The translations under genes were made by a program, and so were the position numbers. Source: Rheinheimera hassiensis (lineage in GTDB: Bacteria > Pseudomonadota > Gammaproteobacteria > Enterobacterales > Alteromonadaceae). Taken from it: 64,000 nt of DNA. The stretch is taken from NCBI RefSeq assembly GCF_022436675.1, contig NZ_JAKUJZ010000002.1, forward strand, positions 312,655 to 376,654, in the 5' to 3' direction. This document shows, piece after piece, positions 1-64,000 of this stretch; the stretch's first letter is position 1; every line of letters begins with the position of its first letter. The notes under the pieces were generated by a model. That model saw nothing but the letters and a program-made list of their open reading frames with translations, made no database searches and was not told the DNA's origin.

Positions 1-1779
1 GCTAAAGCCGCTGCACTGGCACCGGCATCAGAGCCAGACACTGCGCCACACATTCGTCGCTGGTATTACTGGCCAACCTGGCCGTTGCGTATGCTGGGTC
101 GGGCACTGCGCGGTTTAATGTTGTTGCTGGTTGCGGCGCTAACCTTAATATTTCGTTTGATTAGCCGCACTCTGGCTTTGGTATTTAAACCTCTGCTTTG
201 GGTGGTACAGTGGCTGCTAAACCGGTTGGAAGCGTTTTACCGTTATGCACTGCAAGGTGCGCTGGCGCTAAAAGGCTTAACAATAGTGATTACGTTGGCA
301 CTGGCTGGTGCCTGTTTTGCCCTGTTACCCCGGCTGGGAGCAGATGTGATACCCGCCATGAGCCAGGGTGAGTTTTATGTTGAAGTACAACTGCCGGTAG
401 GCAGCTCTATTGAGCAAACCGACAAAGTATTAGTGCGCCTGGCAGCGATTGCGGCAGAGCAAAGCGCGGTAAAACGCAGCTATGCCCAGGCCGGTACCGG
501 TGCACAAATGACAGTCGACCCCAGTATCGGCGGCAGCCACTGGGGCCGCTTGAATATAGTGTTGCAAAGCGGTACTGATGCACAGCAAGAGCAACAGGTA
601 ATTGCTACTTTACGTGATTATCTGGCGCAGTTGCCTGACGTTACCGTGAAAATAGACCGGCCACAGCTGTTTAGCTTTAGCACACCGCTGGAGGTTGAAT
701 TATCCGGTTATGAGCTGCCAGAGTTGAAAACCGCTGCCGACAATCTGGTTGCCGCACTGGAAGCCGATGGGCGCTTTACTGATGTAAAAACCAGCCTGCG
801 CCCCGGCCAACCTGAAATTACGCTGTATTTTAACCACGGTTTGCTATCGCAACTGGGCATGACATCGCACGAAGTTGCCAAAAGAGTGGCGGCTTATGTT
901 GGCGGTGAACTGGCAGGGCAGTATTCAGTTAATGACCGTAAAGTGGATATCCGCGTGCGGTTAGCCGAACAATACCGCCAAACCGAGCAGCAACTGGCGC
1001 AGCTGATTATTAACCCCGGCAGTGCCAAGCCGTTGCCACTATCTGCTGTTGCGCGTATCGAGCGCGAAACCGGCCCCAGCGAAATTACCCGCATCGGCCA
1101 GCAACGGGTTGCCGTGGTAAGTGCTAACCTGGCCTTTGGTGATTTAGAGCAAGCAACTCAAAGTGCGGCTGCTATTTTAGCCGCACAGCGTCTGCCTTAT
1201 GGTGTAACTGCGGCGGTAATGGGCCAGAGCGAAGAAATGCAGCGCGCTTATACCTCACTGACCATGGCGCTGTTACTGGCGGTATTTTTAGTGTATCTGG
1301 TGATGGCATCGCAATTTGAAAACCTGCTGCAGCCGCTGCTGATCCTGTTTACTGTGCCGCTGGCCGGTGCCGGCGCCATTCTGGGGTTGTGGCTTACCGA
1401 TACCCGGCTGTCTGTTATCGTATTTATCGGCCTTATAATGCTGGCCGGTATAGTGGTCAATAACGCCATTGTACTGATTGACCGCATTAACCAGCTGCGC
1501 GGTGAAGGCGTTGCACTGCAACAGGCCATTATTGAAGCCGGTGCCAGCCGCTTACGGCCGGTATTAATGACCACCTTAACCACCATTCTGGGCTTGTTGC
1601 CGATGGCACTGGGCACCGGCGATGGCAGTGAAATCCGCGCGCCTATGGCGATTACCGTGATCTTTGGTTTGGCACTTGCCACTATGCTGACATTGCTGTT
1701 TATTCCGGTGTTATATGCGCTGGTAAGCCGTGATACCCCGGTCATACAGGAAAACCGTAATCAGGAGATCAGCGTATGA
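1..1779 (+). CDS. RND efflux permease, C-terminal part (5' truncated by window edge)
   Basis: The frame is open from base 1, so this is the C-terminal 592 residues of a longer inner-membrane RND (HAE1-type) proton-driven pump. Visible parts are an unusually long hydrophobic and basic stretch (about residues 25-85), a periplasmic porter half that begins with a GEFYVEVQLPVGSS motif, and a C-terminal bundle of transmembrane helices from about residue 415 that includes GLIMLAGIVVNNAIVLID and a PVLMTTLTTILGLLP block typical of the family. An internal ATG at 85 is not the true start. The stop overlaps the next permease start (ATGA at 1776-1779), so the two are translationally coupled. The substrate cannot be read from the sequence. 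Paired RND permeases are known as heteromeric pumps (MdtBC, MuxBC), but that is only an analogy here. Confidence 0.9.
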   Translation, partial: AKAAALAPASEPDTAPHIRRWYYWPTWPLRMLGRALRGLMLLLVAALTLIFRLISRTLALVFKPLLWVVQWLLNRLEAFYRYALQGALALKGLTIVITLALAGACFALLPRLGADVIPAMSQGEFYVEVQLPVGSSIEQTDKVLVRLAAIAAEQSAVKRSYAQAGTGAQMTVDPSIGGSHWGRLNIVLQSGTDAQQEQQVIATLRDYLAQLPDVTVKIDRPQLFSFSTPLEVELSGYELPELKTAADNLVAALEADGRFTDVKTSLRPGQPEITLYFNHGLLSQLGMTSHEVAKRVAAYVGGELAGQYSVNDRKVDIRVRLAEQYRQTEQQLAQLIINPGSAKPLPLSAVARIERETGPSEITRIGQQRVAVVSANLAFGDLEQATQSAAAILAAQRLPYGVTAAVMGQSEEMQRAYTSLTMALLLAVFLVYLVMASQFENLLQPLLILFTVPLAGAGAILGLWLTDTRLSVIVFIGLIMLAGIVVNNAIVLIDRINQLRGEGVALQQAIIEAGASRLRPVLMTTLTTILGLLPMALGTGDGSEIRAPMAITVIFGLALATMLTLLFIPVLYALVSRDTPVIQENRNQEISV

Positions 1780-4700
1780 GCCAGCAACCGCTTGCTATAA
1801 CGCGCTTTGCGCTGACACGGCCGGTTACCATTTGCATGATATTTTTGTCGATGCTGGTATTTGGTATTCTTGCCAGCCGTATGCTGCCACTGGAAAAATT
1901 CCCCGGTATTGATATTCCACAAATTTTTATCAATGTGCCGTACAACAACGCCACGCCGACTGAAATAGAGCGCCTGATTACCCGGCCGCTGGAAGAAGCG
2001 CTGGCCACGGTAACCGGCATTAAGCAAATGCGCTCCTGGTCAAATGAAAACAGCGCTGAGGTGTCGCTGGAATTTAAGTGGGAAGAAAACATTAACAGCA
2101 AAAGCATAGAGGTGCGCGAACGCTTAGACAGCATCCGCCATTTGCTGCCCAAAGATGTTGAGCGTGTGCTGGTATTTCAGTTTAACACCAACGATATGCC
2201 GATATTTCAGCTGCGTATTTCCAGTGAACGCGACTTGGCGATGGCGTACGACTTGCTTGAGCGACAGATCAAACGGCCATTAGAGCGGGTGCAGGGCGTA
2301 TCTAAAGTTGAGTTATACGGCGTAGAAAAACGTCAGGTGGTGATTCGGCTTAACCCCGACAAAATGCGCGCGCTGAATATCGATGCGGCCGAGCTGGTAA
2401 GCACGCTACAGGGCTATAACTTCGCCATGACCGCCGGTGAGCTGCGCAATATCAACAATAGCATTCTGGTAAAACCGGTAGGGGAGTACCGTGAGCTGGA
2501 AGAAATTGCCTCGTTACCGCTGCGCCCTGGCTTAAGTTTACGTGAAGTGGCCACAGTGCAGCTGGAGCTGCCAAAACGTGAAGATGGCCGCCATCTTGAT
2601 CAAACCTACGCCGTTGGGATGAATGTGTATAAAGAGTCGGGCGCTAATCTGGTTGAAGTGGCCAAAGCTGCGTTGGCAGTGGTGCAGGCCGCTGATGACG
2701 ACCCGGCGTTTAACGGAATCAGCCTGTATATTATGGACGATACCGCCAAAGGCGTCACAACGTCGCTGGCCGATTTACTCAGCGCCGGTGGCGTAGGGGC
2801 GCTGTTATCTTTTGCTGTGCTGTATTTATTTTTACGCCATATTGGCACCACTATGGTGGTGGTGCTGGCGGTACCGGTGTCTATTTGTATTGCGCTGGGC
2901 GTTATGTATTTTCTTGACTACAGCTTAAATATATTAAGCATGATGGGGCTGATGCTGGCCGTGGGCATGCTGGTAGATAACGCCGTAGTGGTAACCGAGA
3001 GTATTTTCCGTGAGCGCGCTGCCGGTGGTGATGTAAAAGCCGCCACCGCACGCGGTGTGCGCCGGGTAAGCCTGGCAGTAGTGGCCGGTACTGCTACTAC
3101 CGCCATTGTATTTTTACCCAATATTGTTGGCCAGAAAATGGAACTGACCATCTTTTTAGAGCACGTAGCCATTGCCATTTGTTTATGCCTTGCGGTAAGC
3201 CTGCTAATGGCATTAACGCTGATCCCATTGTTAACCACCCGCTTAACCGTGCAACCGGTAAAAGAGCAGCAGGCAGGTATGCTGGAAAGCCGATACCGCA
3301 AAACACTGGGTTGGGTAATGTATCACCCGCGTTGGTCGGCATTTATCGCGTTGTTATTACTTGGCAGTATTGTGATACCGATGGGGGCCGTATCTGGCGG
3401 TGACGACGATAACGAAGGCAGCGACCGTATTTTCTTAAATTACAATGTGCAGGGTAACTATGCGCTGAGCGAAGTAGAGGCAGAAGTTGGTATTATGGAG
3501 GCCTACTTATATGCCAACAAAGACAAGTTCGATATTGAGTCTGTATACAGCTACTACCGCGCAGGTCAGGCCAATTCGATCATTATTTTAAAACCAGAGC
3601 TAAGCCAGCCTCTGGCACAGTTAAAAGACGCTATCCGCCAAGACTGGCCTGCGCTGGTAAGGTCTAAACCGTCTTTTGGCTGGGGCAGTAATGGTGGTTT
3701 ACAGGTGCATTTACTGGGCCGCTCTACTGAGGTACTGCTAAAACTGGCTGCCGACATTGAGCCGATGCTGGCTGGCGTTACGGGGCTGGAGGATGTCAGC
3801 TCTGAAATTGCTCACGGCCAGCAGGAAATTCAGATCACGTTAAAGCTCGACCAGCTGCAGCGCCATGGTTTAAACGCGCAGCAGGTTGCCAATGCCGTAT
3901 CGCTGGCACTGCGCGGCACCAACCTGCGCACTTTCAGAAGTGCCGAGCAGGGCGAGCTGTTAATGCGTGTGCTGTACGATGAAAAGATAAGCCATTCACT
4001 GGCCGAGCTGTCGGCGTTGCCAATACTGAACAAAGACGGCGTGGTGATAAGCCTGCAACAGCTGGCCGTACTGACGATGGCGCCAAGGCTGGATCAAATT
4101 AGCCGTTTTGATCGCCAAACCGGCATCGCCATCAGAATGAACCTGGCGAAAGACTACACCATGGACACCGCGCGCGAAGACATTAAAAAGGTGATGGATA
4201 AACTGGCGTTGCCGGCAGGCTATCGCTGGTCGTTTCAGGGCAGTTTTCAGCAGCAGGATGAATCGCAGCAGGTGATGATGGTTAATATGTTGCTGGCTGT
4301 CGCCATGATCTATCTGGTAATGGCGGCGTTGTTTGAATCCTTGCTGTTACCTACAGCAGTAATAGGCTCGTTATTGTTCTCGCTGGTAGGCGTGTTCTGG
4401 ACCTTTATGTTTACCGGCACCACTATGGGCATTATGGGTATGATAGGCATGCTGGTGCTAATGGGTATAGTGGTAAACAACGGCATAGTACTGGTAGACA
4501 GGATCAATCAGGACAGGCAGGAACAGCCAGAAGCAACACTGCGTGAACTGATTATCAGTGCCAGCGAATCACGGTTGCGGCCAATACTGATGACAGTATC
4601 TACCACCGTTTTGGGTTTATTACCGCTGGCTATGGGCGGCACCCAAATAGGCGGTGACGGCCCAAGCTACGCACCAATGGCCATTGCTATTATTGGTGGT

Positions 4701-4829
4701 TTGCTGTTTTCTACCCTGACCAGTTTAGTGCTGGTGCCACTGACCTACTTGGGGCTGGTTAACCTGATCGGAGGCTGGGCCAGCTGGCGCGCTAATGCCA
4801 AACGCTGGGCTGATAAAGTCTGGGCCTGA
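1776..4829 (+). CDS. RND efflux permease, complete
   Basis: This 1017-residue protein has full RND permease length. It has an N-terminal membrane helix (about residues 12-32), a first porter domain, a first membrane bundle (about 335-490), a second porter domain and a second bundle (about 830-1000). TM4 holds GLMLAVGMLVDNAVVV, with the proton-relay-type aspartate at about D401 followed by Asn where AcrB has a second Asp. The C-terminal GIMGMIGMLVLMGIVVNNGIVL and RPILMTVSTTVLGLLP blocks match the family. The start overlaps the stop of the upstream permease by 4 bases, which implies coupled translation and possibly a heteromeric pump. An adaptor (membrane fusion) gene and an outer-membrane factor are not visible and would be expected upstream of the window. 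Substrate unknown. Confidence 0.93.
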   Translation: MSQQPLAITRFALTRPVTICMIFLSMLVFGILASRMLPLEKFPGIDIPQIFINVPYNNATPTEIERLITRPLEEALATVTGIKQMRSWSNENSAEVSLEFKWEENINSKSIEVRERLDSIRHLLPKDVERVLVFQFNTNDMPIFQLRISSERDLAMAYDLLERQIKRPLERVQGVSKVELYGVEKRQVVIRLNPDKMRALNIDAAELVSTLQGYNFAMTAGELRNINNSILVKPVGEYRELEEIASLPLRPGLSLREVATVQLELPKREDGRHLDQTYAVGMNVYKESGANLVEVAKAALAVVQAADDDPAFNGISLYIMDDTAKGVTTSLADLLSAGGVGALLSFAVLYLFLRHIGTTMVVVLAVPVSICIALGVMYFLDYSLNILSMMGLMLAVGMLVDNAVVVTESIFRERAAGGDVKAATARGVRRVSLAVVAGTATTAIVFLPNIVGQKMELTIFLEHVAIAICLCLAVSLLMALTLIPLLTTRLTVQPVKEQQAGMLESRYRKTLGWVMYHPRWSAFIALLLLGSIVIPMGAVSGGDDDNEGSDRIFLNYNVQGNYALSEVEAEVGIMEAYLYANKDKFDIESVYSYYRAGQANSIIILKPELSQPLAQLKDAIRQDWPALVRSKPSFGWGSNGGLQVHLLGRSTEVLLKLAADIEPMLAGVTGLEDVSSEIAHGQQEIQITLKLDQLQRHGLNAQQVANAVSLALRGTNLRTFRSAEQGELLMRVLYDEKISHSLAELSALPILNKDGVVISLQQLAVLTMAPRLDQISRFDRQTGIAIRMNLAKDYTMDTAREDIKKVMDKLALPAGYRWSFQGSFQQQDESQQVMMVNMLLAVAMIYLVMAALFESLLLPTAVIGSLLFSLVGVFWTFMFTGTTMGIMGMIGMLVLMGIVVNNGIVLVDRINQDRQEQPEATLRELIISASESRLRPILMTVSTTVLGLLPLAMGGTQIGGDGPSYAPMAIAIIGGLLFSTLTSLVLVPLTYLGLVNLIGGWASWRANAKRWADKVWA

Positions 4830-4899
4830 GGATGATGTATGGCGTGTTGATGTGAGCAAACTGCGTCATCCGTGACATGCTAAGGGCGCTGATTAGCGC

Positions 4900-4928
4900 T
4901 TTACAGCCGCGCGCAAACTCACTAGAAT
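4900..4928 (+). promoter_or_regulatory. Sigma-70-type promoter upstream of Mn riboswitch
   Basis: TTTACA (4900-4905) and TAGAAT (4923-4928) are separated by exactly 17 bases. Transcription would begin near 4935, just ahead of the riboswitch core at 4941. The position relative to the aptamer supports the call; no experimental evidence is available. Confidence 0.65.
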
Positions 4929-4937
4929 GCGCGCTGC

Positions 4938-5098
4938 CTTAAGGGAGTAATCTGCAGCCGTATTATACGGTTGCGCTACGGTCAACATACTTGTGCCACC
5001 TGCACATGGCCGTATCGTTCAAAGCCTGCTTTGAATTGATGAGACTTAAGACACACTACTGGCCCAAAGCGGGAGCCGGTGCTGTGTCTTATGTTTAT
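4938..5098 (+). ncRNA. yybP-ykoY manganese riboswitch
   Basis: The leader contains the two hallmark loops of the yybP-ykoY (Mn2+) aptamer: AAGGGAGTA at 4941-4949 and GGTCAACATACT at about 4980-4991. A long 3' hairpin follows, with outer arms AAGACACA and TGTGTCTT (about 5047-5092). It sits directly in front of a UPF0016 gene, one of the classical targets of this riboswitch class in proteobacteria. By analogy, Mn2+ binding should turn on expression of the downstream exporter; the 3' hairpin lies close to the ribosome-binding site (TAAGG, 5106-5110), so control of translation or of termination are both possible. Exact aptamer boundaries are approximate. Confidence 0.85.
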
Positions 5099-5118
5099 AT
5101 CCCGCTAAGGTGCAGTTG

Positions 5119-5697
5119 ATGGAAGCCTTTTTATCCTCTTTTACCGCCGTAGCTATTGCTGAAATTGGCGATAAAACCCAGTTACTCTCCTTGTTTCTTG
5201 CTGCCAGATTTCGCTCTAAAAGTGCGATCATTGCCGGTATCTTAGTGGCAACTTTGCTGAACCATGCGGCATCGGCCTGGCTGGGGGTATGGGTGGCGCA
5301 GTTTATTCCGCAAGGCTGGCACAACTGGCTGCTGGGCGGCTCTTTTATTGCGGTAGCGCTATGGCTGTTAATTCCGGACAAAGACGACAGTGGAGACACC
5401 AGCGTACTGCGTTTTGGTGCTTTTGCTGCCAGCTGCATATTGTTTTTTCTGGCCGAAATTGGCGATAAAACCCAGATAGCTACGGTGATACTGGCAGCCA
5501 GTTTTGAAGATGCCGTGTGGATGGTAATTGTGGGTACTACGCTGGGTATGCTGGCTGCCAATGTGCCGGTAGTGTATGCCGGCAGCTGGTTGTTGCAGAA
5601 AATCTCTCTGGACTGGGCGCGCCGCGCTGCTTGTGCCGTATTTATGTTGCTTGGGTTTTATATCATCTGCTCTGACCAGCTTATGATGTTGGGGTAA
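5119..5697 (+). CDS. UPF0016/TMEM165-Gdt1 family Mn2+ exporter (MneA-like)
   Basis: A 192-residue inner-membrane protein of the UPF0016 (Gdt1/TMEM165, MneA) family of cation exporters. The two family-defining E-x-G-D-K-T motifs are visible: EIGDKTQ at residues 15-21 and again at about 113-119, one in each half of an inverted-repeat fold with about six membrane helices. I prefer the ATG at 5119, which has TAAGG 8 bases upstream, over an in-frame GTG at 5110 that overlaps that site. The yybP-ykoY riboswitch directly upstream indicates manganese-responsive expression, consistent with Mn2+ export under excess. Monocistronic. The metal is inferred from family and riboswitch, not from residues unique to this protein. 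Confidence 0.9.
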   Translation: MEAFLSSFTAVAIAEIGDKTQLLSLFLAARFRSKSAIIAGILVATLLNHAASAWLGVWVAQFIPQGWHNWLLGGSFIAVALWLLIPDKDDSGDTSVLRFGAFAASCILFFLAEIGDKTQIATVILAASFEDAVWMVIVGTTLGMLAANVPVVYAGSWLLQKISLDWARRAACAVFMLLGFYIICSDQLMMLG

Positions 5698-5838
5698 ATA
5701 GTCGTTTAGCGCATTGAAGCCATTGAATAATATTGCATTTACGGATATGTTGCTTAACGAAACTGTTGAGTCAGCTTAACATTAGGTTGACGCTGGTTTT
5801 ATTAAAAAAACAATAGCTGAAGTAAAGGAGAGTAGGTC

Positions 5839-6189
5839 ATGAATGACTTTAATGCGGTACCGGCAGTCAATTCGTCAACAGCAAAGCTGGTCTATATACT
5901 GTATTTGGTGGGATTAGTATTCGGTATTACCGGTATTATCGGCGTTATTATTGCCTATGTTAATAAAGAAGATGGCCCGGATTGGCTGCAAAGCCATTAT
6001 CGTTTTCAAATCCGCACTTTCTGGATGGGGCTGCTGTTCATGATCGTTGGCGGTATTTTATTGGTCGTCATGATTGGCTGGCTGGTCTATCTGTTCTGGA
6101 TCGTCTGGTTGATTATCCGCTGCGTAAAAGGCCTGAAGCAGCTTGAACTGCAACAGCCTGTGCAGGACGAAAAAACCTGGATGTTCTAA
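5839..6189 (+). CDS. DUF4870-family small membrane protein
   Basis: A 116-residue protein with three predicted membrane helices (about residues 18-42, 62-90 and a following stretch). It resembles the DUF4870 / Tic20-like family of small bacterial membrane proteins: a first helix, a short soluble loop ending in LQSHYRFQIRTFW, then two closely spaced helices and a basic tail. The ribosome-binding site AAGGAGAG lies about 8 bases before the ATG. A strong intrinsic terminator at 6202-6233 ends the transcript, so the gene is probably monocistronic. The biochemical role of the family is not known to me. Confidence 0.8.
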   Translation: MNDFNAVPAVNSSTAKLVYILYLVGLVFGITGIIGVIIAYVNKEDGPDWLQSHYRFQIRTFWMGLLFMIVGGILLVVMIGWLVYLFWIVWLIIRCVKGLKQLELQQPVQDEKTWMF

Positions 6190-6201
6190 ACTGTTTTTCA
6201 T

Positions 6202-6233
6202 AAAAAAGCGAAGCTCAGGCTTCGCTTTTTTGT
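6202..6233 (+). terminator. Rho-independent terminator
   Basis: Perfect hairpin with arms AAAAAAGCGAAGC and GCTTCGCTTTTTT around a TCAG loop, with a T-run on the + strand and an A-run on the left. It ends the DUF4870 transcript and could work in both directions. Confidence 0.9.
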
Positions 6234-6345
6234 TTATGGCAGCTTTCTTACGTATTTCCGTCACAGTGCTATTGAACTGCCGGCGTGCTTTTTCTACCCT
6301 GTATCCGTTCAGCAAAATGTTGCACAACTAAAACAGGATCCCACT

Positions 6346-8040
6346 ATGCGTTATAACGCCCTTTATCTGGCACTGGCTTTTGCCGGTGTGCTAAGCGCCT
6401 GCTCTCCGGCAGACAACACGTCTTCTCCAACATCAGCAAATTCTGACGCTAAAGCAGCTGAAACAACGGCAACGGTAAGCTTGTTACCGGCATTTGAAAA
6501 GCGGCTGGATATTTACCGCAGTGTTGATTTAACGGCAGATTTATCCGCGCTTAGCGATAATCAGCGCGTTATGCTGAGCAAGCTGATTGATGCCAGTAAA
6601 ATTATGGATGAGCTGTTCTGGCAACAGGCTTTTGCTGAAGAGAAAGCGGCTTTTCTGGCGAAACTGCCAGAAGGAAAAGCACGCACTTTTGCTGATATCA
6701 ATTATGGTCCCTGGGACAGATTGAAAGGCGATGAGCCGTTTCTCAGCGGCTATGCTGAAAAACCTGCCGGGGCACAGTTTTATCCTGCTGATATGACCAA
6801 ACAGGAGTTTGAAACAGCAGAGCTTAGCGACAAAACCGGGCTGTATTCGGTAATACGCCGCGACAGCGAAGGTAAGCTGCATACCATACCTTATTCCGTG
6901 CAATACAAAACAGAGCTGGAAGCCGCTGCGAAACTGCTGACAGAAGCCTCAGTACTGGCCGAAGACAAAGAGTTTGCCGAATATCTTAAACTGCGGGCGC
7001 AGGCGTTACTGACTGACAACTATCAGCCATCAGATTTTGCCTGGATGGCGATGAAAAACAACCCGATCGAGCTGGTGATTGGCCCGATAGAAACCTATGA
7101 AGATCAGCTGTTTGGTTACCGTGCCGCGTTTGAAGCCTATGTACTGATAAAAGATTTAAGCTGGAGCGAAAAACTGGCGAAGTATGCAGCCACTTTACCG
7201 GCGCTGCAAAAGGGGTTACCGGTAGCAGAAGCGTATAAAACTGAAACACCGGGTTCAGATGCCGACTTAAATGCTTATGATGTCATTTACTACGCGGGCC
7301 ACTCTAACGCCGGCTCTAAAACGATTGCGATAAACCTGCCAAATGATGAGCAGGTACAGCTGGAAAAAGGCACCCGCCGTTTACAGCTTAAAAACGCTAT
7401 GCAGGCCAAATTTGACCATATTATGCTGCCTATTGCAGATTTACTGATCGCACCTGAGCAGCGCAAGCATGTCACCTTTAATGCGTTTTTTAACAACACT
7501 ATGTTCCATGAAGTAGCACATGGGCTGGGCATCAAAAATACCATTAATGATAAAGGCTCTGTACGTCAGGCGTTAAAAGAACATGCTTCAGCGTTGGAAG
7601 AAGGCAAAGCCGATATTCTTGGCCTGTATATGATTACCCAGCTAAAACAGCAGGGTATGCTGGATGAGGGGGAGCTGGAAGATTATTACACCACCTTTAT
7701 GGCGGGTATTTTCCGTTCGGTGCGTTTTGGAGCCTCCAGCGCGCATGGTAAAGCCAATATGATCCGCTTTAATTATTTTGCCGAACAGGGCGCTTTTGTC
7801 CGTAACGACGATGGCACCTATCAGGTGGATTATCCGAAAATGCAGGCGGCTATGGCGTCGTTATCTGAGCTGATCCTAACACTGCAAGGCGATGGTAATT
7901 ACGACGGCGTTGCCGCACTGGTAGCGGATAAAGGCGTGATTAAACCGCAACTCTCTGCAGATCTGGCTCGTTTGGCGGCTGCCGATATACCGGTTGATGT
8001 GGTGTTTAACCAGGGGAAAGAGATCCTGGGTTTAAAATAA
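6346..8040 (+). CDS. Zinc metallopeptidase lipoprotein, M49 (dipeptidyl-peptidase III)-like
   Basis: This 564-residue protein begins with a lipoprotein signal peptide: a basic start, a hydrophobic core and the lipobox LSAC, with Cys at residue 19. A Ser/Thr/Ala-rich linker follows. Zinc ligands are recognisable at FHEVAHGLG (H388, E389, H392) and at LEEGKADILG (E418/E419), the same spacing logic as the HEXXGH...EECRAE pair of M49 dipeptidyl peptidase III. Here the first motif is a compact HEXXH without the extra residue that marks classical M49 enzymes. It is therefore likely a membrane-anchored zinc peptidase in the cell envelope, related to the DPP-III-like 'Zn-dependent hydrolase' proteins of marine gammaproteobacteria. 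Substrate unknown. Monocistronic; a hairpin at 8051-8072 follows. Confidence 0.8.
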   Translation: MRYNALYLALAFAGVLSACSPADNTSSPTSANSDAKAAETTATVSLLPAFEKRLDIYRSVDLTADLSALSDNQRVMLSKLIDASKIMDELFWQQAFAEEKAAFLAKLPEGKARTFADINYGPWDRLKGDEPFLSGYAEKPAGAQFYPADMTKQEFETAELSDKTGLYSVIRRDSEGKLHTIPYSVQYKTELEAAAKLLTEASVLAEDKEFAEYLKLRAQALLTDNYQPSDFAWMAMKNNPIELVIGPIETYEDQLFGYRAAFEAYVLIKDLSWSEKLAKYAATLPALQKGLPVAEAYKTETPGSDADLNAYDVIYYAGHSNAGSKTIAINLPNDEQVQLEKGTRRLQLKNAMQAKFDHIMLPIADLLIAPEQRKHVTFNAFFNNTMFHEVAHGLGIKNTINDKGSVRQALKEHASALEEGKADILGLYMITQLKQQGMLDEGELEDYYTTFMAGIFRSVRFGASSAHGKANMIRFNYFAEQGAFVRNDDGTYQVDYPKMQAAMASLSELILTLQGDGNYDGVAALVADKGVIKPQLSADLARLAAADIPVDVVFNQGKEILGLK

Positions 8041-8050
8041 GCACAGTGTA

Positions 8051-8072
8051 CGGGCAGCATGCGTGCTGCCCG
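8051..8072. terminator. Bidirectional hairpin between convergent genes
   Basis: Perfect 9-bp stem, CGGGCAGCA and TGCTGCCCG, with a 4-base loop. It lies between the stops of the peptidase gene (+) and the membrane protein (-). No clear T-run follows, so it may be an attenuator or RNA-stabilising hairpin instead of a strong intrinsic terminator. Confidence 0.55.
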
Positions 8073-8080
8073 TTACGCAT

Positions 8081-8728
8081 TTATCTGTCGGGAGATAAGT
8101 ATTCCCTGTCATAGAAAGTGCGCAGCCAGTGCGGCCGGTAAATAGCCATCAGCGTTATGGCGCTGCCGTTAAGCAGAGCTTCGGGAAACCAGATCAGCAG
8201 CGCTAACAGCCAGTAATCATTGGTTATAATATGCCAACTGTAGCGCCCTTCCAGACCATACCACAGTGATGTCAGGCTAATTTGCAGCACTATCGTTAGT
8301 GCCGCTGTAAGAAAGCCGGCGACAAAAATATACACAAACAGGTGGAGGGTTAAGTAACGGTAGCTGGCCAGAAACAACGTGTAGCTAAATAAACCCGGCA
8401 GAATAAAGCTGCTTAGCGCATATAAACCGGCATCAGCCCAGTGCAGTTTGCCAAAAACTATCAGTAACAGCATCGGCAGCAGGCAAATCCAGTTTGCAAT
8501 ACGCCAGCCATGACATAGCACCAGCGTAGTTAGCAGTAAAAAATGCAAGTTCAGCCCTTGTTGAATACCGGCCTGCACACTCCACAATAAACTCAACACT
8601 ACGGCAGAGGCTAAAACAAAATGCTGGTAACCCGGCTCTGCCTTCAGTTTGGGCAAAAACTCGCGTGGATAAAAGTACAGTAAAACCGCCAATGCACTAA
8701 AGGCGCCTGCAATTTGCCAACTGGTCAT
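8081..8728 (-). CDS. Integral membrane protein, CbiM-like (ECF permease-related)
   Basis: A 215-residue protein with about six to seven hydrophobic segments and few charged residues. The C-terminal part has WFPEALLNGSAITLMAIYRPHW, which resembles the conserved PEA-x-x-NG segment of CbiM/NikM-like 'energy-coupling factor permease' proteins that are widespread in gammaproteobacteria without a linked ATPase. No metal-binding N-terminal His motif typical of true CbiM is visible, so a transport function is uncertain. A small membrane protein lies upstream on the same strand (8782-8973), and the two may be co-transcribed. Confidence 0.55.
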   Translation of the reverse strand: MTSWQIAGAFSALAVLLYFYPREFLPKLKAEPGYQHFVLASAVVLSLLWSVQAGIQQGLNLHFLLLTTLVLCHGWRIANWICLLPMLLLIVFGKLHWADAGLYALSSFILPGLFSYTLFLASYRYLTLHLFVYIFVAGFLTAALTIVLQISLTSLWYGLEGRYSWHIITNDYWLLALLIWFPEALLNGSAITLMAIYRPHWLRTFYDREYLSPDR

Positions 8729-8781
8729 TCTGTGCTATCCCGCCGTCATAACATCCTCTGATTGTAACGGCTGTTTACTGC

Positions 8782-8973
8782 TCAGTCATCGCTGTTGTGA
8801 TCAGAGTGCTCCAGATAGCGGCCAGCACCCAATGCTGTGCTGATAAGCAACACCGGTATAGCAAAAAAATGCATCATCAGTGATAACTCTGCGGCAAAGT
8901 TGATCCAGAAAATAACCAGCCAGCTCATCAGCCATGCGGCTATGCTCAGCCATTTTGTTGTAAAGCTGTTCAT
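8782..8973 (-). CDS. Small two-helix membrane protein
   Basis: A 63-residue protein with two hydrophobic segments (about residues 8-27 and 31-50) and an acidic, His-containing tail (LEHSDHNSDD). The start at 8973 is chosen because a strong Shine-Dalgarno sequence, GGGAGGC (minus strand, 8977-8983), precedes it; an upstream in-frame ATG at 8991 has no such site. It lies 53 bases before the CbiM-like gene on the same strand. Function unknown. Confidence 0.6.
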   Translation of the reverse strand: MNSFTTKWLSIAAWLMSWLVIFWINFAAELSLMMHFFAIPVLLISTALGAGRYLEHSDHNSDD

Positions 8974-9095
8974 ACTGCCTCCCATCTGCATTGTTAAGGT
9001 CCCTGTTATTCTAGGCCTTGCCTTTGCAATAACGCAGTGTCACTATTGATAAAAATAAGGTGGATAGTGACAAATTGCCTGCGCAGGATAAACAG

Positions 9096-10121
9096 ATGAA
9101 ACAGATTGCTATACTGGCTAACCACAACAGCATCAGCAGCGATGTATTTGCGCTGCTGGACTATTTTGAATATTGCAATGTGCTTTGGGCGTTGCAGCAT
9201 CAAACAGTAACACCGTTGTTTCATTGCTATCCGGTTTCGCCAGACGGCATGGCGCTTAAACTAAAGCCGGGTGTCGAATTAGCTGTTCAGCCACATTCTT
9301 GGCAGCAGGCGGATGCCCTGATTTTACCGCCAGCTTATGCTTACCGGCGTGCCGAGCTGGCTGCACTGGCCACGCAATCAGCAGCCTATTACAGTGGTTT
9401 ACATCAGGCGGCAGAGCGGGGCAGTTTAATTGCGGCCAGTTGTACCGGTACTTATATCCTGGCCGGTAGCGGCTTGCTTGATCATCGCAATGCCACCAGT
9501 AGCTGGTTTTTTAAAGAGATATTCCGCAGCCTGTATCCCAATGTGCATTTACAACTGAATAAACTGCTGGTGCAGGACGGCAACCTGCTAACTGCCGGAG
9601 CTACCACCTCTTATATTAATTTATGCCTGGCGCTAACCGAACAGTTAGCCGGCGAGCAGTTTGCCCGGCAGATGGCAAAAATTATGCTGACCGATCCCAA
9701 CCGCACCTCGCAGGTACCCTACATGGACTTATCCATCGGTTTGCAGCATAACGACTCGTTAATTGTGCAAATACAAGCCTACCTTAACCAGCATTTGGCG
9801 CAGCCTTTTGTATTGGATCAGTTAGCAGAGCAGTTTCATCTGACCAAGCGCACCTTGCTGCGCCGCTTTAAAACCGCGCTGAATGACACGCCACTGAATT
9901 ATTTGCAGCGCTTACGGGTAGAGCAAGCTAAGCGTTTGCTGGAAACCACTAACCAGCCAATAGAGCAAATCGTGTTGCAAGTGGGCTATGAAGATGTCAG
10001 CTCGTTTCGCAAGTTATTTCTTAATTACACCGAACTTACCCCCAGCCAATACCGGCAAAAGTTTATGCTGGGTGACACCTTTAACTGCTGCCCGACAGAG
10101 CGCCTTGTTGCAGATAGCTGA
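9096..10121 (+). CDS. GlxA-type transcriptional regulator (DJ-1/PfpI domain plus AraC HTH)
   Basis: About 341 residues. The N-terminal DJ-1/PfpI-like amidotransferase fold (about residues 1-190) has the nucleophile-elbow-like segment AASCTGTYILAGSGLL, with a cysteine in the position usual for the fold. The C-terminal AraC-type double helix-turn-helix (about 235-325) contains LTKRTLLRRFK and the second-HTH signature VGYEDVSSFRKLF. This is the architecture of GlxA-family regulators, cytoplasmic DNA-binding proteins that often sense metabolites. The start at 9096 has AGGA 7 bases upstream; a GTG at 9060 would add 12 residues. The target is not evident from the neighbours. Confidence 0.88.
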   Translation: MKQIAILANHNSISSDVFALLDYFEYCNVLWALQHQTVTPLFHCYPVSPDGMALKLKPGVELAVQPHSWQQADALILPPAYAYRRAELAALATQSAAYYSGLHQAAERGSLIAASCTGTYILAGSGLLDHRNATSSWFFKEIFRSLYPNVHLQLNKLLVQDGNLLTAGATTSYINLCLALTEQLAGEQFARQMAKIMLTDPNRTSQVPYMDLSIGLQHNDSLIVQIQAYLNQHLAQPFVLDQLAEQFHLTKRTLLRRFKTALNDTPLNYLQRLRVEQAKRLLETTNQPIEQIVLQVGYEDVSSFRKLFLNYTELTPSQYRQKFMLGDTFNCCPTERLVADS

Positions 10122-10150
10122 AAAATAATTTTAGCAACAGCTTGCGCCTA

Positions 10151-10193
10151 TAGATTACATCTGTAATATTAATTGTATTACAGGTGTAATCTA
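10151..10193. promoter_or_regulatory. BlaI/MecI-type operator dyad
   Basis: An inverted repeat of two 18-base arms, TAGATTACATCTGTAATA and TATTACAGGTGTAATCTA, matching at 17 of 18 positions around a 7-base spacer. Each arm holds the TTACA and TGTAA cores typical of BlaI/MecI/CopY operators. It ends 14 bases before the repressor start codon, so it is almost certainly the autoregulatory operator of the pair that follows. Confidence 0.85.
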
Positions 10194-10207
10194 TAAGGTG
10201 TTTTTAT

Positions 10208-10588
10208 ATGATCGAAATCAGCAATGCCGAACTTAGCGTAATGCAGGTGTTGTGGCAGCGTCAGCTGCTAAGCGCCAACGACGTGGTTGCGGCGCTGTGC
10301 AATGACAAAGACTGGCACGAGAAAACCGTAAAAACACTGCTGAACCGGCTGGTAAGCAAAGGTGCACTGGGCTTTGATAAAGATGGCAGGGCCTATTTAT
10401 ATTACCCGCTTATTGCCGAGCAGGATTATCAGTTGCAGCAGGGCCGCTCTTTTGTCGAGCGTATATTTGCCGGCCGTGTCGCGCCGCTGGTAGCGGGCTT
10501 TGCCAGCCAGAATAAACTCAACGCCGATGATGTGCAGCAGTTAAAGCAATTGATTGCTGATTGGGAGCAGGAGCAGCACCATGACTGA
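10208..10588 (+). CDS. BlaI/MecI/CopY-family transcriptional repressor
   Basis: A 126-residue winged-helix repressor of the BlaI/MecI/CopY family. Near the start it has ISNAELSVMQVLW, then KTVKTLLNRLVSKGALGF as the recognition helix and wing region, and a C-terminal dimerisation and cleavage-competent helix. By family analogy it represses its own operon and is inactivated by proteolysis when the partner M56 sensor is triggered. The large dyad at 10151-10193 is the expected operator. The last 8 bases overlap the start of the M56 gene, so they are translationally coupled. No beta-lactamase is next to the pair, so the inducing signal and wider regulon are unknown. Confidence 0.9.
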   Translation: MIEISNAELSVMQVLWQRQLLSANDVVAALCNDKDWHEKTVKTLLNRLVSKGALGFDKDGRAYLYYPLIAEQDYQLQQGRSFVERIFAGRVAPLVAGFASQNKLNADDVQQLKQLIADWEQEQHHD

Positions 10589-11777
10589 TTATCTGCTGCA
10601 CGTGTCAGTGCCGTTGTCGCTACTGCTTATAGTTTTACTGGTAACCCAGCAATATCTGCTTAAGCCCCTGGGGGCTCGCACCCTATATGCCCTGTGGGCT
10701 GCAGTGCCACTTCTGCTACTTTGCGCTTCTATTACACCGTTACTGCCGCAGGTTGTTGAAGCGGGCGCTATGAAGCGCTATCAGGTAGGAATACAGCAAC
10801 TCACGGCAGCAGCAGATAACATTAACTGGCTGTTTTGGTTATGGCTTAGCGGGGTAATGCTGTGCAGCCTCTTTTTGTTGCTTAGTTACATCAGCGGCCG
10901 CGCTCAGTTTAACCGTGCAACGCCGCTTAGTGGCAATAATACGCCAGCGTATTGTCGTCAGGCGGATAACCGCAGCGGTCCTTATATCACCGGTTTAATT
11001 ACACCACGAATTGTGCTGCCGCATGACTTTTTTACCCGCTTTGATGCCACCCAGCAGCAGCTTATTTTGCAGCATGAGCTGACACACTGGCGCAGGGGCG
11101 ACTTACATCTCAATTACCTGGCTCTGGTATTGGTTAGCCTGTTTTGGTTTAACCCCTTGGTGTGGCTGGCGTATCGGCAATACCGTAACGCCCAGGAGCT
11201 GGCCTGCGATGCAGTGGTAACAAAATATGCCAGCAAGGCAGAAAGAATTGCTTATGGTTATGCCTTACTAAGCAGTACACAGCAGTCATCAGCAAACTGG
11301 TGGCCGCTTACTCATCACTATGGAGACTTTAACACTATGAAACAACGCATTACGCAACTACAGCGTCAGCAAGGTATCAGCAAAACAGTGGTATTGGGTA
11401 CAATGGCACTGGTGATTGCTGCTACATTATTGCTGCAACAACCGGTTATGGCTGGTGTGAGCAAAACTCAGCAGCTTGCTGCGGTTATGCGCATTGAGCC
11501 ACGTTACCCACTGCAAGCTGCAGAACAGGGGATCTCAGGTTATGTGCAGATTAAATTTGATGTCGATGCACAAGGTAAAGTGATCAATGCAAGTGTCGTG
11601 AAATCGAGTCCTGAAAAGGTATTTGATAAAGAGGCATTACGTGCCCTGACGCAATGGCAGTATACCGCTACCGGCAAGCTGCATCTGGCGCAAATGGTGC
11701 AACTGGATTTTGAACTGGATACCGTACAAGCAGATATGGAGCGAGTCAGCGTAACGCCGGCAGCAAAAAAGGGCTGA
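10581..11777 (+). CDS. BlaR1/MecR1-like M56 peptidase sensor with C-terminal TonB domain
   Basis: A 398-residue membrane protein. Three N-terminal hydrophobic helices (about residues 8-28, 37-56 and 88-112) precede a cytoplasmic M56 zinc-protease domain with HELTHWRRGD (HEXXH ligands) and QELACDAVV, which supplies the third ligand. A further membrane helix lies at about 265-285, followed by a periplasmic TonB C-terminal-like domain (RYPLQAAEQGISGYVQIKFD through ALTQWQY). True BlaR1 carries a penicillin-binding sensor domain at this position; here a TonB_C domain replaces it, so beta-lactam sensing cannot be assumed. The start at 10581 has CAGGAG 7 bases upstream and overlaps the BlaI-like gene by 8 bases. 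It probably cleaves or inactivates the repressor on an envelope signal. Confidence 0.88.
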   Translation: MTDYLLHVSVPLSLLLIVLLVTQQYLLKPLGARTLYALWAAVPLLLLCASITPLLPQVVEAGAMKRYQVGIQQLTAAADNINWLFWLWLSGVMLCSLFLLLSYISGRAQFNRATPLSGNNTPAYCRQADNRSGPYITGLITPRIVLPHDFFTRFDATQQQLILQHELTHWRRGDLHLNYLALVLVSLFWFNPLVWLAYRQYRNAQELACDAVVTKYASKAERIAYGYALLSSTQQSSANWWPLTHHYGDFNTMKQRITQLQRQQGISKTVVLGTMALVIAATLLLQQPVMAGVSKTQQLAAVMRIEPRYPLQAAEQGISGYVQIKFDVDAQGKVINASVVKSSPEKVFDKEALRALTQWQYTATGKLHLAQMVQLDFELDTVQADMERVSVTPAAKKG

Positions 11778-11816
11778 TGGTGTAGCAAAACAAGTTGGAT
11801 ACCAGTTGGATAGAAG

Positions 11817-11871
11817 TGCAATAAAGCAGCGTTTACACCGCAGTGCCGTTTAAAGGCGCTGCTTTATTGCA
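11817..11871. terminator. Long bidirectional hairpin between convergent genes
   Basis: Perfect 15-bp arms, TGCAATAAAGCAGCG (11817-11831) and CGCTGCTTTATTGCA (11857-11871). It lies between the M56 gene (+) and ygiD (-), which converge here. The loop is 25 bases and no T-run follows, so termination may depend on other factors. Confidence 0.6.
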
Positions 11872-11887
11872 TTTGGGCATCGGTGTT

Positions 11888-12685
11888 TTACCAGCCAAAC
11901 GCCAGCACGGTTTTGTGTAGCACCTTGTCGTTAAACAGTACCCGCGCTGTACTACCTTTGGCGGCGCCCAGGCAAACGTGCAGCGGCAGCAGGTGCTCTT
12001 CGCGCGGGTGCATTAACCGGGCATCAGGCGCTTGTTGCCAGTTAATCAGCCGCTGCGCCTGCTCTGCATAACTGTACTGTGGTTGCAGGCTGTCGATAAG
12101 ATATTGATTAAACGCCTCTAACTGCGCCTCGCTTACCAGGTTGGTATTAAAAAACGCCTGCATATTATGAAAGCTCATACCGGAGCCGATAATCAGCACG
12201 TTTTGCGCGCGTAAAAAGCTAATTGCTTCACCCAAGGCGATATGCATTTTGGCATCAAGGCCTTTTAGCAATGATAACTGCAGCACAGGAATATCAGCTT
12301 GCGGGCGCAGCAGCAGTAGCGGCACAAAAACACCATGATCCCAACCGCGGCTGGTATTTAGCTGTGGGCTAAAACCGGCTTGCTGCAGTTTTTCTGCTAT
12401 TTGCGTTGCCAGCAGTGGTGCGCCAGGGGCTGGGTAGCTAAGCTGATAACTTTGCGCCGGAAAGCCGGAGTAATCAAATAACAACGCCGGGTTGTCAGCT
12501 GCAGTAAGTGCCGGTTGGGGGCTTTCCCAATGCGCACTTATTACCAGTATGGCCGCCGGAGTGGCCAGTTTATCGCCAAGCTGAGTAAAGAATTGTGTCA
12601 GCGCCTGGTGGTTTGGGTCGCCAAGTAAGGGTAAAGGGCCGCCGCCGTGGGGTAAATACAATACAGGTGCCAGAGTTGGGGTCAT
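11888..12685 (-). CDS. ygiD: 4,5-DOPA-extradiol-dioxygenase-like protein YgiD
   Basis: A 265-residue member of the class III extradiol (LigB/DODA) dioxygenase family, matching E. coli YgiD in length. Likely non-haem metal ligands and active-site motifs are visible: YLPHGGGPLPLLGD near the start, VISAHWESP at about residue 50, RGWDHGVFVPLLLL at about 120 and IGSGMSFHNMQ at about 175. The family opens catechol rings such as that of L-DOPA in vitro; the physiological substrate in bacteria is unsettled. It is cytoplasmic and monocistronic, divergent from the YbaK-like gene, and shares a 131-base intergenic region with it. Confidence 0.88.
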   Translation of the reverse strand: MTPTLAPVLYLPHGGGPLPLLGDPNHQALTQFFTQLGDKLATPAAILVISAHWESPQPALTAADNPALLFDYSGFPAQSYQLSYPAPGAPLLATQIAEKLQQAGFSPQLNTSRGWDHGVFVPLLLLRPQADIPVLQLSLLKGLDAKMHIALGEAISFLRAQNVLIIGSGMSFHNMQAFFNTNLVSEAQLEAFNQYLIDSLQPQYSYAEQAQRLINWQQAPDARLMHPREEHLLPLHVCLGAAKGSTARVLFNDKVLHKTVLAFGW

Positions 12686-12816
12686 TGCGCTGTGCTCGTT
12701 GGCAAAATAATATGTTTAGGCTACGCTCGCTAACCGTGCTATGCAATAGATTAATAGTTGCGAAATAACTCAACTTTTAACAGATAAAATCGAATAATAT
12801 GCAAAAGGATCGCAGT

Positions 12817-13287
12817 ATGACACCGGCAATTGAGTTGGCTAAACAGCGTGGCATTGCGCATCAGGTGCATCAGTATCAGCATGATCCGGCAGCCACTTCG
12901 TACGGGCTGGAAGCCGCAGAAAAGCTTGGCCTACTGCCACAGCAGGTATTTAAAACTCTGGTGTTAAGTTTGGATAGTAAACAACTGGCGGTGGCAATAT
13001 TGCCGGTAGATCAGCAGCTTAGTATGAAACAGCTTGCCAAGGCACTGGGCGCAAAAAAAGCTGATATGGCCAATGCGGCCGATGTGATGCGTAGCACCGG
13101 TTATGTATTAGGTGGTGTCAGCCCGCTGGGGCAAAAAAAGCTGTTGCCCACTGTTATTGACAGCTCGGCGCAGCAGTTTGCCACTATTTACGTTAGCGCC
13201 GGGCGGCGCGGGCTGGAAATTGAGCTAAGCGCAGCAGATTTACGTCAGTTACTCAACGCGCAGTTTGTAGCATTGTGTCAGTGTTAA
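12817..13287 (+). CDS. ybaK: Cys-tRNA(Pro)/Cys-tRNA(Cys) deacylase YbaK/EbsC
   Basis: A 156-residue YbaK/ProX-like trans-editing domain protein, which hydrolyses mischarged Cys-tRNA(Pro) in the cytoplasm. Family features are TSYGLEAAEKLGL near the N-terminus, QVFKTLV (the catalytic Lys of YbaK lies in this segment) and SVLGGVSPLGQKK-like residues GGVSPLGQKKLLPT in the C-terminal half. I chose the start at 12817 because AAGGA lies 7 bases upstream; an in-frame ATG at 12799 overlaps that site. The next gene begins 19 bases downstream, so the two may be co-transcribed, though no functional link is evident. Confidence 0.88.
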   Translation: MTPAIELAKQRGIAHQVHQYQHDPAATSYGLEAAEKLGLLPQQVFKTLVLSLDSKQLAVAILPVDQQLSMKQLAKALGAKKADMANAADVMRSTGYVLGGVSPLGQKKLLPTVIDSSAQQFATIYVSAGRRGLEIELSAADLRQLLNAQFVALCQC

Positions 13288-13306
13288 CTGCCATATCCGG
13301 AGAGTT

Positions 13307-14116
13307 ATGATTGCCATTAATATAGGGCCGCTAGCGTTACCGGTGCCGCCGTTGCTGTTGTTGTTTAGTGTAGTGGTAGGCCTGGTTGTTGCCTCGCTGG
13401 TAGCGAAACGTCAGCAAAGCCCGGTCACTGATCAGTTGCTAACCGTGTTGCTGGTAAGCCTGCTATTTGGCCGTATCGTTTTTGTACTGCGGTTTATGCA
13501 AAGTTATGATTCCTTCTGGCAAATGCTGGATATCCGCGACCGCGGCTTTGATTTTTCTGCCACCATACTGGCAGCCATGATAATGCTTATGCTGCAAATA
13601 AAGCGTTATCCCAAACAGCGCAAAGCCTTGTTAAGCGGTGCGCTGTCGGCCGTAGTATTGTTTGCGGTATTAATTACCGTGGTAACGGCAGGCAGGCAAC
13701 AGGCGCAGTTACCCGATATCGTGCTGTCGCAGTTAGATGGCACCAGTGTTAACCTGCAGCAAAGTAAAGGCCAGCTTACCGTTGTTAATCTCTGGGCCAC
13801 CTGGTGTCCGCCATGTCGGCGTGAAATGCCGGTATTGGCTAAAGCAGAACAAAACAACCCTGATATTAATTTTCTGCTGATAAACCAGCGTGAGCCCGCC
13901 GACACGGTAAAGCAGTTTTTAGCGCAAATGTCGTTACAGTTTTCGCAGGTACTGCTGGATAACACCGGGCAGGTGCCGCAACAGTTTGGCGCTTTTGGCT
14001 TGCCGGTAACGCTGTATTTTAATGCACAGGGCCAGCTGGTAGACAGCCATATGGGCGAGGTATCTGACGCCAGTTTGGCGGCGGCTATCAGCAAGCTACG
14101 TAACAGTTCACCTTAA
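13307..14116 (+). CDS. Membrane protein with C-terminal TlpA-type thioredoxin domain
   Basis: 269 residues in two parts. The N-terminal part (about residues 1-130) has four hydrophobic helices and an Lgt-like flavour (LLFGRIVFVLRFMQSY), as in prolipoprotein diacylglyceryl transferase-related membrane domains. The C-terminal part (about 135-265) is a TlpA/ResA-type thioredoxin fold with WATWCPPCRREMPVL; the redox cysteines are about C167 and C170. The cis-Pro loop FGLPVTLYF is present. By topology the thioredoxin domain should face the periplasm and act in disulfide reduction, for example in cytochrome c maturation or repair. The Lgt-like part lacks the complete set of catalytic residues I would expect of an active transferase, so it may serve as anchor or electron path. 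Confidence 0.82.
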   Translation: MIAINIGPLALPVPPLLLLFSVVVGLVVASLVAKRQQSPVTDQLLTVLLVSLLFGRIVFVLRFMQSYDSFWQMLDIRDRGFDFSATILAAMIMLMLQIKRYPKQRKALLSGALSAVVLFAVLITVVTAGRQQAQLPDIVLSQLDGTSVNLQQSKGQLTVVNLWATWCPPCRREMPVLAKAEQNNPDINFLLINQREPADTVKQFLAQMSLQFSQVLLDNTGQVPQQFGAFGLPVTLYFNAQGQLVDSHMGEVSDASLAAAISKLRNSSP

Positions 14117-14152
14117 GCAGCCATAAACAAGTAGCTATAAAAAGTAACCATA

Positions 14153-14185
14153 AAAAAACGGGCGCTGTGTAGGCGCCCGTTTTTT
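14153..14185. terminator. Rho-independent terminator
   Basis: Perfect stem AAAAAACGGGCGC and GCGCCCGTTTTTT with a 7-base loop, flanked by an A-run and a T-run. It serves the TlpA-fusion gene (+) and, from the other side, katG (-). Confidence 0.92.
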
Positions 14186-14210
14186 GCTTATCACCCATTT
14201 ATGGTAGTGA

Positions 14211-16439
<2,229 letters not shown>

Positions 16440-16720
16440 TTACTCCTTGCAACGTGGGTTTTATCTGGTTTACGGCATTTGGCCGCTTTAATAATGCATT
16501 GACTATAGACCTGAAGCACTAACAGCGAAAGCCAGTTTTACCTATCGTGCTAATCGTTTTTTCGAATTGACTATTGCAAATTTAGTTAATATTTTCAGTG
16601 GTTTTGTCTGCGGTTATACAAGATGGTTCAAATAAAATGGCTTTGGCGTGGTGGCGTAAAAATGATTGCACCCTGTTGCTTTGCCGGTTAGCTTACTGTT
16701 TTGTTAAACAGAGGCTAGCC

Positions 16721-17200
16721 ATGACCAGTGTTACCATTTTGGTAGATGTACAAAATATCTACTACACCAGCCGGGAAGCCTGGCAGCGCAATTTTGACTA
16801 TAACGCGTTTTGGCGCCAGATAACCTCTGGGCGTACTGTGGTTAAAGCCATTGCTTACGCCATCGACCGCGGTGATGAAAAGCAGCGCCAGTTTCAGAAC
16901 ATCCTCCGTGCCATCGGCTTTGAGGTGAAATTAAAGCCATTTATTCAGCGTGCCGATGGCAGCGCCAAAGGCGACTGGGATGTGGGTATAACGTTGGATG
17001 CTATCGAGTACGGCCAGCACAGTGATGTACTGGTGCTGGCCTCTGGCGATGGCGATTTTGGCCTGTTGGCAGATAAACTTACCACTAAGTACCAAACCGA
17101 AGTAGAGGTATACGGTGTAGAAGGTTTAACTGCCCTGGCACTGGTAAAAGCCGCTACACGGTTTATTGCGATTGATGAAGCACTATTATTGCCAAAGTAA
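16721..17200 (+). CDS. NYN-domain (LabA-like) putative RNase
   Basis: A 159-residue cytoplasmic protein made almost entirely of a NYN/PIN-like nuclease domain of the LabA/DUF88 type. The conserved acidic residues expected to bind Mg2+ are visible in ILVDVQNIYY (N-terminal strand), KGDWDVGITLDAI (middle) and LASGDGDFGLL. The family is thought to cleave RNA, but substrates are mostly unknown. The start at 16721 has GAGG about 7 bases upstream; a longer in-frame extension to 16598 encodes non-conserved, Cys-rich sequence and is rejected. It diverges from katG with no clear link to it. Confidence 0.82.
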   Translation: MTSVTILVDVQNIYYTSREAWQRNFDYNAFWRQITSGRTVVKAIAYAIDRGDEKQRQFQNILRAIGFEVKLKPFIQRADGSAKGDWDVGITLDAIEYGQHSDVLVLASGDGDFGLLADKLTTKYQTEVEVYGVEGLTALALVKAATRFIAIDEALLLPK

Positions 17201-17235
17201 GCGCCAGCTTTTGCAATTACCTGGCGCCTGAATAC

Positions 17236-17865
17236 TTATGCTTTAGCGGGTTCTGCTAGCAGTGCATCATCCAGTTGATTGGCCTTAATGGCAGCTTCCC
17301 GCGCTTGCAGCCGTTGTACGTATTCGGTAAAAGCAGGCCGTTTTTCCAGCGTATCAAACATCATGCCCCACTCAATATGGCTGCCCACATACACATCAGC
17401 TGCGGTAAATTGCTCACCGCAAATATAGGGCCCCTGTGTTAACGCGGTTTCCAAGGCATTTAACGTATCCTGATACAGGCCACAACCTACGGATCCTGCG
17501 TTGTCGGCATCCAGGCGCCAGTTATAGGCTTTGGCAGTGGTCGCCATTTCCAGCGGGCCGGCTGCAAAAAACAACCAGCGGTAATAACTGCCGCGCTGTG
17601 GGCTATCCAAAGCAGGGGCCAGTTGCTTGTCGGCAAAGTGATCGGCCAGGTAGGCGCAAATGGCTGCCGCTTCGGTTACTACCACATCGCCGTGGGTTAT
17701 TACCGGTACTTTGCCCATCGGGTTTAGTGCCAGAAATTCTGCCGATTTCATTTCAGGACCATACTGCAGCACCTCTACGTTGTAAGGCACATTTAGCTCT
17801 TCCAGCATCCAGCGGATAATGCGGCCACGTGACTGTGGGTTGGTATATAAGGTGATTGGTTTCAT
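17236..17865 (-). CDS. Glutathione S-transferase family protein
   Basis: A 209-residue cytoplasmic GST. The N-terminal thioredoxin-like domain (about residues 1-80) includes SRGRIIRWMLEELNVPY and the glutathione-binding segment MGKVPVITHGDVVVTEAAAI, with the cis-Pro before Val-Ile. The helical C-terminal domain follows (about 90-205). It is likely to conjugate or reduce electrophiles with glutathione; the substrate is unknown. It diverges from a WYL-domain regulator at 18039, and the shared region holds a TAGGAC-N7-GTCCTA dyad, so the regulator probably controls it. Confidence in family is high, in substrate none. Confidence 0.9.
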   Translation of the reverse strand: MKPITLYTNPQSRGRIIRWMLEELNVPYNVEVLQYGPEMKSAEFLALNPMGKVPVITHGDVVVTEAAAICAYLADHFADKQLAPALDSPQRGSYYRWLFFAAGPLEMATTAKAYNWRLDADNAGSVGCGLYQDTLNALETALTQGPYICGEQFTAADVYVGSHIEWGMMFDTLEKRPAFTEYVQRLQAREAAIKANQLDDALLAEPAKA

Positions 17866-17938
17866 TTTGTTTATTCCTTGTTGCTTATTTTTCGTGGTTA
17901 ATAAGTGTGGTTTGTTGGCGGTTTTTTCGCTACCGGGG

Positions 17939-18002
17939 TACTGTAAAACTAAAATAGGACAGAATACGTCCTAATTGTCGGTTATATTTGTGTTTTACAG
18001 TA
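17939..18002. promoter_or_regulatory. Nested inverted repeats, probable WYL-regulator operator
   Basis: Between the divergent GST and WYL-regulator genes lie TAGGAC (17955-17960) and GTCCTA (17968-17973) with a 7-base spacer, enclosed by a wider 11-base inverted repeat TACTGTAAAAC (17939-17949) and GTTTTACAGTA (17992-18002). The arrangement suggests one or two dimer-binding sites for the adjacent regulator. The assignment is inference from position and symmetry. Confidence 0.55.
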
Positions 18003-18038
18003 GCGACAGGAATAGCCAATGTTTAAGCACAGATACCA

Positions 18039-18989
18039 ATGAGCGGCCCGACTATCCGCGTAATTAGCCTGCTTGAGCTGCTGCAGTCTCATGGCCGTTT
18101 AAGCGGTACTGAGTTAGCTGCAAGGCTGGGGGTAGATAAACGCACAGTGCGCCGTTATATTCAGGCGCTGGAGCAGTTAGGTATTCCGGTTACTACAGAG
18201 CAAGGCTGCGACGGCGGCTATATGCTGGTAGCGGGTTTTAAACTGCCGCCAATGATGTTTACCAATGATGAAACCCTGGCGTTGTCGCTGGGCTTGTTAG
18301 CCGCACACAACCTTAACCTGGCCGATACGCAAGCAGCTATCAGCAGTGTTCAGGCCAAGTTGGAGCGGGTAATGCCGGCTAAGCTGAAATCCCGCTCCCG
18401 GGCTATTGCCGACACGATTAAATTAATATTGCCAGCATCTGACGCTGAAACACCCGGCCAGCATTTAGCGCCGTTATTAGATGCACTGGAGCAACAGCGC
18501 TCGGTTACTATCCGTTATGCCTCTTATCAACAAGCGCCGGTTTCCAGGCAAGTTGACCCTTATGGTTTATTGTTTCGCAGCGGACGCTGGTATATGAGTG
18601 GCTATTGTCACCTGAGGCAGGAGCTGCGAACCTTCCGGCTGGACCGTCTGCAGCAGATCGAATTGCTGCAGCAGTGCTTTAACCGGCCAGCAAATTTTGA
18701 TGCGGCGGAGCATTTTACCAGCAGCCTGTATGGTATGCCGGGTAACCTGGATGTGCAGGTTATGTTGCATACTGACAAACACACAGCGGCGCAGGCGATG
18801 GGGGAAACGGCATCGATGTTAAAGCCGCAGGCTGATGGCTTACTGTTAAGCACCCGCACCGACAGCTGTTATTGCTTAGCGCAGTGGTTAAGCCAGCTGC
18901 CGTTTGATTTCAGTATTATTGAACCGCCGGAACTAAAACAGGCGCTAAAGCTGCAGGCTGAGCGCTTAATGAACATTGCACAGCGTTAA
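18039..18989 (+). CDS. YafY-type HTH/WYL-domain transcriptional regulator
   Basis: 316 residues. An N-terminal DeoR-like winged HTH (about 1-60) contains GRLSGTELAARLGVDKRTVRRYIQALEQLG. A WYL domain (about 140-220) carries VTIRYASY, VDPYGLLFRSGRWYMSGYC (the WYL signature reads WYM here) and RTFRLDRLQQIE. A WCX-like C-terminal extension follows. WYL domains bind small ligands or nucleic acids, and YafY-type proteins commonly regulate a divergent enzyme gene; here that is the GST at 17236. No clear Shine-Dalgarno sequence precedes the ATG at 18039. The nested inverted repeats at 17939-18002 are the likely operator. Confidence 0.87.
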   Translation: MSGPTIRVISLLELLQSHGRLSGTELAARLGVDKRTVRRYIQALEQLGIPVTTEQGCDGGYMLVAGFKLPPMMFTNDETLALSLGLLAAHNLNLADTQAAISSVQAKLERVMPAKLKSRSRAIADTIKLILPASDAETPGQHLAPLLDALEQQRSVTIRYASYQQAPVSRQVDPYGLLFRSGRWYMSGYCHLRQELRTFRLDRLQQIELLQQCFNRPANFDAAEHFTSSLYGMPGNLDVQVMLHTDKHTAAQAMGETASMLKPQADGLLLSTRTDSCYCLAQWLSQLPFDFSIIEPPELKQALKLQAERLMNIAQR

Positions 18990-19049
18990 TATTAGCGGTA
19001 TCGCGGTTTGAGTTTAGCCTGCCAATTGCTGGCTACTAATTTCGAGATA

Positions 19050-19388
19050 TCACTTCGGTTTAGTTAGCAGCGCTTTTAAATCGGCAAAGGGGTTATGGGT
19101 TGCCGCTGCTACTTTTTGCTCGGTGGTGCCGCCATACAGCACAAATTCGTGGAATTTATTGTGCTCGTTGTCGTGGCAATAAATGCAGAGTAACTCCCAG
19201 TTGCTGCCGTCTGAGGGATTATTGCTGTGGTTGTGATCAATATGATGCACCGTTAATTCGCGCAAATTGGAATGCACAAACTCGCGGGCACAGCGGCCGC
19301 ATACCCAGGGGTACATTTTTAACGCTTTATCGCGATAACCTTGCTCCTGCTGCTGATAAGCCTGGGCACCGCTGTTAGTTTTGCTCAT
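19050..19388 (-). CDS. yajD: YajD-family HNH nuclease
   Basis: A 112-residue HNH endonuclease-fold protein matching E. coli YajD in length and motifs. Two zinc-knuckle-like CxxC pairs are visible (CGRCAREF and CIYCHDNEHNKFHEF), and between them the catalytic LTVHHIDHNHSNNPSDGSNWELL, in which the HH, N and H residues make the HNH motif. The start is supported by AAGGACAG on the minus strand immediately upstream. The cellular role of YajD is not established. It is monocistronic and convergent with the WYL regulator. Confidence 0.88.
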   Translation of the reverse strand: MSKTNSGAQAYQQQEQGYRDKALKMYPWVCGRCAREFVHSNLRELTVHHIDHNHSNNPSDGSNWELLCIYCHDNEHNKFHEFVLYGGTTEQKVAAATHNPFADLKALLTKPK

Positions 19389-19753
19389 AACTGTCCTTTT
19401 TTATTATTACTGCCGCTTATATGCAACCGGGTTAGCCTGGGGGCAATTATGGCACCGGGTACTATTTTACAGCAATAACCTTGTGTCCGATGCTGATATA
19501 TCACTGCATGGTATAGCGTTAAATCCGCATCGGTTAGGCCGTGTTGGTGAAATATATTGCTTACTGGCCGGGTCTTGTGGTGATGCACAATCTGGATCCT
19601 GCCTATAAGTTGCATGCCTGATGTATTAAGGCCGGGTATTTCTTTTGCCCATTGTGGGGTGATTTTTTAACTTATGCATTTTGGCTAAGCTAAAAGTGCT
19701 TAGATAACATATATCCTAAAATCAAAATAAATTAAAAGATGAGGCGTTTCAGT
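19389..19753. other. Intergenic region without recognisable gene
   Basis: 365 bases between yajD and the periplasmic catalase. Short open frames occur on both strands, but they have no ribosome-binding site, no recognisable motif and amino acid content unlike a real protein. The last 100 bases before the catalase are AT-rich and probably hold its promoter (a TATCCTAAAAT-like stretch near 19710). Nothing else is seen. Confidence 0.6.
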
Positions 19754-20734
19754 ATGAAAAAATTAATCTGGGCGCTGCTGTTAACGCCAATGGTGGGTTT
19801 GGCAGCAGATGAGCCTGTTAACGTGACTGCACAACAATTTGTCGATTTACAGCAAGGCAATGCGGTTTATCCGGGCTTTCGCCGGGCGCATGCTAAAGGT
19901 ATTTGTGTCAGTGGTGAGTTTCGTTCGAATGGTCAGCTAAGTGATTATTCAAAAGCGCCGGTGTTTCAAAGCGGTGCTACACCATTTACTGGCCGGTTAT
20001 CTATTGCGGGTAACAACCCTACTGCGCCAGATTTAAAAGCACCAGTGCGCAGTTTGGCGCTGAGCTTCTCAATCAGTAGTACCGAGCAATGGCGCCTTGC
20101 TATGAATACACCGCCGGTAATGGCGGTGGCCGATCCGCACACGTTTTATCAGCAAATACTGGCTATTCAGGCCGGCCCTGCTGCAATAAAACAATTTTTT
20201 TCTGAACACCCTGAAAGCAAAGAATTCTTGGCCTGGGCAGCACAATATAAGGCAAGTGGTAGTTTCGCGTCTGAAACCTATAACAGTATTAATGCTTTTT
20301 ATCTGATAAACCACAATGGCAAAAGACAAGCGGTGCGCTGGGCTATGCAACCGACAGTAACTGTAGCTACAACAGACGCACAAGACGTAGATGCACTACA
20401 AAATGAAATTGCTAACCGGGTTGTGGCGGGCAATGTGGTATTTGACTGGGTATTTACCCTGGCCGATGCTGCTGATGATGAAAACAATGCCACTAAAGCC
20501 TGGCCCGACAGCAGGCAAAAAATTACGGCTGGGCAGATAGTGATAAACAATACCACTGCTCAGTTGGAAGGCGGGTGCCATGCCATTAACTTTGACCCAC
20601 TGGTGTTGCCAACCGGTATTGAAGCAACAGCAGATCCGATCTTACGTGCACGCTCTTCAGCTTATGCAGAATCTTATCGCCGTCGGGCAACCGAACAGTT
20701 AACAGGTGCATTAAAGGAGCCAGAAAATGACTAA
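19754..20734 (+). CDS. Periplasmic catalase-related peroxidase (SrpA-type)
   Basis: About 326 residues, shorter than full catalase (about 480 or more) and typical of SrpA-like catalase-fold peroxidases. A cleavable signal peptide ends near LAADEP. GFRRAHAKGICVSGEF carries the distal His, and LALSFS, plus an FYLINHNGKRQAVRW segment, match the catalase core. The C-terminal part with RARSSAYAESYRRR matches the region that holds the proximal Tyr. It should bind haem b in the periplasm and remove peroxides. The start at 19754 has GAGG 9 bases upstream. The last 8 bases overlap the cytochrome b561 gene, which suggests a coupled electron donor or membrane partner. Confidence 0.88.
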   Translation: MKKLIWALLLTPMVGLAADEPVNVTAQQFVDLQQGNAVYPGFRRAHAKGICVSGEFRSNGQLSDYSKAPVFQSGATPFTGRLSIAGNNPTAPDLKAPVRSLALSFSISSTEQWRLAMNTPPVMAVADPHTFYQQILAIQAGPAAIKQFFSEHPESKEFLAWAAQYKASGSFASETYNSINAFYLINHNGKRQAVRWAMQPTVTVATTDAQDVDALQNEIANRVVAGNVVFDWVFTLADAADDENNATKAWPDSRQKITAGQIVINNTTAQLEGGCHAINFDPLVLPTGIEATADPILRARSSAYAESYRRRATEQLTGALKEPEND

Positions 20735-21251
20735 CACCGAGCGTTTTTCACTGTCAATGCGCCTATTTCACTGGGGTATGGCGGCATTGGTTTTTGCCAT
20801 GCTAACCGCGGGTTTATTAATGGTGGCATCACTTGATGGCTGGCAGTTAACGGTACTTACTGCACATAAAGTGTTTGGTGTTATTGCCGTGCTGCTGGTA
20901 AGTGCGCGCCTTATAAACCGCCTGCGCCAAGCTATACCTGCCTTACCAGATGATTTAAGCCACTGGCAGAAAATGTCGGCACGGGTTTCACATTGGCTGC
21001 TGTACGGTTTATTGTTTGCCATGCCGGTTTCCGGATACCTGATGCAATACTTTGCCGCCAGGCCTATTGACGTGTTCGGCTGGTTCCGCCTACCTGCAGC
21101 ACTTAATGTGGATATTTACACTTACGCACTGTTTCGTGAGTTGCACTCCGTATTTGCGATTGCGCTTATCTGCCTGATAGCACTGCATATCGGCGCGGCC
21201 TTGCATCATCACATTATCCGAAAAGACAAGGTGTTAAAAAGTATGTTGTAA
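20727..21251 (+). CDS. Cytochrome b561 family protein
   Basis: A 174-residue inner-membrane dihaem cytochrome b561 with four predicted helices. Haem-ligand histidines are placed as in the bacterial family: RLFHWGMAAL in helix 1, LTAHKVFGVIAVLL in helix 2, SHWLLYGLLFAMPVSGY in helix 3 and LHIGAALHHHII in helix 4. It probably moves electrons between quinol and a periplasmic partner. The start overlaps the SrpA-type catalase by 8 bases, with GGAGCC 8-10 bases upstream, so the two form an operon; electron supply to, or tolerance of peroxide with, the catalase is plausible. The pairing of SrpA and b561 occurs in other proteobacteria. Confidence 0.92.
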   Translation: MTNTERFSLSMRLFHWGMAALVFAMLTAGLLMVASLDGWQLTVLTAHKVFGVIAVLLVSARLINRLRQAIPALPDDLSHWQKMSARVSHWLLYGLLFAMPVSGYLMQYFAARPIDVFGWFRLPAALNVDIYTYALFRELHSVFAIALICLIALHIGAALHHHIIRKDKVLKSML

Positions 21252-21255
21252 CTGC

Positions 21256-21295
21256 TTGACCAGTGTAACTTTTTCAGTAAATGTGAGCCCCTAGC
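21256..21295 (+). promoter_or_regulatory. Promoter-like element shared with 24459-24498
   Basis: TTGACC (21256-21261) and TAAATG (21278-21283) are separated by 16 bases. The region between and after (TTTTTC-x-GTAAATGT, then CTAG) is closely similar to the sequence at 24459-24498. It lies just upstream of the first lipase gene and may be its promoter. The -10 match is weak. Confidence 0.4.
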
Positions 21296-21317
21296 TTCTG
21301 GTCATTAAAGGAAGGGT

Positions 21318-22064
21318 ATGCGAGTAATGTTGTTAGCTATTTTGCTGTTGGTGTCCTTTAACAGCATGGCTAAAGACTGCGTTGTACTGCTGCATGGCCT
21401 GGCTCGCAGCGCCGGTGCAATGGAAACTATGCAGCAGGCGCTGGATAACGCTGGCTATCATAGCGTCAATGTTGATTACCCATCGCGTAACTATAGCGTA
21501 GAGGCGCTGGCGCCAATGGCTATTGCACCGGCATTAGCGCAGTGCCGGGCAAAACAAAGCCGTGTTATTCATTTTGTTACCCATTCTATGGGCGGTATTT
21601 TGTTGCGCCAGTATACGCAGCATAACGTTATTGCAGATTTAGGCCGCGTAGTGATGATGGGGCCGCCAAATCAGGGCAGTCAGGTGGTCGACAATTTAAA
21701 AGATGTGCCGGGTTTTGAGGCGTATAACGGGCCGGCCGGTATGCAGCTGGGCACCAGCGAACAAGACATACCCAAACAGCTGGGGCCGGTAAGTTTCGAA
21801 TTGGGTGTTATAGCCGGTACCAGTTCTATCAACCTGCTATTGTCTACGTTTTTGCCCAACCCGGATGATGGTAAGGTGTCGGTGGAGAATACCAAAGTAC
21901 AAGGCATGTGTGCGCTGGTTACGGTGGCGGTATCGCATCCGTTTTTGATGAAACGACAACAGGTTATTGACCAGGTACTACATTTTCTGCGCAGTGGCAG
22001 CTTTTTTGGCGACAACGCCCAGCAGTTTGCCTGCCCGGCGCAGCTATCGCCGGAATTGGCTTAA
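21318..22064 (+). CDS. Secreted alpha/beta-hydrolase (lipase/esterase), copy 1
   Basis: A 248-residue alpha/beta-hydrolase. The signal peptide (about residues 1-18) ends at SMA before KDCVVLLHGLARS, where HGLARS is the oxyanion-hole motif. The nucleophile elbow is THSMGG with Ser90. Asp and His partners should lie in NPDDGKVSVENTK and EVSHPFLM-type segments (here VAVSHPFLM). It resembles the small PGAP1/LipA-like bacterial lipases found in gammaproteobacteria. It should act in the periplasm or outside the cell on an ester substrate not known here. A paralogue lies at 23206-23952, and the central 200 bases of the two genes are almost identical while the flanks have diverged. AAGGAAGG precedes the ATG. 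Confidence 0.85.
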   Translation: MRVMLLAILLLVSFNSMAKDCVVLLHGLARSAGAMETMQQALDNAGYHSVNVDYPSRNYSVEALAPMAIAPALAQCRAKQSRVIHFVTHSMGGILLRQYTQHNVIADLGRVVMMGPPNQGSQVVDNLKDVPGFEAYNGPAGMQLGTSEQDIPKQLGPVSFELGVIAGTSSINLLLSTFLPNPDDGKVSVENTKVQGMCALVTVAVSHPFLMKRQQVIDQVLHFLRSGSFFGDNAQQFACPAQLSPELA

Positions 22065-22121
22065 CCGTAGGCTAAGAAATATTTTGCTAAGATACCTTAA
22101 TAGTTAATTGAGAGTGCTTAT

Positions 22122-22496
22122 ATGACAGACGGCATAACGAACATAGCAGGCTCAGCGCCAGAGTGGTGTGCTGTAGCAATTGAGCTTTTGGGCATTGCTA
22201 TTATCACCGCTATCACTATTTATGCCCTGATACATGCTGGCATAAGGTTAGTAAAAGGTGATGCACTGAATGATATTCAGCAACAGGTACGTCAGCAGTT
22301 GGGCCGGGGTATTTTACTGGGGCTGGAGTTTTTAATCGCGGCAGACATTATTCATACCGTTGCGGTAGAGCTGACATTTGAAACCGTGGGCGTACTTGCG
22401 CTGGTAGTGTTAATTCGTACCTTTTTAAGCTTTACCCTTGAGCTGGAGTTAACCGGTAAATGGCCCTGGCAGCAGGCCGGGTCTGAAACCAAATAG
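22122..22496 (+). CDS. DUF1622-family membrane protein
   Basis: A 124-residue protein with three hydrophobic helices (about residues 18-43, 65-85 and 87-108). The segment QQVRQQLGRGILLGLEFLIAADIIHTV, then FTLELELTGKWPWQ at the end, matches the DUF1622 family of small integral membrane proteins. The function of the family is unknown to me. It lies 57 bases after the first lipase gene and may belong to the same transcription unit. Confidence 0.85.
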   Translation: MTDGITNIAGSAPEWCAVAIELLGIAIITAITIYALIHAGIRLVKGDALNDIQQQVRQQLGRGILLGLEFLIAADIIHTVAVELTFETVGVLALVVLIRTFLSFTLELELTGKWPWQQAGSETK

Positions 22497-22570
22497 TGGC
22501 ACCGCGGCAATTAACCAGGCGAGCTGACGTTAAATAGCTCGATTTGGCCGGCGCATTTAATTGAGACACG

Positions 22571-23173
22571 ATGAGCATAGAAGTGATCATGCCAGCGCAG
22601 TGGCAAACCCAGCGCTGGCAAAACGGTGGTGGCATTACCCATCAGCTGTGCCGCCAGGATAACGGGCAAGGGCTGTTATGGCGGTTATCCATCGCCGAAG
22701 TAGCCAGTGATGGCCCGTTTTCGCGTTTTGATAATATTGACCGCATTATTTTGTTGCTGGATGGCGCAGGCTTTAGCCTGCATGGCGTCGGTGATAAACC
22801 ACAGGTACTGGATGCGCCACTTAAACCGTATTCCTTTGCCGGTGAAACCGCTATTCACTGCACATTGCTTGATGGCGCAGTGCGGGATTTTAACCTGATG
22901 ACCCGCCGAAATACGCTGCAGGCCGAATTGCAGGTGCTGACGATTGGCAGTGCTGTACAAACATTGCCGCTAAGCCCGCAAACACTTGTCTATATTGCCA
23001 GCGGCAGCGTAAATGCTGAACTGGGCGCAAAGCAGATAACGCTGGAAGCGCAGCATACACTTAGCCTGAGTAATGAAGCGGGCACTGTGCAGTTAAGCAG
23101 TAATGATAATGCGCAGGTAATAATAATTGGCATGTCCGATGCGCAGTGCGGCAACAGTACGGGAAAATTTTAA
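22571..23173 (+). CDS. HutD/Ves-family cupin protein
   Basis: A 200-residue protein of the HutD/Ves family (double-stranded beta-helix, cupin fold). Family landmarks are WQNGGGITHQL near residue 17, LLWRLSIAEVASDGPFSRF, then IDRIILLLDGAGF and FNLMTRRN. HutD proteins in histidine-utilisation clusters are thought to modulate histidine degradation, whereas E. coli Ves is cold-inducible with no settled role. There is no hut gene next to it here, so a Ves-like orphan is more likely. The start ATG at 22571 is the first in-frame; the gene ends 32 bases before the second lipase. Confidence 0.82.
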   Translation: MSIEVIMPAQWQTQRWQNGGGITHQLCRQDNGQGLLWRLSIAEVASDGPFSRFDNIDRIILLLDGAGFSLHGVGDKPQVLDAPLKPYSFAGETAIHCTLLDGAVRDFNLMTRRNTLQAELQVLTIGSAVQTLPLSPQTLVYIASGSVNAELGAKQITLEAQHTLSLSNEAGTVQLSSNDNAQVIIIGMSDAQCGNSTGKF

Positions 23174-23205
23174 TAAATGCGTAGTAGCGCAATACAAGGA
23201 AAGGT

Positions 23206-23952
23206 ATGCGAACAATACTGACAGCCGTTTTGCTGCTTATAGCGTTTAACAGCCAGGCTAAAGACTGCGTGGTACTGTTGCATGGTTTGGCGCGCAGCGC
23301 CGGTGCTATGGACACGATGCAGCAGGCGCTGGATGACGCTGGCTACTTTACCGTGAATGTAGATTACCCCTCGCGCAAACATGCCATTGAAGTATTAGCG
23401 TCAATGGTTATTCCACCGGCGTTAGAGCAGTGCCGGGCAAAGCAAAGCCGTGTTATTCATTTTGTTACCCATTCTATGGGCGGTATTTTGCTGCGCCAGT
23501 ATACGCAGCATAACGTTATTGCAGATTTAGGCCGCGTAGTGATGATGGGGCCGCCAAATCAGGGCAGCCAGGTAGTCGACAATTTAAAAGATGTGCCGGG
23601 TTTTGAGGCGTATAACGGCCCGGCCGGTATGCAGCTGGGTACCGGCGCGCACGATATACCCAAACAGCTGGGGCCGGTAAGTTTTGAGCTGGGTGTTATT
23701 GCCGGTACCAGTTCTATCAATCTGATATTGTCAAACTTTCTGCCCAACCCGGATGATGGCAAGGTGTCGGTGGAAAACACCAAAGTGCAAGGCATGTGCG
23801 CGCTGGTTACGGTAGAGGTGTCGCATCCGTTTCTGATGAAAAGACAAAAGGTAATTAGCCAGGTACTGCACTTTTTAACAGTGGGTAAATTTAGCGGCGA
23901 CAATGCTCAACAGTTTGCCTGCCCGGCTCAGTTAAAGCCGAAGCTAAGTTGA
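23206..23952 (+). CDS. Secreted alpha/beta-hydrolase (lipase/esterase), copy 2
   Basis: A 248-residue paralogue of the hydrolase at 21318-22064, with the same length and no gaps. It has a signal peptide (about residues 1-18), HGLARS as oxyanion hole and THSMGG with Ser90 as nucleophile. The stretch 23430-23640 differs from the same part of copy 1 at only a handful of bases, yet residues 58-75 and the C-terminus have changed freely, including the ends of the two proteins. Both copies therefore appear to be under selection, and recent gene conversion is likely. AAGGAAAGG-like sequence precedes the ATG. Substrate unknown. Confidence 0.85.
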   Translation: MRTILTAVLLLIAFNSQAKDCVVLLHGLARSAGAMDTMQQALDDAGYFTVNVDYPSRKHAIEVLASMVIPPALEQCRAKQSRVIHFVTHSMGGILLRQYTQHNVIADLGRVVMMGPPNQGSQVVDNLKDVPGFEAYNGPAGMQLGTGAHDIPKQLGPVSFELGVIAGTSSINLILSNFLPNPDDGKVSVENTKVQGMCALVTVEVSHPFLMKRQKVISQVLHFLTVGKFSGDNAQQFACPAQLKPKLS

Positions 23953-24038
23953 TTTAAAACTCTGACTTAGTTTTTCGCGTTACGGTTGCCAACTGCTAAA
24001 ATTGCCTCATTGGCTGGTGATAAATCTTAAGAACTTAA

Positions 24039-24200
24039 ATGACAATAAAACTGCAAGATTACGATGTAGCAGATCACCTGCGTACTCCGGAAGAAATGGC
24101 GGCATATCTTGAAGCGTCTATTGCTGAGTGTGATGGCGATGTCAGCTTTGTTGCCAAAGCGTTGGATGATATTGCGCGAGCGAAATTACAACAGGATTAA
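24039..24200 (+). CDS. Antidote-like N-terminal fragment (53 aa)
   Basis: A 53-residue frame beginning MTIKLQDYDVADHLRTPEEM and ending DDIARAKLQQD. It resembles the N-terminal half of 'probable addiction module antidote' proteins, which start with KLxxYDVADYLKT-like sequence, then YLEAALEE and a DIARA-like stretch before a helix-turn-helix. Here the stop comes just where the DNA-binding part should begin, so it is either a truncated antitoxin or a short derived protein. Only the weak AAGAAC-like sequence precedes the ATG. A 62-residue gene starts 5 bases after the stop, and no toxin of the usual RelE-like type is adjacent. Family link from memory of motifs, not from a search. Confidence 0.55.
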   Translation: MTIKLQDYDVADHLRTPEEMAAYLEASIAECDGDVSFVAKALDDIARAKLQQD

Positions 24201-24205
24201 CTATC

Positions 24206-24394
24206 ATGGCTAAAACACTGCAGCAAATATTGGCAGATGAAAAGCCAAAGGTTGTTGCCTCGGCGATACAGCAGGCAGCTGAAATTCTGCAAAAAATAGA
24301 TCCTGAATTAACGGCATATAAAGGTCAAGCACTGATAGATATCGTCCAAGCCAGACTAACTGATCCGCAGTCGGGTGGTAAAGTTGAGCTGTAG
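24206..24394 (+). CDS. Small protein of unknown function (62 aa)
   Basis: A 62-residue, mostly helical, soluble protein (MAKTLQQILADEKPKVVASA at the start; SGGKVEL at the end). I do not recognise the family. It begins 5 bases after the antidote-like fragment and is followed by a good intrinsic terminator at 24415-24441, so the two form a short two-gene transcript. The gene has GC content closer to the core genome than the AT-rich gene downstream. It could be a partner of the upstream fragment, but nothing in its sequence shows nuclease or other toxin motifs. Confidence 0.6.
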   Translation: MAKTLQQILADEKPKVVASAIQQAAEILQKIDPELTAYKGQALIDIVQARLTDPQSGGKVEL

Positions 24395-24414
24395 GCCACG
24401 CAATCAACCAACGT

Positions 24415-24441
24415 AAGGGCGCATCATTGCGCCCTTATTCT
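24415..24441 (+). terminator. Rho-independent terminator
   Basis: AAGGGCGC (24415-24422) and GCGCCCTT (24429-24436) make a perfect 8-bp stem with a 6-base loop, followed by ATTCTTTAT. It ends the small two-gene unit. Confidence 0.85.
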
Positions 24442-24458
24442 TTATACAAATTAAACAC

Positions 24459-24513
24459 TTGACCAAATTCAGTTTTTCGGTAAATGTAACAGCTAGTTTA
24501 AGGTTATATAACC
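24459..24513 (+). promoter_or_regulatory. Promoter-like repeat plus 12-bp palindrome upstream of coiled-coil gene
   Basis: TTGACC (24459-24464), a 16-base spacer and TAAATG (24481-24486) repeat the arrangement found at 21256-21283 with the same spacing and similar bases in between. A perfect 12-bp palindrome, GGTTATATAACC, follows at 24502-24513. The elements lie 60-135 bases upstream of the AT-rich coiled-coil gene. Confidence 0.4.
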
Positions 24514-24595
24514 TGTTTGCCGATTAGCTATAGTCGCAGGCAAAACGCAAGACTAGACGCCGAAATCGTGCGAAATGAGTAGTCAAGGAGGAATT

Positions 24596-26047
24596 TTGGA
24601 AGATATTGACCTGAAAGGATTGTTTAGCGGTATTGATACTCACAAAATAACGAAGCCACTTGATAATTATTTGGAAAGTTTGAATAGTTTTTTTTCTGAT
24701 TATAATCAGGAAAGTGATCGGTCATTGATGCGTTTCTTTGAGGATTTCAATCCTGATAATTTTGTTGATGACGATATTTCGTTCATGGCAAATGCTTTAA
24801 TTATGGCTAACTATGATGAAAGCGCATTGCGTGGTGAGTGTGTTATTATTTTTTCCGAGCCAGTAATTGTGTCTGATCTGAAGTGTGTCGATGTGTTTAG
24901 AAATGAAAGTGAGGATGCACTAAGGTTAATATCCTATAAAGGGGGGGAAAAGAAGTTTACCACAAAAAGAAGTACTCAATCAGATCGCTCTATAAGAAAT
25001 AGACTTATTACAATCTATATGGTTCATGATGTGGTTTTGGGTATTATTTTACCAAAGCACAGTAACTTTCAATCTGTGAAAATTGTTAGATATCGAACGC
25101 TACACTCTGATTACAAAAAGCTTGAGCATACCCAAAAGGCATTGCTAGATGCTAACGACATTCCACGTATCGAAATTCAAAAGATTGTGAAAAAGCTGGA
25201 TGAAATCAACTCAATAATAAATAACAAACTTGATTCTTTAAATACAATTCAAGGCGATATTCATGCTCTTGAACAAGAAAAGTCTCACGCAGAAAGTAGT
25301 CTTGAGAGTAGTAGAATCGCTTTAGAAAAAGCGCGCAATGATTTAGATAAAACTAGTCGAGATTTCAATAAGTTGGTAAGTTCTGTTGCTGATGAAAATG
25401 ATAAATTAGAAACGGTGCAGGCTAAAGTTAAAGCTGAGACTAGCTTTTTTAAAAAGGAACAAGATAAACTAAAAACACTCCAAGATGAAATAGGTGAGGC
25501 TGATAAATCTCTAACAAAAATTAGAACAGAGCTTGCTGCTGCCAAACGAGAAAAAAACTTAACCAACTTTGATACTTTAGGGCACTCAACAGAAACAGGC
25601 CGACAATTAATCGCTTATTACTGGTTTGCTGGTTCCACCTTTGTAGGTTTGCTGTGTATGACTGTTTATATCTATTGGAGTAGTCAGAATTTTAGCGCAT
25701 CATTTCCGTATTTGTTGCATGTAAGCGGATGGAATATTTTACTGAGTAGGCTTCCACTGGTGGCAGCTACCACTCTTATAATGGGTGGTTTATCCGGTGT
25801 GTTTTTCTATTTAATAAAACATATTGTTTCGCTAAACACTGAGAAAATGACAATGCTTAAGGCTGGTATTCTAGCCGAACAAATAACAAATTCGCTAGAT
25901 TGCAAAGACATGGATGACCAAAAACGATTAGAATTCCAGCGTAACACAAAGATTAAGCTAATCACGCAGGTTTTTTCCAAGAATGAACTTGATATCAACC
26001 AAAGCAATATCATAATTGAGGCACTTAAAGCTCTGAACTCAAAATAG
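24596..26047 (+). CDS. Unrecognised coiled-coil membrane protein, AT-rich
   Basis: About 483 residues. An N-terminal soluble part (about 1-185) is followed by a long, charged coiled coil (about 190-330, rich in Glu, Lys, Leu and Asp, SMC-like in look only), two membrane helices (about 343-365 and 385-410) and a helical C-terminal tail (about 415-483). I see no ATP-binding, nuclease or protease motif. Base composition is clearly more AT-rich than in the flanking genes, and codon use is unlike them, suggesting horizontal transfer. A strong Shine-Dalgarno sequence AAGGAGG (24585-24591) favours a TTG start at 24596; the ATG at 24575 would put that site inside the coding sequence. A single-gene cargo or defence function is possible but unproven. 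Confidence 0.75.
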   Translation: MEDIDLKGLFSGIDTHKITKPLDNYLESLNSFFSDYNQESDRSLMRFFEDFNPDNFVDDDISFMANALIMANYDESALRGECVIIFSEPVIVSDLKCVDVFRNESEDALRLISYKGGEKKFTTKRSTQSDRSIRNRLITIYMVHDVVLGIILPKHSNFQSVKIVRYRTLHSDYKKLEHTQKALLDANDIPRIEIQKIVKKLDEINSIINNKLDSLNTIQGDIHALEQEKSHAESSLESSRIALEKARNDLDKTSRDFNKLVSSVADENDKLETVQAKVKAETSFFKKEQDKLKTLQDEIGEADKSLTKIRTELAAAKREKNLTNFDTLGHSTETGRQLIAYYWFAGSTFVGLLCMTVYIYWSSQNFSASFPYLLHVSGWNILLSRLPLVAATTLIMGGLSGVFFYLIKHIVSLNTEKMTMLKAGILAEQITNSLDCKDMDDQKRLEFQRNTKIKLITQVFSKNELDINQSNIIIEALKALNSK

Positions 26048-26221
26048 TTTTGTTGCACTTTATTTTGCATAAAGTTGGCTTTTTGAATTTTGCTGACAAG
26101 AATTGGTGGTTTATCGGAAGTACGTAAAATTAAGAGCGGACTAAACCTGTCAGCCACCATTCGCCTTTCCCTTTTACTCCTTGTATAATACGCGCCCTTG
26201 ATACACTCTGGTGCTTAATTT

Positions 26222-28552
26222 ATGTCCACTGTTGCTACTACCGTTTCCCGCAAGTCTGCCCCTGTAGCACGTATGGCGCCTGAGCGTGATTTATTCTCTT
26301 ATCCGAAATACTGGGCCGAGTGCTATGGCACGGCGCCGTTTTTACCTATGTCGCGCGCCGAGATGGATAAACTTGGCTGGGACAGCTGCGATGTTATTTT
26401 GGTAGTAGGCGATGCCTATGTAGATCACCCCAGCTTTGGTATGGCGGTAGTAGGGCGGATGTTAGAAGCCCAGGGCTATCGCGTCGGCCTTATTTGCCAG
26501 CCGGATTGGCACAGCAAAGACGACTTTATGCGTCTGGGTAAGCCAAACCTGTTTTACGGCGTGTCGGCCGGCAATATGGACTCGATGATTAACCGTTACA
26601 CCGCCGATAAAAAGCTGCGCCATGACGATGCCTACACCGCCGGTGATATTGGCGGCAAGCGGCCGGACCGGGCGGTTACTGTGTACACCCAGCGCTGCAA
26701 AGAAGCCTATAAAGATGTGCCTGTTGTGATAGGTGGCATCGAGGCCAGTTTACGCCGTATTGCGCATTATGATTACTGGTCTGAAAAAGTGCGCCGTTCA
26801 GTTATTTTTGACGCCAAGGCCGATATTTTAATTTACGGCAATGCTGAGCGGCCGTTGATTGAAGTGGCGCACCGTATTGCTTCGGGCGTGCCGGTAAGCG
26901 AGATTCAGGATGTGCGCGGCACTGCCGTGATCCGTAAAGAACCACTGCCGGGCTGGCGCGGCGTCGATTCTACCGCCATTGATAAAATCGGCAAAATCGA
27001 CCCTATATCTAACCCTTATGGCGCCGATGATGTTGGCTGCAGCAGTTATTCGGAATATGCCAAAGCCGGTATCGATTTAACTAAACCTGCCGAGGTGGAA
27101 GCCAAGGCGATTTTAGTACAGCCGCCACGGCAAAAGCCGTGGGAGCAAACCTACGTTAAGCTGCCGGCGTTTGAGCAGGTCAGCGTAAATAAGCCGCTGT
27201 ATGCCCATGCTTCGCGGATACTGCACCAGGAAACTAACCCGGGCTGTGCCCGCGCCATTATGCAGCGCCATGGCGATCGGCATATTTGGGTGAATCCGCC
27301 GGCATTTCCGCTTAGTACCGAAGAGATGGATTTAGTGTTTGGCCTGCCGTATCAGCGCGTGCCGCACCCGGTGTATGGCAAGGAGAAAATTCCGGCTTAC
27401 GAGATGATTAAAACCTCGGTGAATATTATGCGCGGCTGCTTTGGCGGCTGCTCGTTCTGCTCTATTACCGAGCATGAAGGCCGCATTATTCAAAGCCGCT
27501 CGAAAGAATCAATTATGCAGGAGATCAAGGATATTCGCGATAAAGTACCGGGCTTTACCGGCGTGATATCTGATCTTGGTGGCCCCACGGCCAATATGTA
27601 CCGCTTAAACTGTAAAAACCCCAAAGCCGAGCAAACCTGCCGTCGGCCAAGCTGTGTGTACCCCACCATATGCGAGCATATGGATACCGATCAAAGCCCG
27701 ACGGTAGAGCTGTACCGCGAAGCGCGTACTTTGCCTGGCATTAAAAAAGTGTTGGTGGCCTCCGGCGTGCGTTACGACTTAGCAGTAGAAGACCCGAACT
27801 ATGTACGCGAGCTGGTGCAGCACCATGTTGGCGGCTATTTAAAAATCGCGCCCGAGCACACCGAAAGTGGCCCACTGTCGAAAATGATGAAGCCGGGTAT
27901 GGGCGCCTATGACAAGTTTAAAGAAATGTTCGACCGCTTTAGTAAAGAAGCCGGTAAAGAGCAGTTTTTAATTCCGTACTTTATTGCTGCTCACCCGGGC
28001 ACCACTGATCTGGACATGGTTAACCTGGCGCTGTGGTTAAAAGAGCGTGATTTTAAACTGGATCAGGTACAAAACTTTTACCCCAGCCCGATGGCAAACG
28101 CGACCACTATTTACCATACGGAAATGAACTCGCTGAAAAACATCAACAAAGCCAATGACGAAGTGGTTGCGGTGCCCAAAGGCGAGCGCCAACGCCGCCT
28201 GCACAAGGCGATACTGCGCTACCATGACCCCAAAGGCTGGCCGCAAATTCGTGAAGCGTTGATTAAAATGGGTTTAAAGCACTTAATTGGCCGTAGCAAA
28301 GGCTGTTTGGTGCCGGAAGAGGGCAAAGACGAGCAGTTTAAAAAGCCACAAAAAGGCGGCCAACCGGCGCTTAGCCGTCATACCGGTTTAAACCCGGCGG
28401 CTAAGGCGATTGCCAAGCGTAGTCAGAGTGAAACGCCGGTAAAAGGCAACAAGCAGGGCAAAAAGCCGTTTAACGCCAGTGGCAAGCCTGCGGCTAAAAC
28501 CGCTGCCGGCAAAGCTCATGGCCCGAAGAGCCCGCAGCGGTCTAAAGGCTGA
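26222..28552 (+). CDS. ygiQ: Radical SAM protein YgiQ (UPF0313)
   Basis: A 776-residue YgiQ-family radical SAM protein. The 4Fe-4S cluster motif is [10 protein letters not shown], with C406, C410 and C413, in the CxxxCxxC spacing of radical SAM enzymes. Upstream lies a B12-binding-like N-terminal region ([19 protein letters not shown]) and downstream the C-terminal DUF3362-type region with a basic, low-complexity tail (about 700-776, rich in Lys, Pro, Gly and Ala). Activity of the family is not established. A TATAAT at 26184-26189 is a likely -10. The stop overlaps the ATG of thpR by one base (TGATG), so the two are coupled. Confidence 0.93.
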
Positions 28553-29073
28553 TGCAGCGGCTGTTTTTCAGCCTTAAATTTTCCGCCGCGCAGCAACACC
28601 AGTTGCTGCCGTATCAGCGCCAAGCGCTTGGTTTGTGGCTTGGCGCTAAGGCTGTAGATAACGACAATCTGCATTTAACGCTGTTTTTCTTAGGCCAGGT
28701 TAATACCGGGCAGCAACAGCGGCTGGTTGGTGCAGCGCGGCAAATTAAAGCACCGGCTTTTAGCCTGACACTGGATCATCTGGCCTGTTTTGCTAAACCG
28801 AAAATTCTCTATCTCGCGCCTTCGGCAGTGCCGCCTGAACTGACAAAACTACAACAGCAGGTGGCGGCGTTGTGTGAAGCAGAAGGCTTTAGCGATAGCC
28901 ACGATAATTATCAGCCACATATTACTCTGGCTCGGCATGCAGTTTGTAGTAGTAAGTATTATCAAACTCAGCAACCTGTAATAATTAAGGTTACTGAGTT
29001 TGCATTGTATTGTTCCGACAGTAGCAGAGAACGACTCCGGTATCAGCCTCTAGTAACGTTTAATATGTTATGA
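28552..29073 (+). CDS. thpR: RNA 2',3'-cyclic phosphodiesterase ThpR (2'-5' RNA ligase family)
   Basis: A 173-residue 2H-phosphoesterase. The two catalytic HxTx motifs are visible: HLTLFFLG (about residues 39-46) and HITLARHA (about 122-129). ThpR hydrolyses 2',3'-cyclic phosphates and in vitro ligates tRNA halves through 2'-5' linkages. Length and both motifs match E. coli ThpR. The start overlaps the ygiQ stop by one base, indicating translational coupling. A strong hairpin begins at the stop codon (29072-29102). Confidence 0.9.
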   Translation: MQRLFFSLKFSAAQQHQLLPYQRQALGLWLGAKAVDNDNLHLTLFFLGQVNTGQQQRLVGAARQIKAPAFSLTLDHLACFAKPKILYLAPSAVPPELTKLQQQVAALCEAEGFSDSHDNYQPHITLARHAVCSSKYYQTQQPVIIKVTEFALYCSDSSRERLRYQPLVTFNML

Positions 29074-29102
29074 ACATTAAGGAGCTGCGCTCCTTAATGT
29101 TC
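29072..29102. terminator. Bidirectional terminator hairpin
   Basis: Perfect 14-bp arms GAACATTAAGGAGC (29072-29085) and GCTCCTTAATGTTC (29089-29102) with a 3-base TGC loop. The left arm overlaps the thpR stop. It separates thpR (+) from the convergent secreted-protein gene (-). Confidence 0.8.
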
Positions 29103-29110
29103 AATTGTAT

Positions 29111-29470
29111 TTAGAAACCTGTTTCGAATTGCGCTGTAGCTTGTAGAATTTCATAAGTTCCATCGGTATAGAGAACAGTTGCTTTACCCAGGTGGTAAGA
29201 GTAAGGAGGTATAGCTTTAGTACAGGATGTTGCGCTTGAACTGCAACCTGTTGTGCGTTCAGACCAGATCACAGAAGATATGGTTTTAGTTATGTTTACA
29301 ATTCGCCATGTAGCATTGTTAACTGCACGATCTAAAGTATATTCAAAGCTGGTGCACTCCGAAACCTGCCAAGTGTCGAGTGAATCAGTATCAACCATGC
29401 ACTCCATTTGCGCAGCCATGCTTGAATTGGATGCTAATAATAAAGCCACAGCGGTAAGGGTTTTTTTCAT
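29111..29470 (-). CDS. Small secreted protein of unknown function
   Basis: A 119-residue protein with a clear Sec signal peptide (MKKTLTAVALLLASNSSMAA, cleavage after AA) and a mature part with four cysteines (MEC, SEC, TGC, TSC) that could form two disulfides in the periplasm or outside the cell. I recognise no family. The start at 29470 is chosen for AAGGAA 7 bases upstream; an in-frame extension to 29533 has no such site and would bury the signal peptide. The gene and the 240 bases upstream are AT-rich compared with ygiQ, so it may be a recent acquisition. Confidence 0.65.
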   Translation of the reverse strand: MKKTLTAVALLLASNSSMAAQMECMVDTDSLDTWQVSECTSFEYTLDRAVNNATWRIVNITKTISSVIWSERTTGCSSSATSCTKAIPPYSYHLGKATVLYTDGTYEILQATAQFETGF

Positions 29471-29709
29471 TGTATATTCCTTATTTGTATTTAGTTTTGT
29501 CTCGGTTATTTTGCTTAACGCTGAGTTAGTCAATGATGAAAATACAACAAGGTCAAATGATAAATTTATATTAATTATTTATCATTTTTTTATCTTTAGT
29601 TGTACGGTAAGTAAGAATGTGGCTCCGGCTCTGCCGGAGCGGGCAAGGTAGTAATAGTGTAATATCCGAAGGGTAAATAATATTTATTATAAATAGCTGT
29701 CGTTTGCAG

Positions 29710-30255
29710 TCACTCAGCTGCAGCAATAGTGGTTGCATTGTGTTGGTAGGTGTAAATCAGATCGTCATACAACATGTTATTAATGCTATAAGCTTGTTCA
29801 ATACGTTTACTCAGCACAAAACCACATTTTTCCAACACACGACAAGAGCCTGTATTACCCTCTGTTACTGTGGCCTGTAGCTGGGGTATACCTAATGATA
29901 AAGCAAACTTTTTTGCTGCTAATAATGCTTCTGTGGCATAGCCTTTACCGAAGTGTTCAGGTAAGAACATATAGCCAAATTCGGCATTGCTATGTTTAGC
30001 ATCAGTGATAATAAATGCCATAGTTCCCAGCGGTGTGCCACTTTCTATACAGCAAACAACCATGCATAACCACTGCCTGGGTCTTGCTTGCCAAGCTGGC
30101 AATAAAACCCGGAACTTGGCAGCGATCTCTTCCATTGAAGGCTCATCAAACACATAACGGATAATAACTTGTTCCTGATGCAACCGGACAAATAATGGCC
30201 AGTCTGCAGCGGTAATTTGGCGTAAACGCAGCCGTGGAGTAAGAAATTCAAGCAT
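29710..30255 (-). CDS. GNAT-family N-acetyltransferase (RimJ/RimL-like)
   Basis: A 181-residue acetyltransferase. It starts with LTPRLRLRQITAADWPLF, the standard opening of RimJ/RimL-type (Acetyltransf_3) proteins. The acetyl-CoA-binding segment is FGYMFLPEHFGKGYATEALLAAKKFA (the Q/RxxGxG/A-like loop reads HFGKGYA), and TEGNTGSCRVLEKCGFVLSKR is the conserved C-terminal helix and strand. The acceptor could be a ribosomal protein N-terminus or a small molecule; this cannot be read. The gene is monocistronic as far as visible. Confidence 0.87.
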   Translation of the reverse strand: MLEFLTPRLRLRQITAADWPLFVRLHQEQVIIRYVFDEPSMEEIAAKFRVLLPAWQARPRQWLCMVVCCIESGTPLGTMAFIITDAKHSNAEFGYMFLPEHFGKGYATEALLAAKKFALSLGIPQLQATVTEGNTGSCRVLEKCGFVLSKRIEQAYSINNMLYDDLIYTYQHNATTIAAAE

Positions 30256-30457
30256 TGAGGCACCTGCGGCCCAGGGAAACTATATCGCTACTTTATACCA
30301 GTAGCTGTTGTCAGGTCTAGCAGTTAAGTATCTGAAAGTTTACAATATTAACTATATGTTTCGCTACAAACTGCTATAGTTCATCATTGATTAATTTATG
30401 CGGCTTATACTCGGCCCACACACCCGAACAACGACACCCCGTTAACAAGGATTGGTT

Positions 30458-33400
30458 ATGCCTGCCTCAGCGTCATTTTTACGTAAAATTTTCGGCTCGG
30501 TAAACTGGACGGCACCAGATTGGTTGCACCGGCTTTGCCATAATGTAAAGCAACGCCCGGCTAAGTTCTGGGGGGCGGTGGTGGCGGTAGTAATGCTTAT
30601 TGGCGCCGCTGTTGGCGGTTATTACTATTATCAGCAATTACCCAAACCGCTAAAAGTGAAGGCAACAGTGCAAAGCCCGGCACTGGGGCATTATCAGGAC
30701 AACGTTGAGCAGCCCACTGCACTGCGCGTGCAGTTTAGCTATGACATGAGCGATCAGGCCGGGCGTATTGCACCGGTGCCGCAGCTTTCAGCCGCGCGGC
30801 TGGATTTAATTGGCGAAGAATTAAGCGAAGGTGTCAGCTTAAACCCGGCTATAGCTGGCAAATGGCTGTGGCAGGATGACAACACGCTAATTTTTACCCC
30901 CCAGCAGGCCTGGCCCGCCGGGCAGCGTTACCAGCTTAAGCTTGATAAAGGTATTTTTGCCGCCGGTACCTTACTGGCAGAACAACAATACAGTTTTGAT
31001 ACTGTGCCACTTACCGGTGCTATTAACCGCTTACGTTTTTATCAGCACCCCACCGAGCAAGCCACCCGGCAAATAGTGGCTACGTTAAATTTCAGCCACC
31101 CGGTAGATATCGACAGCGTGCAAAGCCAGCTGTCAATGACCATGCGCCCCGATGGCGGTGATGTACGCAGCAAAGGTAAGCCACTGGACTTTACGCTTAG
31201 TGCCGATAAAACCGGCCGTGAAATCTATCTGCAATCGGCAGCGTTAACGCTACCCGAGCGGGAGCAATATCTAACAGTGTTATTAAAAGCTGGGGTAAAA
31301 GCACAAAACGGCAGTGGCAAAACCAGCCGGGAAAATAGCCAACAGCTGTTAGTGCCGGATAAAACCAGCTTTTTAAAGGTAGAAGAACTGCGCAGCGATA
31401 TTATACGCACACCCGAGCAAGAACCAGAGCAAATGCTGCTGTTAAGCTTTACTGACCGCATCAGCCGCACCGAGCTACAAAATAAACTGAAGCTGTATGT
31501 ATTGCCGAAACACCCGCAGCGTAATTCTAACTATTGGGCGCCGGGCGAAGTAAGCAGCAGCGTATTACAGCAAGCCAGCCTGCACAGCTTTGAGCTGATG
31601 CCGACACCAGAGCAGCACGACAGTGCTTTTAGCATTAAGCTGGATGTGCCACCTGGCCAAAGCCTGTTTGTTAGTGTGCCGAAAGGCTTACAATCGACCA
31701 GTGATTTTACCCTGGCCAGTGAATACCGCGCTGTAGTGCAGGCGCCGCAGTATCCGAAAGAAGCGCGGATAGTGGGTGAAGGTGCCATGCTAACGCTAAG
31801 CGGCGAGCAAACCTTACAGTTGCTTAGCCGCGGTGTTAAAGGCGTACGGGTAAAATTGCATAAGTTGTTGCCGGGCGAGCTAAACCACTTTATCAGCCAG
31901 ACTGGCGGCGATATTAGCCAGCCGTATTTTTATAACTATAACTTTGATGAAAGCAATATCAGCAGCAGCTACGAAAAAACCTTTACCCTGGCCAACAGCC
32001 ACGCCAAGCAGGCTAATTACCTGTCGTTAGCATTAAAACCCTATCTGGCTGAAGCGGGTATGGGGGTGTTTTTTATTCAGTTAACTGAATTTGATCCGGC
32101 CCGGCCGAAAAGCGAAGGCCAGCAACTGGATAAACGGGTGGTGCTGGTAACCGATTTAGGCTTACTGGTAAAACACAATAGTGATAGCAGCCAGCAGGTA
32201 TTTGTTATGTCGGTGGCCGATGGCAAACCGGTAGCCGGGGCTAAAGTAGAGCTGCTGGGCAAAAATGGTGTCGCGGTGTTAAGCGGCACCACCAATGCTC
32301 AGGGCAGCGTAAACTTAGACAAAACCACCGGTTTTGTGCGCGAGCGCCAGCCGGTGGTATATCTGGTTAGCCGCAGCAGTAATGGCGTAACCGATAGTAG
32401 CTTTATTCCGTATGATCGCTATAGCCGCCAGCTGGATTATTCCAAATTTAATACCAGTGGCCGTTACCAGGATGAAAACAGCGCTAAAGCATTAAGCGCT
32501 TATATGTTTAGCGACCGGGGTATTTACCGGCCCGGCGAGCAAGTGCAACTGGCTGCCATTATCCGCCATAACGATTTGTCGCTGGCTGAGCAAAAGCTGC
32601 CGTTAAAAATACAGGTGCAGGGGCCGCGAGGCAGTACTTTCTGGCAGCAAAACTTCAGTTTAAGTGGCCGTGGTATGCACACCTTTAGCCTGGACACCCA
32701 GCCACACAGTGACACCGGGAATTATAATGCCAATATCAGCCTGCTTGATAGCAAAGGCAATACCGAGCGGCACTTAGGCTCGGTTAGCTTTGTAGTGGAA
32801 GAGTTTCAGCCCGATACGCTGAAAATCAGCAGTAGTTTTAATCAAGCAGGCAAAGGCTGGTTATCACCACAAAATTTAGTGGCGCAGGTGCAACTGGACA
32901 ACCTGTTTGGCACCCCGGCACAGCAGCGGCGGGTTACCGCCAAATTTGAGTTGATCCCGGCAGGTTTTAGTTTTAGTGAATATAAAGATTATCGCTTTAT
33001 TGCCCCGCAGGAGCAGCAACTTAACAGCAACAGTGTACGGCAGAATCTGGATGAGCAACAAACCGATGCCGACGGCAAAGCCAGCTTTACGCTGCCGCTT
33101 GAGCAATACAGTGGTGGTACTTACCGGCTGGTGTTAACGACCGAAGGCTTTGATGGCGGCGGTGGCAAAAGTGTGCAAAACAGGCGCAGCGCCCTGGTAT
33201 CACCGTTAGACGAGCTGATAGGGGTAAAAAGCGATGGCGAGCTGAGCTACCTGAAAAGACAGCAAAGCCGTAGTTTGCAGTTTATCGCCATTAACAACAG
33301 CTTAGCGCAGATAGCGCTGAATGAATTAACGCTGAAACTGGTAGAGAAGCGGCCATTATCGAGCTTAGTTAAACAAAACGATGGCACTTACCAGTACCAG

Positions 33401-36280
33401 AGCATAGTGCAGGAGCTAACAGTAAGCGAAACGCCATTCAGCATCGCCGCAGAGGGTACTGCCTATCAGCTGCCTACCGACACGGCCGGTGATTTTGAGC
33501 TGCAATTGTTAAAAGGCGAACAGCTGCTGGGTAAGGTGGCGTTTAGCGTAATAGGCGCCGGTAATATCAGCGCTATGCTGGAGAAAAACGCTGCACTTAA
33601 CGTGCGGCTGGATAAAGCTGATTATAAAGCCGGTGAGCGTATTGAGCTGAATATCACGGCACCTTATACCGGCAGTGGCTTAATCAGTATTGAAAGCGAT
33701 AAAGTGCATGCCTTTAGCTGGTTTACTGCCGATACCACCAGCAGCATTCAGCATATAGTGCTGCCAGAGGGCATTGAAGGTAATGCTTATATTAACGTTA
33801 GCTTTGTGCGTGGTGCCGATTCCGATGCACTCTTTGTCAGCCCGCTAAGTTACGCCGTGGTGCCGTTTAATATTGACCGCAGCAAACGCGAGTTGAACAT
33901 TAGCCTGGTAGCACCGGAAGAAGTACGCCCCGGTAAAGCCTTTACGTTGGGCTATAAAACCGACCGCCCGGCCGACTTACTGCTGTATGGCGTGGATCAG
34001 GGTATTTTGCAGGTGGCTGCTTACGAATTACCCGATCCGTTATCGCATTACCTGCAAAAGCGTGCCTTGCAGGTGCGCAGTATGCAAATGCTCGATTTAA
34101 TTCTGCCGGAATTCAGCGCGCTTAAACGCCAGTTAGCCGGTGTAGGCGGTGATAGCGCCCGCCGTGCTATGGCAGCAGCAATGCTGGACAGCAACCTTAA
34201 CCCCTTTGCCCGCAGGGCAGAGCAGCCGGGCGTATTTTGGCTGGGCGTGGTAAAAGCCGGTACTGAACTGGCTACCCAGCAGGTAACAGTGCCGGCCAGC
34301 TTTAGCGGCAACTTAAAACTGATGGCGGTAGCGGTAAGTGATGAAGCGCTGTCTGCGGTCAGCCAGGATTTACGTGTGCGCGGCCCCTTTGTGTTAACAC
34401 CGGATGTACTGACCAGCGCAGCGCCAGGTGATGAGTTTGATATCAGTGTGTCTGTAGCGAATGGCGTAAAAGGCTCGGGCCCGGATGCTGCCATTAAAGT
34501 GCAGCTTACTTTACCTGATAGCCTTATTGCTGTGGGTGACACTGAGCAACGGCTTAGCATAAGCGAAAATAGCGAGCAAAGTGCACGTTTTCGCTTAAAA
34601 GCAGGTGATGTGCCTGGTGAGGCCAGCTTAAGCTTTAGCGCGACCTATCAGCAGGGTGAGCTAACCGAGCAGGCCAGCCGCAGTATCAGCCTGAGTATTC
34701 GCCCGGCCAGCCATTATCACACCACGCTCCAGGCTGGTTTTGCTGATAAAGGCCCGGTTACACTTAACACCCGTTATCCGCTGTATGCCGAATTTGCCCA
34801 ACAGCATGTGATTGCCTCGGCTAACCCGCTGGTGCTGGCAGAGAGCTTTACCGATTATCTTGCGCAATACCCGCACGGTTGTACGGAACAGGTGGTGTCG
34901 CAGGTGTTCCCGTGGGTGGGGTTAGTGCAGCAACCGTCGTACCAGGCGCAGTGGCCAATGCTGAACGAAAAATTTGCCGTGCTGATCCAGAAGCTGGCTG
35001 AGCGCCAGCAAAGCGATGGTGGTTTTAGCTTCTGGCCCGGCGGGTACAGCAGCGCTGACTTCCCCAGTATTTATGTGATGCATTTCCTGTTAGCCGCACG
35101 CGAGCAAGGCCTGGCCGTGCCGGATTACCTGTACAGCCAGGGGCTGGAGTATTTGCGCAATGTAGCTCGGCAAAGCGGGGCCAATTTGTATCAGGCCCGC
35201 CTGCGGGCCAACGCGATTTACCTGCTGACCCGCAGCGGCGAAGTAACCACCAACTATTTGGTTGAGCTACACGAGCGGCTGGAAAAACAACATAAACAAG
35301 CCTGGCAGGCTGATATTACCGCTATTTATATTGCCGCCAGTTATCAGTTGCTGCAAAAGCCAGAGCTGGCACGCGGTTTGTTATCCGGTTACCGTTTAGG
35401 TAAAACCTCAGCGCTGCAAAGCGGTTATCTGGCGCGAATTGCCACACCGCTGCCGCCTTTTGCTAACCCGGCGTTTCAATCGCAGCTAAGCCTGGATGCG
35501 CAGTATGTGTATTTATTGTCCAGCCATTTTGCCGAACAGGCCAAAGCGCTGGATGGTAAAGCCATTTTGCAGCTATTGCAGCCGGTGTTTAAAGGTGATT
35601 ACAACACCATTGCCTCGGCCTATACGGTGCTGGCATTGTCAGCCTATGGCCAGTTACAAACGGAAGCGACCGCCACGCCACCACAGTTTTATCAGTTGGA
35701 TGGCAAAGGCGCGCGTACCGCGTTAACGCCGGCAGATAACCAAAGTGCTATACCGCGTGCTGCTTTTACCACGGCAGCAGAGCAAATAATGATAGAGAGC
35801 CAGCAGCAGCTGTTTTATGCGCTAAGCGAGGCTGGTTTTGCTAAAACAGCACCGACTAAAGCCGTAGCGCAGCAGTTGGAGGTCGTGCGCGATTATCTTG
35901 ATGCGCAAGGCAAAGCGGTTAGCACTGCTAAACAAGGCGATGAGCTTACAGTGCGCCTGCGTCTGCGCAGCTTAACCGACGGCTGGCACAGCAATGTTGC
36001 GGTAGTCGATTTGCTGCCGGCCGGTTTTGCGGTGGTGCGCAGCTCAGTACCACGCCAAAGTGGGCCCTGGCGCGCTGACTATGTTGATATCCGTGAAGAC
36101 CGCGTGGTTTACTACGCCGGTTTTGGCCCGCAAATGACTGAACTGCGTTATCAGGTAAAAGTAACCGCAGCCGGTGATTTTGTGCTGCCAACGGTGTCGG
36201 CACAATCAATGTACGATTTATCGGTGTATGCCAGCACAGCTGCCGGGCGCTTTGTGGTTAGTGCGGCAGATGTAAACTAA
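30458..36280 (+). CDS. Alpha-2-macroglobulin family protein with thioester motif
   Basis: About 1940 residues, the size of bacterial alpha-2-macroglobulins such as E. coli YfhM. A membrane helix lies near residues 38-56 (a GAVVAVVMLIGAAVGGYYYY stretch); this is an uncleaved anchor, not the lipobox found in YfhM. MG2- and A2M-type beta domains follow (for example AYMFSDRGIYRPGEQVQLA at about 680). The internal thioester motif is GCTEQ, with Cys at about 1475 and Gln 1478, followed by an alpha-toroid complement-like domain. Such proteins trap foreign proteases in the periplasm and guard the envelope. It starts with AAGGA 6 bases upstream of the ATG at 30458. pbpC follows after 18 bases; this gene pair is a conserved repair-and-defence unit. 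Confidence 0.95.
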   Translation: MPASASFLRKIFGSVNWTAPDWLHRLCHNVKQRPAKFWGAVVAVVMLIGAAVGGYYYYQQLPKPLKVKATVQSPALGHYQDNVEQPTALRVQFSYDMSDQAGRIAPVPQLSAARLDLIGEELSEGVSLNPAIAGKWLWQDDNTLIFTPQQAWPAGQRYQLKLDKGIFAAGTLLAEQQYSFDTVPLTGAINRLRFYQHPTEQATRQIVATLNFSHPVDIDSVQSQLSMTMRPDGGDVRSKGKPLDFTLSADKTGREIYLQSAALTLPEREQYLTVLLKAGVKAQNGSGKTSRENSQQLLVPDKTSFLKVEELRSDIIRTPEQEPEQMLLLSFTDRISRTELQNKLKLYVLPKHPQRNSNYWAPGEVSSSVLQQASLHSFELMPTPEQHDSAFSIKLDVPPGQSLFVSVPKGLQSTSDFTLASEYRAVVQAPQYPKEARIVGEGAMLTLSGEQTLQLLSRGVKGVRVKLHKLLPGELNHFISQTGGDISQPYFYNYNFDESNISSSYEKTFTLANSHAKQANYLSLALKPYLAEAGMGVFFIQLTEFDPARPKSEGQQLDKRVVLVTDLGLLVKHNSDSSQQVFVMSVADGKPVAGAKVELLGKNGVAVLSGTTNAQGSVNLDKTTGFVRERQPVVYLVSRSSNGVTDSSFIPYDRYSRQLDYSKFNTSGRYQDENSAKALSAYMFSDRGIYRPGEQVQLAAIIRHNDLSLAEQKLPLKIQVQGPRGSTFWQQNFSLSGRGMHTFSLDTQPHSDTGNYNANISLLDSKGNTERHLGSVSFVVEEFQPDTLKISSSFNQAGKGWLSPQNLVAQVQLDNLFGTPAQQRRVTAKFELIPAGFSFSEYKDYRFIAPQEQQLNSNSVRQNLDEQQTDADGKASFTLPLEQYSGGTYRLVLTTEGFDGGGGKSVQNRRSALVSPLDELIGVKSDGELSYLKRQQSRSLQFIAINNSLAQIALNELTLKLVEKRPLSSLVKQNDGTYQYQSIVQELTVSETPFSIAAEGTAYQLPTDTAGDFELQLLKGEQLLGKVAFSVIGAGNISAMLEKNAALNVRLDKADYKAGERIELNITAPYTGSGLISIESDKVHAFSWFTADTTSSIQHIVLPEGIEGNAYINVSFVRGADSDALFVSPLSYAVVPFNIDRSKRELNISLVAPEEVRPGKAFTLGYKTDRPADLLLYGVDQGILQVAAYELPDPLSHYLQKRALQVRSMQMLDLILPEFSALKRQLAGVGGDSARRAMAAAMLDSNLNPFARRAEQPGVFWLGVVKAGTELATQQVTVPASFSGNLKLMAVAVSDEALSAVSQDLRVRGPFVLTPDVLTSAAPGDEFDISVSVANGVKGSGPDAAIKVQLTLPDSLIAVGDTEQRLSISENSEQSARFRLKAGDVPGEASLSFSATYQQGELTEQASRSISLSIRPASHYHTTLQAGFADKGPVTLNTRYPLYAEFAQQHVIASANPLVLAESFTDYLAQYPHGCTEQVVSQVFPWVGLVQQPSYQAQWPMLNEKFAVLIQKLAERQQSDGGFSFWPGGYSSADFPSIYVMHFLLAAREQGLAVPDYLYSQGLEYLRNVARQSGANLYQARLRANAIYLLTRSGEVTTNYLVELHERLEKQHKQAWQADITAIYIAASYQLLQKPELARGLLSGYRLGKTSALQSGYLARIATPLPPFANPAFQSQLSLDAQYVYLLSSHFAEQAKALDGKAILQLLQPVFKGDYNTIASAYTVLALSAYGQLQTEATATPPQFYQLDGKGARTALTPADNQSAIPRAAFTTAAEQIMIESQQQLFYALSEAGFAKTAPTKAVAQQLEVVRDYLDAQGKAVSTAKQGDELTVRLRLRSLTDGWHSNVAVVDLLPAGFAVVRSSVPRQSGPWRADYVDIREDRVVYYAGFGPQMTELRYQVKVTAAGDFVLPTVSAQSMYDLSVYASTAAGRFVVSAADVN

Positions 36281-36298
36281 CGCCTTACAGGATCAGTA

Positions 36299-38632
36299 GT
36301 GCAAAAAAGGATGTTAACAAAGCGGCTGAGCAGGGTGCTGGCAGTGGCCGCGGTTATATTATTGTTACCGGTATTAGTGCTGCTGTTATCGCCAAAGCCA
36401 GCGCTTTATGGCCAGTACCTGCAAAGCAGTGCTTATTTTGCCGCCAATGGCGACTTATTAAGCCTGCGGCTGGCGGCCGATCAGCGCTACCGGCTGCGGC
36501 TACCATTAACCGATATTGCCCCGGCGTTACAGCAAGCCACATTGTTGTACGAAGACCGGCAGTTCTATAGCCATTTCGGCGTTGATATCAGCGCCGTTGG
36601 CCGGGCGTTCTGGCAAGGTGTGGTTAAAGGTGGCCGGCGCCAGGGCGCGTCAACACTAAGTATGCAACTGGCGCGGCTGCGCTTTAATCTGAATACCAGC
36701 AGCTTTAGCGGTAAGTTGCAGCAATTGGCATATGCGCTTTATCTGGAGCGGCATTTTAGCAAAGACGAAATTTTAGAAGCCTACTTTAACTACGCGCCTT
36801 ATGGCGGCAATATTGAAGGTGTAGCCGCCGCCAGCCTGATTTACTTTGGCAAAGAAGCGCAGCGGCTAACGTTGGCCGAAGCTTTAGCACTAAGCGTTAT
36901 TCCACAAAACCCGAACCAGCGCAGCCCGCTAAGTGCCAAAGGCGAGCAGCAATTAGAACTGGCGCGCCAGCGCTTAGCGGCATTGTGGTTAGAGTATTAT
37001 CCGCCGGCACAGCCTGGCACAGCGCAACGCTTAAGTTTGCCGCTGAAGTTTTATCAGCGTGCCGATTTAGCCTACGCTACGCCGCATTTTGTTAATCAGT
37101 TACAGGCGCAGGGGCAGACACAGGGCCGCTTTTATACCAGCCTGCAACCGCATTTACAGCAGCGTATGCAGCAACTGGTTACCGCCTATTTACGCCGTAA
37201 CGCCGATAAAGGCTTTAGTAACGCCAGTGTATTGCTGGTTAAACGCAGCACCATGCAGGTGCAGGCCTGGATTGGCTCGGCCGATTTTTATAATGCGGCG
37301 ATCTCCGGTCAGGTTGATGGGGTGACCGCACTGCGCTCACCGGGCTCAGCGCTAAAGCCGTTTGTTTATGCGCTGGCGCTGCAGCAGGGCATTATTCATC
37401 CGCAAAGCCTGCTAACCGATTTACCGCGCCGTTATGGCAGTTTTAACCCGGAAAACTTCGACCGCCAGTTTGTCGGCCCGGTTAATGCCACTGAAGCGCT
37501 GATTAACAGCCGCAATGTTCCGGCGGTGCAGTTACAGGCCAGTTTAACCAAACCGGATTTTTACCACTGGCTAAAACAGGCGCAGGTGCCGTTAACCTAT
37601 AACGCTGAGCACTACGGCCTGGCGCTGGTACTTGGCGGTATGGAGCTGAGCATGCAGCAGCTGGTGCAGTTGTATGCCATGCTGGGTAATGGTGGTAACT
37701 GGCAAGCACTGCAGTGGCAGGCAGAGCCTGCAGCGGCAGCACCACAACGGTTGTTAAGCGCAGAAGCAGCGTTTTTAACGCTGGATATGTTACGCCAGCA
37801 TGCCAAACCGCAGGCCGGTTTACTTAGCGAACTGACAGATAGCAAGCCGGTAGCATGGAAAACCGGTACCTCTTATGCGTTTCGTGATGCCTGGTCCATT
37901 GCGCTTAGCGGTGATTATGTGCTGGCAGTATGGCTGGGCAATTTTGATGGCAGCAGCAACCCTAATCTGGTGGGGCGCACTGCGGCCGGCCCGTTGTTAT
38001 TTGAACTGCTGGCGCTGTTGCCGCGCGATAGACAAGCGGAGCAACGTTTGTTCACCGCAGGCAGTAAGCTAAACCTTAAGCAAGTGGCATTGTGCAGCCG
38101 CAGCGGTGAACTGCCCAATAAATACTGCCCGCAAACCCGGCCTGGCTGGTTTATTCCCGGCGTATCTCCAATTAAAGTATCCGATGTGCACCGCGCCGTA
38201 CCGGTGTATACCGACACCGGATTACGTGCCTGCAGCCACCAGCCGCCCAAAACAGCGCTTAAAGTATTTGAATTTTGGCCGTCAGACATTGCCCGTGCTT
38301 ATCAGCTGTCCGGTATTGTATTAGCTCCGCCGCCGGCTTATCAGCATGCCTGCACTGGCCTGCCACAATTATCACAACAGGCGCCGCAAATCCGCTCACC
38401 GCAGCAGGCGTTAATTTATCAGTTAGGTAAAACGGCCGAGCAGCAAAAAATTGCTCTGCAAGCCAGCTTTGATGGCGCAGTAACCAAAGCGCACTGGTTT
38501 ATTGACAGCCGTTATCTGGGCTCGGTAACGCCAAGCGAAACCTTATTCTGGCAAGGCGAAGCGGGGGAGTTTCAATTGCGGGTGGTCGATGATTTGGGTG
38601 GCGTGGCCAGCCTGCGTTTACGTGTGCAGTAG
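36299..38632 (+). CDS. pbpC: Penicillin-binding protein 1C (PbpC)
   Basis: A 777-residue class A PBP of the PbpC type. An N-terminal anchor helix (about residues 14-31) precedes the GT51 transglycosylase domain, with catalytic E85 in YEDRQFYSHFG and RRQGASTLSMQLAR. The transpeptidase domain has S350-A-L-K353 (SxxK; preceded by LRSPG), the SRN-like motif NSRNVPA and K521-TGT. A BiPBP_C-type beta domain closes the protein (about 690-777). It polymerises and crosslinks peptidoglycan in the periplasm. The GTG start at 36299 has AGGA 6-7 bases upstream; an ATG at 36311 has its purine-rich stretch with no spacing. It is coupled to the alpha-2-macroglobulin gene, as in E. coli. Confidence 0.95.
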   Translation: MQKRMLTKRLSRVLAVAAVILLLPVLVLLLSPKPALYGQYLQSSAYFAANGDLLSLRLAADQRYRLRLPLTDIAPALQQATLLYEDRQFYSHFGVDISAVGRAFWQGVVKGGRRQGASTLSMQLARLRFNLNTSSFSGKLQQLAYALYLERHFSKDEILEAYFNYAPYGGNIEGVAAASLIYFGKEAQRLTLAEALALSVIPQNPNQRSPLSAKGEQQLELARQRLAALWLEYYPPAQPGTAQRLSLPLKFYQRADLAYATPHFVNQLQAQGQTQGRFYTSLQPHLQQRMQQLVTAYLRRNADKGFSNASVLLVKRSTMQVQAWIGSADFYNAAISGQVDGVTALRSPGSALKPFVYALALQQGIIHPQSLLTDLPRRYGSFNPENFDRQFVGPVNATEALINSRNVPAVQLQASLTKPDFYHWLKQAQVPLTYNAEHYGLALVLGGMELSMQQLVQLYAMLGNGGNWQALQWQAEPAAAAPQRLLSAEAAFLTLDMLRQHAKPQAGLLSELTDSKPVAWKTGTSYAFRDAWSIALSGDYVLAVWLGNFDGSSNPNLVGRTAAGPLLFELLALLPRDRQAEQRLFTAGSKLNLKQVALCSRSGELPNKYCPQTRPGWFIPGVSPIKVSDVHRAVPVYTDTGLRACSHQPPKTALKVFEFWPSDIARAYQLSGIVLAPPPAYQHACTGLPQLSQQAPQIRSPQQALIYQLGKTAEQQKIALQASFDGAVTKAHWFIDSRYLGSVTPSETLFWQGEAGEFQLRVVDDLGGVASLRLRVQ

Positions 38633-38695
38633 CGGGTGCTTCTAGCGGCAGTCTGCGCTAGAATGACGCCAATTTTTAACTGCCGCGGATAACCT

Positions 38696-39841
38696 ATGCA
38701 CTGTGTTCATTTTGCCGCTAAACGCTGTCAGTCCTGCCATTGGCTGGATAAACCCTATCCGGCGCAACTGGCACTAAAACAGCAGCAGCTGGCAAGCTTA
38801 CTGGCACCGTTTAATCCGGCAGAGGTGCTGGAACCGGTTGCATCTGCACAGCAGGGCTTTCGCTATAAAGCCAAAATGGTGGCGCTGGGTACAACAGACA
38901 AGCCAATGCTAGGCATTATTAATGCACAAGGCGAAACGGTTGATTTAGCCGATTGCCCGCTTTACCCACCCGCCTTTGTGCCAGCTTTTGCCCTGTGTAA
39001 AGCTTTTATCCAACGTGCGAAGTTAACCCCTTACGATATTACTGCCCGCTGCGGTGAGCTAAAGTTTATTCTGCTTAGCCAAAGCCTGCACAGCGGCCGT
39101 TTTATGCTGCGCTTTGTACTGCGCTCAAAAAATTGCCTGGCATCAATTAAAAAGCATCTGCCCTGGCTATTGGCGCAGTGGCCAGAGCTTGAAGTGTGCT
39201 CGGTTAACCTGCAACCCAAACCTGCGGCACTGCTTGAGGGTGAGGAAGAAATTATCCTCACTGAGCAGACGCTGTTGGCTGAGCAGTTAAACCAGGTACC
39301 ATTGTATTTAACACCGCAAAGCTTTTTTCAGACCCAGCCGGTAATGGCTGCTGCGCTATATCAAACAGCTGCGGATTGGGCAGCACAACTGCAACAGCAG
39401 CAGGAGGCTTTTGCCCAGATATGGGATTTATTCTGTGGGGTGGGCGGCTTTGGTCTGCATGTTGTGACATCCGCGCAACAGCTAAACGGGATTGAAATAG
39501 CAGAAAAAGCTATAGCCAGTGCCCAGCGCTCAGCTAAAGAGATGGGTTTAACTCAGGTGCAGTTTCAGGCATTGGATTCAGTCGCTTTTGCCAGGGCCGC
39601 AGCACAGGCGCCGGATCTGCTGGTGGTTAACCCGCCACGGCGGGGGTTGGGCGAAGCACTGTGTAAGGATATACAACGCTTAGCGCCGCACTGGTTGATT
39701 TACTCCAGTTGCAATGCACAAACGCTGGCGCAAGACCTTACGGTGTTGCCAGACTATAAACTTTTAAAAGTGCAGCTGTTTGATATGTTTGCTCACAGCA
39801 GTCATTTTGAAGTACTGACGCTGTTACAAAAACAGGTTTAA
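38696..39841 (+). CDS. rlmC: 23S rRNA (uracil-747-C5)-methyltransferase RlmC
   Basis: A 381-residue SAM-dependent m5U methyltransferase. The N-terminal iron-sulfur cysteines are in MHCVHFAAKRCQSCHW and DCPLY (four Cys, as in RlmC/RumB). The SAM-binding region is IWDLFCGVGGFGLHV, followed by NGIEIAEKAIASAQR and the VVNPPRRGLG motif. The catalytic nucleophile is the Cys in YSSCNAQTLAQDL. The absence of an N-terminal TRAM domain distinguishes RlmC from RlmD. It modifies U747 of 23S rRNA. It is monocistronic and its last 4 bases overlap the convergent gene at 39838. Confidence 0.93.
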   Translation: MHCVHFAAKRCQSCHWLDKPYPAQLALKQQQLASLLAPFNPAEVLEPVASAQQGFRYKAKMVALGTTDKPMLGIINAQGETVDLADCPLYPPAFVPAFALCKAFIQRAKLTPYDITARCGELKFILLSQSLHSGRFMLRFVLRSKNCLASIKKHLPWLLAQWPELEVCSVNLQPKPAALLEGEEEIILTEQTLLAEQLNQVPLYLTPQSFFQTQPVMAAALYQTAADWAAQLQQQQEAFAQIWDLFCGVGGFGLHVVTSAQQLNGIEIAEKAIASAQRSAKEMGLTQVQFQALDSVAFARAAAQAPDLLVVNPPRRGLGEALCKDIQRLAPHWLIYSSCNAQTLAQDLTVLPDYKLLKVQLFDMFAHSSHFEVLTLLQKQV

Positions 39842-40149
39842 CGCCTGCCTTCTAATATACGCACGATTTCGCGGCTGTGTTCAAACAGTTCAATAACGGT
39901 ACCTTCTATTTGTATCGTGATAATACCATCTGCATCCGGTTTTCTTAGCACAGTGCCTCGACGGTAATAGTCGTATGCAAGAAATTGGCCGGGGGAGAGT
40001 TTTATCTGCCAGCCCGGTGGCAGTGGTTGGCCCTTATCCAGCTTTTTCGCCAGGCCCGGTGGCAAGCCTTTATCCTGATCAGGCTTAGCATGTGTTAGCT
40101 GGCTAAACAGCAATGCGGCGCTACATAATACTAAAATGGCTGTTTTCAT
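39838..40149 (-). CDS. RcnB/CigR-like small periplasmic protein
   Basis: A 103-residue protein with a Sec signal peptide (about residues 1-21, ending THA before KPDQ). The mature part has the PPGLAKKLDKGQPLPPGWQ repeat-like segment and a DYYRRG-like turn found in RcnB/CigR/'anti-virulence regulator' type proteins. RcnB modulates nickel and cobalt homeostasis in E. coli, but metal residues are not obvious here, so function is open. The end overlaps the rlmC stop by 4 bases (convergent). Confidence 0.65.
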   Translation of the reverse strand: MKTAILVLCSAALLFSQLTHAKPDQDKGLPPGLAKKLDKGQPLPPGWQIKLSPGQFLAYDYYRRGTVLRKPDADGIITIQIEGTVIELFEHSREIVRILEGRR

Positions 40150-40258
40150 GTTAACTACCTCGTTATTTGCTTGCTGCGTTTGTAACAGGTCAGGCTTAAT
40201 GCCAGCTTAACTAGCCGCGGCTTTGGCAGCGCTTGCTTCTTGCTTTTGATAATATATA

Positions 40259-40274
40259 CTGTATTTAAATACAG
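40259..40274. promoter_or_regulatory. LexA box (SOS operator)
   Basis: CTGTATTTAAATACAG is a perfect 16-bp palindrome that fits the gammaproteobacterial LexA consensus CTGT-N8-ACAG. The symmetry extends on both sides to 26 bp (40254-40279). It lies 15 bases before the imuA start codon, the expected position of the SOS operator for the imuA-imuB-dnaE2 cassette. Confidence 0.95.
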
Positions 40275-40288
40275 TATATTGGTGAATT

Positions 40289-40957
40289 ATGTCGGCTTTA
40301 TTAGAGCAATTAGCCCGGCGCCAGCTGGTGTGGCAGGGCAATAACCAGCACGCAGCCTATCAGCCAGTGGCGTCTGGTTATGCTGAGTTAGATCAGCAAT
40401 TAGCGGGTGGCTTTCCAGCTACCGGGCTTATCGATATTCAAACCGACACCGGCATTGGCGAACTGCGCTTGTTATTACCGTATTTACAGCAGCAACAAAG
40501 CGCTGGCCGGCTGTTAGTGCTTATTTCTCCTTTGGCAGAGCCCTGTGCCGATATGCTTTGTGCGGCCGGCATAGTGTTGTCGCAGGTAGTTATTATTGCA
40601 CCAAAAACTAGTAAAGATGCGCTATGGGCTGCAGAGCAGTGCTTACAAAGTGGCAGTTGTGCTTCGGTGTTACTGTGGCAGGCACCGTTGAAACTGGCGC
40701 AGGCCAGGCGTCTGCAATTGGCCGCTGAGCAGGGTGCTGCCAGCCTGATCTTACTGCGCCGCCCACAAGAGGGCTTAAGTTTACCAGTAAATTTAAGTAT
40801 TAAGCTGCAGGCGCATCGGCAGGGAGTGCTGCTAAGTGTGCAAAAACGCAAAGGTGGCTGGCCTGCTGCGCCTTTTCTGGTAGATATGCAAAACCGTTGG
40901 CCCGGGTTGTGCTTTAGTGCTGACCAGCATTGGCAGGCCCGGCGCAAGGCCAGCTAA
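40289..40957 (+). CDS. imuA: ImuA, SOS mutasome subunit (SulA/RecA-like)
   Basis: A 222-residue ImuA protein, RecA-fold-like but shorter than RecA. The Walker-A-like position reads GFPATGLIDIQTDTGIGELR, which lacks a full GxxxxGKT, in line with a non-canonical ATPase. It is the first gene of the imuA-imuB-dnaE2 cassette, whose products carry out translesion synthesis and damage-induced mutagenesis. The LexA box at 40259-40274 is 15 bases upstream. The stop is followed by imuB after one base. Confidence 0.9.
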   Translation: MSALLEQLARRQLVWQGNNQHAAYQPVASGYAELDQQLAGGFPATGLIDIQTDTGIGELRLLLPYLQQQQSAGRLLVLISPLAEPCADMLCAAGIVLSQVVIIAPKTSKDALWAAEQCLQSGSCASVLLWQAPLKLAQARRLQLAAEQGAASLILLRRPQEGLSLPVNLSIKLQAHRQGVLLSVQKRKGGWPAAPFLVDMQNRWPGLCFSADQHWQARRKAS

Positions 40958-40958
40958 G

Positions 40959-42356
40959 ATGGCGTTGTATTTGTACTTACAGTTTCCGGCACTGCAACCT
41001 GATAGCCTGGGCTGTGCAGCAGCACAACAGCTGCCGGTGGCTGTTGTGAACGAGCAACACTACATTGTGCAGCTTAACACTGTGGCAGAGCAGCGTGGCA
41101 TAGCGCTGAATATGGCGTTGGGTACTGCCGCGGCGCTGTGTCATAACCTGCAGTTATTACCGTATCAGGCGCAGTTGCAGCTAAGTATTTTACAAAGTGT
41201 GGCCCAGCAGTTGTATCAGGTAACAGCGGATATTGCACTGGACCCGCCTGATGGCTTATATATCCGGCTGTGCAATATGCTGCAGCTGTATCAGGGGTTG
41301 GCTGGCTACTGGCAGGCACTGAGCCAGGTGCTGACGTTATTACCCTATCGTTATTATTATGCAAGTGGTACAACCCCTTTTGCGGCTAAATGCCTGGCCC
41401 GGCGACAGTTAAATTTACTGACTGGGGAGCCAGATGCACTTACCAAGGAACTCAATCACAGCCCGCTTAGCTTTACTGAGCTCGATGCTGATACCCGCCA
41501 GCAGCTGCAGCGTTTAGGTATCGATACGCTTGGCCAGTTGTTGGGGCTATCGCAGGGCGAACTGGCGCGGCGTTTTGACAGCACTTTACTGAGTTATCTG
41601 GGCCGTTTGCGCGGCAGCTTTTACCATGCCTTGCACTATATCCAGCCAGAACACAGCTTTAGCCGCTATGTCGAGCTGTTGTACGACATTATCGATACCG
41701 CGGTGCTTAGCACGCCGCTGCATGTCCTGCTGTTGCAACTGGAGCAGCAACTACAGCAGATAAATGCGGCCTGCCATCAGTTGCAGCTGAGTTTATTGTT
41801 TCGTGGTATGCCAGCGCAGCAGTTAAGTATTGGCTCGGCACAGGGCGAGTATCGCGCGGCTAACTGGCTAAAGCTGTGTCAGTTACAGCTGGATAAACTA
41901 AAACTGACTGAGCCGGTATCAGGCCTGCAGGTGGAGGTAACTGCTTTTGTACCACAGCAGAACCAAAGTGATGATCTGTTTCAGCCGGTGCAGGGCACGG
42001 TATCGGCTTTGCAGCTGGTGTCGCTATTACAGGCCCGCTTAGGTTATCACGCAGTAAGTGGCCTGACATTACAAAACCAGCACCTGCCAGAACACGCCAG
42101 CCAGCGGCCGTTACCATTGCTTGCAGGTAAAACTGCCGTGACTGCCTTGGCGCTTCGGCCGGCATTTTTACTGGTAACACCACAACGTTTAACCGAGGCG
42201 GTAGAAATAAGCCAGGGCCCGGAGCGTTTATGCCCCGATGGCTGGGCGTTGGAAGCCCAGCGCGATTACTTTATTGGCCGTAACAATAAAGGCCAGTGGT
42301 TGTGGTTGTACCGCACGGCACAGCAGCAGTGGTTTGTGCAGGGTATTTTTAGCTGA
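40959..42356 (+). CDS. imuB: ImuB, Y-family polymerase-like SOS protein
   Basis: 465 residues. ImuB resembles Y-family polymerases but normally lacks the catalytic acidic residues and acts as the beta-clamp-binding adaptor of the mutasome. Visible parts are an N-terminal palm-like region (MALYLYLQFPALQPDSLG), helix-hairpin-helix-like segments (LQRLGIDTLGQLLGLSQGELARRFDS, about 187-212) and a C-terminal little-finger-like region. The usual DxD of active polymerases is not seen (an LQFPALQPDSL stretch lies in its place). The start at 40959 is one base after the imuA stop; the frame also extends upstream inside imuA, which I discount. Confidence 0.9.
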   Translation: MALYLYLQFPALQPDSLGCAAAQQLPVAVVNEQHYIVQLNTVAEQRGIALNMALGTAAALCHNLQLLPYQAQLQLSILQSVAQQLYQVTADIALDPPDGLYIRLCNMLQLYQGLAGYWQALSQVLTLLPYRYYYASGTTPFAAKCLARRQLNLLTGEPDALTKELNHSPLSFTELDADTRQQLQRLGIDTLGQLLGLSQGELARRFDSTLLSYLGRLRGSFYHALHYIQPEHSFSRYVELLYDIIDTAVLSTPLHVLLLQLEQQLQQINAACHQLQLSLLFRGMPAQQLSIGSAQGEYRAANWLKLCQLQLDKLKLTEPVSGLQVEVTAFVPQQNQSDDLFQPVQGTVSALQLVSLLQARLGYHAVSGLTLQNQHLPEHASQRPLPLLAGKTAVTALALRPAFLLVTPQRLTEAVEISQGPERLCPDGWALEAQRDYFIGRNNKGQWLWLYRTAQQQWFVQGIFS

Positions 42357-42367
42357 CGGGCGCGCCG

Positions 42368-45300
42368 ATGAATTATGCCGAACTGTTTTGCCAAAGCCAT
42401 TTTAGTTTTTTGCAAGGTGCTTCCAGCCCGCAGGAGCTGGTGCAGCAGGCTGCAGCGCTGGGTTATGACGCGCTGGCCCTGACGGATGAATGCTCGGTGG
42501 CTGGTATAGTGCGGGCTTACCGGCAGATTAAAGATCAAGCGCTGAATATTAAGCTGATTGTTGGTAGTTACTTTCAGTTAGATAAACTGGAGCTGGTATT
42601 ACTGTGTCCGGATAAGGCCGCTTACGCCGAGCTGTGCCGCATTATTACTAATGCCCGGCGGCGTAGCAGTAAGGGTGAATATTGCTTAACCGAGTGGGAT
42701 TTAATGTCATTAAAGCATTGCCTGCTGTTGTGGTTGCCGGCTGATGATAGCGAAAGTGATAACTACTGGGCCAATTGGCTGCAAAAATATCACAGTGACA
42801 GGTTATGGCTGGCTGTGCGTCGTCAGCTTAGCCATAACGAAGCGGCCTTTACTGCGTATTGCCAGCAATTAGCGCGACAATATCAGCTAAATGCGGTGTG
42901 CTGCGGCGCGGTGTTAATGCATGTGCCACAGCGGCTGGCGCTGCAGCACTGTGTTAGCGCCATTAAAGCCGGTAAGCCAATTGCAGAGCTGGGCCGGCAA
43001 TTATTAAGCAACGCCGAGCGTGCGCTGCGGCCATTGGCCAAACTGGAAAAACTCTTTAGCGTCACTTTATTACAGCAAAGCTGTGTTATTGCCGCGCGCT
43101 GCACCTTTTCAATGGATGAGCTGAAATATCAATACCCCAGCGAACTGGTGCCCGAAGGCGAAACAGCGGCCGGTTATTTAGCCAGGCTGGTAGTGCAGGG
43201 CAGTAAATTGCGCTTTCCTGCCGGGGTACCAAAGCGGGTGCAGGCCATTATTGATAAAGAAATGCTGCTTATCACTGAGCTTAACTACGAATATTTTTTT
43301 CTGACCATTTACGATCTGGTACAGTTTGCCAAAAGTAAGGCCATTTTATATCAGGGCCGCGGCTCGGCGGCTAACTCTGTAGTGTGTTATTGCCTGGAGA
43401 TAACCGCCGTTGATCCGGATAAAATTCAGGTATTGTTTGAGCGTTTTTTATCGCGCGAACGCAAAGAGCCGCCCGATATAGACGTTGATTTTGAACATGA
43501 ACGCCGCGAAGAAGTAATCCAGTATTTATATCAGAAGTATGGTCGTGAACGTGCTGCACTGGCCGCCACGGTAATTAGCTATCGCTTTAAAAGTGCGCTG
43601 CGTGATGTGGGTAAAGCGCTGGGGTTGCCAATAAGCCAGCTGGATTTTTTGATAAAAAATATTCAACGGCGTGACCCAAACTTAAGCTGGCAGCAACAGT
43701 TAGCGGCGCTGGGGCTGGATAGCAACAGCCAAACTACACAGCAACTGGTTACACTGGTAGAGCAGCTGCGTGGCACCCCAAGGCATCTGTCGCAGCATGT
43801 TGGTGGTTTTGTCATCTCGCAAGGGCCTTTGTACGAGCTGGTGCCGGTAGAAAACGCCGCCATGGCCGACAGAACGGTGATCCAGTGGGATAAAGACGAT
43901 CTGGAAACGCTGGAACTGTTAAAAGTAGATGTGCTGGCTCTGGGGATGTTAACCGCGATTCGTAAGTGTTTTACGCTGCTAAAACAGCATGAGCAACAGG
44001 ATTTAAGCATTGCCGGCATTAGCGCCTGGGGCGATGATGCGGCGGTGTATCAGATGATCCAAAAAGCCGACACTATCGGGCTGTTTCAGATAGAGTCGCG
44101 CGCCCAGATGAGCATGCTGCCGCGGTTGCGCCCGGCGTGTTACTACGATTTAGTGGTGCAAATAGCCATAGTGCGACCGGGGCCTATTCAGGGCGATATG
44201 GTGCACCCGTATTTAAAACGGCGCCACGGTGAAGAGGCGGTAGAGTACCCATCGATGGAAGTACAAAGCGTATTAAGCCGCACCCTGGGCGTGCCGATTT
44301 TTCAGGAGCAGGTGATCCAACTGGCAATGGTGGCGGCCGGTTTTACCGGTGGTGAGGCCGATCAGCTGCGCCGTGCCATGGCCAGTTGGAAAAAAACCGG
44401 CGAGCTGCTGCAATTTAAACATAAGTTGATAGACGGCATGCAAAGCCGTGGCTACACCCAGCAGTATGCCGAGCGCATTTATCAGCAAATTTGCGGCTTT
44501 GGTGAATATGGTTTTCCCGAATCACATTCGGCCAGTTTTGCCGTACTGGCCTATGTATCGGCCTGGCTGAAATATTATTATCCGGCGGCGTTTTGCACCG
44601 CGCTGCTTAACAGTTACCCAATGGGGTTTTACACGCCGTCGCAGCTGCTGCAGGACGCCAGGCGCCACGGCGTTACGGTGTTGCCGGTATGTGTAAACCA
44701 ATCACAGTGGGATTACAGCTTGCAACAGCAAGGTAAAGCAATACGGCTGGGGCTGCGCCAGGTAAAAGGGTTTAGCAAAGCGGCGGCGCAGTTGCTGTTA
44801 ACGCTGCGCCCGGCCGGCGGCTTTCGGGATTTAGCTCAGTTGCGACAAACCGGGCTTAGCCACAGCAGTTTACAGGCGTTATCCAGCGCGAATGCGCTAA
44901 GCAGTATCAGTGGTGATCGTTATAACAGCCGCTGGCAACTGATGGATAACCAGCATAGTTTGCCGCTGTTTAGTGCACAAGCCACAGGGCCTGCTCAACA
45001 GATAGCCGAAGCTGAGCCTGCTTATTTAGCGCCGCCGGGCCCGGTTGCCGAAGTGCTGGAAGACTATGCGGCTACCGGCCTGACACTAGCGGTGCATCCG
45101 ATGGCGTTACTGCGTCAGGCCAATAAGTTGCCCCGCAGTGTACCGGTGGCAGAGCTTAGCCAGGTAAGGCATAACAGCCCGGTGCGGGTTAGCGGCCTGG
45201 TTACATTACGCCAAAGGCCGGGTACGGCTGCCGGAGTCACCTTTATGTCGCTGGAAGATGAAACCGGCACCGCCAATGTGCTGGTATGGCTGGCCACCGC

Positions 45301-45457
45301 GCAGGCGCAGCAGAAAACCTTTTTAACCGCGCATATTCTGCAGGTAGATGGCATTTTGCAGCGCGAGGGTGAAGTAACTCATATTATCGCCGGTAAGCTG
45401 GTTGACTTATCCGCGCTTTTGGCCGAACTTAGCTTGTCGTCACGCGATTTTCATTAA
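42368..45457 (+). CDS. dnaE2: Error-prone DNA polymerase DnaE2
   Basis: 1029 residues, typical for DnaE2 (DnaE1 is about 1160). The PHP domain starts at YAELFCQSHFSFLQGASSPQELV, and the catalytic palm has PPDIDVDFEHERREEVI with the carboxylates D-x-D in DIDVDF (about residues 374-379). The helix-hairpin-helix region and a C-terminal OB fold (about 940-1015, SGLVTLRQRPGTAAGVTFMSLEDETG) follow. It is the polymerase of the SOS translesion cassette and starts 11 bases after imuB. Catalytic residues are intact. SOS control comes from the LexA box at 40259. Confidence 0.95.
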   Translation: MNYAELFCQSHFSFLQGASSPQELVQQAAALGYDALALTDECSVAGIVRAYRQIKDQALNIKLIVGSYFQLDKLELVLLCPDKAAYAELCRIITNARRRSSKGEYCLTEWDLMSLKHCLLLWLPADDSESDNYWANWLQKYHSDRLWLAVRRQLSHNEAAFTAYCQQLARQYQLNAVCCGAVLMHVPQRLALQHCVSAIKAGKPIAELGRQLLSNAERALRPLAKLEKLFSVTLLQQSCVIAARCTFSMDELKYQYPSELVPEGETAAGYLARLVVQGSKLRFPAGVPKRVQAIIDKEMLLITELNYEYFFLTIYDLVQFAKSKAILYQGRGSAANSVVCYCLEITAVDPDKIQVLFERFLSRERKEPPDIDVDFEHERREEVIQYLYQKYGRERAALAATVISYRFKSALRDVGKALGLPISQLDFLIKNIQRRDPNLSWQQQLAALGLDSNSQTTQQLVTLVEQLRGTPRHLSQHVGGFVISQGPLYELVPVENAAMADRTVIQWDKDDLETLELLKVDVLALGMLTAIRKCFTLLKQHEQQDLSIAGISAWGDDAAVYQMIQKADTIGLFQIESRAQMSMLPRLRPACYYDLVVQIAIVRPGPIQGDMVHPYLKRRHGEEAVEYPSMEVQSVLSRTLGVPIFQEQVIQLAMVAAGFTGGEADQLRRAMASWKKTGELLQFKHKLIDGMQSRGYTQQYAERIYQQICGFGEYGFPESHSASFAVLAYVSAWLKYYYPAAFCTALLNSYPMGFYTPSQLLQDARRHGVTVLPVCVNQSQWDYSLQQQGKAIRLGLRQVKGFSKAAAQLLLTLRPAGGFRDLAQLRQTGLSHSSLQALSSANALSSISGDRYNSRWQLMDNQHSLPLFSAQATGPAQQIAEAEPAYLAPPGPVAEVLEDYAATGLTLAVHPMALLRQANKLPRSVPVAELSQVRHNSPVRVSGLVTLRQRPGTAAGVTFMSLEDETGTANVLVWLATAQAQQKTFLTAHILQVDGILQREGEVTHIIAGKLVDLSALLAELSLSSRDFH

Positions 45458-45468
45458 CGGGAACTGCT

Positions 45469-46014
45469 ATGTTACTGCAAGCATCACAAAGTTTGGTGTT
45501 ACTGATAGATATGCAGCAAAAGCTGGCACCAGCTATTTTTGAACATAAAGAAGTTGAGCAAGCGGCTGCCTGGGTATTGCAGGTAGCACTGCAACTGGAC
45601 GTGCCGGTGTGGGCTACTGAGCAATATCCGCAAGGCATTGGTGCTACGCTGCCGGCGCTGGCAGAGCTGATCCCCGAAGCGCAGGTGCTGCAGAAAATGC
45701 ACTTTAGTGCGTTAAAAGAGCCGCATATTGCCAGCAGTCTGGCCTGCACTGAGCGTAAGCAAATAGTGGTGCTGGGCACCGAGGCACATGTTTGTGTGCT
45801 GCAGTCGGTAATAGATTTATTAGCGCTGGGTTATCAGGTATTTGTGGTCGTTGAAGCGGTAGGCTCGCGCACCGAGCAAAACAAACAGCTGGCGCTTAGC
45901 CGCATGCAGCAGGCCGGGGCGCAGATTATCAGTAAAGAAATGCTGGCATTTGAGTGGCTGGAGTGCTGCGGCACAGATACCTTTCGTCAAATCAGTAAAG
46001 GCTGGATCCGTTAA
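45469..46014 (+). CDS. Isochorismatase-family hydrolase
   Basis: A 181-residue cysteine hydrolase of the isochorismatase/YcaC type. Catalytic residues are recognisable: the Asp in VLLIDMQQKL (about residue 15), a Lys in the following region (LQKMHF segment) and the Cys in VLGTEAHVCVLQSVIDLL (about 112-116). Such enzymes act on amides such as nicotinamide or on ureidoacrylate; the substrate here is unknown. It starts 11 bases after dnaE2 but is probably not SOS-related. The stop overlaps the start of the next gene by one base. Confidence 0.87.
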   Translation: MLLQASQSLVLLIDMQQKLAPAIFEHKEVEQAAAWVLQVALQLDVPVWATEQYPQGIGATLPALAELIPEAQVLQKMHFSALKEPHIASSLACTERKQIVVLGTEAHVCVLQSVIDLLALGYQVFVVVEAVGSRTEQNKQLALSRMQQAGAQIISKEMLAFEWLECCGTDTFRQISKGWIR

Positions 46015-47141
46015 TGCGTTATTGTTTATTACTGTTACTTTTCGCCCTGCCATTGCAGGCCGACAACCTGATTGACCAGCAATTGCCGGACTTTTATCAG
46101 CAACTGATACCATCAACAACTTATCCGCTAAGCTGGCAACCAGAGCACTTTAATGATATTCAGCACTGGCGCACTCAGGGCCGGGCAGCACTGCGTGAGG
46201 CACTGCTGTGGCCGGATGAACCGGTTGATTTTGCTGCCAGGCTGCTTAAAACCGAAGCGCGCGATGGCTATAGCGCACAGCTGTGGTCAGTGCAGCTAAC
46301 CAAACAAAGCCGGGTACAACTGTTGCTATTACAACCCGATGCGGCTAAGCCTGCGCCAGCGGTGTTACTGCTGCATGATCACGGTGCCCGCTTTGATATT
46401 GGCAAAGAAAAATGGGTACAGCCTTTTACAGCCGACGTGCGCTTGCCATCGGCACAGCAGTGGGCCGATAAATACTTCAGCGGTAACTTTGTTGGCGACG
46501 CACTGGCCAGGCAGGGCTATCTGGTGATAGCTGCTGATACCTTAGGCTGGAGTGACCGCGGCCCGGTAGAATTTGACGCGCAACAGGCGCTGGCCGGTAA
46601 TATGTTTATGCTTGGCCGCTCGCTGGCGGGTATGGCGGCTTATGAAGATTTACGCCTGGTGCAGTTTATAAAGCAATTACCACAAGCCGACAGCTCGCGC
46701 CTGGCGGTGCTGGGTTTTTCGATGGGAGCATTCAGGGCCTGGCAACTTGCTGCACTTAGCGATGATGTTAAAGCCGGGGTGGCCGTAGCCTGGTTAAACA
46801 GCTACCAGCATCTACTTACACCTGGCAACAATATTCTCAGGGGCCAATCAGCGTTTTATATGTTGCATCCGGGCTTAGCCGCCAAGCTGGATATACCCGA
46901 CATAGCGGCGCTGGCCGCGCCCAAAGCGATGCTGTTTATTAATGGTGGTAAAGACAAATTGATGCCGCCGGCCGGGGTAGAACAGGCGTATCAGCAACTG
47001 GAAAGAGTGTGGCAGGCGCATGGCGCGCCCGATAAGCTGACGACGACATTGTATCCGCAATACAGCCATGAATTTAATGCTGAGCAACAACAACAGGTGT
47101 TTAGCTGGTTAGCTGCTCAGTTCGCTGCGGCTAAAGATTGA
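46014..47141 (+). CDS. Secreted dienelactone-hydrolase-like esterase
   Basis: A 375-residue alpha/beta-hydrolase with a signal peptide (about 1-17, ending LQA before DNL). The oxyanion region is AVLLLHDHGARFD and the nucleophile elbow GFSMGAFRAW, with the Ser near residue 240. A catalytic Asp is likely in INGGKDKLMPP and His in YSHEFNAEQQ, giving the triad order of dienelactone-hydrolase/acetyl-xylan-esterase-like proteins. It probably acts in the periplasm on an ester or glycoside substrate not known here. It is coupled to the isochorismatase gene by a one-base overlap and overlaps the convergent nuclease gene by 25 bases. Confidence 0.82.
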   Translation: MRYCLLLLLFALPLQADNLIDQQLPDFYQQLIPSTTYPLSWQPEHFNDIQHWRTQGRAALREALLWPDEPVDFAARLLKTEARDGYSAQLWSVQLTKQSRVQLLLLQPDAAKPAPAVLLLHDHGARFDIGKEKWVQPFTADVRLPSAQQWADKYFSGNFVGDALARQGYLVIAADTLGWSDRGPVEFDAQQALAGNMFMLGRSLAGMAAYEDLRLVQFIKQLPQADSSRLAVLGFSMGAFRAWQLAALSDDVKAGVAVAWLNSYQHLLTPGNNILRGQSAFYMLHPGLAAKLDIPDIAALAAPKAMLFINGGKDKLMPPAGVEQAYQQLERVWQAHGAPDKLTTTLYPQYSHEFNAEQQQQVFSWLAAQFAAAKD

Positions 47142-47896
47142 TCCAGCAGCAGCGCAAGTCTTACACCTGCCTGCTGTAAACGCTGCTCTATAGTCGCCTG
47201 ATAGTGCAGTACATAGTTGTCGTCAATTAACATTCCAGGCTTGTAACCCTGGTAAATCTCAATGGTCAGTGCTGCAGATTCATTGGCCCAGCTAAGCACA
47301 TCGCCTTGCTGCCAAGCAGAACGCTGGGGTGCACTTATACGGTTTCGCAGCACAGCCGCTTTACTGCGGTCAGTCTCGTAGCCCAACTGCTTTAGCAGTG
47401 CAAAATCCCAGACACCGTGTAGGTTATTCGGCAGACCCAAAAAATACACCGCAGTGCGGTTGCCGCCTAAATCGTCAGCGAAGCTAACATGTAACGGCTG
47501 ATGTAAATCACCAACAAAATGAGCCATAAAAAGTAGAGCTTGCCAGTCGGTATTATCCCGCCGTAAGCGCTGCTGCATATCGGTTATCGCAGATAAAATA
47601 CAGCCGTTTGCCGGGCAATCAGCTGCGCTAACCTGCTGGTTATGGCGTGGAAAATTAACGTAGTGCAATGCTGAGGCATAGCTAAAGGCCGCGTCGCTCT
47701 GGATTTCATCTGCCCAGCTGCAGCTTTTGGCGAACTGTTTATGAGGTGCAGCTGCGAGTAGATTGTCCAGTTGCTGCCGCGTGCTGTCACTCACCGACTG
47801 ATAGGCGATATCGCAAATCAGCTGATGGCCGGTTTTGCTAAACGCCTGGCCCGGCAGGCTGATCATTAGCAACAGAGCAGCAACTAATACGCGCAT
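47117..47896 (-). CDS. Secreted S1/P1 nuclease
   Basis: A 259-residue zinc-dependent S1/P1 nuclease. The signal peptide (about 1-18) ends at GQA, so the mature N-terminus is FSKTGHQLI. In S1/P1 enzymes the mature N-terminal residue is normally Trp, and its backbone binds zinc; here it is Phe. Other zinc ligands fit: GHQLICDIAY, KSCSWADEI, ALHYVNF and HFVGDLHQPLHVSFADDLGGN, with its two His and Asp. It should cut single-stranded DNA and RNA in the periplasm or outside the cell. The last 25 bases overlap the esterase gene on the other strand. Confidence 0.88.
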   Translation of the reverse strand: MRVLVAALLLMISLPGQAFSKTGHQLICDIAYQSVSDSTRQQLDNLLAAAPHKQFAKSCSWADEIQSDAAFSYASALHYVNFPRHNQQVSAADCPANGCILSAITDMQQRLRRDNTDWQALLFMAHFVGDLHQPLHVSFADDLGGNRTAVYFLGLPNNLHGVWDFALLKQLGYETDRSKAAVLRNRISAPQRSAWQQGDVLSWANESAALTIEIYQGYKPGMLIDDNYVLHYQATIEQRLQQAGVRLALLLDQSLAAAN

Positions 47897-47912
47897 AACC
47901 TACTCCACAATG

Positions 47913-48749
47913 TTATTCCGTTACTAACTGATGCACCTGAAATTCACCCTCAGTGCTTAATAGCGGGCTTAGCTCGGCCAGTGCCTGCTTTATATCTGCC
48001 GCCAGTGTATAGGGCGGGTTAATCACCAGCATACCGCTGCCGGTCATACCAAAGCCAGCTTTATCAGGTTGCGGGCAGTATTCAATCCGTAGCTGGTCTT
48101 TAATACCGGTAGCAACAATGGCACTGATAAAAGCTTCCACTGCCGCACGCTCTATTACCGGATACCAGATAGCATAAGTAGCTTGCGGAAAGCGTTGATA
48201 AGTACTTTGTAAGCCGGAAACGACATCCTGATATTCAGTTTTCAGCTCATAGGGTGGGTCTATCAATACCAGGCCGCGCTTATGCAGCGGTGGCAGCATG
48301 GCTTTAAAGCCGGCCCAGGCATCCATATGCTCAATCCGGCTATGGCGGCGCCGTGCAAACTGGCTGGCCAGAATGGGGTGGTCGGTTGGGTGCAGCTCGG
48401 TGGCCTGAATGCTGTCACCACTGCGCAGCAACATAGCGGCAATTTTCGGTGAGCCGGGGTAAAACGCCAGCTCGCCATCCGGGTTCAGCTGTTTTATCAG
48501 TGCAATATAGTGCGCCAGTGCCGGGCTTTGCGCCTGATAATGCCACAGCTTACCAATACCGCCCTGGTACTCGCCGGTTTTCTGCGCCTGTTCGGCCAGC
48601 AAGCTGTACAAGCCGGCACCGGCATGGCTGTCGTGATAGCAAAAGGGTTTATCTTTTTGCAGCAGGTAGTCAACAATGGCCACCTGTACCAGATGTTTAA
48701 CCACATCGGCATGATTACCAGCATGATAACTGTGGCGATAACTAAGCAT
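47913..48749 (-). CDS. rlmJ: 23S rRNA (adenine-2030-N6)-methyltransferase RlmJ
   Basis: A 278-residue RlmJ. The N-terminus MLSYRHSYHAGNHADVVKH is diagnostic, followed by CYHDSHAGAGLYSL and the amino-methyltransferase motif LVLIDPPYELK (DPPY). It methylates A2030 of 23S rRNA before the subunit is complete. The ATG at 48749 is preferred over an upstream one at 48770, which adds MPLQALF, because the family starts at MLSYRH. It probably forms its own transcript. Confidence 0.93.
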   Translation of the reverse strand: MLSYRHSYHAGNHADVVKHLVQVAIVDYLLQKDKPFCYHDSHAGAGLYSLLAEQAQKTGEYQGGIGKLWHYQAQSPALAHYIALIKQLNPDGELAFYPGSPKIAAMLLRSGDSIQATELHPTDHPILASQFARRRHSRIEHMDAWAGFKAMLPPLHKRGLVLIDPPYELKTEYQDVVSGLQSTYQRFPQATYAIWYPVIERAAVEAFISAIVATGIKDQLRIEYCPQPDKAGFGMTGSGMLVINPPYTLAADIKQALAELSPLLSTEGEFQVHQLVTE

Positions 48750-48819
48750 AAACAAGGCCTGTAACGGCAAATTTAAAAGGCCGTCAGCATACTGCGCATT
48801 GAGAAAAATACAAGTCGTT

Positions 48820-49284
48820 TTACGTTGTTAGCCATTTCAAATAAGTAACAAACACCATATAAAAAGAGGCGGCAAAAGCCAAATAATTTAAGGTGTTCAT
48901 CAGGGTTTTAATTCGCAACGAGGTAAGCTTAGGCTCGATAAGCGAACTGTAAGATATAAAAAACAGCCCGAATAGATAAGGAAACCAATATACAACCAGC
49001 GGGGGTTTATAAAAGTAAGCATCTATATATAAAGGCTTGTTTAAACACCAAAATACCAGCCAATGGGCCCCCAGCCAGAAAGCGTACATAAATGCAGCCA
49101 TCAGTACCTGAGTAAGTAAGCCAGCAATGGCAGAGGCTAAAGGTGGCAGTGGCGCTGGCGAATTATCAGGTGTGGCTTGTAAAGCCTGCTGTTGTATTAA
49201 CTTAAACTGTAGCAGCATGAATAGGGCCATGATGGGGGTGAAAGCATTGAGCACATACATCCACCAGCTAACGGTTAGCTCCAT
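48820..49284 (-). CDS. Membrane protein of unknown function, effector-island gene
   Basis: A 154-residue protein with four hydrophobic segments (about 6-24, 48-72, 90-112 and 128-150) and a Pro-rich loop (TPDNSPAPLPPLAS). I recognise no family. The start at 49284 has GAGGGTG 6-7 bases upstream on the minus strand. It overlaps the stop of the preceding membrane protein by one base (TAATG), so the two are translated together. Position downstream of the class-3 lipase suggests a role in the same island (for example a second-layer immunity or lipid-related protein), but this is inference. Confidence 0.65.
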   Translation of the reverse strand: MELTVSWWMYVLNAFTPIMALFMLLQFKLIQQQALQATPDNSPAPLPPLASAIAGLLTQVLMAAFMYAFWLGAHWLVFWCLNKPLYIDAYFYKPPLVVYWFPYLFGLFFISYSSLIEPKLTSLRIKTLMNTLNYLAFAASFYMVFVTYLKWLTT

Positions 49285-49736
49285 TAAATCACCCTCGCGA
49301 ATAGCCACTGCACATGGTTTATCAGCAGCAATATTGTTGCTATAAAGATAAATGGTGCAAAAATAAAGCCGCCAACATTCCCTTCCAGGCCATGGCGTGA
49401 TGCCAGCGCCGCCAGTGTAAATGCCGTTACGATATAAGCGTACAGCCAGCTCCAGCCGGGCTGCACCAGCGCTATATCTTCGACCGTGAGCGGTTGCTCG
49501 GCTAAAGGCTGCAACAGCATAATTTTAAGCCCGATAAAAGCACTACAGGCTACAACGCAAAAGACAGCGTAAAGCACAAGGTTAATGCGTTGCGAGTTTC
49601 CACCAAGATCGTAAAATGCATTAAGTTTCACGTAGCGCAATGCACTATCTTCAGAAAAGGCAAACATGTATACCAGCAGGATGATTGGGTTTAAAAAGGT
49701 ATAAGGAATTAAATTAACTAGTGTCAGGGAGTCCAT
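49284..49736 (-). CDS. Membrane protein of unknown function, effector-island gene
   Basis: A 150-residue protein with four hydrophobic segments (about 7-25, 52-72, 95-115 and 122-145). I recognise no family. It starts 58 bases after the end of the lipase gene on the same strand and is translationally coupled to the membrane protein at 48820. A partner in resisting or handling the lipase is possible by position only. It has no signal peptide and would sit in the inner membrane. Confidence 0.62.
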   Translation of the reverse strand: MDSLTLVNLIPYTFLNPIILLVYMFAFSEDSALRYVKLNAFYDLGGNSQRINLVLYAVFCVVACSAFIGLKIMLLQPLAEQPLTVEDIALVQPGWSWLYAYIVTAFTLAALASRHGLEGNVGGFIFAPFIFIATILLLINHVQWLFARVI

Positions 49737-49794
49737 ACTGTGCCAGTCCAGGCTGGTGCAGAATGATTCTGACCAGCCTTAGTAACGAGTTGAG

Positions 49795-50955
49795 TTAGCT
49801 TACCATTTCAATTGCCTGGCGAGCCACGCGATACATGGCTTCCAGCGTAACTTTAAACACCCAGCGGATAAAGCGCACACTAAGTTCGGTAATTGTGGTT
49901 GCCACTTTACCGGCAAATACCAGCATATGGCCAAGTAAGCCCATTACCTGTGTTTCAAATTGCGGCGACATAAGCGCGATTTTCTCAATAGTGGCCGCCA
50001 GGTGATCATAAAATGTCATTACACCGCTTACGCCCATTTGCACTGATACGGCCGTTAAAAACCCTGCATCCTTTAATAAGGTTATAAGCGCATGAGTTAG
50101 TCGTTCTTGCCAGTGAGTGCTAAAACTGCATTCAAAGCGGCGGTCGTACGCTAAGCGCACTGCTTTGACAACATCGCCCCGACGTTGCAGATCTTCCCAC
50201 TGTCCGCGAGATGTTGTGACATAACCCGGATTTTCCATCATTGAGTGCGATGAAAAATTAATACCGGTTGCTGCCGTTAACAGTACGCTACTACCGTTTA
50301 GCGGCGCATGATAAAACGGCCATACGGGCACCATTGGTACAGGATCATCACCATGTAAGCACCGAAATATCTTATCTATACTGCCGGACGATTTAAGTGC
50401 AAAATCATTTAACCCGACTCGTGGCGCGCCATAAGTATACAGCGCAACACGATTACCAAAATGTTGTTTAATCCAGATGGCGGCAAGGCTAGCTAATGCA
50501 CCACCTAAGCTGTGGCCAGCACAATGTACTACGCCATTGCTGTTTGTATTCAGTAGCGGAGCCAACTGTTTTTCCAGCGCTGGCTGCATACTCTTAAACA
50601 CTTTTTGAAACCCGGAATGCACGGCACTGTTATTGTCAGCGGTGACTAAGCTAGCATTAGCGTTACTAAACCAGTCACGGCCGCTTTTCATATTTGTGCC
50701 ACGAATACCCAGTGCTACATCACCGGTAAAATGACCTTTACCTTTGCCTATAATGGCAAAGCCAGTTGTGCGATTAAACAGAGTAGAGATTACACTGCCT
50801 GAGGTGCCATGAACCACGCCTCCGGTCTGGTTAAAGTCAAAATGCTCAGTGATAAACCTTTTCCCGGCAGTGTAATTTTGTCCTGCTTTTATATCCTGAG
50901 CTTCGTAAGGGGCTCGTGCCAGCCATACTGCGGTTTTTGGGGTAATAGTCTTCAT
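49795..50955 (-). CDS. Class-3 lipase, candidate antibacterial phospholipase effector
   Basis: A 386-residue Lipase_3-fold protein without a signal peptide. The nucleophile elbow is HCAGHSLGG with Ser149; the acid lies in HGDDPVP (D203 or D204) and the His in SSHSMMENP (about H237); GIRGTNMKSGRDW is the oxyanion-side strand. So the catalytic triad is intact. Past residue 270 a hydrophobic and amphipathic helical region could touch membranes. The family includes class-3-lipase type VI effectors, and three secreted immunity-like paralogues sit just upstream, the nearest 27 bases away. A truncated second copy of its 5' end is found at 52414-52485. A secretion system is not seen in the window, so the antibacterial role is inference. 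Confidence 0.8.
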   Translation of the reverse strand: MKTITPKTAVWLARAPYEAQDIKAGQNYTAGKRFITEHFDFNQTGGVVHGTSGSVISTLFNRTTGFAIIGKGKGHFTGDVALGIRGTNMKSGRDWFSNANASLVTADNNSAVHSGFQKVFKSMQPALEKQLAPLLNTNSNGVVHCAGHSLGGALASLAAIWIKQHFGNRVALYTYGAPRVGLNDFALKSSGSIDKIFRCLHGDDPVPMVPVWPFYHAPLNGSSVLLTAATGINFSSHSMMENPGYVTTSRGQWEDLQRRGDVVKAVRLAYDRRFECSFSTHWQERLTHALITLLKDAGFLTAVSVQMGVSGVMTFYDHLAATIEKIALMSPQFETQVMGLLGHMLVFAGKVATTITELSVRFIRWVFKVTLEAMYRVARQAIEMVS

Positions 50956-50982
50956 AGTCCGTCCTTGTATATGGATTTGGCG

Positions 50983-51594
50983 TTAAAGGCTCTCAATATT
51001 TTTTGCGTCTTCATCTATCAGCCGTTGCAACTCTTCATCTGAGAATACTGCTGTGCCAGAGTGGGTAAATCGACATTTTGATGAAAATGCGGGTGCAATG
51101 TCTGCCAGTTCAGGATTTTCCAGATACTTAAGTTGTTCTGTTTTGGTGGCGGTGGCTAATTCGCATTGCATATCACTGAGTATTAGATCGAGGCTCTTAT
51201 AATTCAGGTGATTAAGGTTCGCGATACGAAAGACCAAATCTTGCTCATCTTTGCTTGGATAATCTGTAACATACAGCTCCATTGATACGCTGACATCAAA
51301 TAAGACACGGCGAACTTTTTTGGTTTTCTGCGGGAAATGAAAACGTCCGTTGTCATCAGTACTTGTGCTGTCGTAACGTTCTTCACCTTCATAGTAAGAT
51401 CTGCGTTTAATTTCCCTGTTTACCACAGGCTTGCCTTGCTCAGTCACTACACCATTTATTTCCGGTGACCATTTAATTTCTGTTCGTTTTAACCAATCAA
51501 ACACACCTGCCTCCACGTTTGTTGCTAACACAGAAAGTACCAGCGCTACGCCAGCGGCCATCGCCTTGTTGCAAAGAGGCTGCCATCCAAGCAT
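50983..51594 (-). CDS. Secreted immunity-like paralogue 1 (two conserved Cys)
   Basis: A 203-residue protein with a Sec signal peptide (about residues 1-29, ending VEA before GVFDWLK). The mature part has a transthyretin/CarboxypepD_reg-like beta region (EINGVVTEQGKPV through DDNGRFHFP) and two cysteines (SDMQC and SSKC) shared by all three copies, likely to form a disulfide in the periplasm. It looks like DUF6795-type proteins, which I recall beside type VI effector genes. It precedes the lipase by 27 bases in the same orientation, as an immunity gene would. The Shine-Dalgarno AGGA is 8 bases from the ATG. Confidence 0.78.
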   Translation of the reverse strand: MLGWQPLCNKAMAAGVALVLSVLATNVEAGVFDWLKRTEIKWSPEINGVVTEQGKPVVNREIKRRSYYEGEERYDSTSTDDNGRFHFPQKTKKVRRVLFDVSVSMELYVTDYPSKDEQDLVFRIANLNHLNYKSLDLILSDMQCELATATKTEQLKYLENPELADIAPAFSSKCRFTHSGTAVFSDEELQRLIDEDAKNIESL

Positions 51595-51617
51595 TACTGC
51601 AGTCCTGTTGTTTATTT
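51459..51617. repeat. Homogenised 5' module, copy 1
   Basis: About 155 bases covering the ribosome-binding site, signal peptide and first mature residues of paralogue 1. Nearly identical copies occur at 52182-52338 and 52991-53146, while the rest of the three genes has diverged strongly. Confidence 0.85.
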
Positions 51618-51754
51618 GTGGCTAATATTTTAGCTATTTACTAAATGATGTCAAACTTGTTTTTTTAAAGTTAATTTTTGACAATGTATCTGACTTTTTG
51701 GAGGAACTGTTTTTCTTGATTATCTATGATCTGTTCAAGCTCCAAGCGTTGTTG

Positions 51755-52318
51755 CTATATTTCTTCAGCTGAGTACAAGGCAATCTCTGCGTGAGCGAAG
51801 GTGCACTTAGAGCGAATGTTAGGGGCAGAATTGCCGGGGATTTCGAGGTTTTTTAACTCATCTACTTTTGCTTCAGCTGTCAGATCACAACGTATATCAG
51901 ATGTAACCAAGTCAAGACTTCTGTAATCCAGATCATTCAAAAAGCTAACATCAAAAATCATGTCCTCTTCACCAAATTTAGGAAAGTCCACAACATAAAG
52001 TTCCAACGCTATGCTGACATCAAATAGGACGCGGCGTACCTTAAGCGTTTGTTTGGAGAAGTAAAAATGACCACTGTCATCTGTTGTCGCGCTGTCGTAG
52101 CGCTCTTTGCCATCATAATAAAGGCGGCGTTTGACCTCTTTATTCGCAACCGGTTTACCGTGTTCGGCAATAACACCATGTATTTCCGGTGACCACTGAA
52201 TTTCTGTTCGTTTTAACCAATCAAACACACCTGCCTCCACGTTTGTTGCTAACACAGAAAGTACCAGCGCTACGCCAGCGGCCATCGCCTTGTTGCAAAG
52301 AGGCTGCCATCCAAGCAT
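51755..52318 (-). pseudogene. Secreted immunity-like paralogue 2, possible C-terminal nonsense mutation
   Basis: A 187-residue paralogue with the same signal peptide, beta domain and two cysteines (SDIRC and RSKC) as its neighbours. It stops at an amber codon (51755-51757) after SAEEI. Read past the TAG, the frame continues QQRLELEQIIDNQEKQ to a TAA at 51671-51673, similar to EEQRLERERELDEQD in paralogue 3, so the homology runs through the stop. The stop is therefore probably a secondary nonsense change that removed a charged helical tail of 27 residues. The folded beta domain is intact, so it may still work; whether it is functional cannot be read. No effector gene follows this copy. Confidence 0.65.
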
Positions 52319-52338
52319 TACTACAATCCTGTTATTTA
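52182..52338. repeat. Homogenised 5' module, copy 2
   Basis: Second copy of the module at 51459-51617; matches copy 1 almost base for base over the signal-peptide region. Confidence 0.85.
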
Positions 52339-52413
52339 TTTGATGGCCGATATTCTAGTGTTTTACTTAATGATGTCAATTATGTTTTTTAAATGTAAAA
52401 AAGTCACCAAATC

Positions 52414-52485
52414 TTATCTTCTATCTTGAGCTTCATAAGGTTCTCTGGCTAACCAAACTGCTATTCTTGGTGTTAATGTATTCAT
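52414..52485 (-). pseudogene. Remnant of a second class-3 lipase gene (5' end only)
   Basis: Read on the minus strand from an ATG at 52485, the frame gives MNTLTPRIAVWLAREPYEA followed by QDRR and a TAA. The first 21 residues match the lipase at 49795-50955 (MKTITPKTAVWLARAPYEAQD) at 16 positions. It is cut after 23 codons. The ATG overlaps the stop of paralogue 3 as ATGA (52482-52485), the coupling expected of an intact immunity-effector operon, so the lost gene was once translated together with paralogue 3. The remaining lipase sequence is absent; the next DNA is the upstream region of paralogue 2. It is too short for most gene finders. Confidence 0.85.
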
Positions 52486-53126
52486 GATTTACTTTCCTTG
52501 TTTTGTTCATTAAGAATACGATCCTGTTCATCAAGTTCTCGCTCACGCTCGAGGCGTTGTTCTTCTAGCTCTTCATCTGAATACACTGCAATACTGGCAT
52601 GAGTGAAGGTACACTTTGCGCCAAACCAAGGTGCTGCGCCCTCGGGTGTTTCTAAGTTTCTAAGGCTAAAATTCTTTTCTTCTGCGGTCAGTTCACACTG
52701 CATATCTGACATCAATAAATTTAGCGCTTTGCCATCCAGTCGGTTACCCCAGCGGATATCAAAAAAACGGTTTTGTTCACCTGCAATGGGATGATCAGAC
52801 ACGGATAAAAATAACCCTATGCTGTAGTCAAATAAAACCCGACGTGTTCTTAATGTTTTGCGTGGGAAACTAAAGCGACCTTCATTATCGGTTACTGTAC
52901 TGTCGTTAAATTCGTCATCTTCGTAGTAGAGTTCCCGTACTACTTTTAAACCGGAAACTGGTGTGCCATTTTCCGTAATGATCCCGCGTATTTCAGGTGA
53001 CCATTGGATTTCTGTTCCTTTTAACCAATCAAACACACCTGCCTCCACGTTTGTTGCTAAAACAGAAAGTACCAGCGCTACGCCAGCGGCCATCGCCTTG
53101 TTGCAAAGAGGCTGCCATCCAAGCAT
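52482..53126 (-). CDS. Secreted immunity-like paralogue 3 (two conserved Cys)
   Basis: A 214-residue paralogue with the shared signal peptide (ending VEA), beta region (EIRGIITENGTPVSG through DNEGRFSFP) and cysteines (SDMQC and GAKC). It has a C-terminal charged helical tail (EEQRLERERELDEQDRILNE). The stop overlaps the ATG of the lipase remnant by 4 bases. That places an effector gene originally right after it. Low identity to paralogue 1 outside the 5' module suggests it protected against a variant effector. It is first in the array and carries its own upstream AT-rich promoter-like region. Confidence 0.78.
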   Translation of the reverse strand: MLGWQPLCNKAMAAGVALVLSVLATNVEAGVFDWLKGTEIQWSPEIRGIITENGTPVSGLKVVRELYYEDDEFNDSTVTDNEGRFSFPRKTLRTRRVLFDYSIGLFLSVSDHPIAGEQNRFFDIRWGNRLDGKALNLLMSDMQCELTAEEKNFSLRNLETPEGAAPWFGAKCTFTHASIAVYSDEELEEQRLERERELDEQDRILNEQNKESKS

Positions 53127-53146
53127 TACTGCAGTTCTGTTGTTTA
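52991..53146. repeat. Homogenised 5' module, copy 3
   Basis: Third copy of the module at 51459-51617. A few more differences are visible here (for example AAAACAG where copies 1 and 2 have AACACAG), but identity remains far above that of the downstream coding parts. Confidence 0.85.
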
Positions 53147-53391
53147 TTTATGGCAGATATTCTAATGCTTTGCTTAATGATGTCGAATTTGTTTTTTAAA
53201 TGTAAACTTAATCCTGCGGGCAGCACTAGCTCAATGCTGCTGTGGTATTCGTAAATCTTCTTTACTTACTTCGTCAGTCAGTAATATTGGCCAGGGAACT
53301 GCGCGGAAAATACAAGTATTGTTGCCACGCAGCTGGTAAAATCCGCCGCATTATTGATTTACCGCGTCTTAGGGCGCACGCAGGAAGTTTT

Positions 53392-54276
53392 ATGTCACAA
53401 CACAAAGCCAAAGGCGGCAAAGCGGCCAATCCACTGCACAAGCCCTGGACCAAAGAGATTGGCGCGAAAAACGCCAGGCCGGTAGCCAATAAAGCGAAAC
53501 GCCCTGCACCTGATAAAGCGCAGCCGGTTAAAGCTGTGCGTAGCGTGCAGGAAGATGAAGGGAAGGTGTACGGCGAGAACGCTTGCCGGGTGCTGTTTAG
53601 CCAACGGCCGGATGCACTGATCCGGCTGTATGTATCTGCGCAAATGGCGCCGAAATTTGCCGATGTGATGAAATATTTAGCTGCGGCTAAAAAGGCCTAC
53701 CATATTGTTGATGACGCTGAGCTGGAAAAAGTAGCCGGTAGCGGCCATCACGGCGGCGTGGTGCTGCTGGTAAAGCGCAAACCACAGCAAAGCCTTGCAG
53801 CGTATTTGCAGCAAAAAGGCCGTAAACGCGACTGTTTGCTGGCACTGGATGGCGTGGGTAACCCACACAATTTAGGCGCGATAATGCGCAGCTGCGCGCA
53901 CTTTGCTGTCGGCGGCATTATTATGAAGCAACCTGAACTGCTGCAATCGGGCGCTGCCCTGCGCACGGCTGAGGGCGGCGGTGAATTTGTCGATGGCTTA
54001 AGTTGCGATAACCTGCCATTGGCATTACAGCTGTGCAAGGAAGCCGGTTATACACTAATTACCACCTCCAGCCACGCCGGCACCTCGCTGTACCAAAGCA
54101 CGCTTCCGGCCAAGGTGGTGATCGTATTTGGTGAAGAGATGTTTGGCGTGTCAAAAAACGTCGCTAAAAGCGCCGATATTGCGCTGCAAATTCCGGGCTC
54201 GGGCAAGGTAGAATCGCTGAATGTCAGCGTCGCGGCCAGCCTGATCTTAGGCGAATGGTATCGCCAGCAGCTTTAG
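53392..54276 (+). CDS. yfiF: YfiF-type SPOUT rRNA/tRNA methyltransferase
   Basis: A 294-residue TrmH-family (SpoU) methyltransferase. A basic N-terminal tail (about 1-65) precedes a substrate-binding domain and a SPOUT catalytic domain. Its knot motifs are visible: LDGVGNPHNLGAIMRSCAHF, KVVIVFGEEMFGVSKNV and VESLNVSVAASLILGEW. The KPWTKEIGAKNARP-like beginning fits the YfiF subgroup. It should 2'-O-methylate an RNA that remains unidentified for YfiF. The start at 53392 has AGGAAG 5-7 bases upstream; the frame is open further upstream but without a site. Confidence 0.85.
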   Translation: MSQHKAKGGKAANPLHKPWTKEIGAKNARPVANKAKRPAPDKAQPVKAVRSVQEDEGKVYGENACRVLFSQRPDALIRLYVSAQMAPKFADVMKYLAAAKKAYHIVDDAELEKVAGSGHHGGVVLLVKRKPQQSLAAYLQQKGRKRDCLLALDGVGNPHNLGAIMRSCAHFAVGGIIMKQPELLQSGAALRTAEGGGEFVDGLSCDNLPLALQLCKEAGYTLITTSSHAGTSLYQSTLPAKVVIVFGEEMFGVSKNVAKSADIALQIPGSGKVESLNVSVAASLILGEWYRQQL

Positions 54277-54294
54277 TGGTCAAAACGTTAGCGG

Positions 54295-55008
54295 CTAAAA
54301 CGCAGTAAACTGCTGTTTCAGCTGCTGCGCCTGGCGGCGGCTGACATCTACCTGCTGGCCATCTTGCAAGATGGCAACCAAACCGCCGTCGGCTATCGCC
54401 GGCTCAATATGGCTGATGGCGCTGATGCGCACTATATCGGCACGGCTGGCTTTGAAAAACAGCGCCGGGTCGAGCTTTTGTTCAATCTTTGCCAGTGAGC
54501 TGTGAATAAAGCTTTTGCCGTAGGGCGTATACACCGCGGCATGGTTACCGATGCTTTCAAAGCGGCTGATTTCATTCAGTCGCACCACACGCTGGCTGTC
54601 GCCGAATTTAAGTAAAATGCCGTGTTGTTCAGCCAAAAAGTGCGGCGCTGCATCGGCATTTGCCGGGCGTAGCTTTTGCAGTGCTTTAGCCAGCCGCTCT
54701 GGTGCTATTGGTTTTAGCAGATAATCTACTGCGTTTAGCTCAAATGCATCCAGTGCGAAGCTATTAAAGGCGGTGCAAAAGATAAATTGAGTATTGGCCG
54801 GAATATGCTCTGCCAGTTGCAGGCCGGTTAAACCCGGCATTTGGATATCAAGAAACACCAGGTCAATTGGCATAGCAGCCAGATGCTGTAAGGCTTCTTT
54901 GCCACTACCAGCTTCTGCCACAATAACGCATTGTGGGTGAGCTTTAAGCAGGCGTTTTAATTCGCTGCGGGCCAGGCGCTCATCATCGACCAACAGGCAG
55001 TTATACAT
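54295..55008 (-). CDS. LytTR-type response regulator
   Basis: A 237-residue response regulator with an N-terminal receiver (about 1-115; phosphoacceptor Asp in LVFLDIQMPG, about residue 53) and a C-terminal LytTR DNA-binding domain (about 140-235, with ISRFESIGNHAAVYT and the DVSRRQAQQLKQQF end). It is the partner of the histidine kinase upstream: it starts at 55008 inside the last 8 bases of that gene. The regulated genes are not evident. The frame extends upstream to 55029, but the family start is MYNCLLVDDE. Confidence 0.9.
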   Translation of the reverse strand: MYNCLLVDDERLARSELKRLLKAHPQCVIVAEAGSGKEALQHLAAMPIDLVFLDIQMPGLTGLQLAEHIPANTQFIFCTAFNSFALDAFELNAVDYLLKPIAPERLAKALQKLRPANADAAPHFLAEQHGILLKFGDSQRVVRLNEISRFESIGNHAAVYTPYGKSFIHSSLAKIEQKLDPALFFKASRADIVRISAISHIEPAIADGGLVAILQDGQQVDVSRRQAQQLKQQFTAF

Positions 55009-56107
55009 GGCCAAACTCCAACTGCGCATTAAAATGATTTTCAGCCTGCTGTAGCTGCAATACGGCTTTGCCGGCGTACATTAACTGCAGGCGCTGGCGT
55101 AAATTACTCAGCCCGGTTGCGGTGCATGCTTGCTGCGTTGCACCGGCGGTGGTGTTGGTTACGCTTAGTTGCCAGCCTTTACCGGTCGCTTTAGCGCTGA
55201 TGCACAGCTTACCCGGTGCGATATTGGGCGCAATGCCATGTTTTACGGCGTTTTCTACCAAGGTTAGCAGGCTTAGCGTGGGCAGCTTGTATTGCCAGAG
55301 GCTGATATCTATATCGCAGCTAAATTGCAAACGTTGCTCCAGCCGCACTTGCTCAATAGCCAGATATTGCTCTGCTAACTGCCATTCCTGCGCCAGGGTA
55401 GACTCGGGCTGTAAATGCGCCTGCAGGTGAAAACGAAACAGTTCAGATAACCGCGTTACCGTGTCGGCGGCTTTATGCTGATCCTCAAAAATCAGCGCAC
55501 GGATGCTGTTAAAAGCATTAAATAAAAAGTGCGGGCTAAGTTGGTTAGTTAGCTGTTGCAGCTGCGCCTGTTGCATCTGTTGTTGTAATGCTTTACGTGC
55601 CTGCCGACTTTGCCAGGCGATATAGCAGGCCCCCCAAACCAGATACATCACACTGAAAGAGGTCATTAGTGCCACCAACATAAAACTGGTGCTAAAGTTC
55701 ATTTGTAACGGAGTATCGCTCTTGTCCGTTACTACGGTTACCTTGCTCATATCGGTATCTTTAAGTACTTCAATGCTGGATAGAAAATAGGAAACGATGG
55801 TTTGGAGTATTGCCGCTATCAGCAGCAGCAAAATAAATACTGACCAGCGCTTTAGCGTGGTGATATTGTCGGCTTTCAGCACGGGGCGCAGCAACATATG
55901 GCTTAGCAACACAAAGCAGGCGGCTTCAATGCTGTATTTTACTAAAAACAGCCAATATAAGCGGGATTGTTCAGGAGCCAGCAAGGGTAGGGTGTAGGCC
56001 ACAAAGTAGCCGACATAAATCAACATTGTAAGCAGCTGCGCCCATAAATAGGCGCTGCTGCAATTGTCTGGTGCGATGCTCCGGCGAAATGTTGTGAGTG
56101 TTGTCAT
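55001..56107 (-). CDS. LytS/YehU-family sensor histidine kinase
   Basis: About 368 residues. Several N-terminal membrane helices (about residues 20-150 and 160-190) are followed by a His_kinase domain with the phosphoacceptor box LSPHFLFNAFNSIRALIF, and an HATPase_c region with LTLVENAVKHGIAPNIAPGKL (N box) and GLSNLRQRLQLMY. This is the LytS/YehU type. The sensed signal is unknown. I chose ATG 56107 as start; a GTG at 56152 would add 15 residues. It overlaps the response regulator by 8 bases, a typical two-component operon. A superinfection-immunity-family gene lies 55 bases upstream on the same strand. Confidence 0.88.
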   Translation of the reverse strand: MTTLTTFRRSIAPDNCSSAYLWAQLLTMLIYVGYFVAYTLPLLAPEQSRLYWLFLVKYSIEAACFVLLSHMLLRPVLKADNITTLKRWSVFILLLLIAAILQTIVSYFLSSIEVLKDTDMSKVTVVTDKSDTPLQMNFSTSFMLVALMTSFSVMYLVWGACYIAWQSRQARKALQQQMQQAQLQQLTNQLSPHFLFNAFNSIRALIFEDQHKAADTVTRLSELFRFHLQAHLQPESTLAQEWQLAEQYLAIEQVRLEQRLQFSCDIDISLWQYKLPTLSLLTLVENAVKHGIAPNIAPGKLCISAKATGKGWQLSVTNTTAGATQQACTATGLSNLRQRLQLMYAGKAVLQLQQAENHFNAQLEFGHV

Positions 56108-56162
56108 AGCTGCTGTTGTAATACCTGTACAAGCAAAAAGCTGAATAAACACAGTGTACTAT

Positions 56163-56414
56163 CTATTGTGTGACTTGTTCAGCCGCTTTTTTCTGTTTGC
56201 CGGTAAAGGCCCAAACAATAAGTGCTATCCAGGCTATCAGGGAAAATCCAGCCGGTATATTCGCCAGAAATATCTTACCCAAATGCCGGCGGTTGCAAAA
56301 GCCGGCAATAATGCTGGGTAAAAAGTAAATCGCCACAAAGGCGGGTATAAAGACTACCCATAGTAACGGGTTCATCTGGCTTAATTGGTGAAAAAACTCA
56401 GTTTGTTCAAACAT
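56163..56414 (-). CDS. Superinfection-immunity-family small membrane protein
   Basis: An 83-residue protein with two membrane helices (about 16-37 and 50-70). The segment YFLPSIIAGFCNRRHLGKIF, then FSLIAWIALIVWAFTG, is the signature of the superinfection immunity (Imm_superinfect, T4 Imm-like) family. The phage homologue blocks DNA entry of related phages; bacterial chromosomal members are common and mostly untested. The start at 56414 has GAGGA 8 bases upstream on the minus strand. It lies just upstream of the two-component genes on the same strand. Confidence 0.85.
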   Translation of the reverse strand: MFEQTEFFHQLSQMNPLLWVVFIPAFVAIYFLPSIIAGFCNRRHLGKIFLANIPAGFSLIAWIALIVWAFTGKQKKAAEQVTQ

Positions 56415-56534
56415 GTTGCTGTCCTCTTGTTGGGTTGATGTAACAAGAGTACTTGCCTGTAACACTGTGTGGATTAGAAAAGTGACAGGCGGTAAAAAAC
56501 GGTGATAACAGGTTGCCGTGCAGACACTGGCGGA

Positions 56535-56789
56535 CTATTCAGCCAGTTGTTGTGGTTCAGTTTGGCCCAGATACTGAAAGCGTGGCAGCAATTCACCGGC
56601 AATTTCAACGTTTTGAATAAACATGTCCAGGGGGCGTGCCCACAAGCCAAAATCGCCGTACAGCGCGCGGTAAATTACCAGCCACTGTTCGGTTTCGCTG
56701 TGACGGGCGCATTCAATGACCTGATAGTACGCCCCTTTATAATGCTGATAGTAACCAGGCTGAACGGTTAATTTAGGCGCGTTGTTCAT
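56535..56789 (-). CDS. DUF1653-family protein
   Basis: An 84-residue protein. It has the compact DUF1653 fold signature: [25 protein letters not shown] near the start, then [27 protein letters not shown]. The family is cytoplasmic, of unknown function, and often sits next to housekeeping genes. The ATG at 56789 overlaps the ruvX stop region by 17 bases, so it is the last gene of the rsmE-gshB-yqgE-ruvX operon. A longer frame extending to 56993 is only an artefact over ruvX. Confidence 0.85.
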
Positions 56790-57189
56790 ACCAGCTCTCG
56801 AAGATAATTTTTGCAGATAAACTATCCACTTTGTCTTTAGCCAGATTACGGTAGCCGCCGTCGGCAAACAGCATACTGCGTGCTTCAGTGGTGGTAAGGC
56901 GTTCGTCATGCAGCTCCACCGGTAAACCAAAACGGCCATGCAGCCGGTTGGCAAACTTACGCGTGCGTACGGTAAAGGGTTGCTCGGTGCCATCCATATT
57001 CAGTGGTAAACCCACCAGCAATAACTGAGGTTTCCATTCGTTAATCAGCTTTTCCAGCAATGCCCAGTCCGGGGTGCCGTCTTGTGCCTTTAGTGCGCTA
57101 AGCAGTGAGGCGGTGCCGGTAAGTTCCTGACCTACCGCCACGCCGATGCTTTTGGTACCGTAATCAAAGGTTAAGATGGTGCGACTCAT
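56773..57189 (-). CDS. ruvX: Holliday-junction-resolvase-like protein RuvX/YqgF
   Basis: A 138-residue RNase-H-fold protein of the YqgF/RuvX family. The catalytic acidic motifs are seen in [16 protein letters not shown] (first Asp, about residue 9), [26 protein letters not shown] and [12 protein letters not shown] (last Asp). In E. coli it takes part in 16S rRNA 5'-end processing. The start overlaps the yqgE stop by one base (TAATG), and the 3' end overlaps the DUF1653 gene. Confidence 0.95.
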
Positions 57190-57746
57190 TAAGCGTGACC
57201 GGCCTCGTTAGTTAGCTGCCAGGGTTTAATGCCGATTTTAGCTGTGGCGCTTTGCCATTTTTCGGCGTGGGTTAAGTCAAAAATAATATCGCTGTCGGCC
57301 GGAATAATTAACCAGGCGTTATCAGCAATTTCCTGCTCTAGCTGGCCGGCAGTCCAGCCGGCATAACCCAGCGCCAGAATAAATTTTTCCGGCGCGTTGT
57401 CGGTCGTCAGATCAAACAGAATATCTTTTGATGTGGTTACCATCAGGCTATCGTTCAGCCGCATACTACTGGCATAGCCTTCTTTGGCTGTATGTAAGAC
57501 AAAGCCTCTGTCGTGCTGCACCGGGCCGCCGGCGCAAACATGGGCCGTTGCTGCCGGGCTACTGGTGTTGTATTCAATTTGCAGTTGTTTCAGCAAATCG
57601 GCTACTTTCACATCCAGCGGGTGGTTAATCACAATACCCATTGCTCCTTCATCATTGTGCTCACAAATATAGGCGACACTGCGTTTGAACAGTGGATCAT
57701 CTAATGACGGCATAGCAATTAAAAAATGATTCTGAAAACTCTGCAT
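57189..57746 (-). CDS. yqgE: YqgE/AlgH family protein (UPF0301)
   Basis: A 185-residue protein of the YqgE/AlgH family. Signature segments are [25 protein letters not shown] at the start, [15 protein letters not shown], and [14 protein letters not shown] in the middle, with [16 protein letters not shown] towards the end. Its function is not firmly known, though in Pseudomonas it affects alginate regulation. It lies between gshB (24 bases upstream) and ruvX (one-base overlap). Confidence 0.95.
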
Positions 57747-57770
57747 AGTGACCTCGTTACAACGTGGTTG

Positions 57771-58733
57771 TCACTGGCGGGCTGCCAGCAGCTGTTCAAT
57801 TTCATCAAATAACAAACCGGTGATGCTGATTGGAAACGCCGCTTCAATTTCGCGGATACAGGTTGGGCTGGTAACGTTAATTTCAGTTAACTTGTCGCCT
57901 ATTACGTCCAGACCGACAAAAATCAGGCCTTTGGCTTTTAGCGTGGGTGCTACCGCATTGGCAATGGACCAGTCAGAATCTGACAAAGATCTGGCTTCAC
58001 CACGACCACCTGCTGCGAGGTTGCCACGGGTTTCACCACTTGCCGGAATGCGTGCTAAACAGTATGGCACGGGTTTACCGTTTACTACCAGTATTCGTTT
58101 ATCGCCCTCGCTTATTTCGGGGATAAAGCGCTGCGCCATAGCATAGCGGCTGCCATGCTCGGTTAGCGTTTCAATGATCACACTAACATTAGCATCACCC
58201 GGCTTTAAGCGGAAAATAGAGGCGCCGCCCATGCCATCCAGCGGCTTTAAGATCACATCCTGTTCGGCCTGATAAAAAGCTTTTAAGCGTTTGGCATCGC
58301 GGCTAACCAAGGTCTTTGGCGTGTGCTGGCTAAACCAGCTGGTGTAGAGCTTTTCATTGGCATCGCGCAAACTTTGTGGTTTATTCACAATCAGCGTGCC
58401 ATGATCTTCTGCTCGCTCAAGAATATAAGTAGCGTAAATGTATTCGGTATCAAACGGCGGATCTTTACGCATTAAGATCACATCCAGCTCGCTAAGGTTA
58501 ATGTCCTGCTCGGTGCCAAACTGATACCAGCCGGCCAGGTCTTCTTGCACTGTCAATAATTTAGTGGTGGCGCGGGCCTGACCTTCCAGCAAATATAAAT
58601 CGGCCATTTCCATATAATGAATTTGATAACCGCGTTGCTGTGCCTGCAGCAACATAGCGAAGCTGGAGTCTTTTTTAATATTAATGGCAGAAATAGGGTC
58701 CATCACTATGCCAAGTTTTATCGGTTTACTCAT
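57771..58733 (-). CDS. gshB: Glutathione synthetase
   Basis: A 320-residue ATP-grasp enzyme that joins gamma-glutamylcysteine and glycine to make glutathione in the cytoplasm. Landmarks are KLGIVMDPISAINIKKDSSFAML at the N-terminus, DVILMRKDPPFDTEYIYATY, VILKPLDGMGGASIFRL (ATP-binding) and INVTSPTCIREIE (Mg2+-binding). Length and motifs match E. coli GshB. It starts 9 bases after the rsmE stop and heads the downstream operon with yqgE and ruvX. Confidence 0.97.
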   Translation of the reverse strand: MSKPIKLGIVMDPISAINIKKDSSFAMLLQAQQRGYQIHYMEMADLYLLEGQARATTKLLTVQEDLAGWYQFGTEQDINLSELDVILMRKDPPFDTEYIYATYILERAEDHGTLIVNKPQSLRDANEKLYTSWFSQHTPKTLVSRDAKRLKAFYQAEQDVILKPLDGMGGASIFRLKPGDANVSVIIETLTEHGSRYAMAQRFIPEISEGDKRILVVNGKPVPYCLARIPASGETRGNLAAGGRGEARSLSDSDWSIANAVAPTLKAKGLIFVGLDVIGDKLTEINVTSPTCIREIEAAFPISITGLLFDEIEQLLAARQ

Positions 58734-58742
58734 GCTGTATCC

Positions 58743-59471
58743 TCAGGCCAGATCGCCAAATTGCAGTTGTAACGCACTGATAGCGGTAAGTGCTGCCGTT
58801 TCGGTGCGCAGTACGCGTGGCCCCAACTGAATGCCGCTAAAGCCAGACGCCGTGGTGTGTGCCATTTCCTGTTCACTGAAGCCGCCTTCAGGGCCTATTA
58901 CTAACCGGATATTGTGGTTGGGTATAAGCGTCTTAATGGTGTCTTTTGCCCAAGGATGCAAGGTTAGCTTTAATTCTTTTGTGCTTTGGCTAAGCCAGCT
59001 ATCCAGTGAAATGGCCGGATGTACCGTTGGCACTATACTGCGGCCACTTTGCTCACAGGCACTGATGGCGATTTTTTGCCATTGCTCGTTACGTTTAGCC
59101 AGGCGCTCGCCGTCCAGCTTTACGCCGCAGCGCTCGGTAAATAGCGGGGTAATTTCAGTAACGCCAAGCTCTACCGCTTTTTGAATGGCAAAATCCATTC
59201 TGTCACCGCGCGATATACCCTGGCCCAGATGGATCTTCAGGGGCGACTCAACCGGGTTTTCCAGCTGTGCTGTGGCAATAACATTAACGCGCTTTTTGTC
59301 GCTGCTGCTGATGCGGGCAGGGTAGTTAAAGCTATCGCCGTTAAACAGCAACAGCTCGCTGCCAACCGGCATGCGCAGTACGCGGCCAACATGGTTGGCG
59401 GCATCGTCATTCAGGGCAAACTCGTGGTTAAGTGCAATAGCACCATGGTGATAAATTCTTGGGATACGCAT
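58743..59471 (-). CDS. rsmE: 16S rRNA (uracil-1498-N3)-methyltransferase RsmE
   Basis: A 242-residue SPOUT methyltransferase. The N-terminal PUA-like part (RIPRIYHHGAIALNHEFALND) is followed by the catalytic domain with GQGISRGDRMDFAIQKAVELGVTEITPLF, RLVIGPEGGFSEQEM and LGPRVLRTETAALTAI. It methylates U1498 of 16S rRNA. First gene of the rsmE-gshB-yqgE-ruvX-DUF1653 operon. The order is conserved in gammaproteobacteria. Confidence 0.96.
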   Translation of the reverse strand: MRIPRIYHHGAIALNHEFALNDDAANHVGRVLRMPVGSELLLFNGDSFNYPARISSSDKKRVNVIATAQLENPVESPLKIHLGQGISRGDRMDFAIQKAVELGVTEITPLFTERCGVKLDGERLAKRNEQWQKIAISACEQSGRSIVPTVHPAISLDSWLSQSTKELKLTLHPWAKDTIKTLIPNHNIRLVIGPEGGFSEQEMAHTTASGFSGIQLGPRVLRTETAALTAISALQLQFGDLA

Positions 59472-59530
59472 AAAAACTTCTGCAACTAAACAATGCCGTT
59501 ATGGTAGCAGGCGGCAAAGACAAGCGACAG

Positions 59531-59561
59531 AAAAAACAAACCCTGCCGAAGCAGGGTTGTT
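59531..59561 (-). terminator. Rho-independent terminator of AbgT-family gene
   Basis: On the minus strand: CCCTGC, a TTCG tetraloop and GCAGGG, followed by TTTGTTTTTT (59531-59540 on the plus strand as an A-run). It lies 16 bases past the transporter stop and ahead of rsmE. Confidence 0.85.
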
Positions 59562-59576
59562 AAAGGCTCAAGCGGA

Positions 59577-61169
59577 TTAGTTTACCGCCGGGTAGCTGTA
59601 ACTGGCGCCAACGCCCAGTGGAATATCCAACGCCCAGAAACCGAGCAGGAAAGCAGTCCACAATACCAACATGGCGATAGAGTAAGGCAACATCAGCGCG
59701 ATAAGGGTACCAATACCGGTTGATTTAACATACTTCTGGCAAAACACCACGATTAACGGGAAGTACGGCAGCAGCGGCGTAATAATATTGGTAGAAGAAT
59801 CACCCACACGGTAAGCCGCCTGAGTTAAATCCGGTGATACGCCAAGCTCCATCAGCATAGGTACCATAATGGCACCAATCAGCGCCCACTTAGCTGACGC
59901 TGAGCCAACTAACAGGTTAACAAAGCCTGATAAAAACACGATACCAATCAGCGTAAAGCCCATAGGAAAGGCCATTTGCTGCAGCCAGTTTGCACCTTTA
60001 ATTGCCATTAAGGCGCCAAGGTTAGACTGGCCAAAAGCATAGATAAACTGAGCACAGAAAAACGCCATAACAATGTAGTAGCCCATGCCGCTCATGGCTT
60101 TGCTCATGCCTTTGATAATGTCGCGGTGGTTTTTGGCATTACCGGATACATAGCCGTAAACCACTCCAGGGATTAAAAAGAACACAAAGATAATGCTGAC
60201 AATAGATTGCATTAACGGCGCTGCGAAAACCAGCAGGTTGCTTTGACCTTCTGCCAGCACTGTGCCGGCAGGTGCGCGCCAGGCTGAGGTTTCCGGCAGG
60301 GCCGACACAATTAACAGGACTATGCTTAACAGCATGGAAAAGCTGGCCCAGCGCAAACCTTTACGCTCGTTGGGTTTTAAGTCGTCCATCTTCGGCATAT
60401 CGGCCGGGTCGCCGTCTACCACAGTAGATTTAAGCCTTGGCTCAATAAACTTGTCCGTGATTATCCAACCGACAATAACCACCAAAAAGGTAGAGGCGGT
60501 AGTGAAGTAGTAGTTGTTCATCGGGCTGACAAACAGCTCAGCTGCAGCAGGGTCAGATGATAAACGCGCCGACACTTGTGTCAGGCCTGACAGCAGCGGG
60601 TCAAGGCTTGATGGCAGTATAGTGGCAGAGAAACCACCCGATACACCAGCAAAGGCTGCGGCGATACCGGCCAGCGGATGGCGGCCGGCAGCATAGAAAA
60701 TAACGGCGCCCAGCGGAATAACCAGCACATAACCGGCATCTACCGCCATATGACTGGCAACACCGACAGCAATCAGTACTGGCGTTAACAGCATCTTCGG
60801 TGTAACCGACAGCACAGAGCGTAAACCGGCATTAATAAAGCCGGTATGCTCGGCGACACCTAAACCCAGCATGGCCACCAACACCACGCCAAGCGGGGCA
60901 AAGGTAACAAAGGTATTGACCATTTTGGCCATAAAGGTAGTCATGGAATCGGCGGCCAGCAGATTGTTCACCTGAATAGCGGCGCCGGTGCGCGGATCTA
61001 CTTCATTAAAGCTGACACCGGCCAGAGCCCAGGATACTACCCAGACCACTACCATCAGCAGGGCAAATAATACGGCTGGGTCGGGTAATTTATTACCGAC
61101 CACTTCTATGGCATTAAGCGCACGGTTAAGCCAGCCGGTTTTAGCGGCGTTGGCAGTTTGTTCAGACAT
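59577..61169 (-). CDS. AbgT-family transporter
   Basis: A 530-residue inner-membrane transporter of the AbgT family with about 11 to 12 hydrophobic segments. Signature blocks are NKLPDPAVLFALLMVVVWVVSW near the start, GFSATILPSSLDPLLSGLTQ (helical hairpin) and the conserved VGDSSTNIITPLLPYFPLIV towards the end. Members import p-aminobenzoyl-glutamate (AbgT) or export antifolates (MtrF type); this cannot be told from the sequence. It stands alone between two terminators (59531-59561 and 61309-61335). A strong Shine-Dalgarno AAGGAACC-like sequence precedes its ATG. Confidence 0.93.
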   Translation of the reverse strand: MSEQTANAAKTGWLNRALNAIEVVGNKLPDPAVLFALLMVVVWVVSWALAGVSFNEVDPRTGAAIQVNNLLAADSMTTFMAKMVNTFVTFAPLGVVLVAMLGLGVAEHTGFINAGLRSVLSVTPKMLLTPVLIAVGVASHMAVDAGYVLVIPLGAVIFYAAGRHPLAGIAAAFAGVSGGFSATILPSSLDPLLSGLTQVSARLSSDPAAAELFVSPMNNYYFTTASTFLVVIVGWIITDKFIEPRLKSTVVDGDPADMPKMDDLKPNERKGLRWASFSMLLSIVLLIVSALPETSAWRAPAGTVLAEGQSNLLVFAAPLMQSIVSIIFVFFLIPGVVYGYVSGNAKNHRDIIKGMSKAMSGMGYYIVMAFFCAQFIYAFGQSNLGALMAIKGANWLQQMAFPMGFTLIGIVFLSGFVNLLVGSASAKWALIGAIMVPMLMELGVSPDLTQAAYRVGDSSTNIITPLLPYFPLIVVFCQKYVKSTGIGTLIALMLPYSIAMLVLWTAFLLGFWALDIPLGVGASYSYPAVN

Positions 61170-61308
61170 ATTGGTTCCTTTCTTATAGTTTTTGTTTCAC
61201 TGTGCAAGGCAACACAGGACCCCGGATGTTACTTAACGGCTTATCATACACAAAAAGTGCCGGATGATAAGGCGAAATTGTCACTCTGCATGGATAACTG
61301 CAGGTGTG

Positions 61309-61335
61309 AAAAAGGAGAGCCGGGCTCTCCTTTTT
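61309..61335. terminator. Bidirectional Rho-independent terminator
   Basis: AAAAAGGAGAGC (61309-61320) and GCTCTCCTTTTT (61324-61335) form a 12-bp stem with a 3-base CGG loop. On the minus strand the T-run follows the stem, so it ends metK ahead of the AbgT-family gene. Confidence 0.9.
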
Positions 61336-61357
61336 CTATTTAACTGACCAGCGATGT

Positions 61358-62506
61358 TTATTTCGCGTACTGGCGCAGTAACTCCGCTTTGTCGGTTTGC
61401 TCCCACGGGAACTCATCACGGCCAAAGTGGCCATAAGCCGCAGTTGGCAGGTATATTGGCCGTTCCAGCTGTAACATTTCAATCAGGCCGTAAGGACGCA
61501 GGTCAAAATGTTCACGCACCAGCTTAATCAGCTGATCTTCACTCAGTTTGCTGGTGCCGAAGGTTTCCAGGCTGATAGAGGTAGGCTCTGCTACGCCGAT
61601 AGCGTAAGACACTTGCAATTCGCAGCGATCAGCTAAACCGGCAGCTACAATGTTTTTTGCCACATAACGCGCAGCGTAAGCGGCTGAACGATCTACTTTT
61701 GACGGATCTTTACCGGAGAAAGCACCGCCGCCGTGACGCGCCATACCGCCGTATGAATCAACAATAATTTTACGGCCGGTTAAGCCGCAGTCACCCATAG
61801 GGCCGCCAATCACAAAACGTCCGGTCGGGTTGATAAAGAATTTGGTTTTAGCAGTTAACCATTCTGTCGGCAGTACCGGTTTAATAATGGTTTCCATTAC
61901 CGCTTCACGCAGGTCTGCCGTGCTGATGGTGTCGCAGTGCTGGGTAGATAATACTACCGCATCAATACCCACTGGTTTGCCGTCTTCATAAATAAAGCTT
62001 AACTGGGATTTTGCATCCGGGCGCAGCCATGGCAGGGTGCCGTCTTTACGCACTTGCGCCTGGCGCTGCACCAAACGGTGTGAATAGGTAATAGGAGCTG
62101 GCATTAACACGTCAGTTTCATTACTGGCGTAACCAAACATTAAACCCTGATCGCCTGCGCCTTGCTCTTTTGGATCAGCTCGGTCTACACCCTGGTTAAT
62201 ATCAGGTGATTGTTTACCAATGGCATTTAATACTGCGCATGAATCGGCGTCAAAACCCATATCTGAGTGTACGTAACCAATTTCGCGCACGGTTTTACGG
62301 GTAATTTCTTCAATATCAACCCAGGCAGTAGTGGTGATTTCACCACCTACCAGCACCATACCGGTTTTGACGAAGGTTTCGCAGGCTACACGGGCTTTAG
62401 GATCTTGTTCCAGGATAGCATCCAGTACGGCGTCAGAAATCTGATCAGCAATTTTATCCGGATGTCCTTCAGATACTGACTCAGAAGTAAAAATGTGTTG
62501 TGCCAT
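61358..62506 (-). CDS. metK: S-adenosylmethionine synthetase
   Basis: A 382-residue MetK, which makes SAM from methionine and ATP in the cytoplasm. Diagnostic motifs are [21 protein letters not shown] near the start, [28 protein letters not shown] (methionine loop), and the phosphate loop [23 protein letters not shown]. The gene diverges from tkt with a 331-base gap; a MetJ-box-like AGACGTCT lies in the gap. In many gammaproteobacteria metK is repressed by MetJ with SAM, which may apply here. Confidence 0.97.
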
Positions 62507-62837
62507 TGGTTGTATTCCAAAAATAAGGTTAATGCAGTTAAGTTCGATCTGTCTAAAAATGCCATGACGAACCCAAAAAATAGGCGGCTATTCTAGAGAA
62601 AGTACGTTGTCTTTGCCAGAAAAATCTGCCACCCAGACGTCTTTAATGCTATTTTACCTTGCCTATTACGTTAGTAAAGCAAGTTAGATCTGAGCGGCTG
62701 AAAATTGTTTCTGTCAGTGGATTTAAATTTGCCATCCAGCGGGGGCTCTGTGAAAATAGTGCTACTTTGAGCCTTAACATTTCAGCTTAACAACAATCTG
62801 CTTCGTTACAAGAAGCCGCGCAATGTCAGGAGTGAAC
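62507..62837. promoter_or_regulatory. Divergent metK-tkt regulatory region
   Basis: 331 bases without a gene. It contains one perfect MetJ-box octamer, AGACGTCT, at 62635-62642, and a TAGAAT-type -10 for metK on the minus strand at 62590-62595. Only a single strict octamer is seen (MetJ usually binds tandem boxes), so regulation by MetJ is uncertain. AGGAG sits at the tkt start (62829-62833). No small gene is evident. Confidence 0.4.
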
Positions 62838-64000
62838 ATGCCATCTCGTAAACAACTCGCCAATGCGATCCGTGCGCTAAGCATGGATGCGGTGCAAAAA
62901 GCTAAATCAGGACACCCGGGTGCCCCTATGGGTATGGCCGACATTGCCGAAGTGTTATGGCGTGATTTTCTCCGGCATAATCCGCAGGATCCAAAGTGGC
63001 CTAACCGCGACCGTTTCATCTTATCCAACGGTCATGGCTCAATGCTGTTGTATTCTTTGTTACATTTAAGCGGTTATGACTTAAGTATTGAAGACTTAAA
63101 ACAATTCCGTCAATTACACTCCAGAACGCCTGGCCACCCGGAATACGGTTATGCGCCAGGGGTAGAAACCACTACGGGCCCGCTGGGGCAGGGCATTACC
63201 AATGCAGTAGGTATGGCGATTGCTGAAAAAGCTCTGGCGGCGCAGTTTAACCAGCCGGGTTATGACATAGTTGATCATCACACTTACACCTTTTTAGGTG
63301 ACGGCTGCTTGATGGAAGGTATCTCACACGAAGCCTGTTCTTTAGCTGGCACTTTAGGTTTAGGCAAGCTGATTGCTTTTTGGGACGACAATGGTATTTC
63401 TATTGACGGCCATGTTGAAGGCTGGTTCACCGATAACACTCCGGCCCGGTTTGAAGCCTACGGCTGGCATGTCATCAGTAATGTGGATGGGCACGATGCG
63501 GCAGCTGTAGAAGCGGCCATTAAACAGGCAAAAGCCGAAACCGGCAAACCTACCCTGATTTGTTGCCGTACCGTTATAGGCTATGGCGCGCCGAATAAAG
63601 GCGGCAGCCATGATAGCCACGGTGCGCCGTTGGGTGATACTGAAATTGCCGCTGCACGCGATTTCCTGCAATGGCCACATGCGCCGTTCGATATTCCTGC
63701 TGATATTTATGCTGATTGGGATACTAAAGCCAAAGGCAGCGCACAGCAGCAAGATTGGCAGCAGCTGTTTGCCCGTTACAGCGCAGCATTTCCTGAGCAA
63801 GCGGCTGAATTCAGCCGCCGTGTAGCAGGGGATTTGCCATCAGACTGGTCAGAAAAGTCTCAGGCGTATATTAACCAACTGCAAGCTAACCCGGCCAATA
63901 TAGCCAGCCGTAAAGCGTCACAAAATGCATTAAATGCTTTTGGCCCTATATTGCCAGAGTTTATGGGCGGTTCGGCGGATTTAGCTGGCTCCAACCTGAC
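62838..64000 (+). CDS. tkt: Transketolase, N-terminal part (3' truncated by window edge)
   Basis: The first 387 codons of transketolase. It moves a two-carbon unit between sugar phosphates in the pentose phosphate pathway using thiamine diphosphate. Motifs are [21 protein letters not shown] at the start, [35 protein letters not shown], and the ThDP/Mg2+ motif [10 protein letters not shown] followed by [11 protein letters not shown] (Asn ligand). AGGAGTGAAC precedes the ATG at 62838. The frame runs out of the window; the C-terminal half lies beyond 64000. Transcribed away from metK. Confidence 0.96.

Follow-up and report, generated by a model that had tools for sequence, protein, structure and literature searches.

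What is encoded by the AT-rich gene that stands just before ygiQ in Rheinheimera hassiensis, and how did it come to be there? The question arises from a 64,000-nucleotide stretch of this genome, referred to here as the window. The gene is a 490-residue open reading frame on the forward strand, running from an ATG at 24575 to 26047. The original prediction had placed its start at a TTG at 24596, behind AAGGAGG, and this was not borne out, as the homologues align from ATG 24575, 21 bases upstream. Those of Psychrosphaera, Shewanella olleyana, Vibrio tasmaniensis and V. comitans have starts in register with this ATG (MINQRED, MSNQREN, MSNRREG and MESKFED, respectively), so that AAGGAGG falls inside codons 4–6, and in the first three the DNA upstream of the TTG is alike as well. 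The TTG start is probably wrong, judging from these alignments. Since ATG 24575 has no clear Shine-Dalgarno sequence upstream, internal initiation at the TTG is still conceivable. Promoter-like matches at the locus are no commoner than in shuffled sequences (8 vs 6.5), and the terminator count is no higher than in shuffles (2 vs 1.7).

The DNA of the gene is foreign-looking in both GC content and codon use. As had been claimed, it is AT-rich relative to its flanks, with GC of 0.395 and 0.356 in 1-kb windows and of 0.495 and 0.501 in the adjoining ones. The proposed check of GC and codon usage, run against 27 non-overlapping window open reading frames of at least 250 residues each, gave this gene the lowest GC (0.353, with a GC3 of 0.308) and the most deviant codons (synonymous-codon distance 0.257, median 0.133). 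Further AT-rich stretches of the window are found at 29001–30000 (GC 0.387) and 51001–53000 (GC 0.407 and 0.423). The first contains a gene for a small protein, apparently with a signal peptide, at 29111–29533 on the reverse strand; R. lutimaris has it too (L012 13965–14378).

The protein has the parts that the original prediction had given it, namely a soluble head, a coiled coil of about 140 residues, two membrane helices and a helical tail:

24575–26047, forward strand: whole gene for a head, coiled-coil and two-helix membrane protein (open reading frame; start from homologues)
24683–25102, forward strand: head, residues 37–176, a predicted discoidin-like beta-sandwich (AlphaFold and structure comparison)
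25112–25534, forward strand: coiled-coil stalk, residues 180–320 (model helix and 3.50-residue period)
25609–25684, forward strand: first membrane helix (TM1), about residues 346–370 (marginal hydrophobicity; model helix 335–374)
25736–25825, forward strand: second membrane helix (TM2), about residues 388–417 (hydrophobicity; model helix 385–440; conservation)
25745–25756, forward strand: S391-R392-L393-P394 motif at the start of TM2 (R and P invariant in alignments)
25826–26044, forward strand: charged helical tail, predicted cytosolic (model, conservation and hydrophobicity)

The stalk is the most regular of these parts. Hydrophobic positions in residues 180–325 recur with a 3.50-residue period at a power of 23.3, compared with a shuffle mean of 8.7 and equalled by none of 2000 shuffles, and the AlphaFold model draws a single helix across residues 180–320. 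In a Kyte-Doolittle scan TM2 (about 388–417) is clear and TM1 (about 345–370) marginal, with a peak of 1.45; both stretches are helical in the model, at low confidence (pLDDT about 52–65). The mean pLDDT is 72 for the whole protein and 77 for the head alone, which is beta-rich. VIA-align compared the head fold mostly with discoidin, F5/8C, CBM32-type and similar jelly rolls, with Z up to 6.4 for the whole model and 6.3 for the isolated head; values below 8 may reflect merely a common arrangement, and a Z of about 6 thus makes a discoidin-like, eight-stranded jelly-roll head just suggestive. The best Foldseek E-value for the predicted head was 0.022, with SUN1 and SUN2 chains among the matches. 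Since the hydrophobicity scan finds no N-terminal membrane helix and inspection by eye no signal peptide, the head and stalk are predicted to be cytosolic.

Conservation is distributed very unevenly along this architecture. Averaged over all pairs of ten sequences, identity is lowest in the coil (26%) and the head (36%), intermediate in the linker with TM1 (45%), and highest in the loop with TM2 (residues 376–425; 68%) and the tail (64%). Arg392 and Pro394 do not vary in either of two alignments, one of 9 rows and one of 10. Across the family the motif follows the consensus [ST]R[LI]P, the exception being SRAP in G887. A divergent head and coil joined to a conserved loop, TM2 and tail are as expected of a variable sensor with a constant effector, and the divergence of the head could be neutral instead. 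With synonymous sites close to saturation, no case is made for positive selection on the head. No catalytic motif had been recognised in the protein, and none was found here either.

The protein had been called unrecognised, and HMM searches with the whole sequence are in keeping with this. In Pfam, PADLOC, NCBIfam and PHROGs the coiled coil was the sole region matched, the rest being sub-threshold noise. Pfam gave nothing above cut-off for the isolated heads of eight homologues and two C-terminal modules; in NCBIfam at 1e-6, seven of eight further homologues were unmatched and the eighth matched SMC-type coils only. A PDB sequence search up to E 10 returned no relative of the head, and the best 60 of 161 PDB sequence matches of the whole protein were almost all coils. 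The whole model had no match below E 0.001 in a viral fold library. Matches to SMC, crescentin, LmuB, JetC, ZorA, tape-measure and haemagglutinin proteins cover the coil only and were rejected as composition. Membership of the SMC type (SMC, LmuB, JetC) fails, as scores reach at most 28.6 bits against cut-offs of hundreds and are confined to the coil; moreover, Pfam detects no ATPase head flanking it. The ZorA matches in PADLOC (E 0.0063) and in NCBIfam as ZorA_1 (E 0.013) are limited to residues 181–322, and membership fails here too, as the membrane helices are C-terminal to the coil, where ZorA has a MotA/ExbB/TolQ-type membrane domain N-terminal to it, and Pfam gives no MotA or ExbB match. 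No named family is assigned, because both of these tests fail and the discoidin scores are weak.

In searches of the open-licence PMC literature, none of the titles and abstracts listed dealt with this protein family. A figure legend of the DefensePredictor paper (PMC13092281), one part of that source, carries the abbreviation TM and CC.

The family is real but rare, and spans several classes or orders of one phylum. It comprises 21 loci found, two of them broken (an N-terminal remnant in G153, L006, and the G845 copy, L060), and 19 other apparently intact or full-length-type loci were counted besides the window gene. Loci found twice were counted once (L048 = L002, L049 = L003, L055 = L004, L020 = L054). 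L008 (G039) was removed, because only the coil of a protein resembling, by eye, a chemotaxis receptor had matched. Identity to the window protein is 67% in R. lutimaris, 60% in Psychrosphaera, 53% in Shewanella olleyana, 52% in V. tasmaniensis, 49% in V. comitans, 48% in S. glacialipiscicola (start codon ambiguous), 33% in V. mediterranei, 32% in G212, about 30% in Moritella G184 and its congener G201, and 28% in Shewanella MBTL60. More distant members occur in G017, G045, a filamentous phage of V. cyclitrophicus, G580, G1083, G887 and G1124.

Its distribution is patchy at every level, all genome counts including the window's own genome. A single-protein search hit 8 of 197 related genomes (counting the false L008 and the G153 remnant) and a profile search 7 of 197 (one being that remnant). 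The remnant is also one of the 5 hits in 394 genomes at order level; there were 3 in 369 at class level and 6 in 349 at phylum level, each including one broken copy. With a C-terminal profile, 4 of the 394 genomes of the order matched. Within the genus, matches were confined to the window's genome, G027 and G017 (a distant copy, placed elsewhere) among 31 genomes. Single-protein scans of genome contigs, viral contigs and plasmids gave no match, and a scan of phage records found the V. cyclitrophicus phage as the only carrier. Gene GC is at or below flank GC in all 19 homologous loci checked; a base composition equal to the surroundings, which would have weakened the case for a foreign gene, holds for L051 alone, the other loci lying below their flanks.

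The slot before ygiQ in Rheinheimera has sharply defined sides, and the toxin-antitoxin debris reported beside the gene was traced to two antitoxin-like stubs:

24039–24200, forward strand: HI1420-type antitoxin stub of 53 residues (dnstrm_HI1420, TIGR02684, E 9.1e-9, below cut-off)
24206–24394, forward strand: stub like the N-terminus of an HTH antitoxin (by eye, against L047 8851–9153)
24406–24503, forward strand: 98-bp repeat, left side of the slot (repeat search of the genome and congeners)
26159–26221, forward strand: conserved right side of the slot, from ATTCGCC to ygiQ (junction alignment)

The HI1420-type antitoxin is 101 residues long in R. lutimaris (L012), compared with the 53-residue stub in the window, and L047 8851–9153 encodes a 100-residue HTH antitoxin that matches HTH_37 and HTH_3. 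Aligning the junctions in the window, in R. lutimaris and in 17 congeners shows a sharp boundary at ATTCGCC, about 63 bp before ygiQ; the DNA to its left varies between genomes and is alike only among those with the same slot gene. The 98-bp repeat contains a terminator-like hairpin at 24413–24438. At E ≤ 0.01 it is found once in the window's genome, and it is at least partly matched in 17 of 20 congeners. Of the 24 congener matches that cover 75 positions or more, 23 are no further than 8 kb from ygiQ and the remaining one (G012) is on another contig; shorter partial matches occur elsewhere in several congener genomes.

The head, stalk and membrane gene fills the slot in the window and in R. 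lutimaris. Twenty congeneric loci were taken, and 19 were left once L035, cut by a contig end, was dropped. The slot holds a 217-residue membrane-type protein in three of them, a RES-type protein in three (Pfam on one copy, the others being 91–96% alike), a 183-residue protein in two and a DUF2806 protein with a 226-residue protein in one; it is empty in two (L037, L046), and eight have other genes without a long repeat beside ygiQ. The AT-rich occupants, unrelated to the gene studied here, are candidate single-gene defence systems too and are exemplified by the following:

L028 9217–9870: 217-residue slot protein, AT-rich, no Pfam match
L036 9307–9858: 183-residue slot protein, AT-rich, no Pfam match
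L033 8973–9866: RES-domain slot protein, AT-rich
L040 8174–9838: DUF2806 and 226-residue slot protein, AT-rich

Throughout this ygiQ hotspot (window 24406–26221; L028–L047), variable genes, antitoxin genes and alpha/beta hydrolases are set apart by the locus-specific repeat, which consists of a terminator-like hairpin and a conserved tail and can occur several times in one genome. The hotspot resembles a cassette array for which no integrase is known. The repeats raised the possibility of a chromosomal integron; by eye they do not resemble attC, and in G000, G027 and G017 no PF00589 integrase was found near them. In the window, two very similar alpha/beta-hydrolase genes of 248 residues each (21318–22064 and 23206–23952) flank two other genes, and in congeners the same hydrolase is single or at other positions near the slot.

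Comparison with R. lutimaris further reveals a mosaic within the gene. Nucleotide identity is 57–69% in the head and 88–92% over residues 361–490, and the match from inside the gene through ygiQ stands at 82%, below that of residues 361–490. At the level of sequence this is most simply explained by recombination, and it hints that heads may be swapped by recombination onto a constant membrane module.

The original prediction had also proposed a search for defence islands around homologues. Twenty neighbourhoods were read, with L016 (G153) left out, and ten of them hold a phage, recombinase or defence gene. In V. mediterranei the gene belongs to a filamentous prophage beside dusA, together with an integrase, GPA, a pI/Zot-family protein and DUF2726; the filamentous phage of V. 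cyclitrophicus carries DUF2726 as well. In G212 its neighbours are a fragment of an integrase and the P2 coat gene of a tailless phage, and in G045, where smpB is nearby, it is overlapped by an integrase. Moritella G184 shows an integrase, a resolvase and a HEPN protein, which is near-identical by eye to that of Moritella G201, and Shewanella MBTL60 an integrase and a resolvase near the gene. In V. tasmaniensis a DRT4 reverse transcriptase lies 132 bp downstream (E 4e-235), with a resolvase-type recombinase also in the neighbourhood. In G580 the gene sits within an AlwI restriction-modification operon with 4-nt overlaps to both neighbours, and in G1083 a resolvase and a DUF6538 protein are nearby.

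Five further neighbourhoods give weak hints: a Schlafen AlbA_2 protein and a ParA-like ATPase in G1124 (L069), PemK in Psychrosphaera, HTH-IrrE in G017, and antitoxin genes or stubs in the window and R. lutimaris. The other five, those of S. olleyana, V. comitans, S. glacialipiscicola, G887 and the broken G845 copy, showed neither a mobile nor a defence gene; two of these five and the V. tasmaniensis neighbourhood are only partial, owing to contig ends or cut loci. A housekeeping context, which would have spoken against the original prediction, applies to individual loci only, namely four intact copies (L050, L052, L053, L068) that have ordinary genes around them. A PF00589 integrase within 10 kb occurs in 3 of 13 genomes (G212, G045, G184) against 0.54 expected (P 0.014), a modest enrichment from a control that covers integrases only. 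Neighbours differ among the 20 neighbourhoods, and no constant partner gene was met by eye; likewise, in neighbouring open reading frames read by eye, no adjacent nucleotide cyclase of a CBASS- or Pycsar-type context was noticed.

Patchy distribution, low GC and phage or defence neighbours bear out the notion of a foreign single-gene island with defence-like architecture. Taken together, mobility, rarity, composition and neighbours therefore point to a single-gene accessory system, most likely an anti-phage one, and we consider a putative defence function, drawn from genomic context, to be probable. If defence is granted, a route from sensor to membrane would be the likelier way of acting. The domains (head, coil, two membrane helices and tail), their conservation pattern and the mobile history of the gene are observed or directly predicted. 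Our tentative proposal joining these is that prophages and islands have spread a one-gene anti-phage protein whose cytosolic sensor head would drive a membrane effector.

Topology, oligomerisation, trigger and membrane damage in this proposal are what we infer. Head and stalk would lie in the cytosol, the stalk being about 21 nm long if fully helical, and the protein may oligomerise through its coiled coil. Binding of something made or delivered during infection would change the head, and the stalk might relay this change to the conserved membrane module. The helices of this module, which carry [ST]R[LI]P, could then make the inner membrane leak or disable it in some other way, ending the infection. 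A broader reading is possible but doubtful: undescribed one-gene immune receptors, common to filamentous phages, tailless phages and chromosomal islands, whose exchangeable discoidin-like heads, cytosolic and borne on a coiled-coil stalk, signal to one conserved membrane module which shuts down or kills the infected cell.

Other explanations have to be weighed against the same facts. Carriage by two filamentous phages and at a tailless-phage locus would also suit superinfection exclusion, in which a prophage constitutively makes an inner-membrane protein that keeps the DNA of related phages out or stops their assembly, without any triggered effector, and small prophages benefit from excluding relatives. 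This is nevertheless rather unlikely, as a 140-residue cytosolic stalk and a head exceed the needs of a membrane blocker and copies beside DRT4 and in a restriction operon stand away from phages. The adjoining integrases, phage genes and ParA-like ATPase (L069) would also agree with a housekeeping factor of prophages or plasmids, for instance one that anchors replication, partition or phage release to the membrane and has been left behind in chromosomes. Such a factor is unlikely, given carriers as unrelated as filamentous phages, tailless phages and integrase-resolvase islands, their differing neighbours and the many copies with no phage gene nearby.

A constant partner gene is missing for a stand-alone toxin or an addictive element of toxin-antitoxin type, selfishly maintained, and the antitoxin remnants come from families that have toxins of their own, and they vary in the slot; the idea is very unlikely, despite the stubs in the window, PemK in Psychrosphaera and HTH-IrrE in G017. 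It is highly improbable that the gene encodes an ordinary envelope or cell-organisation protein. In favour of this are the four intact copies (L050, L052, L053, L068) that have ordinary genes on both sides and for which no mobile gene was noticed. However, it is already in conflict with the distribution, as matches in the 31 genomes of the genus are restricted to the window's genome, G027 and G017, the slot is empty in two congeners, and GC does not exceed that of the flanks in any of 19 loci.

Several known proteins resemble the proposed anti-phage receptor in part. ZorA of Zorya is a membrane protein whose long cytosolic helical tail signals infection; the likeness lies in the combination of a membrane protein and a long cytosolic helix, whereas the window protein has its membrane helices after the coil, on the C-terminal side. 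In SUN proteins a discoidin-type head is likewise combined with a coiled coil and a membrane helix. Discoidin, F5/8C and SUN-domain proteins are thus like the predicted head in topology, but there is no match in head sequence and structural scores are weak; the window protein is bacterial, and its head is predicted to be cytosolic. RexB-type abortive-infection proteins depolarise the membrane, and here the likeness is limited to the proposed end effect on the inner membrane, with no known resemblance in sequence or domains.

Should the protein prove defensive, its head, stalk and membrane design would make it a bacterial receptor that is easy to dissect, and more one-gene systems could be sought in the slot before ygiQ in Rheinheimera. 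The plan is simple and testable, with an invariant Arg-Pro motif and no model beyond the coil in four libraries. Single-gene defences on small prophages make up a large unannotated reservoir.

According to the part of PMC11630473 drawn on here, filamentous and tailless Vibrio prophages have one variable accessory locus close to the border of the prophage, in which defence genes are enriched and most genes are unannotated. These loci share the kinds of carrier with the head, stalk and membrane gene, and the family is not named in that part of its account of accessory loci. The same text gives dusA as a site of tailless prophages and states that filamentous phages do not as a rule have integrases; the V. 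mediterranei prophage is filamentous, yet has an integrase and lies beside dusA. In the portion of PMC11341870 used, KKP is described as a defence module on Pf filamentous prophages, consisting of kinases and a phosphatase. It is likewise filamentous-prophage cargo and differs in these enzymes, and a sequence relation to the window protein is not expected.

Both filamentous carriers hold a DUF2726 gene less than 1 kb downstream or upstream of the gene (L009 9179–9820; L054 10244–10789). A partnership with DUF2726 is possible, the other loci being without it by eye. In the part of PMC3710099 consulted, DUF2726 is a DNase domain of restriction-endonuclease fold, and a HEPN/Toprim N-terminal domain occurs in defence-like fusions. 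In the V. mediterranei prophage (L054 6993–17633) a tyrosine integrase lies beside dusA, and the integrase fragment of G212 (L018 8736–9143) is nearly identical to it by eye, as if integrase and cargo had moved between filamentous and tailless phages.
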